Source of the DNA: Hexactinellida sp. DTS-2022 | Taxonomy: Eukaryota; Porifera; Hexactinellida | Direction: 5' to 3' | DNA length: 64,000 bases | NCBI GenBank assembly: GCA_028753945.1 | Contig: JAPNXP010000007.1 | Span: forward strand, 1,364,001-1,428,000 | In this document: in pieces, positions 1 through 64,000 of the stretch | Numbering within the stretch: position 1 is the first letter of the stretch | Layout of the letters: every line of letters starts with the position of its first letter | Notes under the pieces: model-generated | What the model was told of the DNA's origin: nothing | Database searches by the model: none | Seen by the model: the letters and a program-made list of their open reading frames with translations, nothing else | Program-made: the position numbers and the translations under genes

Positions 1-305
1 TCGCTACCCGAACCCTCTCTAATCCGAACAGGGGATACCAAAATATCTTTCTAATAATAGTGGGAAAAAATCGTAAATATTGGTATATTGCAATGGAAAT
101 ATCAAAAATAAGTCTCAGTAAGGAGAACACTAGATGTTTAGTGCGGATTAACAAGGTTTGTACAATTTTAGTTCGGATTATCGAGATTCTCATTTATAGA
201 TGCCCATAGGAAATGCATTACTTCACTAATCCAAACGAATTCACTCATCGGAACAGAATTTTTTTGAATCGGAACACCTCTGTTCGGATTAGCGAGGGTG
301 TACTG
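1..305. mobile_element. pogo/Tigger-like MITE, copy 1
   Basis: The right end reads, inward on the minus strand, CAGTACACCCTCGCTAATCC, and is followed by TA. The left end carries a diverged form of the same motif (CCCTCTCTAATCCGAACAG near base 12). Such CAGT ends with a TA target site are known from the pogo/Tigger branch of Tc1/mariner. No coding capacity is seen. A diverged copy lies at 2388-2714. The left terminus may be clipped by the window edge. Confidence 0.6.
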
Positions 306-1290
306 TAATACAATAACATACAATATCATCGAGGGAAATATTTTGATAGCAAACTCAATATTTCACTAAAATAGGAACTCGTCCGGAAACTCGGCCTCGG
401 CCTCGGCTCGGCCAAAAATATTCAAACTCGGCCTCGGCCTCGGCTCGGCCAAAATTCTGAACTCGGTCGATTCATGATGAATAACTATCCGGCCGGATAA
501 CGGTCCCAATTGTATTTGTGTATGAATTTAAAAAATAACTATCTCTCCGAATATAAAGTGAATTTCCATAGATCTAGAGTCATTAACTGTCCATTCCTTC
601 TGTCGTTCTAATGTCTGGTACAGGTTTTCTTGTATAGATATTCTTGGAGTAGAAATTAGATAATGTGTAATAGCAGAACTAGTTGATTGAAAAATACTAT
701 GATCACCTTGATGTGAATTTCTACAAGAGGATTTTCATTTATTGTTTTTTTTTGTAAATTTCTGGATGTGAATGTTTTATGTGGTTCCACAGTGGTGACG
801 TGCTATATATTTTAGGAATTTTACCACGTGATATATGTATTGGCATCACATTCATTACAGACTGCTCTGAAAGAATCGTTCTTAGATAGTGAGAAAAATA
901 CCAAATTTCACTCATGCTGGGATTGATAAAAAATGCAACCTTTCAAGCTAATAGGAACAGCGATCACAAAAAATATATAGGAATCGAAAATAAATATGTT
1001 ATTGGAAAGATCTTATATTTACCAAAGGTGAATGCGATTGAAAGTATATTCATATACTGTATCAATTGTGGAATCACATAAATTATTTAGAAGCCTCCCT
1101 AAAAAAACACAAGCTTAGTATATGTACAAATGAATCAAGAATAAGCAGAACTTGTTCTTGATATCATATTATGGTATCGTTTGTCAAAATCATATTTAGC
1201 CGGATAACCGGTTAATTGAGCACCGGATATCCGGATCCGGCCGGAGTAGAGAATCTCTAATCCGGTACAGCTCTAATCACGACATATATG
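306..1290. other. no gene seen; CTCGGCC tandem block inside
   Basis: No coding region is supported here. At about 375-475 there is a GC-rich block built from CTCGGCCTCGG repeats in AT-rich surroundings, followed by a CCGGCCGGATAA motif. A related CCGGAT-rich stretch lies at 1195-1265. These could be the two ends of an old, undefined element, but I could not match the ends to each other. Confidence 0.4.
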
Positions 1291-1324
1291 ATTTCAGTAA
1301 TAGTAAATTTCGATTCGAATCAAA

Positions 1325-1620
1325 CAAACTAAAAGTTGGCTATTCATTGATATTACTTTTGTACTAAAAACAATACCTGTTGTCTAGCGGTATTGTCTTT
1401 AATTATATAATTTTTAGTGTGCTTCTTCTAGTAAACAACGTTATAGTCGGGTCCTACTATAGTTTTATACTACAAGATCCACAGTTCTAAAATCGTAGAG
1501 ATTTCAAATTTAGACAGGGGACAGAGAATTTCCTGAAGATGATCAGTCGAAGCCCGATTTCTCGATTTCAACTTTGTTCGTCAGTTATATCGAAATTGTG
1601 TTCTGGTCTAGTGATTCTAA
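1325..1620 (-). mobile_element. fragment of pogo-like element (family of 38125-39494)
   Basis: Several stretches are inverted relative to 38875-39120, for example the AGAAGCACACTAAAA and TAGGACCCTACTATA motifs and a TGACGAACAAA-containing segment. This is therefore a diverged internal piece of the same non-autonomous family. Ends are not visible and no protein is encoded. Confidence 0.5.
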
Positions 1621-2266
1621 TAATAATTCGTATAAGCAATTGAAATATAAGGTTGTATTCTCCTATGATGTTCTTTCTATATATAAATTAAGTTATTATC
1701 CATATTTTACTAACAGCCGGGGCTACCAATTTGTAAGATAATATAATTGAACAGTATACATACGTACACTATCATTCCGATAATTAACTAACTAGCATGT
1801 AATACAGTCGAAATCGGGTTTTTTGCCTCCCCGGGTTATTTTGCCTCTTTGCTTCTCCTTGTTTCTGTCAATATTATTATATAAGGCTACGCGGCACGAG
1901 TTTGCGGGCCCAGTGCCCTGGGTACTTTTCCCTTCCTCCCGCCGGCCTGGAATCAAATTTGAGTATAAACCCTGTTCTCTATATCATTCTGGTCATCAAT
2001 CAGGGTTGGGGTTCTCTGATCATTAGGGTTAAACATACTTAGGTATTACCTTGCATGCTTTTACGTTGAATAACAAACAGCTTCAAGTGCACCGATAGAA
2101 GGACTGTATTCTATGGCTGGAAAATATTTTCGTCCGGAAAGATGTAATTTAGGTGACAATTTGTTTGAAAAATTGATGTTTATTAGAAGTATAAGTAAGC
2201 TGTGATTGCTGCCTGAAGTTTAGAAAATGTTTTGAATAATTAATTGAACATTATTCAGGTCTTCAT

Positions 2267-2289
2267 CTGGGTGCGCAGTGCGCACCCAG
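2267..2289. repeat. short perfect hairpin
   Basis: An 11-bp inverted repeat (CTGGGTGCGCA and its complement) is separated by a single base. It stands out as GC-rich in AT-rich DNA. The inner TGCGCA motif recurs at about 2330. It could be the tip of a foldback element. No function is inferred. Confidence 0.6.
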
Positions 2290-2387
2290 AGAATTTTTAG
2301 TACTAATTTTGGTATTTTTTGGTAAAATTTGGTGCGCGATTGCAAAATCAACATTAACTAAGGAATGCAAAATATATTTTAAAACAA

Positions 2388-2714
2388 TAGTACGTACATA
2401 CGCCTAGCCCAAACAGGAGATCCAAAACTATCTTTGGTATAAATTTGGGGGAAAATCTTACAAATTTGTAAATTACAATGGAATAATTAAAAAATAGGTA
2501 TCAAACGAGTATTTAGGTAGTATACTATGTGCTTACTTTGGATTAAAAAGGTTTGGACAAGTTTGATTCGGATTATCGGGGTCTCATTTTATAGAGGCTT
2601 AAAGAAAATGTAAAGAAAATGTATTACTTTAATAATAATCCGAACGAATTCACAAATCGGAACAGTCATTTTATGAATCGGATCACCTCTGTTCTGATTA
2701 GCGAGGTTGTACTG
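2388..2714. mobile_element. pogo/Tigger-like MITE, copy 2
   Basis: The body matches 1-305 along its length: the CCAAACAGGAGATCCAAAA start, the ATCGGAACA interior and the GATTAGCGAGGTTGTACTG end. It is followed by TA. Both copies are heavily diverged, so the insertion is old. A third partial copy is at 3338-3442. Confidence 0.6.
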
Positions 2715-2933
2715 TAATTGTATTAATCAAGAAACAAGTGTAATCCTAATCGAGGAAAAATTATAATCATAATCGAAGAAAAAATTGATCGTAATCACAA
2801 TTATTCAAAACTAATCGGCCCCAACCCTGATGGTCATAGTGGTTTATAGTCAGTTGTAACTCTCGTATTACGAAGTTTACGATACATATGATGAATAACA
2901 GTTTTAGGTTGACAATAAGGTTAATGATATTAT

Positions 2934-3314
2934 TCAAATCTTGTGTTTCTCTCTAATAAGCGGTATATATGGAATAGAGTGGACACGGTCCAATGTAATC
3001 TTATCACTATTACCAGTTGTCAAGTAACTAGACACGGATTTAAGTCCTTCTCTGTAGCACCTCTCACTGCTCTCAGATTTATCGATACTAGATATAAGCG
3101 CTCGTAGCCTCCCCTTCCCTTCCCTCAGGAAAGTTGTGTTCGCACGAGCTTTAAACTGTGAGTTTTCTTCTTCCGATGACATTATATCCTCATCTCCATG
3201 TAAACTGACACAAACTCTCTTTTCCCAGGACTTGTCCTTTGTATCTCTCCTAGTAAAGTTTTCGTACTTGTTCAGGTTCACTGCTAACTGGACTGCAAGT
3301 TTATAACGGTACAC
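2934..3314 (-). CDS. DDX24: DDX24/MAK5-like RNA helicase, last coding exon
   Basis: This 126-codon exon encodes the C-terminal tail of the helicase in 5042-6559. A splice acceptor (TTTGTATTTAG) lies just before base 3314, and the exon opens with GTG TAC CGT in phase 0, matching the phase-0 donor at 5041. The joined region aligns by eye with the family's post-helicase segment: an R-x-KLA-x-QL helix, then ENF and a KSW-containing segment, as in the RIRLARQIEK...NF...SW segment of vertebrate DDX24. An acidic, serine-rich stretch (SSEEEN) follows. The stop is at 2934-2936. The placement rests on this resemblance and on the splice sites; a spliced transcript would settle it. Confidence 0.75.
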   Translation of the reverse strand: MYRYKLAVQLAVNLNKYENFTRRDTKDKSWEKRVCVSLHGDEDIMSSEEENSQFKARANTTFLREGKGRLRALISSIDKSESSERCYREGLKSVSSYLTTGNSDKITLDRVHSIPYIPLIREKHKI

Positions 3315-3337
3315 CTAAATACAAAAATTTTCGTAAT

Positions 3338-3442
3338 ATTTTGTTCGGATTAGATAGCTTCCTATATTATTTAAATTCACTAACGGAACAATTTTTTCTG
3401 AATTGAGACACTAGAGACACTAGCGAGGGGTACTGTTACTGT
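3338..3442. mobile_element. partial pogo/Tigger-like MITE, copy 3, in DDX24 intron
   Basis: The TTCGGATTAGATAG start and the CACTAGCGAGGGGTACTG end match the ends of the 1-305 family, with a shortened body. It lies immediately upstream of the last DDX24 exon, within the intron. Confidence 0.45.
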
Positions 3443-3954
3443 AAATCGCGAGGGGAGATATATTATATTTATACTCGGTCACTTCGCGACGTGCCGTAGC
3501 CCACACACCAACCGATTCGCGGTTGTTGTGTTTGCACTCGACACTTCGTGCCTCGCGAAGCAGTAAACAATTAATTTTTTCAGAATAAAAATATTTTGTA
3601 AGTTTTTGTTTTGTTTTTGTATTATCATGATGACGTCATATTTTGACAATGAGTAAGCAAACTAAAGAACTAAAGAAAACAAAAAACTATTAATCAAAAT
3701 ATTGTTAAATTTAACTCCATTAAGAAACATACACCATTTCCTTTACTTAGATAAATATACATTTATGAATGATGTGTTAGTACTTAGTAGTACTAACTTA
3801 GTACAATCTGAATTAAGATAATCATGGATAATAAATTTGAATGGCAAAATTCGTCCAGAAAAATTGTGATTTTGGAATGTTATGAATTGAAACAATGTTT
3901 AAAGCATTCGGGAAATAATGTAGCATAAATTAGTATGATTGTGGTAGACTGATA

Positions 3955-4740
3955 CATGGCCTACTTAATATACGGCTATATATGTCGCCGAGAAGGCCAT
4001 AAAACAAAGAGGCCAGTGTCTAATTTTAATTCTAGGATAAACTATGCCTCCTATTGTTGTTATTTGGGTTGTATATGGGGTAATCAACCATTGCGAGTCC
4101 AATGGAACCACTTTTGAGAATCTCAGATTTGTGGTTAAGCTTAGGCGCCATTTAATGATGACAACACAAATATACAAAAATATACAATTCGAGTTTAAAG
4201 AACGACAAGAAAATGAAAATTATTTGCTAATATACTTAGAATACATTTTCCGAATATATAATGAGAATGAATATATATAAACTAGCAATTATATACGTTT
4301 TATGGACGAAATTAGTAAGTTGTAATTCGGATAATACTTGTATTTTAGCATGTGGTTGCTTTATAATTTTTAAAAATTTTTACAATGTCGCCATTTTGTG
4401 ATTTAGTAGCCTTTGGGGTATGAAATATATCCCTATATTAGTATTTCTATTGTAAAATTATTAGAAAGTAGCAAGTAACTGAAATTTATGATATTTAAAT
4501 TTTTTTAAATTTTACCTAAAATTGTTACCGTCATCATTAAATGGCGCCTAAATAGCTTAGCCACAATTCTGAGATTCTCAAAAGTGGTTCCATTGGACTC
4601 GCAATGGTTGATTATCCCATATACAACCCAAATAACAACAATAGGAGGCATAGTTTATCCTAGAATGAAAATTAGAAACTGGCCTCTCTGTTTTATGGCC
4701 TTCTCGGCGACATATATAGCCGTATATTAAGTAGGCCATG
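3955..4740. mobile_element. P-superfamily-type foldback MITE in DDX24 intron
   Basis: It has long terminal inverted repeats of roughly 200 bp that begin CATGGCCTACTTAATATACG and end with the complement. The flanks carry an exact 7-bp target duplication, ACTGATA (3948-3954 and 4741-4747). The ends resemble those of the P1 transposon (CATAGCCTACTCTATATATG), and CATG-like termini with 7-8 bp duplications are known for P elements. There is no coding capacity; short open frames inside are chance. Relatives are at 7608-8408, 10778-11534 and 28993-29913. Confidence 0.8.
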
Positions 4741-4748
4741 ACTGATAG

Positions 4749-5022
4749 CATGGGCGGGCGTAGCCAGGACTTTTTGTAGGGAGGAGGGGGGGGGCATAGT
4801 AACTAACTGGGGGTCTGGGGGGCGCAATAATTCACCCAGTGGGCTCCAGGGGCGAAGACCCTCGAAGCTGACAACATGTGTCTCATAATTTGCACAGATT
4901 CATCTAATTTTGAGTTTCTAGAAATACAAATTAACTCCGATGACACCCCTCTCATGGCGCAACTCCTAAATTATCAGACTTTGTCCAGCCAGGGGGAAGC
5001 TGACCCCCTCCCTACGCCCTTG
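4749..5022. mobile_element. hAT-type MITE in DDX24 intron
   Basis: The termini are imperfect inverted repeats around GGGCGTAG. They are flanked by ACTGATAG and ACTGGTAG, an 8-bp target duplication with one mismatch. The left duplication overlaps the right 7-bp duplication of the neighbouring P-type MITE, so the two insertions abut. The body has G- and C-rich tracts and no gene. It ends 19 bp from the exon donor site. Confidence 0.7.
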
Positions 5023-5041
5023 ACTGGTAGTATACTCTCAC

Positions 5042-6559
5042 CTCATTGATTGAAATGTCAGCAGTAGGAATGCCAGCTGTCTTGTTCAGGTCCGTACAGA
5101 TAGTATTATACCTCTTACTCTCTTCAGGAGCTATCAAAAGCAAGCTCCTTCCCCCTTTGTGACTGGTTCGCGCTGTCCTACCGCACCTGTGGACGTACAG
5201 CTGAGCAGTAGCAGGCACGTGGTAATGGATTACGTCACTCACATCTCTGAAGTCAATACCACGTGAAGTGATATCACTAGCCAGCAGGATACCCTGTCCG
5301 GACGAGTTGAATTTCTCCAAGTTTGACAATCTCTTCTTTTGCTGCATTCCAGAGTGCACAACTAAAACACTCAAATTGAGTGTAGTAAGTTGTCCGTAGA
5401 GCTGCCTGAGTGCTGCGATTGAGTTGGAGAATACGAGCACCTTCTCTCTCTTCCTAAGCAGGTAGTAGAGATAGTATAACTTTTTACCTGACTCTACCAT
5501 AAGTCTGTACTCTGTTAGCTGTTCTACAAGCACATTATTTCTGGTCAGATTAATAACATCAGTCTTTCTCCTTGAAATGTATCGCTTCAGCTTTCTAACT
5601 GCTTCTGGCTCGTCTCTCTCATGTTTGTTCAAATTCAGGAAGTGCGAAGGAACAGTTGCAGAAAAGAGGAGAATCTGAGGTCCCTCTGACCTGGTCTCAC
5701 CAGATAAAACAGGAATTTTATCAAATATCAGTCCTATACTGGCGAAGTGTCCCTCAGTAAGCATCCTGTCAACTTCATCAATGACGAGATGTGACAGGTG
5801 ATCCAGTTCCTGACAGTACTGTTGCTCCTCCTCCAGGAGTTGCAGGTACCGACCGGGGGTAGACACCACTATCTCAGGACGTCTGGCCAGAAGGCGGGTC
5901 TGTTTGCAGATCGCCATACCTCCCAACAGGGATACCACGTGTATTGTGGTATGAATAGCCGCAGCTCTAAGGTGAGAACACACTTGGAGGCATAACTCGC
6001 GTGTAGGAGTGAGAATAAGAACTTGAAGTTGTTTACAGGTTGATAAAGAGTTAGATGACGTAGATAAATATGGGAAAGTCAAGGTAGGGTCTGCTAACAT
6101 CTTATCAAACTCCTCATTTGGAATATCATCAACCCAACCGACACAACCCACCTTAGCTTCCACCCTATCCCTCTCCTCAATCCCACTTGCACTAGGATCT
6201 CTCCGCAAAAGTTGCGTCAGGACAGCAAGACCGAAAGCTAGTGTCTTCCCTGAGCCAGTTTCTGCTGCTCCTATCACATGATGAGATTTAGCGGCAGAAG
6301 GGATAGATAGACGCTGTATGGGGGTGGGAGAGAAGAACTTCATTTCTTTCAGAGCTAACAACAGCTCTGGTGGGAGGTCCAGTAATTCCCACTGGGATTT
6401 AACAGTATAAGAGGGCAATGGTGTAAGAATATTAGTTTGTTTATTTATTCTTTGTTTAAACTCTTGAAGCTTATATTTGCGCTTACGTTTAACTATGCGT
6501 ATGCGTGCAATAGATGAAACAGTTCCATTCTTTTGTTTCCTTCTCGAATTAATTGGCAT
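5042..6559 (-). CDS. DDX24: DDX24/MAK5-like DEAD-box RNA helicase, first coding exon
   Basis: An ATP-dependent RNA helicase of the DDX24/Mak5 group, which in known species acts in the nucleolus in large ribosomal subunit assembly. The exon gives 506 residues. A basic N-terminus is followed by the Q motif (FSPTPIQ, about 76-82), Walker A AAETGSGKT (98-106), PTREL (185-189), TPGR (234-237), motif II DEVD (261-264, where the family norm is DEAD), SAT (300-302), SRGID (432-436) and HRCGRTAR (457-464). An insert between motifs I and Ia is typical of this group. The start ATG at 6559 is preceded by an in-frame TAA. The exon ends at 5042 in AATGAG with donor GTGAGA. With the exon at 2934-3314 the protein is 632 residues, shorter than vertebrate DDX24, mainly at the N-terminus. 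Confidence 0.92.
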
Positions 6560-6826
6560 TAAACTGTCAACATAAAATGTTTATAAAATAATAATTAGTC
6601 GTAGTTATCTGCATATCTGATAGAAAAAATTGTGACTACGCGGACAGATGGTCGTATTTCGGGGGCTGAGTCTCATATACGTATTATGAAATATCTATAT
6701 ATATTCAAAGGAGTCTAATTGGACATTAAGAAATTACCCCCCCCCCCCCCCCTGGCTACGGGCCTGTTGTACAACGATATCCCCTGCGGGAAGAAACATT
6801 CTATTGCTAAGATGAATAGCTTGTGC
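6560..6826. other. upstream flank of DDX24; poly-C tract
   Basis: This is the presumed 5' flank of the helicase gene. An acceptor-like TTTTATGTTGACAG lies just before the start codon, so a 5'UTR intron is possible. A run of C at about 6737-6752 followed by CTGGCTACGGG resembles one end of a hAT MITE of the 4749-5022 type. No second end was found. Confidence 0.4.
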
Positions 6827-7187
6827 CAGAGATGCAGCGGTCCGGCATTTTCAAGGACCGGACCGTCAGTGATTTTTTTCTGGACTGTCCAGACCGTTAA
6901 ATCCCTTATTTTGGATCGTTCCAGACCGCATAGTAGAGTGGCTAATTATATTCACTTGTGTTTATAGGATACTTACAACTTATGTGCTTGTAAACAATGG
7001 GCAATAACGGATTGGAACCTGATCGTTTGTCATATTTAGGATATAGGATGAGTCCAGACCGTTAAATCACTAATTTGGACCGGTCCAGACCGCACTTGAA
7101 AATATGCGGACCGGACCGATCTGAAACCGGTCGGTCCGATCCGGTCCCGCTCTGGACAGTAGTCCGGTCCAGACCGCTGCATCTCTG
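6827..7187. mobile_element. hAT-type MITE with repeated body
   Basis: The terminal inverted repeats read CAGAGATGCAGCGGTC, and the element is flanked by an exact 8-bp duplication, GCTTGTGC (6819-6826 and 7188-7195). The body is built from variants of GGTCCGGACCG and GTCCAGACCG, so it is largely self-complementary. It encodes no protein. CAGAG ends plus 8-bp duplications place it with hAT elements. Confidence 0.9.
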
Positions 7188-7375
7188 GCTTGTGCATAAC
7201 GCTACAACACTCAAAATAAATAGGGAATTTACCCGTGTCAAAAAAATTTCATTCCAAAATAATTTACGAAAACTCATGGTAACTTAGCATAAAATTTGGA
7301 TTTGAAACTTTATCATGATCGATTTTGCTGAGTGTACCACCGTATTTATACTCTTTTCATCAGCGCCAGAGGGCT

Positions 7376-7501
7376 AAAAATCCAAAATTGCAGCTGTGCC
7401 GACTGTAAGTTCCTTTGGAGGCACTATATTATTGGTTGGGTAATTATTGAAAGTGCCTCCAAAGGAAAATGCTGTTGGCACAGCTGCAATTTTGGATTTT
7501 T
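7376..7501. repeat. foldback hairpin, 126 bp
   Basis: The left arm (ATCCAAAATTGCAGCTGTGCC) returns as its complement at the right end, and an inner arm CCTTTGGAGGCACT is also mirrored. The loop is about 25 bases. The whole could fold into one long interrupted hairpin. It may be a tiny MITE; no clear target duplication was seen. Confidence 0.7.
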
Positions 7502-7607
7502 TTGTTTACGCTACAACAATTTAATCTTAATTACAAATTGTATCAGACACCAGTTAGCTATTAATCAGCTAGTTTAGGCAGGATTTTATTTTGACGATCA
7601 CTCCAAT

Positions 7608-8408
7608 CATGGCCTACTATATAATACGGCTAGATAAGTCAAGTATTTTCTCATTTCATTTCCAGGCCAGTGTTTACTTTCTAATTGCTCGTAAAATGAA
7701 TTACCTATTGTCATGGAATATACTAAACTTAGGTTTTCAAATACGCCAGAAACATCTAAAATACTTTTGAGAATGATTTCTCATCGGATTTAACCACAAT
7801 GACGTAATCAAATATGCATACCCATTTATGGTATTCCGTAATAAATACTAATTATGAAGTAGAGAATGAAGTAGAGATTCAGTGAACATTAGCTAAATAA
7901 GTCACAAGAACGGTCATTAAACTGACTGGGCAACATGTACATCGTCAAACAGCACTTTTAAGACTTAGATTAAAATCTAACTATACATTTCAAAAAATAC
8001 AAAACATATGGTTTGATAACAATAGTATAATAATTTACTTAAATTGACGTTGAAAAGAATTTGAGTGAAAGGAATTACATAATTTGTTACTGTAGTTAGT
8101 TTTTAACAAGAAAAAAGCATTAGGATAAAAACGGCAAAGTTAGATTCTCAAATTATCTAAAAAATTAACATTTTAAAATCATTGCCATATATGGGTATGC
8201 ATATTTGATTACGTCATTGTGGTTAATTTCGATGAGAAGTCATTCTCAAAAGTATTTTAGATGTTTCTGGCGTATTTGAAAACCTAAGTTTAGTTTATTC
8301 CATGAAGATAGGTAATTCATTTTACGAGCAATTAGAAAGTAAACACTGGCCTGGAAATGAAATGAGCAAATACTTGACTTATCTAGCCGTATAATATAGT
8401 AGGCCATG
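7608..8408. mobile_element. P-superfamily-type foldback MITE
   Basis: It starts CATGGCCTACTATATAATAC and ends with the complement, with arms of about 210 bp that include a TCATTTCCAGGCCAGTG segment. The termini match the 3955-4740 family and the P1 ends, but the rest of the arms differ, so it is a separate subfamily. Flanking 7-mers CTCCAAT and CTCGATG agree only partly. There is no coding sequence. Confidence 0.75.
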
Positions 8409-8637
8409 CTCGATGTAATATAGCTAGTATTATACATACGTATAACGTATGTTATGATTATGACATACGGCGCGCGTAAATTACTTTGATAAAATTGCAA
8501 TCGATTAGATTTTCACACATGCAATTGTAGGATGCATTGCTGGGAATATAATTAGAATTAACTTCAAAGAATTTGTGTTTATTGAAATGCATTGCATGAT
8601 TATAATTGTATCTTATCAATTAGAATCAAATGTTGTA

Positions 8638-8812
8638 CAGTCGAAACCGGTTTATTCTAAACAATTCATTTCATGGAAATAAAGTAAGAAAAATCCGATA
8701 GTTAGAATAAACCGATTGAAGATAAAACAAAATTGGTATTTCTTACACATTTAGAATAAATAGAAAACGATTAGTTACGAAAAACTGGGATTAGAAAAAC
8801 CTGTTTCGACTG
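8638..8812. mobile_element. pogo-like MITE, 175 bp
   Basis: The ends read CAGTCGAAACCGGTTT and, from the other side, CAGTCGAAACAGGTTT. The left flank is TA and the right flank AA, consistent with a decayed TA target site. The interior repeats TTAGAATAAACC motifs. A single related end (ACAGTCGAAATCGGG) occurs near 1804. Confidence 0.65.
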
Positions 8813-8894
8813 AATCGTAACTAGATAGATACACAGGAATTCACAATACTTAATTAAATTCATAAGCACCCATTGACATAAAAAATAAGCAAAA

Positions 8895-9178
8895 GTGCGT
8901 ATACACTGGTGTATATACACTTGTAGCCAATATAGTTCATAAAGTGCATATACACCGGTGTACATGCATACACCAACTTATCAGCAGGGGCGGATTGGGC
9001 CGCCGGGACACCGGGATAATGCCCGGTGGATCGATGGGCGGTAGATCGGTGGGCCGGTGGATTCGGGCAGTGGGCCAGTTTCGCGAATTTGCCAGGGCCG
9101 CCTAAGTAGCCCAATCCGCCCCTGCTTATCAGTGTGTACATGCATGTACACCAAAAGTGCATATACACTGCAAAATAT
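8895..9178. repeat. palindromic GTGTATATACAC repeats
   Basis: Repeats of GTGCATATACAC and GTGTACATGCAT occur on both sides of the 8985-9124 insertion. They are each self-complementary and spaced by tens of bases. The array predates the hAT MITE that splits it. Confidence 0.55.
8985..9124. mobile_element. hAT-type MITE, 140 bp
   Basis: The perfect inverted ends CAGGGGCGGATTGGGC are flanked by an exact 8-bp duplication, CTTATCAG (8977-8984 and 9125-9132). The body is GC-rich (CCGGTGG and GGGCCGG motifs) against AT-rich surroundings. It is non-coding. Confidence 0.93.
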
Positions 9179-9469
9179 ATATTATTCAATATTCAAATAC
9201 AGGTGAAAACTATCCGATTCATATAGTAAACTTTCGGGCGCAGTATGTATCTATAAGATATATGAGCACTTCGGTATCGGTCGATCGCGGTCTCGCGTTT
9301 CCAATTACAATTATAATACGACTATGTAAGGATAATAAATGCATGAGTTTAATTTAGAAAATATTATTAGATTAGGCACAATGAACTACAGCAGATTAGT
9401 AGTTACTAGTACGTATATATATTCTTACTAAGCAGAATATTATCTTTGATCTAGTAGAAATTAGGGATG

Positions 9470-9595
9470 GGATGGATGCGAATTTTTCTACATCCGCGAA
9501 TACGGATGTGCATGCGGATGCCAATTTTTAACTCTGCGGATACGGATGCGGAGTTTTCATCTTTACATCCGCGAATGCGGATGCGGAGCTCAAAA
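9470..9595. repeat. GATGCGGA short-repeat block
   Basis: Irregular repeats of GGATGCGGA and ACATCCGCGAA in both orientations fill this stretch. It resembles the repeat bodies of the hAT MITEs nearby, but no bounding inverted ends or duplications were found. Confidence 0.5.
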
Positions 9596-9808
9596 CTATT
9601 GGCTTTCATTTTACAATAGTACTATATTTTTAACAGGGTTCCGCAAACTTAATTTATATCAGGCCACATAATCTTAACAAAATTTTCCTCAGGCCGCAAA
9701 CAATATCGATACATTTTTCGAAATTTATATCAAAACTAGTATAATGTTGTGCTAATACTTAAACTATACTAATTTATAAGCAAAAAGTGCATAAATGTCT
9801 CTCAGGCC

Positions 9809-10618
9809 CAGTGCTCGACAAAATGAAATTTTGATGGTAGCTAATTAAGCCACCACCTCACTTTTTCTGGTGACTAAAGAATAAACAACGGCCGATTTAA
9901 CAAACCACTGATGACTTAACAAAGTTCTAATGCCGTGAAACAACACTCATATTAATAACAAACTAGCGCGCTTCGCTTGCTAGGTCGCTTCGCGGCGGAA
10001 CACAACCACACACGAACCGCTTCGCGGTTGGTGTGTGGTTTATATACTCCTAATATTGATTATAAAGCGTAAATAGGCCTAAATAGTCAAATTTAACAAT
10101 GTGAAATTTTAGTGATTACGTCATCATGCGATAATGAGTAAGCATATTGGTGATCTGGTGTGACCAATGTGTCCGCATCATTAATGTACATGTTCTATTA
10201 AATTTTCAGATATTTATCTCTTAGAGGGCTCGAATTATGTGCGATTTAGTGAATTTTTAGGGTTCTCGAAATGTGACAATGACGTCATAACTTGTCGAGG
10301 TGTGAGAAATTTTGAATGGAAAACTCAACTTGTTGGCGGGTGCCAAAAGTTACCCATATATACCAAAAATCACATTTGGAAACCGTCCACTTTCTTCAAT
10401 CAACTCGGAACATAAAACAAATATATATATATATATAACCCACCCACCCAGGCTTGTGTTTTAATAGTATAGATAATGCAACGATAAATATAATCTACAC
10501 CACGTCAAATAATCCACAATTTATGGTAGATTAGTTAAGCCACCAAAGGCAGTATTTGGTGGCTTAAATAAGAATTTTGGTGGCTAACGCCACCAAACCA
10601 CCTAATTGTCGAGCACTG
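9809..10618. mobile_element. hAT-type MITE split by a Helitron
   Basis: The ends CAGTGCTCGACAA and TTGTCGAGCACTG are inverted repeats, and the 8-bp duplication CTCAGGCC is exact (9801-9808 and 10619-10626). The interior has GGTGGCTTAA motifs in both orientations. A Helitron at 9963-10473 accounts for most of the length; the MITE alone would be about 300 bp. Confidence 0.9.
9963..10473 (-). mobile_element. non-autonomous Helitron, family H1
   Basis: Read on the minus strand it begins TCTATACTATTAAAACAC after an A and ends GCGCGCTAG before a T. This is the A|TC...CTAG|T signature of Helitrons, with no target duplication. Near the 3' end are GC-rich hairpins, including AACCGCTTCGCGGTT, in an otherwise AT-rich element. 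It encodes no protein. Other H1 copies are at 21008-21413, 21416-21890, 31635-32272 and 50098-50586. Confidence 0.92.
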
Positions 10619-10777
10619 CTCAGGCCACACATGATACAATTTCCATTGGGCTATCAGGCCACACATAAGGTTGTTTCAGGCCGCATGCGGCCTGAAATAC
10701 CTAGTTTACGTAACCCTGTTTTAATATAATCTTATGAACATAATCGTACAAAATATTGGCTATAAACTTGTGCTATA

Positions 10778-11534
10778 CATGCTGCCGAATCATAGTAGAA
10801 AATACGAGTCCTGTTTTGTAAATATATTCTAAGCTAAACTATGCTTCCTATTGGCATAATTTGTATTGTGTATGGGGTAATCAACCATTGCGAGTCCATT
10901 AGAACCACTTTTGAGAATCTAAGATTTGTGGTTAAGCTATTTAGGCGCCATTTAATGATGACGGTAACAATTTTTGGTAAAATGAAAAAAAATTCAAATA
11001 TCATAAATTTCAGTTAATTCCTACTTTCGAATAATTTTATAATAGGAATACTAAAATAGGGATATATTTCATATCCCAAAGGCTACTAAATCACAAAATG
11101 GCGACATTCTAATTTTTTTTTAAATTATAGAGCAACCACATGCTAAAATATAAGTATTATCCGAATTACAACTTGCTATTTTCGTCCATAAAACGTATAT
11201 AATGCTGTTTATATATTCATTCTCATTATGTATTCGGAAAATGTATTCTAAGTATATTAGCAAATAATTTTCATTTTCTTGTCGTTCTTTAAACTCGAAT
11301 TGTATATTATTGTATATTTGTGGTGTCATCATTAAATGGCGCCTAAATAGCTTAACCACAAATCTTAGATTCTCAAAAGTGGTTCTAATGGACTCGCAAT
11401 GGTTGATTACCCCATACACAATACAAATTATGCCAATAGGAAGCATAGTTTAGCTTAGAATATATTTACAAAACAGGACTCGTATTTTCTACTATGATTC
11501 GGCAGCATGCATAGCCGTATTATAGTAGGCCATG
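10778..11534. mobile_element. P-superfamily-type foldback MITE, left end diverged
   Basis: The right terminus ends TATAGTAGGCCATG, the complement of the P-type end. The long inverted arms share the GTGGTTAAGCTATTTAGGCG segment with 3955-4740 and 28993-29913. The left outermost 25-30 bases do not match and may be lost or replaced. No gene is present, and the open frames inside are chance. Confidence 0.7.
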
Positions 11535-12392
11535 AGTACTCCTAATGTATCAATTTTTAATAAGTCTTGTATTTTGGAGCATTACTTTAATTATTTGGGT
11601 ATTTTCATGTGTATTTTTAAACAGTGTTAATTCACGAAGTAACGTATATTATATAAGTATATTATATAAGTATATTTGTTGTATGAATACATGTCTATCT
11701 TCAGTAGAATCAGTACTATGTGTATTTTAGTTACTGCAAAATCATAATTGAATATTGAATACGTAAACATGACATTATTCATGAATTCTGTAATATCACA
11801 GAAATAACAATAAATATTAATATTAATAATTTTTAAATGCTACATTCGTAATCAGCCTACTAATTACTCATTATACCCGTTTGAAGAAAGTCAGTGCGAA
11901 TATTTAGTACAAGATCATTTCCAAGTGATGCAACTTGTTTTTCTGAGGTTAGTCAGCAGACGTTTCTCACGAAGCATAATATATCAGATTGACAATCGTG
12001 TGTGGGAAGTGCTAAACTTGTTGAGGACACTGTTTCAGCCAGGTTGAGTTCACTCCGTTATTCACACTCCAAACTGTTCTATCCTAGACAGTAAGTTGAT
12101 TAATTGGTGTAGTAAGTTCTTCTAAGAGTTTCAACTACCTGTACTTCAAGAGTTCTGAAAATACAATCCAAGGATTTTGATGTTCATCTGTTCAAATATC
12201 CTTGCACAATTTAAAAATATAGCTAATTGTATGGAGGAAAATAAAATAAAAATAAAAATATACATTTTAGTTCGGTTCCACAGGGTTACTGATAAGAGTC
12301 AGTGGGTGCACTTGGATGCAGCTCAGTACCTTTCCCCGAACTTCACCCAAAAGAACAATGTGTAACTCATAGAAACTTGATCAATAGAGTGT
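11535..12392. other. no gene or recognised repeat seen
   Basis: AT-rich sequence. Short open frames (for example 12177-12365) show no domain or splice support. A repeat of TATTATATAAGTA occurs near 11645. I see nothing I can annotate with confidence. Confidence 0.5.
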
Positions 12393-12483
12393 CGACAGAT
12401 ACTCTAACACGAGCCATGTACTCATAGGCGTCGAACTTTCTAATTTTTCTGAAAATATGGGGGGGGGGGGCAGCAGAGAACAT

Positions 12484-14210
12484 TTAAAAGACATTTATTT
12501 TATGTTTCAATTAACCATTACATGTTCAGGGCCTAATTATTTTCCACTATATATATATTATGGGGTGTGAAAGATACTAAAACATAATAATTTCAAGTTA
12601 TTGACCAAATTATTCCTACACTCTATTTAGCCAATGGGCCGTGAAGGTTGCTAAAAACATAATAATTTCATATACAGTGCCTAATTATTCCTGCACTCTA
12701 TTTATTCACTCGGCTGGGAAAGAAACTAAAACATAACCATTTCAGGTTTCGATCCTAATTATTCCTACACTTTATTTGTCATTGTTCTTGGAAGGTTGCT
12801 AAAACATAACCATTTCTTGTTTGGACATAATTATATAAATTATTGCTAGAATCTATTTAGTCATTGTCTATGAAGGTTACTGACAACCTAACCATTTCAT
12901 GTCCAGAACTTAATTATTCCTGCACTATCTTTATTCAATTGACTGTGAAAGTTAGTAAAACATAACAATTTCAGGTTCGGATTATAATTATACCAGGACT
13001 ATATTTCGTTAATGGGCAGGGAAGATTACTAGAAACATTTCCACTTAAATTTCGGATATAATTATAGCTACACTATATTTCGTCTGTGTCTGTGAAGCTT
13101 GCTAAACTAAACCATTTCATGTTCTCGGCCTAATTATCAGGGTTGCCAACCCTCCCGCTTTTTCCCCTTTTTTTCTGCCATCCTCCCGACCTCCCGCCAA
13201 ACTTTTCAAACTCCCGCTTTTTTGTAAATAGTTTCTATACACGTATTATTATTTATGATATATAAGTAAATAACTGGATTTTTTGATAAAATTTAGTCAA
13301 GATACGAGTACCAAGTTTTGTTCTACTCATGTATACTTGTAAGTTAGTTAAGATTCTTTAGCCAATTATTAGTACACTGTACTATTATGTAAATTTATGT
13401 TTTGATTCGAATTTGGAAGAAATTCTTAAAAATATCCCGGATTGCTTGCGCCTACATCCTCCAGAAAGTTGTTATACTAGATCCGATGCTGAATTTTTTT
13501 CTCTTTTAGTTTATATGTCGATCTTTGCAACCACGTGTGGATTAAGTTTACAACACAATTTACAAGTCTGATGACCTAATCGTCATGAAATTCCTTGAAA
13601 TCTCCAAGAAAATTGTTCATAAATTACGGGAACTTTCTAAGATATTTAAACTGCTGCTACATCTATGTATATCTGAAAAAACCATAATATTTGTAAATAT
13701 ATTATAATTCATTAATCTAGCCATTTCGTTTTTGTTGTATTATTGCATATATTGGGTGAATATGAGATACGCGGGAAGAAATTTGATAGATAGAACTATC
13801 AAAATAAGCGTTTCCTAATTGTAGATATCCAAACATAAAAAATAATCATATTGTATCGTTCTATTCATGGTAGATTCAAAAGAAATGGCATATATTTTGA
13901 GTCTCCCGCTTTTCTCCCGTTTTTTCATCTTTGACCTCCCGATTTTTTGGTAAACTCCAGCCAAAATTGGCAAAATCTCCGCTTTTTGTTTTCAGAGGTT
14001 GGCAACCCTGTAATTATTCCTGCAATATAGTTATCCAATGGGCCGGGAAGGTTGCTTAAAACATAACAATTTCATCTACAGGGCCTATTTAACCCTGCAC
14101 TCTATTTATTCACTCAGCTGGGAAAGACTCTAAAACATAGCCAATTCAGGTTTCGGCCGTAATTATTCCTACACTTCATCTATCATTGTTCTTGGAAGGT
14201 TGCTAAACAC
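12484..14210. repeat. about 75-bp tandem array inside the hAT-like element
   Basis: Units are recognised by recurring phrases GAAGGTTGCTAAAACATAA, CATTTCATGTTCGG and CTAATTATTCCTACACT, spaced 71-78 bp. About eight units precede the insertion at 13138, two to three follow it, and a last partial unit sits at 19801-19860 beyond the 14213-19800 insertion. Units are well diverged, so the array is old. Confidence 0.85.
13138..14010. mobile_element. hAT-type element (CAGGGTTGCCAAC ends)
   Basis: The inverted ends are CAGGGTTGCCAAC and GTTGGCAACCCTG. The duplicated flank is TAATTAT (13131-13137 and 14011-14017), or 8 bp with one change. Motifs CTCCCGCTTTT and GACCTCCCG repeat near both ends. The interior is AT-rich with no transposase. 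The same terminal family is present at 20256-20741. Confidence 0.85.
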
Positions 14211-14857
14211 ATCAGTGGCGGATCCAGACATGTTGAAAAGGGGGGGCCCCAAGAAATAATTCGAGCGTAGCGAGCAACTTACAAGGGGGTCTGGGGGGTA
14301 CCCCCCAAATTTCTTTTGAGTTATATATAGTGTTTGCAATCCCGGGGCATATTTTCCAATCTTGAGATTCGGGATTGACCCGATACTCAATTCCGGGATC
14401 CCGGGATTAAACATTTCACGTAATATAGTATGGAAAAGCTAGTATAAATGAAATCAACTTTTAAGGACCATAACTTAATCGATCTAAATGTTACTTTAAT
14501 GCTGTATAATGAGTGTAATAGTGATAAGTGTAAATAATGAAAGAGGATAATTGAAAATTGTGCACTCGCCGAAGGAGCGCAGCACAATTATAATTACATG
14601 AGTTTAATACATTAAACTGACGAGTCATCAGAGTGGAATGTGTTCATTTCCGTTTTATTATAGCCATTTAAAGATTATAACAAAGTTATTAGTATGCAAC
14701 CAATAGTTGCGAAATTATATATTTACTCTATACTGTAACAGTGATTACAAGACCAGTTTTCATTGAGGTCTAAATATTAATGGGGGAGTCAATTCGACGC
14801 CCTTGATTTTATTTATAAGGATTGAGACCTAAAAGGGGTCAATTATGGGTGGGAAAC

Positions 14858-14985
14858 TGATGACTCGTCAGTTTAATGTATTAAACTCATGTAATTATAA
14901 TTGTGCTGCGCCTTCGGCGCTTGCACAATTTTCAATTACATTTCGTTTCATTAAACTGACGAGTCATCAGAGTGGAATAACGGTT
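14858..14985. repeat. DIRS internal complementary region
   Basis: Its first part is the complement of the element's left outer edge and its second part the complement of the right outer edge, meeting at a GCGCCTTCGGCGC palindrome and CAATTACATTTCG. In DIRS elements this region templates the joining of the ends during circle formation. Its presence fixes the element borders at 14549 and 19452. Confidence 0.85.
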
Positions 14986-15143
14986 TAAAGATATCCTTCG
15001 CGTCGAATCAAGTAATGTTGTTTAATAAGGAAGGAAAATATCCCGGGTAACTATGTCCGGGTGTATTCAAGAAAATACGTTGTCTAACTAATTTGGCTAA
15101 ATAGTCTGAATGACCTAAACCCTTAGTGGCAGGGTATTCAATG

Positions 15144-16125
15144 CTATAGTACCGTCAGAGAGATTTGACTTTGGTCTAAAGTAATACTTCCTAAACGTCT
15201 TTTCGGAAGACCAATCAGCTGCTTTAAGTATATCCTGTATTGAAGATCCCTTATACCAAGCATTTGAAGTTGCAGCAGCTCGGGTCGAGTGCGACTGGAA
15301 TGAGTGTATGCCTGTGGCCTTAAGTACATCGACTAACCAACGAGCAATTGTACATGGTCGAACTGGATGAAAAGGTTTGACGATGCTTAGGAAAAATTGA
15401 GAACAATTAGCAGGTCTACGATCTCTAGTTCTCTCTAGGTAACGTTTTATAAGTTAGGGAATGCAATATCTTGGGTCCTCATGCTCGGGAAAAGTGACTA
15501 ACTTCCCAGGGGCATCGGACTTACCGGATTCCGCTAACCAGAACGAAGCACTCTTGTGTGAAAACGTAAGGTAGTCCACATTGAAGCGGTGCAGATCAGA
15601 ACAGCGTCCACCCGAAGCTAGAGCAATATACATAGCTGTCTTCTTTGTAAGCCAATCTGTCCTTATACTATCATTATCTCCCAGTTCGTCTAGCCAGATT
15701 AGCACTGTATTAACTTCCCAAATAAATTTCATCTTAGGTAAAGGAGGTCGTTTGCGGTAAATTCCTCTTAATAGCTTAGCGACCATACGATGTTCTCCTA
15801 CTGGCCTACCATCTACACTAGGTAGCATTGATGAGATGGCTGAGCGAAGTACATTAATAGTACTATAGGATTTGTCGGTAACAAATTGTTCGGTTAGGAA
15901 ATTCACTACGTGTGAGGGAGAGGCTTGAAGTGGATTAACCTGTTGGATTTCACACCAGCTAGCGAATTTGCTCCAACCGGCATCGTATGATCTCTTCGTT
16001 GAGTCTGATGTTGCATCGATGATGAGAGAGGTAGCCTCGCTCGAAAAGCCTTCTGTAGAGCAGTGTCCCCTGATAACCTGAAGGCGGCTAGTGTTAAAGA
16101 TCCCTCGTGGATTAGAGGGTGACAA
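15144..16125 (-). pseudogene. DIRS tyrosine recombinase region (fossil)
   Basis: This region carries the tyrosine recombinase that takes the place of a DDE integrase in DIRS elements. The N-terminal SAM-like DNA-binding part is seen around KRSYDAGWSKFASWC, and the start of the catalytic domain at SGGRCSDLHRF, whose arginine fits the first catalytic residue. It overlaps the end of the RT region in another frame, which is usual for the family. It is treated as a decayed part of the element. Confidence 0.85.
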
Positions 16126-16344
16126 GCTCCTAGAGGAGATAGGAGAAGATCCTCCTCTAGTGGCAGAGGACTGGATGGTATATCAACATTTTCAGCAGTT
16201 TGGGATACCAAACTTGACCCCTCCAAACTGGCGCAATCAACATGATCGTGAGGCATTCCCTGTGGATCTTGTGGAGGACTGCCTCTATTAGACTGAACGG
16301 GGGAAAGGCATAACTGTTGTGTGTCCAATTCTGGATTAGTGCAT

Positions 16345-18041
16345 TTACTTGAGAGGCCTGCGGATCCGGTTTCCAACTGAAGATATTGGAAGTTGTGTAT
16401 TCGTTCGATCGGCGAACAGATCGACTGGGAATGGGCCATAAATTTTCGGAAGAGTTAGAAAAACTTGCCTCTTTAGCCTCCAGTTCGATGCATCTAGTGT
16501 TCTCGAGCAGCTGTCGGCTTCTACATTCTGTTTCCCTGGAAGATATTGGGCCTGAAGCCATATCTTGCGGTCCAGACTCCACGTCCATAATTTGTGAGAA
16601 GCCATGAGTAGAGGTATCGAGTGGGTTCCTCCCATCTTGTTTATGTAAGCTACTACAGTCCGGTTGTCCGAATAAATCAGGACATTGATCCTTGATAGAG
16701 ATGAAATCGTTTCTGATAGCGATAATATTGGCCAGAATGCCTGTAGTGCATATAGAACTGCGAGTAATTCCAAAATATTTATGTGTAGAATTGACTCTTC
16801 CGCTGTCCAGTCGCCACTCGTCGATACGCTGAGTGGCTCCTGGAGTACTGCACCCCAAGCCTGAAGTGAGGCATCGGTCGACAGGATAACCTGAGGATCC
16901 ATTGATAAGTGAATTGGGTGCTGAATCTGTGTTGAGATCAGATTCTTCCATGAGGTTACTATTTTTCGAGCCCGTTGGGACAACGACATTAAGGAATTGT
17001 ATTTCCTGGCGTGGATTCGGAGAGCCTGCTTGCATTCCACTTGTAATAACCTCATTCTGAGCGGAGCCGAAGGGATCACCTGTCGGGTGACTCGAGTAAC
17101 CCCAGAAAGGTGGACAGGGTTCTGATCGGAAAAAAATGAGTCTTCAGGATACCTGAAGCTAAGTTCTTCACCCGTGCCACTCTCTCCGATGTCAAACTTA
17201 TTAGACATGTGGGAGTTGTTGTTATAACAAACCCGAGGAATGTTAGGGACTGAGTGGGAACGAGACAGGACTCCCACCTCTCGAGGAGGTAAATTGTAGC
17301 ATCGAGGTGCAATTGCAGAGTAGTGCATGATTCCGCAGTTATTAGAATATCGTCGAGGTATACCAGCATGTGCAGACCCAGTTCCCCGCAGGAGAGTCAT
17401 TGGTACACGCATTACCTTGGTAAATATTCTGGGGGAAATCGACAAACCGAAAGGCATCCCCTGATACGTGTACACTTTCCCTTTCCAAGTGAATGCCAGG
17501 AACTTCTGAAAGGATTGGGAGACCGGAATTGATAGGAAGCGTCCTTTAAGTCCAGACGGACCATGTAGTAATTGGGCTGTAGAACTGTTTTGAGGCTCTT
17601 GATTGTTTCCATTTTGAAATGAATCGGAACAAGATAAGTGTTTAGTTCCCTCAGATCTAGAATCAAGCGCCACTTTTTGTCTTTCTTCGGTACCAGAAAG
17701 ACTGGACTCAAGAAAGGTAAGGTTTCTTGGTTGAGTTCCTGAATGGCTCCTTTCGAGATCAACTGAGTGATCTCTGAGGTGATGCCATTCTCCTGAACGG
17801 TGTTGAAGTGAGATACTCTCACTTTCGGGAAGTATTGCGGGTCGGGTTGGGTTATAAAGGGTAGAGTAAGTCCGGAGATTATTTGGAGTATCCAAGTGTT
17901 TGAGGTAATCATAGGCGTCGTAAATGCAAAGGTCAATCCTTCGGGCCGCCGGAAATTCCGGGTAAACTCCGGGTAAACTCGGAGTATAGTGTTAGTAGCA
18001 TAGGGACAATCCCTTCGGCCCGCCCGGACATTTCCGGGCAC
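16345..18041 (-). pseudogene. DIRS reverse transcriptase / RNase H region (fossil)
   Basis: The reverse transcriptase is recognised by the FLVPKKDKKWRLILDLR fingers motif and the YLDDILI active-site motif. RNase H is recognised by STDASLQAWGAVL, YSDNRTVVAYIN and a late aspartate in NVEADSCSR. Order and strand fit DIRS. A short MITE insertion lies at its upstream end. I saw no clear methyltransferase domain, though some DIRS relatives have one. Confidence 0.9.
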
Positions 18042-18064
18042 CCGGGCGGTTTACGACGCCTATG
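17910..18064. mobile_element. 155-bp MITE inside the DIRS (CATAGGCGTCG ends)
   Basis: The inverted ends CATAGGCGTCGTAAA are flanked by an exact 8-bp duplication, GAGGTAAT (17902-17909 and 18065-18072). The body has GC-rich CCCTTCGGGCCGCC and CCGGG motifs. It is the innermost and youngest layer of the 12423-20087 nest, and shares its terminal motif with the outermost layer. Confidence 0.93.
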
Positions 18065-19215
18065 GAGGTAATCAAAGCCCAATTGTTTTGGGCGAATCTC
18101 AAACGACCCGCTGGTAAAGACTCCGGAAGCTGGCTTAAGTGTGCTAGTTGAGAAAGGAAGGCACTATTGCTTCCTGAAGTTTGACTGGGATTGGTAGCGA
18201 GGGAATCTTGTAGTCTGATTCCTGAATCTGGATTGTTTGGGGTATGACGTTGATTGCCGACCTCTGCTTCCATACCTTTGAGCAGGGTCGGGATACGAAA
18301 ATACCGGTTATTACTCCGAAAATGCTTCCCTGTTTGTGAAGGCTTAGTGGGGTCTAATTTGGATGCCTTAGTTAGGGTTTCTGAACTGTGCATCATGGCA
18401 TCTATTTTCGTTTTGAGTGTAGGGCCAAAAAGATGCATACCTCTACCATCAAATTTCTCCTCCGCTAACCTGTTATATTTGTTATTAATTTTTGACAAAA
18501 TTAATTTGCGCCTCTCGACAGTAATGCTGTTAGATGCATTCGCTAGCAAAACAAGGGCAGCTTGAATAATTTGAATGATCTCAGGATGAGATATACACTT
18601 AGTCTCGTCAAGTAAATTTGACCATAAGCAGAGTAGAGGACCAGATACTCCAAGTAGCAAATTTTGAATCGAGAATAGCTTAGGTTCAGGGGAATTATTA
18701 AGGTATTTATCCTTGAGGTCGTATGCCAGGAATTTACGGACCTCTTCGTCTAGCTGAGGCGTTTTGAGGAGGTCTGACTCTGGTCTTAGTAGTGATACCA
18801 TGACATTAGTACGATCTTGCTCTGACAGAGACCTGTCAAAATATTCCCCGATGTAATTCTCCATTACTTTAGGGGGATCCCAGGATTCCTCAGAATGAGG
18901 ATCCGTCATATAGGGATTGAAATGACCGAAGAACTCGGTAGGCTCATTTGTAATCGACACAAGATCGATATTAGCCAATGGCTGACCTAGAGACCTAGGA
19001 ACTGAAGACTCAGTTTCAGCCGCTACTCTAGCTCCTTCAAATCCCAACAAGTGGGACGGGCTCGTATTAGATAAAGGGTAGATACCCGAGCAAGGATTGC
19101 TATTAGCGAGAGCTTGGATAAGCCTCTCTTGTAGTGTTGGCGAAGTAATTAGGCGTTGAATTAGGAGATCCTCCAATGTCTGTCCAGGGGCGTATGTCTC
19201 TGTCTCCTGAGACAT
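18065..19215 (-). pseudogene. DIRS gag-like region (fossil)
   Basis: This is the first coding region of the DIRS, about 380 residues. It starts near 19215, a little inside the right inverted repeat. It has no zinc knuckle that I can see, in line with DIRS gag-like proteins, and is assigned mainly by position and length. The MITE at 17910-18064 lies at its downstream end. Confidence 0.7.
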
Positions 19216-19452
19216 AAGAGTCGAAGGTAGATATTAATTAAATTAGTATCTAAATAGTATAATCTAAAAATGACAAGCCGAAAATGAAAACTGGTCTTGT
19301 AATCACTGTTACAGTATAGAGTAAATATATAATTTCGCAACTATTGGTTGCATACTAATAACTTTGTTATAATCTTTAAATGGCTATAACAAAACGGAAA
19401 TGAACACATTCCACTCTGATGACTCGTCAGTTTAATGAAACGAAATGTAATT

Positions 19453-20087
19453 AGTAGTAAACACCTGGAATCCTATATGATAATTATTGTTGAGCATCGT
19501 GTTTAAGTTAAGTTCACACATCTAATTATGAAATCAAAGGATTCGCATTAATGGAACGTGGTTAGCACTTAACAACAACAAATTGATCAGGATTCCTAGT
19601 ACTTTATTGAATCCCGGGATTGCAAACCCTAGTTATATACACTCAGAAGTAATTTTAAACGCTAATTTATTTATAAGGAGCCATAATTCAAACTTGAGGC
19701 TGAAGTTTCTTAATTATTTTGTCAATTTCAGCCTAAATTTCTGTCAATTTCAGTTTCGAAGGGGGGGGGGGGGGGGGCAGGCCCCCTGGGTCCGCCTCTG
19801 CACATTACCATTTCAGATTGGGACATTATTATTGCTAGAATCTATTTAGTCATTGTCTATTAATACGCAAAAATCACACATAATTTTTTAATTAATAACG
19901 TAAGTGAGATGTAAAATTACTGAGGAAGCTTTTAGCAACTTGACATTTTGGGGCAAATTAAAAACCTGTTATCTTCCACTGTTTCAACTAATTTTCAAGA
20001 CAAACGCCAGCTGAGGGGACGAAATCTGGGGGGGGGGGGGGTGGCGAGACCTAGGCTGCCCCCCGCCCCCCTGCAACGTCGCCTATG
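19453..20087. other. right remnants of the three nested hAT-like elements
   Basis: From left to right this holds the right end of the 14328-19631 element, the right end of the 14213-19800 element with its G tract, the last partial 75-bp repeat, and the right end of the 12423-20087 element with G and C tracts. There is no gene. Confidence 0.7.
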
Positions 20088-20255
20088 CATGTACTATAAG
20101 ACACTCTAACACGAGCCATATACTATAAGACACTCTAACACGAGCCATGCATTATAAGACACTCTAACACGAGCCATGTACTATCCTTCAGCGTGTGTGG
20201 ATAAGCTACTCCTAAATAACATTGTTACTTATAATAGAATACAATACGTCATAAT

Positions 20256-20741
20256 CAGGGTTGCCAATCCAATCCAATCGAGAAGATTTTCGATTGCCGA
20301 TTGCTGCTTTTTTCATCGATTGGATTATCGTTTGGATTGCTGCATTTTTCATCGATTGGATTGTCGATTGGATTGGTTCGATTTTTATCGATTGGATTGC
20401 AATCGATGAATTTTCATCGATTTTTTTCGATTGTTTGTTTTTTCAATTTCTAAATAATGCCAAAATTTAAAATGCTCAATTGCTCGTCATTGTACCCAAT
20501 AATATATGTTTTATGTTTGAACATATGATGAAACATAACTCTTTTTGATATAATACTGAGGAGTAAACGATAGAAAAAAATCGGAGAAACAATCCAAAAT
20601 AAATCGACGATATTTTGGATTGTCGATTGCGATTGGATTGTCATCCGAATAATCGATTGTCCAAATTTGGATTGCCGATTGTCCAAATTTGGCTCGATTG
20701 GATTGGATTGTCGATTGGATTGGATTGGATTGGCAACCCTG
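20256..20741. mobile_element. hAT-type MITE with ATTGGATTG repeat body
   Basis: The inverted ends CAGGGTTGCCAATCCAATCC are flanked by an exact 8-bp duplication, GTCATAAT (20248-20255 and 20742-20749). Both halves of the body are made of CGATTGGATTG-like repeats, continuous with the terminal repeat itself. Non-coding, 486 bp. Confidence 0.93.
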
Positions 20742-20782
20742 GTCATAATGATTATAACAAGATCCAAAGAAATTAATACTAC

Positions 20783-20960
20783 GAGCCCTTCGGTTTCGGT
20801 CGCTTCGCGACGAATCACTCTTTTACAAAAGTCGCTTGGCGACTTTTGTTTGTTCGTGTTAGACACTACGCAACACAATTAATTAACGGCCGCTTCGCGG
20901 CCTACTCTCCTCAAATATCACTCATATTAAATAAGTTAAACCTGTGACTTGTAAATTACA
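20783..20960 (-). mobile_element. Helitron 3' end fragment, family H2
   Basis: GAGCCCTTCGGTTTCGGTCG and a GGCCGCTTCGCGGCC palindrome match, in reverse, the 3' end of the Helitron at 29041-29630. Further hairpins (AAAGTCGCTTGGCGACTTT) lie between them. The 5' part is missing. Only the 3' subterminal hairpin zone is kept. Confidence 0.6.
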
Positions 20961-21007
20961 CGTCATCAATTCAGTATGCTGCTATTTGGGACCCAAGTAT
21001 GTCAATA

Positions 21008-21413
21008 TCTATACTATTAAAACACAAGGGTGGGTGTGTGTGTGCTATATTTGTTTGTATGTTACGAGTTGATTGAAGAAAGTGGACGGTTTTCAAATGT
21101 GTATTTTGGCATATAGGGGTAACTTTTGGCACCCGACAACAAGTTGAGGTTTCCACTCAACATTTCTCACACCTCAACAAGTTATGACGTCATTGTCACA
21201 TTTCGAGAACCCAGAAAATTCACTTAATCGCACATAATTCGCTCCCTTTAATAGATAATAATCTGAAAATTAATAGAACATGGGCTTTAATGATGCGGAC
21301 ACATTGATCACACCAGATCGCCACTATGCTGACTCATTACCGCATGATGACGTAATCATTAAAATTTCACATTGTAAAAGTTTACTATTTAGGCCTATTT
21401 ACGCTTTATAATC
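21008..21413 (+). mobile_element. Helitron family H1, 3' end missing
   Basis: It begins A|TCTATACTATTAAAACAC and runs through the H1 body (TTGAAGAAAGTGGACGG, TTATGACGTCATTG) to CGCTTTATAATCA. There it stops just short of the GC-rich hairpins and CTAG terminus, where a second H1 copy in the opposite orientation begins. Non-coding. Confidence 0.85.
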
Positions 21414-21415
21414 AA

Positions 21416-21890
21416 CTAGCGCGCTTCGCTTGCTAGGCCGCTTCGCGGCAGAACACAACCACACACACCAACCGCTTCGCGGTTGGTGTGTGGTTTATAT
21501 ACTTCTAACATTGATTATAAAGCGTAAATAGGCCTAAATAGGCCTAAATAGTCAAATTTAATTAACAATGTGAAATTTTAATGATTACGTCATCATGCGA
21601 TAATGAGTAAGCATATTTGTGATCTGGTGTGACCAACGTGTCCGCATCATTAATGTCCATGTTCTATCAAATTTTAAGATCTTTATCTCTTAAAGGGCGC
21701 GAATTATGTGCGATTAAGTGAATTTTCAGGGTTCTCGAAATGTGACAATGACGTCATAACTTGTCGAGGTGTGAGAAATTTTGAGTGGAAACCTCAACTT
21801 GTTGGCGGGTGCCAAAAGTTACCCCTATATGCCACAAATCACATTTGAAAACCGTCCACTTTCTTCAATCAACTCGGAACATACAAACAA
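21416..21890 (-). mobile_element. Helitron family H1, 5' end missing
   Basis: On the minus strand it ends GCGCGCTAG|T with the H1 hairpins (AACCGCTTCGCGGTT) intact, and its body runs toward 21890, where the expected 5' TCTATACTATT end is absent. It faces the 21008-21413 copy tail to tail, so the pair forms an imperfect 0.9-kb palindrome. Confidence 0.85.
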
Positions 21891-22110
21891 ATATATCTAT
21901 ATTAGGCTACATAAAATAAATTACTTGTTTATCATCCATATTTTTCTAGAAAATTGGGACGGCAGACGGGATTTTTTTTTTTTTTTTTTCATTTAATATG
22001 CAAATAACATCATCCTATGCCAAAAAATAAATATAAATATTTAATTTAATTGGAAAATAACATGACAATGCCAAATAATTAAAGTAATGTCTAAAATATT
22101 TTATACGGCC

Positions 22111-22535
22111 TATTATTAAATCTCGATTGTTCTGTGTGTGTTTGTTTGTTTGTCCGGATTGTATTAAAGTGATGGGTGGATAGAAACCGCATTAATATAT
22201 GAGATATAAACTAACTGTCAAATGTTAGAATTCGGTAAACAAATGTTATAATAGGTAAACAAGTATGCAGAACACGAATTTCGCATTTATAAATTTAGAA
22301 TATGAATATTTGTTGTTGTTTACACAAAAAGGTAAACAAATTAATTAAAATTCAAAATCAACCTAGAAGTTAGCTTTCAACGGGTATTATAGGTAAACAA
22401 GTATGCTGAACACGAATTTCGCATTTATAAATTTAGAATATGAATATTTGTTGTTGTTGTTGACACAAATAAGTAAACAAATTAATTAAAATTCAAAATC
22501 AACCTAGAAGTTAGCTTTCAACGGGTATTATTCGC
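22111..22535 (+). mobile_element. Helitron family H2, 5' region
   Basis: TATTATTAAATCTCGATTG followed by TTTGTTTGTCC and two tandem copies of a block with AACACGAATTTCGC and CCTAGAAGTTAGCTTTCAAC match the 5' part of the Helitron at 29041-29630. It runs directly into the helicase remnant at 22536, so the H2 family is probably the one that encodes this helicase. The first bases (TCTA) are degraded. Confidence 0.7.
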
Positions 22536-24217
22536 TCGAAGAGTCAAATTGCCCTTGGGTTAGCTAGCAGTGGCATAGCCGCTCTCCTCCTCGCAGGGGG
22601 GCGGACTGTCCACTCTAGGTTGAAAGTTCCCATTGATATCAATGAGTTATCTGTATGTAACATTTCGAAACAGAGTGCTTTGGCACAGCTAATTAAGCGT
22701 ACAAAACCTTTGGTATTGGATGAAGCGTGCATGTCAAATAAGCATGTAGCTGAGTGTGTTGATCGCAGATTGAGGGATATTTGTCCCTTTGGTGGAAAAG
22801 TAATGGTATTTGGAGGCGACTTCTGTCAGAAACCCCCTGTAGTTAAGCATGGGTCGAGAGCCGAAGTGGTCTCTTCCTGTCTGAACAGGTCATATCTCTG
22901 GCGTTATGTTAAAGTAATGAAGCTAACTATAAATATGCGCCTCCAAACATTATTGTCACAAGATGCCCTCGAGGTCAGTAAATTTTCCAACTTTTTATTA
23001 AGAGTGGGAGAAGGCACTGAACCTGAGGATGACAATCAAATGATTCACATAGATAACAAATTTGTTGTACCAGGTGATTCCATTACAGACTTGGTTACTT
23101 CAGTCTATGGTGATATATATGTAAATTATGCTGATCGTGATTATGTAAGTCAAAAAATTATTCTGTGTCCTAAAAATGATACAGCTGATTTAATAAACGA
23201 TTACGTAATTCATTAGCTTCCTGGTGATGGTATAACTCTGTTGAGCGCAAATTCTGTTGAAGGTTCTGCTGCAGTATATTTTCCAAATGAGTTTTTAAAT
23301 TCCATCACTCCTAACGGTATGCCTCCTCATCGGCTATTCTTTAAATTGTTTGCGACTGTAATTCTATTGCGTAACCTTGATCCCGATGAGGGTCTTTGTA
23401 ATGGTACTCGGTTGATTATTAGAGCATTCTCAAACCGGATAATTGACGCGGAGATCGCAACTGGTACAAACAAGCATAAGCGAGTGTTTATACCACGAAT
23501 TATATTGACTTCTTCTGAGTCTGAACTTCCATTTATTCTCAGAAGGAGGCAGTTTCCAATCCGCTTAGCCTATTGTATCACAATTAACAAAGGGCAAGGT
23601 CAGAGTTTGGATACCGTTGGTCTATATCAGAGTGGACCATGGGTCGATGGGTCATGGGTCATGGGTCAGATGGGTCACCTAAATCGATGGGTCAGATGGG
23701 TCATGGGTCACGGCTCCGTGACCCATGACCCATGACCCATTTGTAATTTCAATGTCATCTTCAGTTAAAATACGTTTCACTCATCATCATCATTATTATT
23801 ATAACATTGATGTGCATTGATATACTAAACATATTCGACATTGCAACAAGTAGGTTTGTTGAGGTATTTAAACCGTTATTCTGTTATTCTGTTAATGTTA
23901 CATTATAGTATTTAGATATTTAAAATTGTTTGATGGGTCAATGGGTCACTCGATGGGTCATGGGTCAATGGGTCAATGGGTCAATGGGTCATGGGTCAGA
24001 AATGGGATGGGTCAGATGGGTCATGGGTCACCAATGTTGACCCATGGTCCACTCTGGTCTATATCTGCCATCCCCTGAAGCCATTTTTAGTCATGGCCAA
24101 CTCTATGTTGCATTGAGTAGAGTTAAAAATCCATTGGGACTAAAAATAATGGTAGGTGGAACTGACAAATCAAAATCTGGGGAAGTTTGGATTAGAAATG
24201 TAGTCTATAGGGAAGTT
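22536..24217 (+). pseudogene. Helitron PIF1-type helicase remnant, split by a MITE
   Basis: This is the C-terminal helicase half of a Helitron Rep/helicase protein. Visible features: GLASSGIAALLLAGGRT just after the missing Walker A region; LVLDEACMSNK (motif II); VFGGDFCQKPPV (motif III region); INMRL; INKGQGQSLDTVGLY (motif V); GQLYVALSRV (motif VI). Defects: the Walker A segment and Rep domain are absent, one in-frame TAG lies at 23214, and a 429-bp MITE sits at 23628-24056. The frame resumes correctly if the MITE and one 8-bp duplication are discounted. Helitron similarity ends near 24217, where hAT sequence begins. Confidence 0.88.
23628..24056. mobile_element. hAT-type MITE with GGGTCAT repeat body, in the helicase
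   Basis: The inverted ends CAGAGTGGACCATGGGTC are flanked by an exact 8-bp duplication, GTCTATAT (23620-23627 and 24057-24064). The outer parts of the body are tandem ATGGGTC repeats continuous with the terminal repeat; the centre is unique AT-rich DNA. Young, since the duplication and ends are intact. Confidence 0.93.
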
Positions 24218-24848
24218 TTTAAATCCTCTTCTAATATTGAGCCCATAGAAGACATAGATGAAATATGTTCTCTATTGAATGAAACATTCCCAAGTTCCCA
24301 GTTGACAATGACTCCTTTGCCTGAGGCTATTGCTCCTGCAAAGAGAGTCTGTCCCAAATATTGTAAAACTTCTTCTGTAAAGATGAATGGCTTGAATGGG
24401 CCAGCATCAGCCCTGAAGTTGATCACAGTAGCCAAACATGATGTATAATCCCGGCTGCATAATTCTAGCCCTGCATCAACCTCGTCTTTTGAAAAATTTC
24501 TACCCCTGTATCTTGGGTCCATTAAGTTAGCTAGGTAGTGGGCAGAGGTTATCGCCTGTTTGTATCGACCCTGTACTTGATTTGTGACAACAGAGGGAAA
24601 TAATGAATCCATGTCTCTCTTCAGTGCTTTCCAAACTTCAACAGCATCACTCAGTTTGCAACCGTCACTCTGCACTTTATAAAGAGCCACAGCGATTGGC
24701 TTCATGCGTTTCAGATAGTCCTCAGCATTCCTCTTGATATTAATATCTTGCACTTTCATTGCAATCGTACCGTTAATAGTCTCGCGGTGTTCTTCGCACA
24801 CTTTGAGGATAATTGCCCAGTTTTCCAGATAGCATTGCAGAGAATCAG
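24205..24848 (-). pseudogene. hAT transposase, middle part (left of the P element)
   Basis: This continues the transposase of 27231-28224 after the P1 insertion. The line RWNTL before the P element and ADSLQCYLENW after it together give the hAT signature R-W-N-x-x-x-D-S-x-x-x-x-L-E-N-W. Further on, YLKRMKPIAVALYKVQSDGC, AVEVW and AHYLANLMDPRYRG are typical of hAT proteins of the DUF659/ZBED type. The C-terminal hATC dimerisation domain is absent: the frame ends where Helitron sequence begins. Confidence 0.88.
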
Positions 24849-25263
24849 CTAGAGTCATAGCCTACTCTATATATGGCCTGACAGTAGATGTACCAGGGAT
24901 GCACAAGAAGATGGGAAATTTTAATTTTTTAATGTTTTCTATATTGAACTACTAAGTTCTTTATGGGTCTCTAGGTGGTAAACATAACTCAGCAGTGCTA
25001 GCCCGTAATTAATATTAGCTGTAATGAGAACGGTGATTGGATTTTCATAATTTAATAGTAATAATAAACACAAACAGTACAATTTCTAATATTAATATAC
25101 AGTAAATAATACACAATTATTTGCTTTCTTTCCTCTCTCCTCTTTCTCTCTCTGGCTCTAGCAGTGACACACGACACACTTAACTACATAATAGAAATAA
25201 GAATAACAGAGTAATACAAATCATGGTAAATACAAATAAGTAGACACATAATTAAGAGAATTT

Positions 25264-26125
25264 CTTAAATTTACGCTTTCTATACTTTTTGAAAGAGCCA
25301 GCGAGTTATAATTCTTAACTTTGTTTGCAAGAAAGCAATTCGCTGCAGTAAAGACGAGCTTCGATAAGATGTTCAAACTAAACACACCACAGCTAATTCA
25401 AGTAGACTTCCAAATACTTGGATCACGATTATCGCTATCTTCCAAATACATCAAAGTGAGTTCAACTAGTATTTTTCTAGAAGGTCCACTTACAAGCTTC
25501 GCCATCAGCTCTTTATTGTTTTCGATGGCACTAAAGGTCTTCCATATAACAAATATGGAATTCAAAACTGGCTCAGATGGATATTTAAGTCCGCCACGGT
25601 CCGTTAGCTGCAGAAGTTTATACTAGGAGTCCAGGTATAAATCAAGGAGAAATTCTTTATCAACTGTTAGCATAGTATGTACAGACATGACGCGGTTTTG
25701 TTTGTTTCAGGTACTGATGGACAGTATAGCCTGCAATAAAGGCTAATGATTGAAGCAACTGTGAACCACAATCAATTGTTGATAAATCATTAATCGCATC
25801 AAGAAATGGCTCCAAATTGAACTCACCATCAGTAGTGGAATACGCTATACGGAGAAGAAATGACTTAACAAATGACTGAATACATAGATTGAAAGGAAGT
25901 GTCTTGTTGGTCAGCAAATATGTTTGATTATGCTAGAAAGTTTAAGTCGACGCTCGGTTCAAGGATTTGAAGATAGGAGATGTGATAATTAGAACCCGAC
26001 ATCATACGGTATAGACCGAAATGGTCCAAGGGATCCGTCTGTAGAAAAGAGGACAAGACAACAGATATGTAAAGCCACAAGATTGAGTCAAATGATGGTA
26101 ATTTGTGGTAAGGTAATACAAGCAC
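25264..26125 (-). pseudogene. P1 copy A transposase, C-terminal part
   Basis: It contains the segment DPLDHFGLYRMMSGSNY (the H-F-G-x-Y-R-x-M-S-G signature near the end of the catalytic domain of THAP9/P-type transposases) and, further on, the RIAYSTTDGEFNLEPFLDAI region. The reading frame breaks near 25660, where copy B stays open and continues through DRGGIKYPS and SGPSRK. A stretch of the catalytic core is missing upstream by deletion. Confidence 0.8.
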
Positions 26126-26417
26126 GTCTAAAACTGGTGTATTTTGTTTACTCAGTTTGCCAAATTTTTCTGGTAAAGTTTTCCAAGCATCTAACCAAAA
26201 CTACATGAGTCAAAAATAGAAATCGCTCGTCATTAAAAGTCAAAGGTCTAGAGAAATCATCGTTCAAACGTATTCCTTTAAATGGTGTGTTAAAGCAAGT
26301 TCCTGTAAAACAGATTCAAATTCTCGGATGTCATTAATTGCAGCAATGGAAACGGATATACTCTGTCTATTAAATAGGCTGAGGTGGATAAATAAGCATT
26401 GATTTCAAGGTACAAAT

Positions 26418-26972
26418 CTACTGAGATATTTTTTCAGCCATTTTAGCGAGAACAAACGTTATGTTGCTTTCATTACGGAACCACACCAACCCATTATTAG
26501 GTAAAGAAATCAAGGTTAACTTATCTTTCAAGTCCTGTGGAGAGTTGACCATAAACTTTTCTTTCTCTTGACTCTCGGATCTCAAGTTGAGTTGTAGTGT
26601 TTGGTTCATCAATTCTTCCTCTTTTGCATCGTATGAAAAGCGATTCCGTTTGTAGGGTTTGGATGAGTAATCCGCTGGGAAACGAGTTAGTAAACTTGGT
26701 ACAGCGCCTTCCTTCAGCTTTGGCTTTGCCCGCGGTACTTCAGTAAAGTACCATCTCCTCTTGGGACTTGGAAAGTGTAGTCTATGTTTTCTTTCTGAAA
26801 ATGGTTGATACATACATAGACCACCTTCAGGTCACCGATATCCTCGCGACGAAGAGCGCATGTCCAGGCATGATTCAGGGTTGGTGGATTTTGAGGCATC
26901 TTGAACACAAGGAACATGGTCATCAGGGTTGTAGTTGCTCTTGCAACCGGGGACAGAACACGAGTTAGGCAT
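26418..26972 (-). pseudogene. P1 copy A THAP DNA-binding domain
   Basis: The N-terminal THAP zinc finger starts at 26972: MPNSCSVPGCKSNY supplies the first two cysteines, VCINHF the C-x2-H pair, and a late AVPS motif closes the domain. A linker and the start of a coiled region (LKDKLTLISLPN) follow. Between the cysteine pair and KMPQNPP the frame shifts by one base. The same shift is present in copy B, so it predates their duplication. Confidence 0.85.
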
Positions 26973-27230
26973 GAATAGAAGCTAATATGAATAAAATACC
27001 AAAGCGAAATTAAAAGGATGAGAATTTACGTCAATAGAAGAGTTTGGAATAAAATATGATCAATAATTGTATATATTTCAGGAATATTTCTAATTGATGT
27101 GGTTGATTATGATTATTATTTTTGAAATTAAATATTGTGGTTGGATAAATATTACCATCTTCTCCTTCATCCTTGGTCCACATTTTCTAGGTTACTGTCA
27201 GGCCATATATAGAGTAGGCTATGCTAGAGT

Positions 27231-28224
27231 ATTCCAACGAACTTCTTGTGGTACTACAAGTTTCTTGCCGCCAGCAGATTTATACCATGCAGCTGGGAGA
27301 TGGGTATTCCGAAAATATTTCACAATCTGAACAATATGTTCCTTCACACCAGGTATTTCGATATCTTTGGCCAAAAGATTGAGATAGTGCGAGAACAACC
27401 ATAAGATATGATGTTTGTATCAGTATTATTACTATCAGATGTCAGTTGTCGTCGCATTTTGGCCATGTTTGATGCGTTGTCCGTGACAAAAGTACCTACT
27501 TTACAATTGTATCTCTGTTCTGTCGAAATAATAGCAGACGTGGCCACTTCTTGTAGATATTCAGCTGTGTGTGCATGGCCTGATGTATCTACCGTTTCGG
27601 TAAGATAGCTATCTCCATCAGATGTTGTCACTGATACGCAAACAACTGGCTCGTTATGGATATTACTCCATCCGTCTAACATAATGGACACATTTTTTCC
27701 CTCAAGTTGTTCCTTGCACTCTGATTGCATAGAATTGTAAAGCTCATCGAGTAGTTCATTGCCAACATTGTGCCGATTGGGAGGATGGTATCCAGGACGA
27801 AGCATTGCCATTAACTTCAAAAATTCGGGATGTTCAACAATAGTGAAGGAAGAATTAGTTGCACAAATAAACCGTGCTATTTGGAGATCAATGGCAGCTT
27901 TTTCAGTGCTTGATGTTTGTACAACAAAGTTAGTCATACTTGACTTGACGGATTTCTGTTTCTTTGCTTGTGAGTCTAATCTTATATCTGACATACTACG
28001 TTTGCTCTGGGGAAGAACTTGCATATCCGGATTCAAAATGCATAAATCAGCACTAGCATCATCAGTGGATTCGATAAAAATAGCACACTCATGATAATGT
28101 TGCTTTAACCGAGCAACTAGTCCTTGCATCTCCTTCCCACACTTCTTGCATGTTGCACGACACCCTACTTTGCCAACTTCTTTTTTCGTATCAAAAATAC
28201 ATAGTCACTCTTTCGTCCAGACAT
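27231..28224 (-). pseudogene. hAT transposase, N-terminal part (right of the P element)
   Basis: A BED-type zinc finger (CRATCKKC followed by HYHEC) opens the protein from ATG at 28224. Then come the hAT catalytic landmarks IMLDGWSNIHNEPVVCV (first aspartate), FVTDNASNMAKMR (second aspartate) and SYGCS. Downstream, LAKDIEIPGVKEHI and VPQEVRWNTL lead up to the P1 insertion. Two frameshifts are visible: one just after MSGRKSDYVF, one just after ISYGCS. Length and domain order match ZBED/DUF659-type hAT transposases. Confidence 0.9.
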
Positions 28225-28432
28225 AATGATTATACATTCACAAGCTGGAGGATTCCATATTTATATACATTAGATTGAAGAAATTAACTAATGGCTTCCA
28301 TCTATCGAAAACAAAAGTCTCCATTCCATTGTTCTTCTGAAGCCATGACACTACTAGCGAAGTATCAAAATTTAAAAAAATCAAAAATCATTAACATGAT
28401 TTTTTTAAAGTGATTTAAATCAAACAACCCTG

Positions 28433-28992
28433 CATGGTGCCCAGGGGCATAGATTTAAAAAGCAGATTGGGTCGGGGGGGCGAAGCACAGGGATTTTTAG
28501 TTGTATAAAATTACTAATTGATTTCCTCTCTAATATAAGAATACCTGGATTTTACAAACGAGCGAAAGGAGCGAGCGAGACAAAATTTTAGGAGAGAAGA
28601 AGAAATCAAATGCATTGAGTATAACTAATAATTTGAAGACAACAATATATTATTGATTTCAGGGGAGATAAATACATGAGGTGCACAAAATATTGGGGAG
28701 AGAAATGAGGCTCTCGCACGAATGTATTGACTTCGGGGGGTCGAGGATCCTCCAGTATCGAGGCCCTTGATGGTTACCAGTACAAGTTTTTTTCAGATTG
28801 GGATTGAATTAGGTCAAGAATAGACGAAATGATGAACATGTAAATTTCTAGATTCTAGCTAAAGTAAATCAAACACAAAGTATATCGCCCCCTTAGTCTT
28901 ATCGCCCCCCAATCGCCCCTAACCATTTTATCGCCCCCCTTGACTCTAATATCGCCCCCTAGGGGGCGATATCGCCCACGTTGAGAAACACT
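28433..28992. mobile_element. fragments of further hAT-type elements
   Basis: At 28440-28775 a G-rich MITE-like stretch has no matched ends. At about 28870-28992 lies the right end of another hAT element: TTGAGAAACACTG at the border, preceded by repeats of ATCGCCCCC in both orientations. It abuts the interrupted P-type MITE starting at 28993. The opposite end was not found. Confidence 0.55.
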
Positions 28993-29913
28993 GCTTTAGG
29001 GTATGAAATATCTCCCTATTTTAGTATTCCTATTATAAAATCTATATTATTAAATCTCGATTGTTGTTTGTTTGTGTTTGTTTGTCCGAATTGTATTAAA
29101 GTGATGGGGGAATAGAAAACGCAATTAATAATGGGATATAAACTAACTTTCAAATGTTATAATTGGTAAACAAATGTTATAATAGGTAAACAAGTTGGCT
29201 GATTTCGGATTTCGCGTTTATAAATTTGTAATATGAATATTTGTTATTGTTGTTTACACAAAAATGGTAAACAAATTAATTAAAATTCAAAATCAACCTA
29301 GAAGTTAGCTTTCAACGGGTATTATATGTAAACAAGTATGCTGAACACGAATTTCGCGTTTATAAATTTCTAATATGAAAATTTGTTGTTGTTTACACAA
29401 AATAGGTAAACAAATTAATGAAAATTCAAAATCGACCTAGAAGTTAGCTTCTGACGGGTTTTATTGGTAAACAAGTTAAAACTATGGAAAATGGTAGAAA
29501 TGATTGTATATAACGTCCCTTTCTACCATTTTCCATGGCAGAAAGGGTGAGGAGTAAGGCCGCACAGCGGCCGTTAACTTGAGGTGCGTAGCACCGATCC
29601 GTCGCAAAGCGACTGAGACCGAAGGGCTCATTATTAGAAATTAGGAAGTAACTGAAATCTATGATATTTGAATTTTTTTTCGTTTTACCAAAAATTGTTA
29701 CCGTCATCATTAAATGGCGCCTAAATAGCTTAACCACAAATCTGAGATTCTCAAAAGTGGTTCTAATGGACTCGCAATGGTTGATTACCCCATATACAAC
29801 CCAAATAACAACAATAAGAGGCATGGTTTATCCTAGAATCAAATTCAAAACTGGCCTTCTTGTTTAAAGGCCAAGTTGGGAACATCACAGCCGTATATAT
29901 ATAGTAAGCCATG
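28993..29913. mobile_element. P-superfamily-type MITE, left part lost, with Helitron inside
   Basis: The right arm (GCGCCTAAATAGCTTAACC to TATAGTAAGCCATG) and the centre (TATGAAATATCTCCCTATT) match the 3955-4740 family. The left arm is missing at the hAT border 28992. A Helitron occupies 29041-29630. The right end sits inside the Helitron Rep gene, immediately after KYSKPD. Confidence 0.75.
29041..29630 (+). mobile_element. non-autonomous Helitron, family H2
   Basis: It starts TCTATATTATTAAATC directly after an A. The break in the host MITE (compare the TAAAATTATTAG centre of 3955-4740) shows a clean insertion between A and T with no target duplication. The 5' half repeats GGTAAACAAATTAAT and CCTAGAAGTTAGCTT blocks. 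The 3' end has hairpins (GTCGCAAAGCGAC, GGCCGCACAGCGGCC) and finishes CTCA, which differs from the canonical CTAG. Confidence 0.8.
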
Positions 29914-31414
29914 GTCGGGCTTAGAGTATTTCATGACTATACCCATAGCGTCCTGATACAATTCAACCATCTGTCTGGGACTACCTGTGTGGGAGGAGGG
30001 GAGAATAATACTGCGTCCCAGCTCACCGGCGTCAGTATCGCCCGAGGACAGAGCGTCAGCCAATCCGCTGTAGAGATCACTCCTGAATTGCCTCTGGTTG
30101 AACTTTATGTAATTCAGTCTCTGCTGCTCTATCTTTGCGTACATATCCACCATGTGCTGATAGAACAGTCTCCCGAACACGCGCAGGTAGCTCAGGCTGC
30201 TCCGTATCATGTCTGTAGGAATAGTACTCCATCAGAGTAACGCAACCCTTTCCTCTACTGTGAGGGAATTTAAGCCGCCAGCCATCCTCACTTAAGAGAA
30301 GCAGAATAATAATGCACAGCAATGAATAATATCTATAAAGAATAATCTCAATAAATCAGCAGTACCTCGAGGAATAGTTGCACAAAATGCAGGGATCGTA
30401 GGCGCGATGGGTCTTGGTGTACGTTGCAAGTCCCCACTCCTCGCGTGCAGAACAATGTCTCTACCGGTTACCTGCTCGCTATACCAGTCTCCAGGCATGA
30501 TAACGTCGATCTCAGGTGCAGTGGATGTGGGGGCGTTGTACCGACGGGGATCAGAGGTCCCGTCAGCTCGAATCGTCATCCTCACGGCTGCACCTCCATG
30601 CTCTCGCATTACGTCTATTTCCTGTCTGAAGAAGAAGACATACGGATTGACGTATTGCAGCATTGCCTTTAGACATGGGAGCTCGGGTAGGACAGCCTCT
30701 CCCAGAGCCTGCTTGCGAATCTCCACTTCAGCCTCCGGGGTACCATCATGGGTATATAACTGGGCAAATGCCGGCGCTGTCCCTCTCTAGTGGTGTACAG
30801 CCCCGTGAATACGGAATGTGTACACTCCTCACATTGGCGAGCTAACTCCGAGCGAGGCGAAAGCAAGAGCAGAGTTGTAAACTCGGATGTTATCTTTGAA
30901 AGCTCTCCCTCTGCTGTCTCTCCTGCTCTCAGCATGGTAGCATATATCCTCTTCTTATCGAAGCGCGCAACAGTTTCCTCATCAGTCTGAGACTCTAAAT
31001 TGAATGACAGGGATTCTCTCAGATTATCGAGGCATTTAGAAGTCTCCTCGTCAGTCTGAGATTCTAAATAGGCCGACTGGTGTTCCCTCCTCTTATCGAG
31101 GCGCTTAGCAGTCTCCTCGTAAGTCTGAGACTTAAATAGAACGACTGGTGTTCCCTCTTCTTATCGAGGCGCTTAGAAGTTTCCTAGTCAGTTTCGGACT
31201 CTCTGTAAGAGGACAGGATCTGCTTTTCCGTTTAGCGCCTAGCTACAGTCTCACTCTCCGGATCTCCATCTCGTATAGCAGACTGAAGCTGTCTTTGCGT
31301 GTCGAGACGGAGTCGGATCTGCTGAGGAGTATCGTTGGCTCGCTCCCAACGCTTCTGATCAGTATGAGTTTGAAATTTGTTCCTCTGAATCCCTGGCTTC
31401 CGTTTAGGAGGCAT
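29914..31414 (-). pseudogene. Helitron Rep-side N-terminal half (Helitron_like_N)
   Basis: Homologous to the N-terminal half of Helitron Rep/helicase proteins. From the N-terminus: a basic start at 31414; a 20-odd-residue repeat with ESQTDEET and RLDKRRE phrases; RQCEECTHSVF (cysteine pair); VTGRDIVLHARSGDLQR; EDGWRLKFPHSRGKGC; FGRLFYQHMVDMYAKIEQQR, LYSGLADAL and YQDAMGIVMKYSKPD. The frame shifts several times. The gene is cut off by a P-type MITE just before the Rep endonuclease motifs. It may belong with the Helitron 5' end at 32429. Confidence 0.85.
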
Positions 31415-31634
31415 AAAAAGAATCGAATCTAATAAGTCAATCTAAAGAAAAAAAAGTAGGCACAAATGATTGGTTAGATGAATTTATTTTAACTCAATCA
31501 AGTTTCAGCCTCAGAAAATCTTTCTATTATGCACAGTCTATTTATACTAATTGAATGAAGTATAGCTAATCCATACTAGCAAACCCTCGAATGTAATTAA
31601 TTGGGTAAAATATTATGTCACATTTAAATGTGTA

Positions 31635-32272
31635 CTAGCGCGCTACGCTTGCTAGGTCGATTCGCGGCAGAACACAACCACACACCAACCGCTTCGCGGT
31701 TGGTGTGTGGTTTATATACTCCTAATATTGATTATAAAGCGTAAATAGGTCAAAAGTCAAATTTAACAATGTGAAATTTTAATGATTACGTCATCATGTG
31801 ATAATGAGGTAGCATAGTGGCGGTCTGGTGTGACCAACGTGTCCGCATCATTAATGCACATGTTCTATTAAATTTTCAGATTTTTATCTCTTAGAGGGCG
31901 CGAATTATGCGCGATTAAGTTAATTTTCAGGGTTCTCGAAATGTGACAATGACGTCATAACTTGTCGAGGTGTGAGAAATTATGAGTGGAAGCCTCAACT
32001 TGTTGGCGGGTGCCAAAAGTTACCCCTATATGCCCAAAATCCCATTTGGAAACCGTCCACTTTCTTCAATCAACTCGTAACATACAAACAAAGGTACAAC
32101 TATAGTATTGTACCGGAATATTATGTGCATATTGAAAGACTCGTCTTTTTTAGTGTGTATTATGGTTCATTAAGAAAGAATCGTCTTTAGAAAATGTGTA
32201 TCCGGTACAATACTATAGTTGTACCCAAACAAATATATACACATCCCCAGGCTTGTGTTTTAATAGTAAAGA
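31635..32272 (-). mobile_element. non-autonomous Helitron family H1 with MITE inside
   Basis: The 5' end TCTTTACTATTAAAACAC is at 32272 after A, and the 3' end CGCGCTAG|T at 31635. The same AACCGCTTCGCGGTT hairpin and TGACGTCATAACTTGTCG body as the other H1 copies are present. A 133-bp MITE at 32093-32225 interrupts it. Confidence 0.9.
32093..32225. mobile_element. 133-bp MITE with GGTACAACTATAG ends
   Basis: The 25-bp inverted ends begin GGTACAACTATAGTATTGTA and are flanked by an exact 8-bp duplication, CAAACAAA (32085-32092 and 32226-32233). The middle repeats AGACTCGTCTTT and AAGAATCGTCTTT. The superfamily is unclear: 8-bp duplications fit hAT or P, but the GGTAC end is not typical of either as I know them. 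Confidence 0.88.
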
Positions 32273-32274
32273 TA

Positions 32275-32429
32275 TTTCTCTTCAAAAACCAATAGATCGT
32301 TGTCTCAGTACAAAATTATCCCTGTATGCAGCTTCCTGCGACTCGTAGTCTTTCCAATTAATTCTGGAGAAACAAACACACACACACACACACACAACAA
32401 TTCTGCTTTTAATGCTTTTATTATATAGA
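32275..32429 (-). mobile_element. Helitron 5' end, probably of the 29914-31414 Rep element
   Basis: Read on the minus strand it starts A|TCTATATAATAAAAGC, followed by a (TG)n run and TTTGTTTCTCC, a layout much like the H2 5' end. The H1 Helitron at 31635-32272 is inserted just inside. The Rep N-terminus at 31414 lies downstream on the same strand, so the two are probably one broken element. The (CA)n run is at about 32377-32398. Confidence 0.5.
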
Positions 32430-33057
32430 TAGATGATCGATTTATAGAGCGGACAAATTATTTTTCCGGAATTTCATGACTTCCAGAGGTTTTTATTGTT
32501 ACAAAAACCAACTTTTCACAGATATTTAAGAAATCTAGACTCGCGGTGAGATAGTCCATGGGTTGAAATACTAAACTCACCAAAAAATGCATAAAAGGGA
32601 AAAGTGCAATAGCTAGGGCCCATCATCCGCCCTATGGGTACAATTTCTCATCTAGTAAGACCCGAGCAACCTAGAGTTAAATTACAGGTGAAAATACTCG
32701 CAATACACGACTTCCTATGCGTCCATAAAAAGTTTTTATCGCAACCTCACCGTTCACCAAATGACCATATACGAGCATAAAAATGTGCCCACTTTTGATG
32801 ACTTAGCAAATTTATATCTCCTAAAGACCTAAACCATAACTGTAGAGCAGTATTTCTCAAATTTTTTAGGACAGCGCCCTTTGTCAACAATAAAATTTGA
32901 TTTAATGAATCAGCACTATAAAGTCTACATTTCTTTACTATTCATTTATTCGATCGAGTTTATAGATTCTATTCAGTTTAGATTTGTACGTACTTATATC
33001 AAAAATTTAAGAGAAGCCTGGCTTTCGTTAATAATCACCAATACAATAGTAATTACC
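32430..33057. other. no gene seen
   Basis: AT-rich DNA. A single hAT-like end motif (CAGTATTTCTCAAA at 32848) has no partner. I see no coding region. Confidence 0.4.
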
Positions 33058-33200
33058 GTTGACGGAAAGATGGTCGCGCTGAAAATTAGTCGCGGAAAAT
33101 TGGTCGCGGGAAATTGGTCGCGAGGAAATTTGGTCGCGTGGAAATTTGGTCGCGAGGAAAAATGGTCGCTAGTAATATTATAAATCTTGAAAAGTTGGTC
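33058..33200. repeat. minisatellite end of MULE-1 (GGTCGCG repeats)
   Basis: About eight units of GGTCGCGAGGAAATT and variants, 14-17 bp each. The array sits upstream of the MULE transposase, where a terminal inverted repeat is expected. The right-hand counterpart is missing because the element is joined to P1 copy B. Confidence 0.7.
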
Positions 33201-33429
33201 GCGGGAATTAATGATAGCAGAAAACATAGTGTTAAAGATTAATTATCTACTCTTGATATTTCACTAATTGTTATGATGATGTCACTTTGTATTAATTTGT
33301 TATTATCTCAACGACCACATGTTTAGTTTAGACACCAGCCCATTTGATTATTTAAGGAAAAAATAACTGCATGGTGTAGTTTGAATTCACATTTGCCTAT
33401 TAACTTCACTTCGGTTTCTCTGATGGCCT

Positions 33430-34512
33430 CTGAATTATTTATTGAAAGGATCAGGAGCAGCAAGAATAAAATAAAGCAACTTTTTCAGGATATATTTATA
33501 CCTTAAACAGTATATCTGATGAAGTATCGTATTGGGTATGTGAGAAACGGGGTATATGCAAGGCTAGAATGCATACAATTAACGATGTAATCACCAAGCC
33601 TCTTGAAGTATCTGAAGTAGAGCAATCTCATGCACACCCACCTTCACAAGATCGAATTGAAATGTTAAAGCAATATGGGGAAATGAAAAACTTGGCAACT
33701 ACATCTGAGCAGAGTACTAGAGGTATTTTATCTTTAGGTACGGCAACAATGCATCAAATGACCATAAATAAACTACCTAAATTAGAATCTGTCAAAAGAA
33801 CAATTCCAAATTATAAGTGTAAAAATGTCGAAAGTTGTGGCAACCCGACCTGTGCAGCAGAAATCGTCATCCCTGATAAGTATAAAAGTACGATAAAAGG
33901 TGATCCATTTTTGCTTTTTGATTTAGGAATTGGAGATTAGCAAAGAATCATTGGAACGCTTAAATTTGTTTCATTATTATGTACAAGCGATAACTGGTAT
34001 TGCGATGGAACGTTTAGCGTAGTTCCAAACGTATTTCTACAATTGTACACTCTTCATGCTGAAAAAGATGGCGTTATTTTTCAGTGTATCTACGCACTGC
34101 TCCCGAATAAGAGTGAAGTAACCTATGATAGGTTATTCAAAATATTATTAGAAATAGAACCCATACTAAATCCGATGACTATTATGATTGATTTTGAGAA
34201 GGCCGCAATGAATGCTTTGCAAGATAATTTTATTTCTATCATCTTTGGATGCTTTTTTTTCACTTGAGACAAAATGTATATAAACGTGTTCAGCAACAAG
34301 GATTTACCACTCGTTACCCAGCAGATAATGATTTCGCTCTCAAGATAAAGATGATTGGAAGTTTAGCAATTGTCCCTGAAAACGATGTGATAAGTTGTTT
34401 TAATACTCTAATGGAAGATTTCCCAGAAGAGGCAATGTTTTCTATATTGAACTACAAAGTTCTTTATACGTCTCTAGGTCGTAAACATAACTCAGCCCTG
34501 CTAGCCCGTGAT
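33430..34512 (+). pseudogene. MULE transposase with FLYWCH finger (MULE-1)
   Basis: A Mutator-like transposase of the FLYWCH type. A FLYWCH-like finger (SYWVCEKRGICKAR, then HAHPP) begins near 33510. After it comes the DDE core: WYCDGTFSVVPNVFLQLYTL (first aspartate, about 34000), YALLPNKSEVTYDRLF, IMIDFEKAAMNAL (second aspartate) and GCFFHLRQNVYKRVQQQG, then DFPEEA. Frames change near 33940 and 34260, so it is broken. The C-terminal part after about 34440 is lost or merged with P1 copy B. The N-terminus start is uncertain. Confidence 0.88.
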
Positions 34513-34752
34513 TAGTATTAGCTGTAATGACAACGGTGATTGGATTTTCAAAATTTAATAGTAATAATAAACACAAACAGTATAATTTCTAATAATAATA
34601 TACAGTAAATAATACACAATTATTTGCTTTCTTTCCTCTCCTCTTTCTCTCTCTTGCTCTAGCAGTGACACACGACACACTTAACTACATAATAGAAATA
34701 AGAATAACAGAGTAATACAAATCATGGTAAATACAAATAAGTAGACACATAA

Positions 34753-35373
34753 TTAAGAGACTTTCTTAAATTTACGCTTTTCTATACTTTTTGAAAGAAC
34801 CAGCAAGTTATAATTCTTAACTTTGTTTGCAAGAAAGCAATTCGCTGCAGTAAAGACGAGCTTCGATAAGATGTTCCAACTAAACACACCACAGCTAATA
34901 CAAGTAGACTTCCAAATACTTGGATCACGATTATCGCTATCTTCCAAATACATCAAAGTGAGTTCAACTAGTATTTTTCTAGAAGGTCCACTTACAAGCT
35001 TCGCCATCAGCTCTTTATTGTTTTCGATGGCACTAAAGGTCTTCCATATAATAAATATGGAATTTAAAACTGGCTCAGATGGATATTTAATTCCGCCACG
35101 GTCCGTTAGCTGCAGAAGTTTATACTGAGAGTCCAGGTATAAATCAAGGAGAAATTCTTTATCAACTGCTAGCATATGTAGACAGACATGACACGGTTCT
35201 GTTTGTTTCAGGTACTGATGGACAGTATAGACTGCAATAAAGGCTAATGATTGAAGCAACTGTGAACCACAATCAATTGTTGATAAATCATTAATCTCAT
35301 CAAGAAATGGCTCCAAATTGAACTCACCATCAGTAGTGGAATACGCTATACGGAGAAGAAAATGACTTAACAA
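34753..35373 (-). pseudogene. P1 copy B transposase, C-terminal part
   Basis: A 206-codon open frame. It contains the GEFNLEPFLDEINDLS segment, AFIAVYTVHQYLK with a C-x2-C pair (HVCLHM nearby), LTDRGGIKYPSEPV, SGPSRK, and the FSWNILSKLVF tail also present in P2. This is the conserved C-terminal region of THAP9/P-type transposases. Copy A carries the same region with more damage. Confidence 0.85.
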
Positions 35374-35399
35374 ATGACTGAATAGATTGAAAGGAAGTG

Positions 35400-35885
35400 T
35401 CTTGTTGGTCAGTATATATGTTTGATTATGCTAGAAAGTTTAAGTCGACGCTCGGTTCAAGGATTTGAAGATAGGAGATGTGATAATTAGAACCCGACAT
35501 CATACGGTATAGACCGAAATCGTGTTCCAAGGGATCCGTCTGTAGAAAGGAGGACAACAGATATGTAAAGCCACAAGATTGAGTCAAATGATTGGTAATT
35601 TGTGGTAAGGTAATACAAGCATGTCTAAAACTGGTGTATGTTTGTTTACTCAGTTTGCCAATTTTTTCTGGTAAAGTTTGCCAAGAATCTAACCAAAACT
35701 ACATGGGTCAAAAGTAGAAATCGCTCGTCATTAAAAGTCAAAGGTCTAGAGAAATTATCGTTCAAACGTATTCCTTTAAATGGTGTGTTAACGTTGAATA
35801 ATTTCCAAACAGTAAGAAGGGTATCAACAAACTCGGGAGTATTATTTCTATATTCTGGATAGTTAGCGCAGATATTGTTAATTCG
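35400..35885 (-). pseudogene. P1 copy B transposase, catalytic middle part
   Basis: The minus-strand frames give EFVDTLLTVWKLFNVN, IRLNDNFSRPLTFNDERF and FGLYRMMSGSNYHIS, the same order as in P2 (FLELINQVWKLFNVN, HFGLYRQMSGSHYQIS). Several frameshifts break the reading. Beyond about 35890 to 36890 I see no P-element similarity. Confidence 0.75.
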
Positions 35886-35889
35886 TTAA

Positions 35890-36890
35890 CGACTTTCAAA
35901 TCCAGTTTTACTGAGTAAAGGTTTAATAATAGTAATAGAAGGAAATAGTTCAAATAGTAAAATAAGTAATAACTTTCGTCTATTTATAGACTCTTCAGTT
36001 TGTTAATAGTGTTTAGTTTGAATGTAACTGTAGGTGCTTTAAGTTGGGTCTGTTACCGGAGTTGGTTTGGAATTCATTTTGTTCTGTATATTTGCTGTAT
36101 TGCATTTGTACTGTATTAGTATAGACATACTTCTTTAGTATTAACTATACACTGCTGCTGCTTGATTATAGTTTGTAGTATAGTAGTATTGCAATATCTT
36201 GCAAATGCTGTTGTAGCTTTACTATGTAGTATTGCAGTATTGCAGTTTGCTGCAAAATGCTGTTGTAGCTTTATTGGAATGGGTTGTAGTTTGGATTTTA
36301 TTGTTGTTGGTGTCGCTTTTAGGTGTTAGTATTTTAGATTGTATTGAGTTGGTTGTGTGATTGTATTTAGGTGTAGCCGTAATCCTTGTTGGTAGTGTTG
36401 TTGTTTGGAGGGTTTATGTTTTTATTGGGACCATAATGGTGTCTTTGAACGCGCCGGTTTTTAGTGCAAAAAGATGTTGCTGGCGCGCCCTTGAGTGGCA
36501 GTTGGTTTTACCAGGAGTTATGCTACACACTTTAGTAGCCAGAGAGCTTTAGACTGATACCCAATACTACTCAATTTAATAGCTGGGATTTTACAATTCA
36601 CCATACTACTAAATTAAAATAGATAGGGTTTTTACCAATTCACCAAAACTACTTAATTTAATTGCTAAGGTTTTACTTCTGGACCGAATTTAACACATTC
36701 AAAAGCGAAGTTTTTCCAGCACGGTAGATAACGACGCTTATGAATTTGGGAAACACGATTCCATAGTCAAATGAGGAGCTAACTTGGATAAACTTGTTCT
36801 TTCTGAATTATATAATTGACATACATCTTCAAAGGATGCACAACCGAACTTAAGGGGATAATCACAATAAGAACTAGAGTTGTATTTTAA
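35890..36890. other. unassigned insert in P1 copy B, T/G-rich
   Basis: This 1-kb stretch has no counterpart in P1 copy A, which is deleted here. It is T- and G-rich with repeats of TGCTGTTGTAGCTTTA and AGTATTGCAGTATTGC. It could be the normal 5' coding part of P1 in decay or an unrelated insertion. No domain was recognised. The short plus-strand frame at 36361-36552 is not supported. Confidence 0.35.
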
Positions 36891-37857
36891 AGCAAGTTCC
36901 TGCAAAACAGATTCAATTTCTCGGATGCCACTAATTGCAGCAATGGAAACGGATATACTCTTTCATGGCAATCTATATACTAAGGCAATGGCACTCTAGT
37001 GAATTACTGGACCATGGATGGCAATTACCATGGGTTTTCCAAGTTTCTACTAATTGTCATAAAGCCTTTCAGTGGTATTTTAATGTGTAACAAATATTAT
37101 ATTTTAAATTCTAAGACTATCCAGCCCCAATTATCATAATATTTGGATAATAATTTAGAAATAAATACGTTATTTTTAATGAATTCAATGCAACACAAAC
37201 TATACAGCATTATACTATATGAACAAATACATAGAATCAAGAAATGGTACATAAGCAGCATGTGAATCCTTCAACTGTTCGACTGACTGTAGACACGCAT
37301 CGCTCTCTCTAACGCTCGTAGACACAACGCTCTCTCTAACGCTCGTAGACACACTCAATACGTAGTAGAATAACCTATAACAAAACAAGCAAGAAAATTA
37401 GTTGAATTTTTTTAGTTTAGTGTTATCTTTATTTAAAACCATGGCATTATAATTGCGAACCCTCTTTGATAAGATAATGTTTGACCAAGTTAAACACATT
37501 TTCTTTAATATATCCCAATTCCAAACACCACAGAAACACCAATCTTTCCAGAAATCACTGTATCTCTCTGCAATAAAGTTCATAGAGATACTCATCAACA
37601 GGCTACGGGATGGTCCAGAATAGAATTCCTTACTTAAAGATTCACAGTTGTCAATTTTGAGGAAGGTTTCATATAATATGCAAACACATTTTACCACATA
37701 ACGAGAAGGATATTTAAGAGAGCCCCTATCCACTAAATCAATCAAAGTATATTGGGAGCCAACGTCATTGTTAACTTCCAGGAGTTTATCTGATGTTAAA
37801 AGATTATGGCAAGATAGACAGCCATTAGACTTCTTAAAGTAAGAGAAGACTGCGTAT

Positions 37858-39730
37858 CAGGGGCGCCGAAAGTGGGGTGGAAGGGTGGGTGTGGACCCAC
37901 CCTAAAATTATTTAGGGTAGGTTTAACCCACCCTGTTAATGCTCGATATTCCAATCAATATTTTTATTCAATTGATTTAAGTAATTGCTGTCATCCAAGA
38001 TCCAATTTTGTTTAGATTTGTTCACAATTTGTCACCAAATTCATAGAAGTTCATAGACATTCAGAATGTATAACAAGTATATGTTATCTATAACCCCTCT
38101 GAAGGTTTCTAATTAATGATTATACAGTGTACTCCGCTAAATTGGGACACCGGTTAATCGGGACAGCCGCTAATTGGGACAACGCCCCAAGAACAGAATG
38201 CTTCATTAGAAGCAATTACTAAATTTTCGGTTAATCGGGACAAACTAGCAAAAGCCCCTCACAGACGGGATGGGAGTGTGCTCCTTCTAGTTCAACTTCC
38301 CCAATGTTTAATTTGAGGGAGTGTGCTCCCTCTGATTGCACTATAATTTAACTAGAATTTCAATATTTAAATTACAATTATCATAGTGTAATATAATTAA
38401 ATTATTGTTTGAATTGTGAAGACTTCAAATGGTTTGAATTAATTAAAGATTAATTTAAATTATTACAAATATAAATTAGGACACGTGTAGTATTTACGTT
38501 GCTATTTTGATTAATACAATAGACATCATCATCATCAACTTGTAAAATGTTCCAACTTCCAAGTGTTTTCATTGCATTTGTATGAAATACATATTCAAAC
38601 ACAAAGTAATACAAACCAATCAATAACAGTCATTATCTAGCAGATAGTAGTAGGCTTATGTAATATGTTCTATTGTATTCAGTATACTATAGAGTAATTA
38701 CAATATGGAGAAATGGCTGATTTATGTAAATAATCGTTAATATAACGTAGAATTGATTAGCGACCTATTAATTCTAATTGATATATAGAAAGAACATCCT
38801 TATGAGAATACAACCTCTATATTTTCAATAACTAATTCGAATTATTAACGAAAGAGTCACTAGCCCAGAATATATATTTCGATATAACTGACGAACAAAA
38901 GCTAAATTGAGAAATCTGGCTTCGAGGTGATCATCTCCAGAAAATTCTATATCTACAGACGAAATTTGAAAACTCTATCCCTAACGGTGTAGTCAGGCCA
39001 TCGCGTACGGCCGGCCGGAAGTCCGACAGAGGTAAATACAGTAGTGGGCACTTATAAATTATAATATAACTATAGTAGGACCCTACTATAACGTTTTACT
39101 AGAAGAAGCACACTAAAATTTGGTTCAAAATTGGTGCTCGCTCAATAGAAAATTCATATTGATCAGAGATTCGGAACAAATTCTAATAATCTTTGTCAAT
39201 ACTGATGAGGCAGGACAAAATATCTCAATATTGTCTATTTCTTATTGATTTCAGTAATATCGAAATATACCAGAGATTATTACCTTGTGGTTCAGGGATA
39301 TATCAAACCGTCCAGAGAATATTGCGGTTCATTCTATGGGTTTGAGAATAATCAATGATCCGCAGGCATTGGAGGAATTGTTGTAACAGGTTTAAAACCA
39401 AAATTTGTAGGTAATCACTACTTTACAAAGGTTTTTCGCTTAATTGGGACAAGAGGCCTGGAACAAACGTGTCCAAATTAAGCGGAGTAGACTGTATATA
39501 ATTTCTTTTAGTTACACGTTTTTAAAAATAACGAACACTAATTAAAATTTCAGGCTGAAGTTCCTTTAATATTTTGTCAATTTCAGCCTCAAAATTCCTT
39601 ATAAAGGTATTCCTTATAGTTATAAACAAGAAACGTGTATTCTCGTTATTAGTCTTATTGAATTTTTTTTTCATTTTATGTATACCGGGAAGTATACCCA
39701 CCCTGATACAAATGAGTTCCGGCGCCCCTG
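37858..39730. mobile_element. hAT-type element inside the P2 transposase gene
   Basis: The inverted ends CAGGGGCGCCG and CGGCGCCCCTG are flanked by an exact 8-bp duplication, CTGCGTAT (37850-37857 and 39731-39738). The sequence near the ends has GGGTGGG and ACCCACCCT in both orientations. A pogo-like element at 38125-39494 makes up most of it. No transposase is left. It interrupts the P2 frame within the alanine codon after IAGY. Confidence 0.93.
38125..39494. mobile_element. pogo/Tigger-like non-autonomous element, 1.37 kb
   Basis: Ends CAGTGTACTCCGCTAAATTG and CAATTAAGCGGAGTAGACTG-like complement are flanked by TA on both sides. Repeats of TTAATTGGGACA variants follow each end. CAGT ends and a TA duplication are characteristic of pogo/Tigger elements. 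The interior has no transposase and shares segments with 1325-1620. Nested in the hAT at 37858-39730. Confidence 0.88.
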
Positions 39731-42700
39731 CTGCGTATCCTGCTATATAAACGAGACATTCCATTTGAGAAACCTCTATTTCAGGGACTGAAATTTCATT
39801 CAATGTGGTTAGATAAAGTTCTATATCGTGTTGCTCCTCATTACAACTATCAAAATCGTCAGCAAATTTATGAAGGTATTCTTTAAGAGAAATACTGTCT
39901 TCACAAGAGATAGCACCGTGTTTTAGAGCGAACACTTTTAGAATGTTTGAAAGTTGGAGTCTGCGTTCGCTTTCCAAAATTTGGTTAAATGAAATCTGGT
40001 AGTGAGACCCTGACATCTGTCTATATAAACCAAAGTGGTGCTCCAGCGCATCATTTTGAATTCTTGCAGTTAGAAGGTACTGGTATCCGCAGTTCTCGGT
40101 AAGTTGTTTGACCAGCAGTGGTAACGCCTCGCATGTGTGTCTGAAACTGGTAAAGGTTTGTGGTGTTAACTTTCCATATAAAGATGGCAGATTATTCCAA
40201 ATATCCAACCAAGAGACGACGTCGTTTAAAAATTGTAAACGAAAATCTCCTGGGTAAATTGGAGCTGAATATTCATCCTTAAAACGTATATCTTTTCCGA
40301 CCCAGTTGACATTGAATAGTTTCCACACCTGATTGATTAATTCAAGGAATTCTACTGTTTGATTCGTGTGTATGATGTCTTTTTTCCATTTTCCACGATA
40401 ATAACCCGGCATATGTTGTCTCATGGAAAATTTTCAAAGCAAAACTAACATTTTGTCGTTCTAACCTTGAGGGCCAACAGGCTTTCGCTGTTAATCTTGG
40501 TGCTCGCTTCAAGACATTACATTTATCAGAATTGAATAAATTACGGATATCTTGAAAGGGTGCATAACAGGATAAAGAGATTTAGAGGTAAAATGAGTGG
40601 TCGAAATGTTGGTTCTAGAAATGGAGACGTAAAAACTTTTGTTTACGTTACTGATATTTTGTTGTACACATAATTTACATTCAGCAAATTTCGGAAAAAT
40701 AAATGTATTGTCCAAATTTTTTAGATTTAACCAATTATTCCTAATGGACTTAATGATATGAACAAAATCAAAAAACAAAATTGAACTTCTTTGTGGATTG
40801 CATGGGTGCTGTACCTTTGGTTCCAGTCTCGAATTAATTGAAAAGAATTTGTATAAACGAACATTGGGTGGATAATTATCAGTACACACAGCTTCAACAA
40901 ACACTCCACAAGCTTCGATGTCACAAATAGTTGATTTAACAATTGGATATAATGATTCTGCGGATGAAGAACCCAAAGGTATTAATCGCACAATGGTGGA
41001 AAACTTGGCCGATAAACTAGAAACCATCATAGAAAAAACTGTAGTATGTGGATCATCCGGATTATGAATCGACCCAATTACCCTTCCTCCCTTATAGGAT
41101 GCATCACTACGAATGTGAACTTCATCCATTTGAAGAATCACATGGCGCTCTAAATCATTAAACGTGGTAGCAATTTCTTGAAGAATTTTAGTATACTCAC
41201 TCTCTAGGCCAATACTATTTTTGATCTTCAACAAATTACCTTCGTGTGGAAGTATTATACAGTTAGAGCTTTGGATAAGCCGATAACAAGCTGGCGAAAT
41301 TCCGTGAACTTTTAGACAAAAGACCTGAGTGAGAATATTATAACGACGAGCATGTTTATCAACAATTAAGTATTTCAGCTGATCGATCAAAAAATTAAGA
41401 CGAATTAGCATAGAATCATTCTCGGAATCGAAATCAAATGTGGAATGGGTAGGATCTAGTGTATCAATAGCACTAGAAAGATTATGAATGGCATTCTCGA
41501 CATGTTTTTTCAAAGGGGTCGCTGTGGAAATTGAGCAATCTTTTTGACTCATTTCAAATATTTCAACTTCATGAATAATATTTTCTAACAATCTGATATC
41601 GTTGAACGAATTACAAGATAGTTTGATATTCTATTATTTTCTTTATAAAAAGCCTTACAATCTAATTTTTCATCAACAATTATTGAACGTTCGATCGTAG
41701 AAATTTCATTATGATAGTGAATCTTAAGAGAATAATTGTAGAATTGGGTCGATGAAGAAACCAACCGTTAGGTAGTTCAATTATATGTAACTTAGAAATA
41801 ATACAATTAAGAGTAGAAAGAATAAACTTAGATTCAGTTTCTTTGATTTCTGCGCGGCTCTTCTGGTAGGCTTCCTGTACCCTCTTCTCCTCCTTAACAT
41901 CTAAAGATAGTCTTTGACATCTATCAGCAGCATCTGTCAGATAGCTAGGACAGTTTGGAAAGATGCTAGGGACTGCACACTTCTTCAGAGCCACTTTCTT
42001 CCTGATCGTCTCAATCATCTCCATTCCATTGAAGTATTGAATGGTCCTCTCTATGTCTTCTTCATGGAAATGGTGTATGCAGACCTTCAAAACAAAAGAC
42101 ACAGAATACAATATAAAAGTAAACATATTATAACAAAGTACGTACCTTCAATCGTTTATTCATCTCGTAGTCTTCTCTCTGCCTAGGTATTGCTCGGAAC
42201 CACTTCTCACGAGTTTCAACATCAGTGGGGAAAGAGAAAACAGGTACATATTCATCTTTGTCAGAATAGTTTGACTTACAACCAGGTACGAGGCGAGTCA
42301 TGTTGAAATTTGAATACGCAAAGTGAAAATTATAAGTTTAGCAAGTGACAATGCAATTAAAATCATTATTGAATATCGTAAAAATTTTGAGTGTAAAAAT
42401 TATGGGTGGTTATTATGTGGTTAGTGAAATTCGTACTCTCACTACTCTGACGTTTATTGGGCAGAATGTAGAAATTAGTCAGCTACTCAAGTGTCTATAA
42501 CTTCCATAATCATTCAGTACTCTTATTTCTTGAACGTGAATATGATCTAAACGAATTTTAATCGTTCTGTAGGGATGAATTCAAACAATTGTTACCGCTA
42601 GATTAATATAGTGAATATCCCTGAAAATCAAGTTTATATTCTCGCAGTTATTCCAAAAATAAGTTCTAAGGGGCATAAAGTAGGTGAATTCACCATAAAT

Positions 42701-43147
42701 ACTCAAATCATTTTTAAATTTCAAGTTATTGTATAGAATAATCCCATGGTAATTGCCATCCATGGTCCAGTAATTCACTAGAGTGCCATTGCCTTAGTAT
42801 ATAGATTGCTATGACTGTCTATTAAAATAGGCTGAGGTGGATAAATAAGCATTGATTTCAAGGTACAAATCTACTGAGATATTTTTTCAGCCATTTTAGC
42901 GAGAACAAACGTTATGTTGCTTTCATTACGGAACCACACCAATCAACTATAAGGTAAATAAATCAAGGTTAAGTTGGTTAACTTATCTTTCAAGTCCTGT
43001 GGAGAGTTACCACAAACTTCTCTTTCTCTTGACTCTCGGATCTCAAGCTGAGTTGTAGTGTTTGGTTCATTAATTCTTCCTCTTTTGCATCGTATGAGAA
43101 TCGATTCCGTTTGTAAGGTTTGGATAAGTAATATGCTGTGCAACGAG

Positions 43148-43433
43148 TTAGTAACTTGGTACAGCGCCTTCCTTCAGCTTTGGCTTCGCCCGCGGTGCTT
43201 CAGTAAAAGTACTATCTCCTCTTGGGACTTGGCAAGTGTAGTCTATGTCTTCTTTCTGAAAATGGTTGATACATACATAGACCACCTTCAGGTCACCGAT
43301 ATCCTCGCGACGAAGAGCGTATGTCCAGGCATGATTCAGGGTTGGTGGATTTTGAGGCATCTTGAACACAAGGAACATGGTCATCTGGGTTGTAGTTGCT
43401 CTTGCATCCGGGGACAGAACATGAGCTAGGCAT
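43148..43433 (-). pseudogene. P1 copy B THAP DNA-binding domain
   Basis: The same THAP start as copy A: SCSVPGCKSNY-type cysteines at 43433 downward, then FKMPQNPPTLNHAWTYALRR, VVYVCINHFQKEDIDYT and KLKEGAVPS. The one-base frame shift between the cysteine pair and FKMPQ is shared with copy A. The domain would bind the element's terminal region in an active relative. Confidence 0.85.
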
Positions 43434-43668
43434 GTATAGAAGCTAAATATGAATTAAATACCAAAGCGAAATTAAAAGAATGAGATTTTACGTCAATAGA
43501 AGAGTTTGGAATAAAATCTGATCAATAAACGTATATATTTCAAGAATATTTCTAATTAATGTGGTTGATTATGATTATTATTTTTGAAATTAAATATTAC
43601 CATTTTCTCCTTCATCCTTGGTCCACATTTTCTAGGTAACTGTCAAGCCATATATAAAGTAGGCTATG

Positions 43669-44008
43669 GTTGAAACTATTTTACACATTATATTCAAACT
43701 GTGCGTCTTCAGTATATTAGGGCTAAGATTTTCGCCACAATAAAAGCTTAGTTTTGATGGATTGATGAGTAATCGTCAAAGATTTAACGGTTTTGGCTTT
43801 AACATAAGTATATATAAAAAAAATTGTTATTAGAATATGTTATTTGAGATTTGTTAGTTGTTTAATACGTCTTTTATTGGATACATATTACATATTATAC
43901 GTAATACTTATACCTTGATTATAACATCTCGCTCATGGAATTTGCTTTGAACAACTTTCGAGTAAATCGATATTCTTTCATTGTTAATCGACTCACAGCA
44001 TCGTTTAG

Positions 44009-44048
<40 letters not shown>

Positions 44049-44083
44049 AATTAATAGTTTATTAATAATATATATTATATATA
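43669..44083. other. no gene; (AT)n microsatellite
   Basis: AT-rich DNA between P1 copy B and the Ginger-type element. An (AT)n run of about 35 bases lies at 44010-44045. The target site of the Ginger-type element is in this TA-rich stretch, so its duplication (TATA) is not diagnostic on its own. Confidence 0.5.
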
Positions 44084-44886
44084 TGTTGTAGGCGAAATTG
44101 AGTTTCAGTCCAAATTGAGTCTCAATTTCGCCTAGTCCAAATTGAGACTCATTTTGGACTAGTCCAAATTGAGTCTCATTTTCGTCTAGGCGAAATTGAG
44201 TCATACTTATAGAAAATGTTTAAATAAATATTATGGGTTATTAAAAATTAATTATTCCCCAGGTCGAATCCAGTTATTTCTTCACTTCTAAATGTGTATA
44301 CTGGTAAAACGAGTATGCTGAATACGAATTTGACACTCACAAATTTCTAATACAAATATTTATTGTTGTTATTGATAATATAGGCAAACAAATTTGTAAA
44401 ATATTAGGATTTACATAGATATTAGACGGTTATTTTAAGTTATTTCATATGCTAAATACGAATTTAGAATTATCTACTTGCAACTAAGGTCTGTTTGTTG
44501 TTAAAGTTGGGGAATTAATGACTAAGAATAAGATTGAGATTTTAAATTATAAGTAAGTAAGCAAACAAGTATCATATAGTTATGTATATAGAATAATATT
44601 GAATACTTTACAAAATGAATACGAGTCCTTTTGTAAGATAATTATATTGCAGTGTAAACTGTAAATTATGCATGATAAATTGATAATGAATTAAGTGGAA
44701 TAGTGAAGTATTCCCTAGCAAACGCGAACGAGATTATAGGCACGTAATAAATATTTATCCTAATCTACTCGCGAATTCAAACCATTTCACTCAAGACACC
44801 AGTTTAATCTTCAATACATATCATTATCAATACATTCACTACATAAACAGAATATAATTAAACGGACACATTCTTTACTGATAAGC

Positions 44887-45175
44887 TGGTACTTGTTAGT
44901 TGTATTAATAGTTGGCTGGCTTGTTAATTGTGTTAATAGTTGGCTGGCTTGTTAGTTGTATTAATAGTTGGCTGGCTTGTTAGTTGTGTTAATAGTTGGC
45001 TGGCTTGTTAGTTGTATTAATAGTTGGCTGGCTTGTTAGTTGTGTTAATAGTTGGCTGGCTTGTTAGTTGTATTAATAGTTGGCTAGCTTGTTAGTTGTA
45101 TTAATAGTTGGCTGGCTTGTTAGTTGTATTAATAGTTGGCTGGCTTGTTAGTTGTATTAATAGTTGGCTGGGTTG
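44887..45175. repeat. 28-bp minisatellite inside the Ginger-type element
   Basis: About ten head-to-tail units of TTGTTAGTTG-TATTAATAGT-TGGCTGGC, differing mostly at one position (TTGTATT or TTGTGTT, alternating in part). It lies just upstream of the plus-strand integrase gene and has no counterpart on the right arm. Confidence 0.95.
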
Positions 45176-45292
45176 ATGATTGTTTTGTAAATTTGGTTTT
45201 TAAAAAAACCTGTGCAGTTATTGGTTTGAGGCAAGGTGAGGCGATGGTCGAGGTTTTGAGGTAATTAAGAATGTTAACAGGATCCCAATTGG

Positions 45293-47272
45293 ATGAGGAG
45301 TAGGCTACGTTATTGCGTAATGCAGATAGATGATATAAAGGTACTATACTACAGGGAACAAGATGTCCGAGGTATACCACGACCCCGTTTACGCGTAGTA
45401 CCCAAGGAAGACCTATGGGACACACTGGTGCTCGCACATACGGAGCTGTCTCATGGGGGACGCGATAGGATGCAAGCCTACTTCCTAGAGCATATGTACC
45501 ACATCCCTCGTGAGGTTACAGTCCTCTTTCTACGCCTGTGCCCTATCTGTCAGTCAAGCAAAGGGAGAAAGTCCACACAGAAAATAATTCACAAGCCGAT
45601 CATACCTGCAGGGGTTGGCGTACGTGGACAGGCTGATCTGGTCGACTTGCAGTTAAGTCCTGATAACGGGTACAAGTTCATCCTCAATTACCAAGACTGC
45701 TTCAGCAAGTTCGTCGTCCTGAGACCACTCAAATCCAAGACAGCAGCGGAGGTGTCACAGTGCTTGGTGCGTATCTTCTGTGAGCATGGCCCACCTCATA
45801 TCCTGCACACAGATAACGGCACTGAGTTCGCGAATAAGACACTGATCGATCTTCTACACAAGCTGTGGTCAAGCACACGTATCGTACACGGCAGGCCTCG
45901 TCACCCACAGGATCAGGGGAGCGTGGAGCGTGCTAATGGCGACTTCAAGAAGCTACTCTACGCCCGGCTCAAGGATGAGAAGAAAGCCCAGAACGAGTGG
46001 GTGAGTGTCTTACATTATGTTCAATACTCTAAGAATATTGCACATCACCGTGGTATTAATGCCACTCCCTATTCTGTGCATTTTGGACGAACCCCGCCCG
46101 ATCTCAGTGTGGACATGTCACTACCCAGGGAAGTGGTCCAGCCACTCGAGACAGAGGACCAACTGGAACAAGCCCTCGATAGCAGACAAGTGATTGAGTA
46201 TGCCTCTCAGGACTCTGCTACGCCCACAGCTCTACCTTCACCCAGTCTCATCCCACTGTCACATCTATCCTTGCAGGCGTCACCTAGTGGAGCGGATATG
46301 CTAGGTGCTACTGCGCCGCCACCTGGGTCCAGCTTCTCGCTGCCTACTTGCTCCTATGACCCAGATGCTAACGATTGGCCCTCTGATACTTTTCTCTTAG
46401 ACTCACAGCAAGCTGGAAGTAGCCAAGATAACGATTCACCAACTGGGTCTCCCCTTCTTAATCCGCCCTCGTGCTTAGATGTGGACTCTTGCGAGGATTC
46501 ATACGACATGAGTGTGCGCCCACTGATTGGATGTCAGACTACTCCCTTCTTCGACCTCTCTCCGATAGTTCCTGCACCCTCGGTACAGACGCCACCTACC
46601 TGCGTAGTATACCCGCTTGATCCAGTCCCTTCCTGCGGTATATGCCACATTACTGACGACAATGAAACTACAGCCTGTAGTCATTGCCGGGCTGAATTTT
46701 ATAGCTGGCATCTTACGTGTATAGCCTCTGTGGCTGCCTATGCGGACGCAGGTGACCAGTACTTCTGTGAATCGGACCAGTTCTGCAAGAGTGCTCTGGA
46801 TACCGCACGCAGACGCCGCAATAGCTGGCTAGCACTGAAGAAACAGGGAGGTAGCATGATCGAGTCAAGTAGGAAACGGTTCAAGCCTCTAGAGCTCGGC
46901 GACAACGTCCGGATACCTATCCCTAGTGTTGACAGAGCCCCTATTGGCCCTACCAGCCTGGTTGGCACTGTGACCGACATATACTCAGAGGGAGGCGCAT
47001 TCCAAGTAGGCACTAAGCATGGTACGATCAAGACTGCTTTCACTCGCTCAGATTTGACCCCATGTGGTACAAGTCAACTCCTCCTGCCTACTGATGTCCC
47101 AGACCAGGAGCTATCCGTCAGAACGGCTGCCAGGTTGGAGGCAGGCGGACCTAGTATCATATCTTGCCACTGCAAGAAGACGTGCCTCTCCAAACGCTGC
47201 ATGTGCTACAAGAAGCAGGTCAAGTGCAACTCTAAATGTCACAGTAGCACTACGTGCAACAATAAACATTAA
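45293..47272 (+). CDS. Ginger/KRBA2-SCAND3-type DDE integrase, plus arm
   Basis: An intact 659-codon gene for an integrase-type transposase. An H2C2 zinc finger (H49, H54, C83, C86) is followed by the DDE core: GQADLVDLQ (D118), LHTDNGTEF (D174) and DQGSVERANGDFKK (E212), then INATPYSVHFGR. A long proline/serine-rich linker leads to a PHD/RING-like cysteine cluster (SCGICHI...CSHC...HLTC, about 448-478) and a C-terminal cysteine-rich CXC-like motif (CHCKKTCLSKRCMCY, about 628-642). The core and the tail are what I know from KRBA2/SCAND3-like proteins and Ginger-type transposons. The start at 45293 matches an internal Met in the other arm, whose frame extends 41 codons further upstream. Confidence 0.9.
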   Translation: MRSRLRYCVMQIDDIKVLYYREQDVRGIPRPRLRVVPKEDLWDTLVLAHTELSHGGRDRMQAYFLEHMYHIPREVTVLFLRLCPICQSSKGRKSTQKIIHKPIIPAGVGVRGQADLVDLQLSPDNGYKFILNYQDCFSKFVVLRPLKSKTAAEVSQCLVRIFCEHGPPHILHTDNGTEFANKTLIDLLHKLWSSTRIVHGRPRHPQDQGSVERANGDFKKLLYARLKDEKKAQNEWVSVLHYVQYSKNIAHHRGINATPYSVHFGRTPPDLSVDMSLPREVVQPLETEDQLEQALDSRQVIEYASQDSATPTALPSPSLIPLSHLSLQASPSGADMLGATAPPPGSSFSLPTCSYDPDANDWPSDTFLLDSQQAGSSQDNDSPTGSPLLNPPSCLDVDSCEDSYDMSVRPLIGCQTTPFFDLSPIVPAPSVQTPPTCVVYPLDPVPSCGICHITDDNETTACSHCRAEFYSWHLTCIASVAAYADAGDQYFCESDQFCKSALDTARRRRNSWLALKKQGGSMIESSRKRFKPLELGDNVRIPIPSVDRAPIGPTSLVGTVTDIYSEGGAFQVGTKHGTIKTAFTRSDLTPCGTSQLLLPTDVPDQELSVRTAARLEAGGPSIISCHCKKTCLSKRCMCYKKQVKCNSKCHSSTTCNNKH

Positions 47273-47334
47273 TAACTACAGTAATATACGTATGCCGGTA
47301 GAAATACTGAGCCTACGTATATTACCTGTAGCTA
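47273..47334. repeat. centre of the Ginger palindrome
   Basis: GTAATATACGTA and its complement flank a 21-base loop between the two stop codons. This segment and the last 18 codons of both genes differ between arms at about eight sites in 65 bases, while the next 1.9 kb of each arm looks identical. Confidence 0.85.
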
Positions 47335-49437
47335 TTAGTGTTTATTGTTACATGTAGTGCTACTGTGACACTTGGAGTTACACTTGACCTGCTTCTTGTA
47401 GCACATGCAGCGTTTGGAGAGGCACGTCTTCTTGCAGTGGCAAGATATGATACTAGGTCCGCCTGCCTCCAACCTGGCAGCCGTTCTGACGGATAGCTCC
47501 TGGTCTGGGACATCAGTAGGCAGGAGGAGTTGACTTGTACCACATGGGGTCAAATCTGAGCGAGTGAAAGCAGTCTTGATCGTACCATGCTTAGTGCCTA
47601 CTTGGAATGCGCCTCCCTCTGAGTATATGTCGGTCACAGTGCCAACCAGGCTGGTAGGGCCAATAGGGGCTCTGTCAACACTAGGGATAGGTATCCGGAC
47701 GTTGTCGCCGAGCTCTAGAGGCTTGAACCGTTTCCTACTTGACTCGATCATGCTACCTCCCTGTTTCTTCAGTGCTAGCCAGCTATTGCGGCGTCTGCGT
47801 GCGGTATCCAGAGCACTCTTGCAGAACTGGTCCGATTCACAGAAGTACTGGTCACCTGCGTCCGCATAGGCAGCCACAGAGGCTATACACGTAAGATGCC
47901 AGCTATAAAATTCAGCCCGGCAATGACTACAGGCTGTAGTTTCATTGTCGTCAGTAATGTGGCATATACCGCAGGAAGGGACTGGATCAAGCGGGTATAC
48001 TACGCAGGTAGGTGGCGTCTGTACCGAGGGTGCAGGAACTATCGGAGAGAGGTCGAAGAAGGGAGTAGTCTGACATCCAATCAGTGGGCGCACACTCATG
48101 TCGTATGAATCCTCGCAAGAGTCCACATCTAAGCACGAGGGCGGATTAAGAAGGGGAGACCCAGTTGGTGAATCGTTATCTTGGCTACTTCCAGCTTGCT
48201 GTGAGTCTAAGAGAAAAGTATCAGAGGGCCAATCGTTAGCATCTGGGTCATAGGAGCAAGTAGGCAGCGAGAAGCTGGACCCAGGTGGCGGCGCAGTAGC
48301 ACCTAGCATATCCGCTCCACTAGGTGACGCCTGCAAGGATAGATGTGACAGTGGGATGAGACTGGGTGAAGGTAGAGCTGTGGGCGTAGCAGAGTCCTGA
48401 GAGGCATACTCAATCACTTGTCTGCTATCGAGGGCTTGTTCCAGTTGGTCCTCTGTCTCGAGTGGCTGGACCACTTCCCTGGGTAGTGACATGTCCACAC
48501 TGAGATCGGGCGGGGTTCGTCCAAAATGCACAGAATAGGGAGTGGCATTAATACCACGGTGATGTGCAATATTCTTAGAGTATTGAACATAATGTAAGAC
48601 ACTCACCCACTCGTTCTGGGCTTTCTTCTCATCCTTGAGCCGGGCGTAGAGTAGCTTCTTGAAGTCGCCATTAGCACGCTCCACGCTCCCCTGATCCTGT
48701 GGGTGACGAGGCCTGCCGTGTACGATACGTGTGCTTGACCACAGCTTGTGTAGAAGATCGATCAGTGTCTTATTCGCGAACTCAGTGCCGTTATCTGTGT
48801 GCAGGATATGAGGTGGGCCATGCTCACAGAAGATACGCACCAAGCACTGTGACACCTCCGCTGCTGTCTTGGATTTGAGTGGTCTCAGGACGACGAACTT
48901 GCTGAAGCAGTCTTGGTAATTGAGGATGAACTTGTACCCGTTATCAGGACTTAACTGCAAGTCGACCAGATCAGCCTGTCCACGTACGCCAACCCCTGCA
49001 GGTATGATCGGCTTGTGAATTATTTTCTGTGTGGACTTTCTCCCTTTGCTTGACTGACAGATAGGGCACAGGCGTAGAAAGAGGACTGTAACCTCACGAG
49101 GGATGTGGTACATATGCTCTAGGAAGTAGGCTTGCATCCTATCGCGTCCCCCATGAGACAGCTCCGTATGTGCGAGCACCAGTGTGTCCCATAGGTCTTC
49201 CTTGGGTACTACGCGTAAACGGGGTCGTGGTATACCTCGGACATCTTGTTCCCTGTAGTATAGTACCTTTATATCATCTATCTGCATTACGCAATAACGT
49301 AGTCTCTTCCTCATCCAATTGCGGTCGCTGGTAACATTCTTATTTGCCTCAAAACACCCGATCACCTCCTCAACCTCACCTCTCCCCAATAACTGCTTGC
49401 CAATTGGAATCTTTTCCAACTCGGAATGGAATATCAA
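47335..49437 (-). CDS. Ginger/KRBA2-SCAND3-type DDE integrase, minus arm
   Basis: An intact 700-codon gene, the inverted twin of 45293-47272. From its residue 45 onward the protein is the same as the other arm, with the same H2C2, DDE, PHD-like and CXC-like regions. It has 41 extra N-terminal residues (LEKIPIGKQLLGRGEVEEV region). The two arms differ upstream of the common region, including Arg-Lys here versus Arg-Ser there beside the common Met. This longer version is probably closer to the full-length protein. Convergent orientation with its twin suggests overlapping transcripts, an inference. Confidence 0.9.
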   Translation of the reverse strand: MIFHSELEKIPIGKQLLGRGEVEEVIGCFEANKNVTSDRNWMRKRLRYCVMQIDDIKVLYYREQDVRGIPRPRLRVVPKEDLWDTLVLAHTELSHGGRDRMQAYFLEHMYHIPREVTVLFLRLCPICQSSKGRKSTQKIIHKPIIPAGVGVRGQADLVDLQLSPDNGYKFILNYQDCFSKFVVLRPLKSKTAAEVSQCLVRIFCEHGPPHILHTDNGTEFANKTLIDLLHKLWSSTRIVHGRPRHPQDQGSVERANGDFKKLLYARLKDEKKAQNEWVSVLHYVQYSKNIAHHRGINATPYSVHFGRTPPDLSVDMSLPREVVQPLETEDQLEQALDSRQVIEYASQDSATPTALPSPSLIPLSHLSLQASPSGADMLGATAPPPGSSFSLPTCSYDPDANDWPSDTFLLDSQQAGSSQDNDSPTGSPLLNPPSCLDVDSCEDSYDMSVRPLIGCQTTPFFDLSPIVPAPSVQTPPTCVVYPLDPVPSCGICHITDDNETTACSHCRAEFYSWHLTCIASVAAYADAGDQYFCESDQFCKSALDTARRRRNSWLALKKQGGSMIESSRKRFKPLELGDNVRIPIPSVDRAPIGPTSLVGTVTDIYSEGGAFQVGTKHGTIKTAFTRSDLTPCGTSQLLLPTDVPDQELSVRTAARLEAGGPSIISCHCKKTCLSKRCMCYKKQVKCNSKCHSSTTCNNKH

Positions 49438-49960
49438 AGCCAGATCGAAACAAGAATTCCATGAAGAATCAGATTAAATAATTCGCAATTAATACGATAT
49501 GCCTATAAGAAACTCCATGGAGGTCTAAATTTCGAAATAGAAACGTGAAGCATGTTATTCAATAAGCTGTTAAATACCAGCCAACATACTTAGAATGATA
49601 TAGTAGTTACAAGCTTAGTTAATTAATGACCAAAAATTGTGTTCATAATAGAGAGACTTCATAATAAGCAAACTCATTAAATACAAGTGCAAGTTATACA
49701 ACCCCTATGTAAGTTGACAAATTGGGATCATAGGGTTTGTTCACAATCAATAAATCTTCATTAACTGACGAAATCTTTTTCACAATAAGCAGTACTGTAT
49801 GTTACAAGCTAGCATACAATCGGAATTCACTAGCCTTAACTGCAAAAGGCATGTCCATTATAATTTCAAGCGTCAAATATACGTTATTGTAGCTATGAAC
49901 GGAAGGAATCTCAACATTTTCAAACTTTTTATACTGACCCATAATATTTATTTAAACATT
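49438..49960. other. right non-coding part of the Ginger-type element
   Basis: AT-rich, no gene seen. It contains the presumed promoter side of the minus-strand integrase. It is not an inverted copy of 44236-45290 except for the last part, where ATTTATTTAAACATTTTC and ATAAGTATGACTCAAT mirror 44180-44235. Confidence 0.55.
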
Positions 49961-50097
49961 TTCTATAAGTATGACTCAATCTCGCCTAGACGAAAATGAG
50001 ACTCAATTTGGACTAGTCCAAAATGAGTCTCAATTTGGACTAGTCCAAAATGAGACTCAATCTCGCCTGGTACTCAATTTCGCCTACAACATATATA

Positions 50098-50586
50098 CTA
50101 GCGAGCTTCGCTTGCTAGGTCGCTTCGCGGCAGAACACAACCACGCACCAAACGCTTCGCGGTTGATGTGTGGTTTATATACTCCTAATATTGATTATAA
50201 AGCGTAAATAGGCGTAAATAGGCCTAAATAGTAAATTTAGCAATGTGAAATTTAGTGATGACGTCATCATGCGACAATGAGCTAGCTTATTGGCAATCTG
50301 GTGTGACCAACGTGCCGCATCATTAATGTGCATATTCTATTAAATTTTCAGATTTTTATCTCTTAAGGGCGCGAATTTTGTGCGATTAAGTGACTTTTCT
50401 GGGTTCTCGAAATGTGACATTGACGTCATAACTTGTCGAGGTGTGAGAAATTTTTTAAGTGGAAACCTCAACTTGTTGGCGGGTGCCAAAAGTTACCCCT
50501 ATATGCCAAAAATCACATTTGGAAACCGTCCACTTTCTTCAATTAACTCGGAACACACACCCAGCCTTGTGTTTTAATAGTATAGA
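50098..50586 (-). mobile_element. non-autonomous Helitron, family H1
   Basis: The 5' end A|TCTATACTATTAAAACAC is at 50586 and the 3' end AGCTCGCTAG|T at 50098. It has the H1 body and an altered hairpin (AACGCTTCGCGGTT). It lies 6 bp from the right end of the Ginger-type element. Non-coding. Confidence 0.9.
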
Positions 50587-50621
50587 TATATATTTATGAA
50601 CTTGTGTTTATCTCTAAAGGT

Positions 50622-51260
50622 TGAATTTAGGGAGTCCAAAAAGGCAAGCTACATCATCGGCATAGGCGCCGAAAGAGGGGGGTCTGGGGGGGTTTACCCT
50701 CCCTGGATTTTTTCAGGGAGGGTTTCACCCCCCCTGGCTGAGGAAACAGTCAGGGAGGGTATACCCTCCTGGTCAAGGACATTTTCTTTAATGATACACG
50801 TATATAACATAGACCCACAAGTTTTTTTCCATTTTCCATATTTTAATATATTTCTAAATAACGTTGGATGATTTATATATGTATACAATTATATCCGTCC
50901 AACATAATTAATTTTTAGCCACCATAGGCATCGTTTTTTTGATCTTTCACATTTAAATGTAAAGTTATACCCCCTGGCGCTGGAGAGTTTCGGCGCCTAT
51001 GATCATCGGGCATTGCGAAAATACACGATGTGCTAGAAGGATGGGACCTAGTGCATACGAAGGAAGGTGACTTTGAGGTAATTTTAATGTTTAAAACAGT
51101 GTCGTTGAGTTACGTATTCCTATGTTATACTATCTCCAGGAGTTGTATTCGGGAGTCAAAGGGAGACAAGATACTTGATTGAGTATCTCGTCGAAAAGCG
51201 ATTCGCTAGAGGGTTGAGACCAAGTACATTCGAAAGAGGGTGTTTTTGCAGTAATTCCAC
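50622..51260 (+). pseudogene. duplicated exon-like pair, first split by a MITE
   Basis: Two diverged copies of a roughly 105-bp unit, at 50622-51079 (with a MITE inside) and 51140-51255, each preceded by an acceptor-like TATCTCYAAAG/CAG and followed by GTAATT. The first reads LNLGSPKRQATS, then IHDVLEGWDLVHTKEGDFE once the MITE and one duplication are discounted. The second reads the same pattern with two stops. The function is unrecognised. They may be exons of an old host gene or of a transposon; the evidence is the shared pattern only. Confidence 0.35.
50661..51001. mobile_element. hAT-type MITE (CATAGGCGCCG ends)
   Basis: The inverted ends CATAGGCGCCGAAA are flanked by an exact 8-bp duplication, ATCATCGG (50653-50660 and 51002-51009). 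The body has G-rich GGGAGGGT and CCCTCCCTG repeats. It shares its terminal motif with 12423-20087 and 17910-18064. Confidence 0.93.
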
Positions 51261-53739
51261 TGTCAAAAACAGTATCATAGCGTTCAGCAGACGTATGTTA
51301 GGTTCATGTATACGTGTTGTACACAGATCTCAAAGATTTTAATAGATTTACATCAATTATGTGATGTTCACAATTGAAGATCAAATTTTTTTCAAATAAT
51401 GTCCGAGTTATAGCCTGCAATATCAGGCCTAACAGTAACCTTGAAATTGTGCAGTAGGGATCCACAAATAGATAGTAATATTTAACATAATGAATCACAT
51501 TTTTTGTTATTACTGCTTGACTATAAATAAAGGTTTTTTAAAACTGAATATTTGTCAATTTTCTTGTCCACTCACAGACTTACTGTTCCTAATCAATTCT
51601 AACGATTAGATTTTTATAATTATGCCCAGCAATTGCTCAGACGTCCGATATAAATTCACGATAAACAAAACAGTTTTGATAAAATTGAAATTTTCAATAG
51701 TGAACTCACATACTAATATATGTCTACAAAATTCAAGCTCTAGAGTAAATCCCACATACTATTTAGATCTTAAGCATACTTTCGGTCATTTTAAGACATT
51801 GGAACCAAAGTATTAATCGGGGTTGAAGTTTTATACTCATGTTAGACTCAACTTTTTTGAATGAATTGGAACTACCGCATCCCCTAATTCATATATAGGT
51901 AATTGGAACCCAAGCTTTCTCAGGGGAATGAGATATTACACTCATTTAAAACTAAAACTTTTAGTGAAAAAGTAGAAAAATTTCACCAGTGGCCCTCACA
52001 TAAGAAATGTAAAAAATTCGAATTCCATGTGCTATAATAAAGCTGTATTCGTTATTTGGATTCAACGCATCCTAGATAGGAATTTTTGGTAATTGAAATC
52101 TAAGATTTCCACCGGGAATGATCTATTATATCATGTTGATTTCAACTTTATTTTGAAATTTTTTATTGATATTCACGTAAATTACAAAAATGCTCTTATG
52201 CAAATTGTTCTAAGCTGATAATGAACTTGTGCTAAATCAAACCAGTAAGAAGACTAAATTTGTTTTTAGACATCCTTCAAATCGTCAAGTGCATCCGTGA
52301 TAACCCAAAACAGGTTAAAAGAGTGTAAATTGTGACTGTATATTTTCGGGGAGGCGGGACCATGATGGTAAGCAACCCATAAATTATGTATAGACTTTTA
52401 GGTTGAAGCAAAATTAAAAACACCAGTATTAAATTAGTAACTAACATAACATTTCTAATTTCTGGGGATGCACAAAGTTTTTTGTGACAAAGGCCAAACG
52501 AGAGCATTGTCCTGGGCCAGGGGCCCTATTCACCAACTTTTCTTAAGTTTTGCTTAATTAAGGTGATAGCCCCTTGGAAAAAAAGTTCATTGATTTCAAG
52601 TTAGATAGCGTTTTTTAACAGTACTTAGTAATAGTTTACCTGGAAATAGAATTGATCTAGCTTGAAATACTATAGAGTTATAGACAACAAAATAATTGCT
52701 CCTATATGAATCCATACAAGCATTGCCAAGCAGCTATACAACAGTATACAGCTAATTTAGTTCAAGGTTGGATTTGAACTTTACTAAACTAGTAGACTAA
52801 GAATCCAGATTAGTTTGTTGAATAGTTAATCATTTAATTTTTACATTTTTTCCTAAATTTGTGTATAATTGGAGGATAATTTTCTAACAAATATTTTGTC
52901 AATTACAACATCGATAAAATGTATTTCCGGAGACTAGTATCTTGCTCTTCGTATGATAAGAGACAAATTAGTCGTTTAGTTTACAAGTTTATCATATATA
53001 TTTTTGAGATGATATTGAGCAAACACTCTCCACTTTTTCGCGAGGAGAAAAAACGACATAAGGTTATTTTGGAGGCCATACGTCATCCAAATAATCGGAT
53101 TTAAATTTTACTTGATATTCATGAGGTTTACGTATGGGTGTATAGTTTAACAGGTATAGCCGATCTTTATAGAAATTTTTTAATTTCTGGTCCGCCCGAG
53201 GGGGAAATCACCCAAAAACTTATCTTTACTGGTCAATAACCTGTAGAAACAAAAAAATCCTAACTGAGTAGAAAAACATTTTACAAGCTTATAAAGTTTG
53301 GATGTTTTATCTATTATGCAAAAAGTGAAGTTATTTCGACTTAGTGGCTCCTCCAAAAAAAAGGTTTGAAACACTATTTATAGAAAACGAATAGTTAAGT
53401 TACTATACAGCTAATTCATGGGCCACAAAAAATGATAAAAATATTTTGGCCAGACACAGTTTTGTCTAAATTAACATAGATTTAGCATTAAAAAGAGAAT
53501 TTCTAATATTTAAGAATCTATACCTCATCAGGAATGGTAATATTAATTTGCTTGCTTAAGTAACCAATATGATATAACATAAATTGTCACTATAAATTTA
53601 AGTTATATGAATAAGTATATGAATTTGAACTCATTTACATTTCTAATCCTATCACTAAATATTAAAATGCAAGAAGAATGTAGTACTAAATCTAATAGTA
53701 TAGATCTTTGGAATTATTGGAAGAGTTGAAAAAGTAGCA
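51261..53739. other. no gene or clear repeat seen
   Basis: AT-rich, largely non-repetitive DNA. The short frame at 52919-53104 has no domain or splice support. It is flanked by few transposons compared with the rest of the window, so it may be intronic or intergenic host DNA. Confidence 0.4.
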
Positions 53740-53913
53740 CAGTGGATGCCGGTTATAAGCACATCGTCGGGAACTGCACTTCATGTGCTTATAACCGACA
53801 TGTTCTTATAACCGACATAAATTATACAGGGTATATGGCAACCGTTTTCCAACATAGTGTGCTTATATCCGATATGTTCTTATAACCGGTGTGCTTATAT
53901 CCGACATCTACTG
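53740..53913. mobile_element. pogo-like MITE, 174 bp
   Basis: The ends CAGTGGATGCCGGTTATAAG and, from the right, CAGTAGATGTCGGATATAAG are near-complementary, with TA at the right flank. GCTTATAACCGACATGTTC motifs repeat inside. CAGT ends and TA point to the pogo/Tc1 group. Confidence 0.75.
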
Positions 53914-54012
53914 TATAATGAAATTAAGGAAATTATGTCAAATCGAAAAGTATCTATTAAATTTACTTAGATCAAATTATATTCTATAAAAACAGATACA
54001 AATTAAACTATC

Positions 54013-55456
54013 TTATTTATCAGCAGTATCATCTATGTTTTCATTATTTTCCATAATTTCAGCAGTGACGTCAGAAAGGCTGAAGTCAGATGGTATGGAT
54101 CCACTGTGAAATTCATATTCGTTATATTGAATAATTTTTGGACCATGTTCCTTGTAAAGAGAATTCGACAATGCGGAATATTTCCCAGTAAATTCGGATA
54201 ACAGATTATCATAATCTTGCTCTAATTCAGAATTATCAGAATCCCAAGATTTATTCTGCAAATTTTTTCTAACAAATCCAGCATTAAATTTAGAATTTTC
54301 AACTTCAATAACCGGAGAAGTATGAGAAGTTTGAGTATATGATGTATATTTCATAGGCACCTCGGAAATAACTGGAAAAGTTTCTGAATCAATTGGTATA
54401 TTAGGCATACTTACTTTATGTAATGAATCCAACAGATACGTAGGCAGTTCTTTAAGAGTTGACAGCTTAGATTCATAAGTGCCCTCAATTAAGGTTAGTA
54501 GATCTTTTTCAAGTAATTTACGCACATAGTAGAATTGTGGTTGTATAGTGGAATATTTATCTTGAACTGTTTTTGAATTATTCATAAAAAAATTGAATTG
54601 GGATAAAGAGAGACCTTTGTGGAAAGGTTCAAGACCATTGTTTGAAAGGAATTGTAAAAACAGGGATCTAAATTCATTCCGATGAGAATTTAGCTCAGTA
54701 AATTCTAAATAAAATTTTGACTTGAGCCTTGACCACGTGTTTGGAAATGGGAGAAAATAACCAAGCCCATTTTTATCGAAAAATATTGACTCTGAAATAA
54801 TTTCTGTATTTAAATCATAAGTTGCTATATTTTCTTGTGATTCAATGAAATTGAAGTGATCTGATAGATCTTTTAGGTTGTGTGATAAATCAATATTATT
54901 TGCCAAAAAAGAATGAGATTGTGAGTTACGTAATATGTTGTCACTTGTATTACCTTGTGGACTTTCTAAAGTAGTCTGAAAATGATTTGGACTTGGAGCA
55001 CCTGACTGAAAGTGAGTATTAACATTTTCATCATTTTTCCCGTCTGAATTTGATATGACCTCTGCCTTTAGACCACTGGATTGTGAATTGAAGGATAGAT
55101 TCGATGCCAGTGAATCGTTATTAAAGTTTATATTTGAAATATTTTCGCCTTGATTTAGATTGTGTGCCAAAATATTCAAAATATCTGATTTGAATTTTGT
55201 GAATCTTTCGTCTTCTGCTTTTTTTATCGAATTATCATATGTTCGGGGTTTCTTTGAGTTACTGCATAACATATCAGTTTGATTCAAAAGCAATTGCTGT
55301 TCGATATGCTCTAATTCATTTGTTAGATTTGGAGAAATAAATAATCCTAAATTCTCTCTTTCGAGCTTAGGAAGAATTTGATTTATGTTTTCACACTTGT
55401 TTGGTGAGTTAAGAGAGATACCAACAGTTTCATCCTCTAGTTCACCGAGATTTGAA
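54013..55456 (-). CDS. unrecognised host-like protein, terminal coding exon
   Basis: A 481-codon open frame. It stays open for 54 codons upstream of the first Met (55293), back to an acceptor-like TTATTTCTTAATAG at 55457, so this is more likely a last exon than a single-exon gene. The protein is rich in Asn, Ser and acidic residues at both ends. The middle (WSRLKSKFYLEF, FRSLFLQFLSNNGLEPF, FYYVRKLLEKDLLTLI) looks like a folded helical domain. A leucine-rich ILNILAHNL motif lies near the start. No transposase or known domain is seen. Upstream exons were not identified. Confidence 0.55.
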
Positions 55457-55469
55457 CTATTAAGAAATA

Positions 55470-56464
55470 ATTAAGTGTTAAAATACTAATCAGTTATACA
55501 TAATATTAAATAGCAAATTAATTCGAATTCCAGCCACCTCAAGAATAATTTGTAGTCAAATATGGGACTGAGATGTCAATACAGGGCTATTTCGATTGAT
55601 TTGAATGAGTTGGTAGCCATCAAATGAATGTGTTGACAAAACATTTTTACGAATTGAACCTATTTTTTTAGTTTTAGTTGAATTCGTTTTATGCGTTCAT
55701 CTCATTTATATGAGAATTTTAGAAGATTTGTTGAGAACCAAATACATTTGATGACACCAGATTTAAAAGATTTTTACACCATTCGAAAGAGCAAAAACCT
55801 ACGTTATGAAACTAGGATTACAATTGATTATTATAATTTTCGACAAAAATAATTGACCCCTGACCTGTACTAGTTGCCCCAATTTTTTAATATACTAGTA
55901 GTCTAATACTAATTATAAAGCGCTGAAATTATGCATGCAAACTTCAGAGATATCTACATTTATGTCATTGAAATTTCATCAAAAAATATTATGCAATTTT
56001 TGAAATATTTACGTTTGAATATTGAAGTAGTCAATATCGAGTATCCATTAAAATCCTACTATATATACTATGTACGTATATGCATACAGCTAACAAAAGC
56101 GTCAATTCCAGTTTGTCGTAGACACAGTGGAAGTGATTAAATTAAATCACAAGCTTCAAGCTGATATTCTATTACCTATTAATAATTCCTTATAAAGAGG
56201 ATAATGTCAATTCACGTCTCTCATTCTAGAATAGACCTTTGATATTTATCAAAACTATTTATTGTTTGTTTGCTTATTTGAATCAATAAACTACTTTCAA
56301 CATATCAAACAAATCTTAAATTTCACAAATCATATTCTAAGCCCGCAACTATAAAATTAAACCTAGTCTCACCAATGATTTACCCAATACAGCCAAGAAA
56401 CTTTCCCATTTATAACATTTTTTGTGGTATTCACTCTTGAGGTTCGTTTCTTCTCATTACATAA
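55470..56464. other. no gene seen
   Basis: AT-rich DNA upstream of the 54013-55456 exon. The short frame 55931-56140 has no support. Upstream exons of that gene, if any, may lie here or further right but I could not find them. Confidence 0.4.
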
Positions 56465-56466
56465 TA

Positions 56467-57596
56467 GTCAGGTCGCTTAACATCGATTTCGGGAAACGCT
56501 GGACAAGAGCACCAAATTTTTATACGTATTCTTTATGACCCCAGCATCAAATTTTCCGTTGCCCCACGACGAACGGATACATTTTCGATGTTATCTTGGA
56601 CTTTTAAAATTGCGGCTCTCTACTAAATCGCCGTATTACCCCAAACGGCAAATTTCCAAAATCAACTCTGGTCTACTTTTAAAGACCAGATTCGTTGTCC
56701 ACATGAAATTCCCCGTCGTTTAAGGGGTCACTTGCCCATAGTTTATCCCTAGCAACGCAATAATGCATCAGGAATGTGACAACATTCCTTTCTCAAATTT
56801 TGTCCTAAACCTATCGAGTGACCCCTTGTTCGACTCCCAACAGCTATCTGAGTCTAGTTATAAACATAGTGACACTCTAAATCGTTATCTGATGCTGTTT
56901 ACGACAAATTCCTTTGTTATCATTACAGTATATTCTCTCTAATAGTCCACCAGTTGGTAAAAGGACCCAAGTGGACTATTAGAGAACATGGACCATTAAA
57001 GAATTTAGCCTTAAGCAGAGGCGGAGCCAGGATTTTCAGGTAGGGGAGCTGAGGGGGACCAGTTGGGATTTCAGGGGGCCACACTGTACAACATTGTTAC
57101 TCTAGGGAGGGCAGCCTCAAAAGAGGGGGGGGGGGGCATGGCCCCCATGGCCCACCCCTGGCGCCGCCACTGGCCTCAAGTAACATCAAATATAAGTGAT
57201 TACTAACATACGTTTTATTTAAAGTATATTAGTACAAGCAAATATAATTGAGAAAATTTGAAAATTTGAGAAAGGAATGTTGTCACATTCCTGATACATT
57301 ATTGCGTTACTAGGGATAAACTATGGGCAAGTGACCCCTTAAACGACGGGGAATTTCATGTGGACAACGAATCTGGTCTTTAAAAGTAGACCAGAGTTGA
57401 TTTTGGAAATTTGCCGTTCGGGGTAATACCGGCGATTTAGTAGAGAGCCGCAATTTTAAAAGTCCAAGATAACATCGAAAATGTATCCGTTCGTCGTGGG
57501 GCAACGGAAAAATTTGATGCTGGGGTCATAAAGAATACGTATAAAAATTTGGTGCTTTGTCCAGCGTTTCCCGAAATCGATGTTAAGAGACCTGAC
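56467..57596. mobile_element. Tc1/mariner-like foldback element with hAT MITE inside
   Basis: Long inverted arms of about 300 bp start GTCAGGTCGCTTAACATCG and are flanked by TA on both sides. The arms contain GCCCCACGACGAACGGATAC and TAAGGGGTCACTTGCCC motifs in both orientations. Near the centre a shorter hairpin (CTAATAGTCCAC and complement) is present. A hAT MITE sits at 57016-57172. No transposase is seen, and the matching short frames in the two arms are mirror images. Confidence 0.85.
57016..57172. mobile_element. hAT-type MITE (CAGAGGCGGAGCCAGG ends)
   Basis: The ends CAGAGGCGGAGCCAGG and CCTGGCGCCGCCACTG are inverted with few mismatches. Flanks are GCCTTAAG and GCCTCAAG, an 8-bp duplication with one change. 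The ends resemble those of the 14213-19800 element. The body has G tracts. Non-coding. Confidence 0.85.
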
Positions 57597-57627
57597 TATA
57601 AGATTTATGGTTTTACATATAATATAT

Positions 57628-57959
57628 CAGGGGTCTTTAACCTGGGGATCGCTAAGGCTCCTAGGGAGGGCTCACGAAACGATTATCTTCATTGATTAGA
57701 ATTTAAAATTATTCAATTATTCATAATATACAATATATACTGGTATCATCAATTGTGAAGTGAATAGATTGGATTTTGGACCTGATTTGATATGTTGTCT
57801 CTCAAAATTTTAACCTCGAGTTCTCTAGTTCTTGAAAAAAGCAGTTCCAACTCATATAAAATATTTTGGTAATATATAAGAGTCCTAACAAGAAATTTCT
57901 CCCATGAACATTAAGGTGTTCGTGCGAATGTTCACAGAGGTAAAAATTAAAAACCCCTG
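57628..57959. mobile_element. hAT-type MITE (CAGGGGTCTTTAACC ends)
   Basis: It starts CAGGGGTCTTTAACC and ends AATTAAAAACCCCTG, flanked by TAATATAT and TATTATAT (8 bp, one mismatch). The interior is AT-rich and non-coding. Just to its right a 17-25 bp repeat, TATTATATTGACTT, occurs about four times (57960-58025). Confidence 0.75.
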
Positions 57960-58025
57960 TATTATATTGACTTTCTATTGTATTATATTGACTTCTGTAT
58001 TATATTGACTTTCTATTGTATATAT

Positions 58026-59250
58026 TATTTTGTTTCTACTATTTAGATTTACACTTACGTCTCCACGATACATGGCTCGAAATTTCAACAAAACTTGCTC
58101 TGGACCAGCTTTTCTAGAAGTAAATTTATTGATATGTTTTATCTAGGGCCAAAATCCATCTTCTAAATATCGTTCTACTCGTTCGTTTCAAACAATATTC
58201 ATTATGTCCAATGTTAAAATAGATATTAGATTAATAGATTATTATGATACTATTTCTGACTAATTATTTAGGCAAAAAGACTAGACCAGGAATGTCAAAT
58301 TCGATTCCGATATCTGGCCGAATTCATAATTCTAGCCTTGTCCCGGGTCTAGTGAAAATTTATTTGAACATAACTTGCGAGATATTAATTTAAAAATCAG
58401 GAATCTTCGTAACTTTGTTCAATATATACTACTGCAATGTAATTATATTTTCGCAGATGACCAGCCAGTCACCAGTTTGACACCTAGACTAGACAAAATG
58501 AGGTGATGATGAATTTAGTTTTAGTAGATATGTTGCATTACTAAATCATAGTGTGTAAAGATTATAGTCGTTTTTTTAATTTTTTAGAAACTTTTATCGT
58601 TCTTTTAAAGAAGATTCGATCCATTTTGATTCCCCATATTCGTTTTATGTTTACTATTAAGTATGAACTAACATAGTAGGGTCAAAATCTAAGATTCCGT
58701 GACCAACCTCGGCAAGTTAAGTTTTATGCCTGATTCTGATACCTTAAGGTATATCTCGCAATTTAAGCACCCATGCCGGTCTCGAAAATTTGGCTTTATA
58801 GCGACAAATTCAAAGGGCCTCCGGCAATCATTTTGAAAAATTAAGTCCCCTCGCTGAAATTTTCATAAATTGAGAATCTTAGAGTGGTTTGAACAGTATA
58901 CAAAAGTATTAGCTGCACTGAAAATTTCAACTCAATTAGGACTAAACTTCTAACGTAATAACATTTAGCAGATTCCGTCGTCATTTGTCACTATGGGAGG
59001 TCCATTCTTTAACTATTTTTAAGGGATTTGAAGCATATCTTATCCTATATATATGCAATAACCTTTTAACTGGCTAGGTAGCATGTCTCCATGCAGGTGC
59101 GGCGCAGCCATTCAACAGATCGGATGTAACCCGAATTTGTTTAGGGTGGCTCCCCCAATAGGCGGCACAATATGCACCTTAATATATGTCCCAATGTGTA
59201 TCAACAAATATGTCCACCGCAATATATATGAGCTCAAACAGCACGATTTT
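58026..59250. other. no gene seen
   Basis: AT-rich DNA with no supported coding region and no matched repeat ends. The last part may contain the decayed 3' flank of the hAT fragment at 59251. Confidence 0.4.
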
Positions 59251-59553
59251 TCAGAATTTTAGACATGCACAATTAACAATAATTCGGAATGCACTATGAG
59301 CATCAGCAATGTTATCAGTTTTTCTTAACACATCTACATTGAGATACATCTGCATGAGCTTGTCCAAGAAGTTGTCATCTAGAGCCGATCGCCTCGCACT
59401 TTTAACAAACTTCATTGAACTGAATCCTCGCTCGCAGTGGTCCGATGTACAACTCAACGTCAGTAGAAATTTCAAAAACTTGAAAGACTCATCAAAAGTT
59501 CCACCTACCCACTTCTTCAAATCCACCAGTAGCTCAGCATACATTGAATGCAA
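59251..59553 (-). pseudogene. hAT transposase C-terminal (hATC) fragment
   Basis: A 100-codon frame with the hATC dimerisation signature: FLKFLLTLSCTSDHCERGFS, then SMKFVKSARRSALDDNFLDKLMQMYL. The C-E-R-x-F-S core and the following R-x-x-L helix are diagnostic. It resembles transposases of the ZNF862/ZMYM-like branch. Nothing recognisable precedes it at 59560-59700, so the catalytic domain is lost or lies in unseen exons. It is not the missing end of the 24205-28224 gene by any visible link. Confidence 0.8.
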
Positions 59554-59699
59554 CGGCAGTCTGTCACCTCCACATACTCTGAAACATCTTCGTCAATTCA
59601 AATTTCAACCGTATTTCTCTTTCCTCTCTCACATGCAATAACATTGGGATTAACACCTCTCAAAATAACCAATTGATTCTTAAGGTTAAATTACCCCAC

Positions 59700-60428
59700 G
59701 GGAATGAAATCTCTTGTATTAATCTGTAATTGTTAGAAATAGATCAAGGTACGATACAAAGCAATAAACAAAAAAGAAAATGTCTCAATATATTATACTT
59801 TTTATTTTTTGTCGGTTTCAATATTTGGCTAATACAAATCTCCCATAGGGCGATTTCAAAAAGTGGTGGTCGATATTATAGTGTAATTTGGCAATGCGGC
59901 CATCAATGTTTGTTATCAGAATCAATATTGAAAGATTATAAGCGTACGGAGTTGGTAGTCGGTTTACATTTTTGAATTATGACTCTGAAATTATTTTTCA
60001 AACATTTTATCAAATATCTCATAAAAAACATGACCTTTTTAATGATTTCTTTAGTTCAAAAGGTCGCAACTTTTTTTATTTAGGTCAAATCAAAATTCTA
60101 AACCAGTCACCTACAGCATATAACGATGATCTATGTGATATATCGCACATAATATGTCTTTAGCTAATAATGATCTTGAGATCGACACACTTATCAGGTG
60201 GAGTCTGAAGAAATCCCCCTATGGGACTTTTGTATTACCATAAAACTGCACGCCCCATAAAATCGAATTTATTCAAAATAATTCGATTTCGTTTTCAGTT
60301 TCGATATAGCTATAATGTCTTCTATTATATATGTGAAAATTAAACATCTTACTTCAAAACGAAATTTATGTGTTTTTTTACATGAATCTGCCGTAATTTA
60401 ACCTTAAGTGCACTTACAGAGGTGCTAG
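59700..60428. other. no gene seen
   Basis: The short plus-strand frames 59730-59975 and 59972-60163 show no domain or splice support. AT-rich sequence between the hAT fragment and MULE-2. Confidence 0.4.
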
Positions 60429-62231
60429 CCCATCTTGCCGAATGTCATCATACCGAATGCCATCTTGCCGAATCTCATCATGCCGAATTTTTGTTAATAG
60501 TGACACTAGAGGTGTTGTTTTGAAAATACATGAAGAGAACAATAACAATCAGATATCAATGGTTTCAACGCCTACAAAGTGGGGTCTCATTCATCAAATT
60601 TAGATAAAAATCTTATAAATATCTGGTTACTTAATTAACGTTAAAAACAACATGATGGAATACACTTCAACTATTTTTGGAGGCCAGAAATTACTGAATA
60701 TGGATATATGTATGTCAAGGATAAAGATTCGATCGATGTCACATATTGGCGGTGCGTTGAAAGGGGCTTGTGTAATGCCCGTATAACAAATTACAAGTCG
60801 AACGGTAGCGTGAAAAAGCCTCCTTCAATTCATAATCATCCACCAGATAATGTTGCACTGGAAACTGCCAGAAGATAGGGGAATAAAAGTGAGATCTACT
60901 CTAACAGAAGAAGCTACGTCTTCAGTAATTCAAAACTGTACCAAGTCGATCTCCATTGCAGCTGCAGTTAAACTCCCTCAAAACAAAATTTAGTAAAGAT
61001 TGTCCGTCGTAAACGTAAAGCCCCAGAAGAGGACTTTCAGAATCTGTACATACTACAAGGGGACAACAATTTCTAATTTCTAACGATACAGACTTGGATT
61101 TAATAATTCTTGGTACTGAGGAAAATATTCGAATGCTGGACCGATATCCTAATTGGTTTTGCGATGGAACATTTGATTCAGCACCTCTCGGATATCAATT
61201 ATATACAATTCATACGCTCCTAACTGAATCTGTCACCATCCCATTAATATTCTGCATTGCGAAAATAAAACTGAAACAGTCTATACCAGAATATTATCAA
61301 CTTTGAAAGAACATAACTCCAATTTAGATCCCAATATTATCATGGTTGTACACGAAAAAGGGGCAATAAATGCTCTGTCTACAACTTTTCCTTGTACATA
61401 ATTACAAGGATGCTACTTCCACTTTGGGCAAGCAATTTGGCGAAACATCCAAGTGCTTGGATTACAACAACGCTACCAGAACGAAGAGGAATTTTCAATA
61501 TGTATGAAACAATTCAGGGCTCTAGCATTTCTACCTATAGAAGATGTTATTCCCATTATCCCATATATGAAGAATACGTGAATTCACTAAGTAATGAACT
61601 TATCGATGATCTAAGCGATTTCCTTCTATATTTGAGAAAACTTGGGTCGGAATTGAGCATCATGGTCGAAGACGAAGGCCATTATATCAAATTGCTCTGT
61701 GGAATGTAAGAGATAGAGTAGAGCGAGTATTGCCAAGAACGAACAATTTTGTGGAAGGTTGGCATAGAGCTTTTGATCTTAGAATAAACACTACCAACCC
61801 TTCGTTCTCAAAGCTCATATATAAGATAGTTCTCGAACAAAGTGACAATGAGATAATTTTAGAAAAGTTGAAAAGTGGACATGAACTTGCTAAACCAAAG
61901 AAAAAGTATATTCAACTCAATTCAAGAATATTGAAACTAGTAGATCAATATAGATCAATCCCTCATCTAGAGTTCCTACGAGTCATTTCAAACAATTTAT
62001 CTTTCTAATACCATGATATTATTAACTTTTTTAGAATTTATTTTTCATTTATTTCCGTCTTCATTTTCATTATAACATTAAAGTGATTAAATTCATATTC
62101 GTAATTTAAATGGCGCACTCCATAATTGTCATTTAAATGGCATTCAACAACTTGGCATTCGGCAACTTGGCATTCGGCAAGATGGCATTCGGCAAGATGG
62201 CATTCGGCAAGATGGCATTCGGCAAGATGGG
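60429..62231 (+). mobile_element. Mutator-like element MULE-2 with minisatellite inverted ends
   Basis: The left end is CCCATCTTGCCGAATG followed by about four variant units, and the right end is its complement with about six units of GGCATTCGGCAAGAT (15 bp). The ends are thus inverted arrays of one short repeat. A FLYWCH/MULE transposase lies between them on the plus strand. A 9-bp target duplication, usual for the group, could not be recognised at these borders. Confidence 0.85.
60690..62008 (+). pseudogene. MULE transposase with FLYWCH finger (MULE-2), broken
   Basis: The FLYWCH finger reads GYMYVKDKDSIDVTYWRC, RGLCNARITNY and HNHPPDN (60695-60860). The DDE core follows: WFCDGTFDSAPLGYQLYTIH (first aspartate, 61160), the remnant of the second aspartate around IMVVHEKGAINAL (61337, aspartate not preserved), CYFHFGQAIWRNIQVLGL (61420), then RTNNFVEGWHRAFDLRINT (catalytic glutamate, 61735), a MULE hallmark. 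Stops at 60880 and frame changes near 61305, 61410, 61560 and 61710 show it is dead. It ends at 62008. Confidence 0.88.
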
Positions 62232-62529
62232 TGGTCACGCCTACAGATATCTCAGGAGTGAATTTGGTGCAAAATCTGTTAAAACCTGTCATCCATTATT
62301 TCATACTCTTTCCTGGACAAAAGACCGTTGTGTGTACAGCTCCTAATCACTGATAACGCTGTATTGCTGTCCATATTAAACCACCTCGCCAGCTCTTTGT
62401 TTATCTTAGCGTACACTTCCAAATACATGACCTAGAATCTTGTCTCGGGTAACTCATGCACAGTGGGCAAAAAGGGCAGATTAGGGGAAATATACATTTT
62501 GGTAGCAGTTAGCCACAAATGAAGTAATT

Positions 62530-63104
62530 CAGGGTTGTATCAACTCAATTTGAGTTGGCAGAATGAACTCATTTTCTTGAATGAGTTGAATGATTTGGTA
62601 ACTGCAAAATGAATGAGTTGAATGAGTTGGTAACTGCAAAATGAATGAGTTGAATGAGTTGGTAGACAAAAAATGAGTTGTTTTCCCAACTCAAAATTAG
62701 TTGATACAATCCTAGTTCCGACCATGGCCAGACTACTTTCACTTTGTCGTAACATTAATGCGTAGGGAGATCTAAATTTGGCCGGATCACTTTTGAGGTC
62801 CGACCTACGCAGCTGTAAATGTATTAGTGAACTGAAGATTTAAGTTTACGTTAGTTACAATTAGTTTAATAAAAAATGAGTTGGCAGAATCAAATCATTT
62901 TCTTGAATGAGTTGAATGAGTTGGTAACAGCAAAATGAATGAGTTGAATGAGTTGAATGAGTTGGTAACAGCAAAATGAATGAGTTGAATGAGTTGATAT
63001 CAGCAAAATGAATGAGTTGAATGAGTTGGTCAATGAAATTTGAATGAGTTAGTAGACAAAAAATGAGTTGTTTTGCCAACTCAAAATGAGTTGATACAAC
63101 CCTG
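62530..63104. mobile_element. hAT-type MITE with GAATGAGTTG repeat body
   Basis: It begins CAGGGTTGTATCAACTCA and ends TGAGTTGATACAACCCTG. The flanks are TGAAGTAATT and TGAAGTATT, a duplication with one indel. Two blocks of AATGAGTTGAATGAGTTGG repeats lie on either side of about 150 bp of unique sequence. The repeat unit is contained in the terminal repeat. A degenerate internal end (TTGATACAATCCTAG near 62714) may mark an older inner copy. Confidence 0.8.
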
Positions 63105-63629
63105 TGAAGTATTATTGACCTATAGGTTATTGGTAGCTGCAAACCGAATCGCATAATCAAAAATTATGTATGCAATCTCAAAACACGTCACTTAGCAACC
63201 AAGTGCATTTGATAGAGAATTTTTCTAATTAAATATATACTGATTCAAATTTTGGGCCAAAATAGGCCAAAGAAGTCCGAAGACTAAATATGGGAAATAA
63301 ATGTATTTAATATTTATCTAGAGTGGGATTGATAAAATGTATGCTCATCTAAAAGCATGAGGTAGCTAGTTCACTAAATGTTTCAGTATTAATCTACGAT
63401 AAAAATTGATTCAAATAAGCTTATGATAGTGCATATATGCTGCTTTTATATTGTTAGAAATACTATGAAACTTGATAGCATAATAGAAACTCCTACAATC
63501 GCTTGGAATTCGTATATGATGACTGCTACTAAAATTGACATATTTTCACTACCAATTGGAATGTGCTAAAAGTAATTACATTTCTTTGATCCTTAGGTAT
63601 CTTAGAAATAGATAATATATCAATTTTAC

Positions 63630-63775
63630 GAATAAGGTTGCATGAAAAATAACGCTATTTCCACTGGTTTGCCCACTGTGTCATGTTCAGCCCTCCGTCT
63701 TCTCATCGTCACTGCTTCACCGCCCCAACCATATATATCCTCATCTGATTCCACTCCCCTATCTCTCAGACGGTT
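63630..63775 (-). CDS. possible coding exon, unrecognised
   Basis: This short stretch is less AT-rich than its surroundings. On the minus strand, after an acceptor-like CCAATAAATAG, it reads ENRLRDRGVESDEDIYGWGG, then AVTMRRRRAEHDTVG, and stops near 63630. The charged, low-bias reading looks protein-like, but no partner exon, donor or known domain was found. It could equally be chance. Confidence 0.2.
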
Positions 63776-64000
63776 TTCTATTTATTGGACGAACTCTCTA
63801 GCATATATCACTATTATCTGCCTCTTCCTCGTGCGCAACATTCTGAATTGCTAACTGTAGTTGATGTGATATTTTATGCTAAAATCTATCAATCAGCACT
63901 TCAAGTTAGGAATTCATTCATGCTTTTAAAATTTCAGTAAGATAATTTAATTCGGTTCGGATGAAATTCAGGAGCAGATATGTTCCACAATTGACAACTA

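Follow-up and report, generated by a model that had tools for sequence, protein, structure and literature searches.

DNA transposon families usually die through decay of the transposase gene. The genome of the glass sponge Hexactinellida sp. DTS-2022 contains a transposon in which two transposase genes face each other within a single element, on inverted arms that are in large part identical. This locus raises the question of how a gene came to be present twice, in opposite orientations, in one mobile element, and why the two copies are exact over most of their length and diverged at its edges. We addressed this question computationally in a window of 64,000 nucleotides (contig JAPNXP010000007.1 of assembly GCA_028753945.1, positions 1,364,001 to 1,428,000 of the forward strand); coordinates given below are counted from the first base of the window.

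Limits and classification of the element

The element is a single transposon copy of 6,008 bp (44084-50091) with TGTTG...CAACA termini, and the original prediction of one TGTTG-bounded element holding two convergent integrase genes is confirmed with these ends. It is flanked by TATATATA at the left and TATATACT at the right. The target site duplication is TATA, preceded by A and followed by T, in agreement with RTATAY. Its left copy (44080-44083) is the end of a TA-rich run and matches the right copy (50092-50095); because the left flank is TA-rich, the length of the duplication is ambiguous. Alignment of the two element ends delimits terminal inverted repeats (TIRs) of about 155 bp with 9 mismatches, at 44084-44238 on the plus strand and 49937-50091 on the minus strand; 27-bp tandem units lie within them. 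Counted from the tip, 20 bp are identical, the following 28 contain 8 differences and the next 107 contain one, after which come a gap and fading homology. No further copies of the element ends were found in the 64-kb window at up to 4 mismatches, and the 14 sequences there that resemble an end or a tandem unit all fall inside the two terminal repeats. There are therefore no inner ends at that sensitivity, and the possibility of two complete nested elements was rejected for this reason.

The ends (TGTNR type), the TIR length, the 4-bp duplication in an RTATAY context and the DDE integrase core are those of the Ginger2/TDD group, as is the lack of GPY/F and YPYY motifs; in the published description, Ginger2 elements end in TGTNR, carry TIRs some 50-180 bp long and duplicate 4 bp of their target, for which RTATAY is preferred (Bao, Kapitonov and Jurka 2010, PMC2836005). 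TDD-4 and TDD-5 have duplications of 5 bp and a length of about 3.8 kb (Bao 2010, PMC2836005). Ginger1 differs in its CCGG or CCGT target, its GPY/F motif and its OTU or Ulp1 domain. Here the target is TATA, a simple motif test gave zero regular-expression matches to GPY/F or YPYY in the 700-aa open reading frame (ORF), and a Pfam scan at E values up to 1 returned neither an OTU nor a Ulp1 domain. The ends, target duplication and target thus support placement in Ginger2/TDD, which upholds the earlier assignment to a Ginger-type transposon and narrows it.

The two transposase genes

The left transposase gene (45293-47272, plus strand) encodes 659 amino acids of the DDE integrase type (Pfam rve, E 6.1e-10). 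The right one (47335-49437, minus strand) encodes 700 amino acids when read from a TTG codon (Pfam rve, E 6.5e-10). Both frames are open from a common internal ATG, at 45293 in the left gene and 49314 in the right. In the right frame, the interval from the upstream stop at 49476 to the first in-frame ATG at 49314 lacks any earlier ATG, and the left arm's counterpart of the upstream coding stretch of the right gene is interrupted by three 1-bp indels and by stops. The claim of two intact genes consequently holds from the common ATG onward and fails upstream of it, where the right gene lacks an earlier ATG and the left stretch is broken. A putative spliced first exon could supply the start codon for the genes.

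With phmmer, the prototype foamy virus (PFV) integrase is matched by residues 60-307 of the right ORF (E 2.2e-15). In this alignment D156, D215 and E253 match acidic residues of the PFV integrase, which we take to be the catalytic ones. The zinc-finger residues H90, H95, C124 and C127 are present in the right ORF; H95, C124 and C127 fall on His or Cys of the PFV protein, and H90, the first zinc-finger His, is one column off. The Pfam model Integrase_H2C2 matches at E 0.0035 with 17.8 bits, below its cut-off of 25.5, and a C-terminal cysteine-rich stretch is CXC-like (Pfam TCR, E 4.3e-4, below cut-off). A PHD finger was considered on the basis of a visible C-x2-C...H-x2-C pattern and rejected, since neither the Pfam scan nor a PDB sequence search supported it. 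An AlphaFold2 model of the single sequence had a mean pLDDT of 34.9, too poor to use. The transposase may resemble the vertebrate gene KRBA2 and its relatives.

An exact tract between diverged shoulders

The arms form a 4.2-kb palindrome that contains both genes. Direct comparison of the arms showed that 45305-47226 on the plus strand is the reverse complement of 47381-49302 at 1,922 of 1,922 bp, with 0 differences; the original prediction of about 1.9 kb of nucleotide identity was correct, with limits that needed a shift of one or two bases. Toward the centre, an inner shoulder (47227-47275 on the plus strand, 47332-47380 on the minus strand) has 7 substitutions in 49 bp. Away from the centre, an outer shoulder (45214-45304 on the plus strand against 49303-49396 on the minus strand) has 17 substitutions in 91 bp and three 1-bp indels, and homology between the arms ends beyond it. 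Divergence is therefore abrupt on both sides, as had been proposed, and the nucleotide alignment of the arms places differences in the shoulders and none in the tract. At the pooled shoulder rate (24/140), the log10 probability of 0 differences in 1,922 bp is about -157. If the assembly is right, divergence since homogenisation is less than about 0.16% (95% bound from 0/1,922).

The mirror symmetry does not extend to the ends of the element, so the description of the whole as palindromic applies to the 4.2 kb of mirrored arms and not to the spacers outside them, which do not align. The left spacer (44255-45213) includes a stretch at 44290-44471 that resembles repeats elsewhere in the window and a 28-bp minisatellite at 44892-45175. 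Homology between 44255-45200 and the right spacer as tested (49440-49920) was absent above the level of shuffled sequences, 28 of 200 shuffles reaching the score. With the left spacer divided into two parts, the score was reached by 76/200 and 54/200 shuffles, and in a wrong-strand control by 140/200.

Inverted arms that share an identity tract flanked by diverged sequence are the pattern of an arm-converting palindrome, and from it we infer conversion itself. The exact tract must be of more recent date than the diverged shoulders on either side. Gene conversion from arm to arm is the simplest cause of the tract; a third copy elsewhere could instead have converted both arms.

Codon differences between the arms

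Eight codons differ in the 659-codon overlap of the two genes. Six of these lie in codons 645-659, next to the centre, and all six are synonymous (6/6), in accordance with the original count. If six changes were placed at random in these 45 bases, all would hit third positions with a probability of 0.0006, a value uncorrected for the choice of a stretch that starts at the first difference. At the outer end two codons differ, codon 3 by a replacement (S/K) and the other synonymously. On the basis of 15 codons, the two genes seem to have passed through a period of separate evolution under protein-level constraint. An immobile transposon copy escapes selection on its protein. Because a copy that does not move would not be under such constraint, either the two-gene lineage would have kept transposing or the arms would be two lineages that were joined.

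The centre of the palindrome

The gap between the facing stop codons is 62 bp, and inspection of the sequence shows the arms to be mirrored up to the central ~20 bp. The 78 bases at 47265-47342 are predicted to fold, as DNA, into a hairpin of -19.3 kcal/mol (z -7.38), a value that 0 of 200 shuffles equalled; some hairpin is expected here from the position at the palindrome's centre. A possible poly(A) signal, AATAAA, lies in the last codons of each gene, at 47261-47266 on the plus strand for the left gene and at 47341-47346 on the minus strand for the right. The centre may act as a common two-way terminator, in which case each transcript would stop at its own poly(A) signal, the two signals facing each other around the gap.

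Origin of the two-gene arrangement

We favor, with a probability of roughly 0.55, a history in which the gene of a Ginger2/TDD cut-and-paste transposon was duplicated tail-to-tail inside the element, the copies diverged under constraint, and gene conversion then passed from arm to arm. Constrained divergence followed by conversion was also the explanation first proposed for this locus; it is the best fit to the pattern of shoulders and tract, with constraint being seen in the 15 terminal codons only. The duplication would have started by fold-back copying at a short inverted repeat behind the stop codon, and fold-back priming at breaks is known from yeast (PMC7467729). The near-symmetry of the arms up to the ~20-bp centre, which sits in a strong hairpin, favors such copying. 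However, a fold-back origin is weakened by the unrelated spacers outside the arms, which would be homologous had a whole half-element been copied and then kept. Copying may have stopped near codon 14 of the right ORF, with the new sequence attached there to the former 3' spacer; alternatively, the spacers may have been replaced later, the left one now holding the minisatellite and the repeat-like sequence. The two genes would then have diverged while protein selection acted on both, in a lineage that was still transposing, and recently gene conversion would have copied one arm onto the other. Movement would depend on binding of the transposase to the 27-bp subterminal repeats and on insertion at RTATAY with a 4-bp TATA duplication.

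Also counting against internal duplication with conversion are the replacement in one of the two differing codons at the outer end (codon 3), the decayed upstream stretch of the left arm and the single copy known, with no relative confirmed in the viral and prokaryote collections.

Alternatively, two single-gene Ginger2 elements, related yet distinct and oppositely oriented, may have fused near their 3' ends, with loss of both inner termini and later homogenisation of the core by conversion. We regard this as a possible origin, but a doubtful one. Each arm is about 3 kb long, near the 2,751-2,885 bp of four Ginger2 elements whose gene number is not stated (PMC2836005). The unrelated spacers and the diverged 28-bp block within the terminal repeats also speak for a fusion, and in two separate lineages the coding ends would stay constrained. 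However, both partners must have broken behind the stop codon at closely similar positions and left a near-symmetrical centre, and inner ends were not found in the window.

An effect of assembly on a real palindrome, in which collapse or polishing of slightly different arms produced the identity of the core, is improbable. One consensus used twice would also give 0 differences in 1,922 bp. In contrast, a fold-back read artefact would produce identity outward from the centre, and a simple artefact of this kind was ruled out since the arms differ in 7 of the 49 bp adjoining the centre, inward of the tract. Further, the terminal repeats and the target duplication indicate one real insertion. Least probable is a lone accident, in which one copy unable to move underwent rearrangement once inserted and has since been in decay. 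The broken upstream coding stretch of the left arm and the left spacer with its minisatellite and repeat-like sequence would be in keeping with it. A dead copy is, however, expected to acquire stops and replacements, whereas the 659-codon overlap is free of stops in both ORFs and its 3' differences are without exception synonymous.

A further prospect is that the element belongs to a lineage of palindromic Ginger2 transposons that carry two genes and propagate themselves. The palindrome would then serve as a built-in repair system in which the two genes correct each other by conversion, slowing their decay. We consider such a lineage speculative and on present evidence unlikely. An element with a doubled, palindromic gene, marks of selection on both copies and recent conversion between its arms would provide a small, testable model of palindrome repair tied to the survival of a mobile element; palindrome repair is best known from sex chromosomes. 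The predicted cost of convergent genes is double-stranded RNA, which is measurable.

Comparison with known elements and palindromes

The inverted two-gene layout of this otherwise known Ginger2-type element may be non-standard, as was first suggested. Two convergent genes in a palindrome are not part of the account of Ginger2/TDD elements in the available text of Bao 2010 (PMC2836005), the main text of which contains neither 'palindrom' nor 'convergent'. Among the matches listed from the open-licence literature (titles and opening abstract lines, a body of text without Repbase reports), no description of a two-gene palindromic Ginger element was recognised. Table 2 of Bao 2010 (PMC2836005) gives Ginger2 lengths of 6,081, 6,110 and 6,676 bp, against 2,751-2,885 bp for four others. 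The three long records are ABEP02002130.1, CT027673 and ABRM01019362.1. The approximate doubling is suggestive, but the table gives no layout for them, and introns or other content would also account for it.

The Ginger2-like elements of sesarmid (crab) nimaviruses share the DDE transposase and have a 46-bp TIR and insertion into (AT/TA)n (PMC10871703), and the present element likewise adjoins a TA run. These nimaviruses differ in being virus genomes of 265 and 285 kb, and a duplicated gene is not a feature given for them in the available text (PMC10871703). Galileo, a Foldback-like transposon, resembles the present element in having inverted repeats inside the transposon and tandem repeats in the TIR (PMC3573991). 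Its inverted repeats are proposed to expand when inner sequence is copied during repair, giving the arrangement TIR1-F1-F1-TIR2, and recombination between arms has also been proposed (PMC3573991). In contrast to the element described here, the Galileo transposase is of the P superfamily, and the added repeat comes from F1 or F2, regions that adjoin the gene, and not from the gene itself (PMC3573991).

The human Y palindrome P6 has arms that are kept alike by conversion, with tracts of around 2 kb as in this element (mean of minimum lengths, 2,068 bp; PMC3723533), but it is a chromosomal palindrome and not a mobile element. Bacterial composite transposons and KolobokP also carry a module twice in one mobile unit (PMC9587614). 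KolobokP differs in its long direct terminal repeats, which carry short TIRs of their own, and composite transposons are bounded by whole IS elements (PMC9587614), whereas no inner ends were found here.

Search for related sequences in viral and prokaryote collections

Protein searches for relatives were made in viral and prokaryote collections, where many relatives are not expected. They returned 2 pattern-matching stretches from viral contigs and 13 from prokaryote genome contigs, none of which was confirmed. The core domain alone matched the pattern in 6 stretches of the viral contigs, again with none confirmed, and a nucleotide pattern built on the motif that surrounds the catalytic glutamate had 0 matches in viral contigs and 0 in prokaryote genome contigs. 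Weak matches (E 1e-4 to 4e-3) were present in 5 of 50,697 phage records, covering 12-19% of the query, and we read these as distant integrases.

Base composition of the transposase genes

Both of the convergent transposase genes in the Ginger2-type element (45293-47269 and 47338-49437) have a GC3 of 0.53-0.54, compared with 0.45 for the next highest among the other open reading frames (ORFs) compared. The GC content of the window outside the element is 34-37%. Possible causes of the raised GC3 are GC-biased conversion and recent arrival.

Repeats and other mobile-element-like sequences

On the right, the transposon is flanked (50097-50300) by the first part of a dispersed repeat, which begins with ACTAGCG and has its edge a few bases away from the transposon. 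Further copies are located at 9962-10157, 21415-21626, and 31633-31827 (85-88% alike). Within the left spacer of the element, 44290-44471 has 67-80% resemblance to tandem arrays at 22241-22483 and 29172-29416, whose repeat period is 138-139 bp.

Elsewhere in the window, the ORFs at 15454-17895 (-) weakly match reverse transcriptase, RNase H, and a phage-integrase N-terminal domain, with every match falling below its curated cut-off; the order resembles that of DIRS-type retrotransposons. The ORF at 22620-23216 (+) encodes a PIF1-type helicase (E 8e-41), for which a Helitron is perhaps the source. A TNP-like RNase H domain (E 1.4e-12) is present in the ORF at 40509-41591 (-), which probably belongs to a further DNA transposon.
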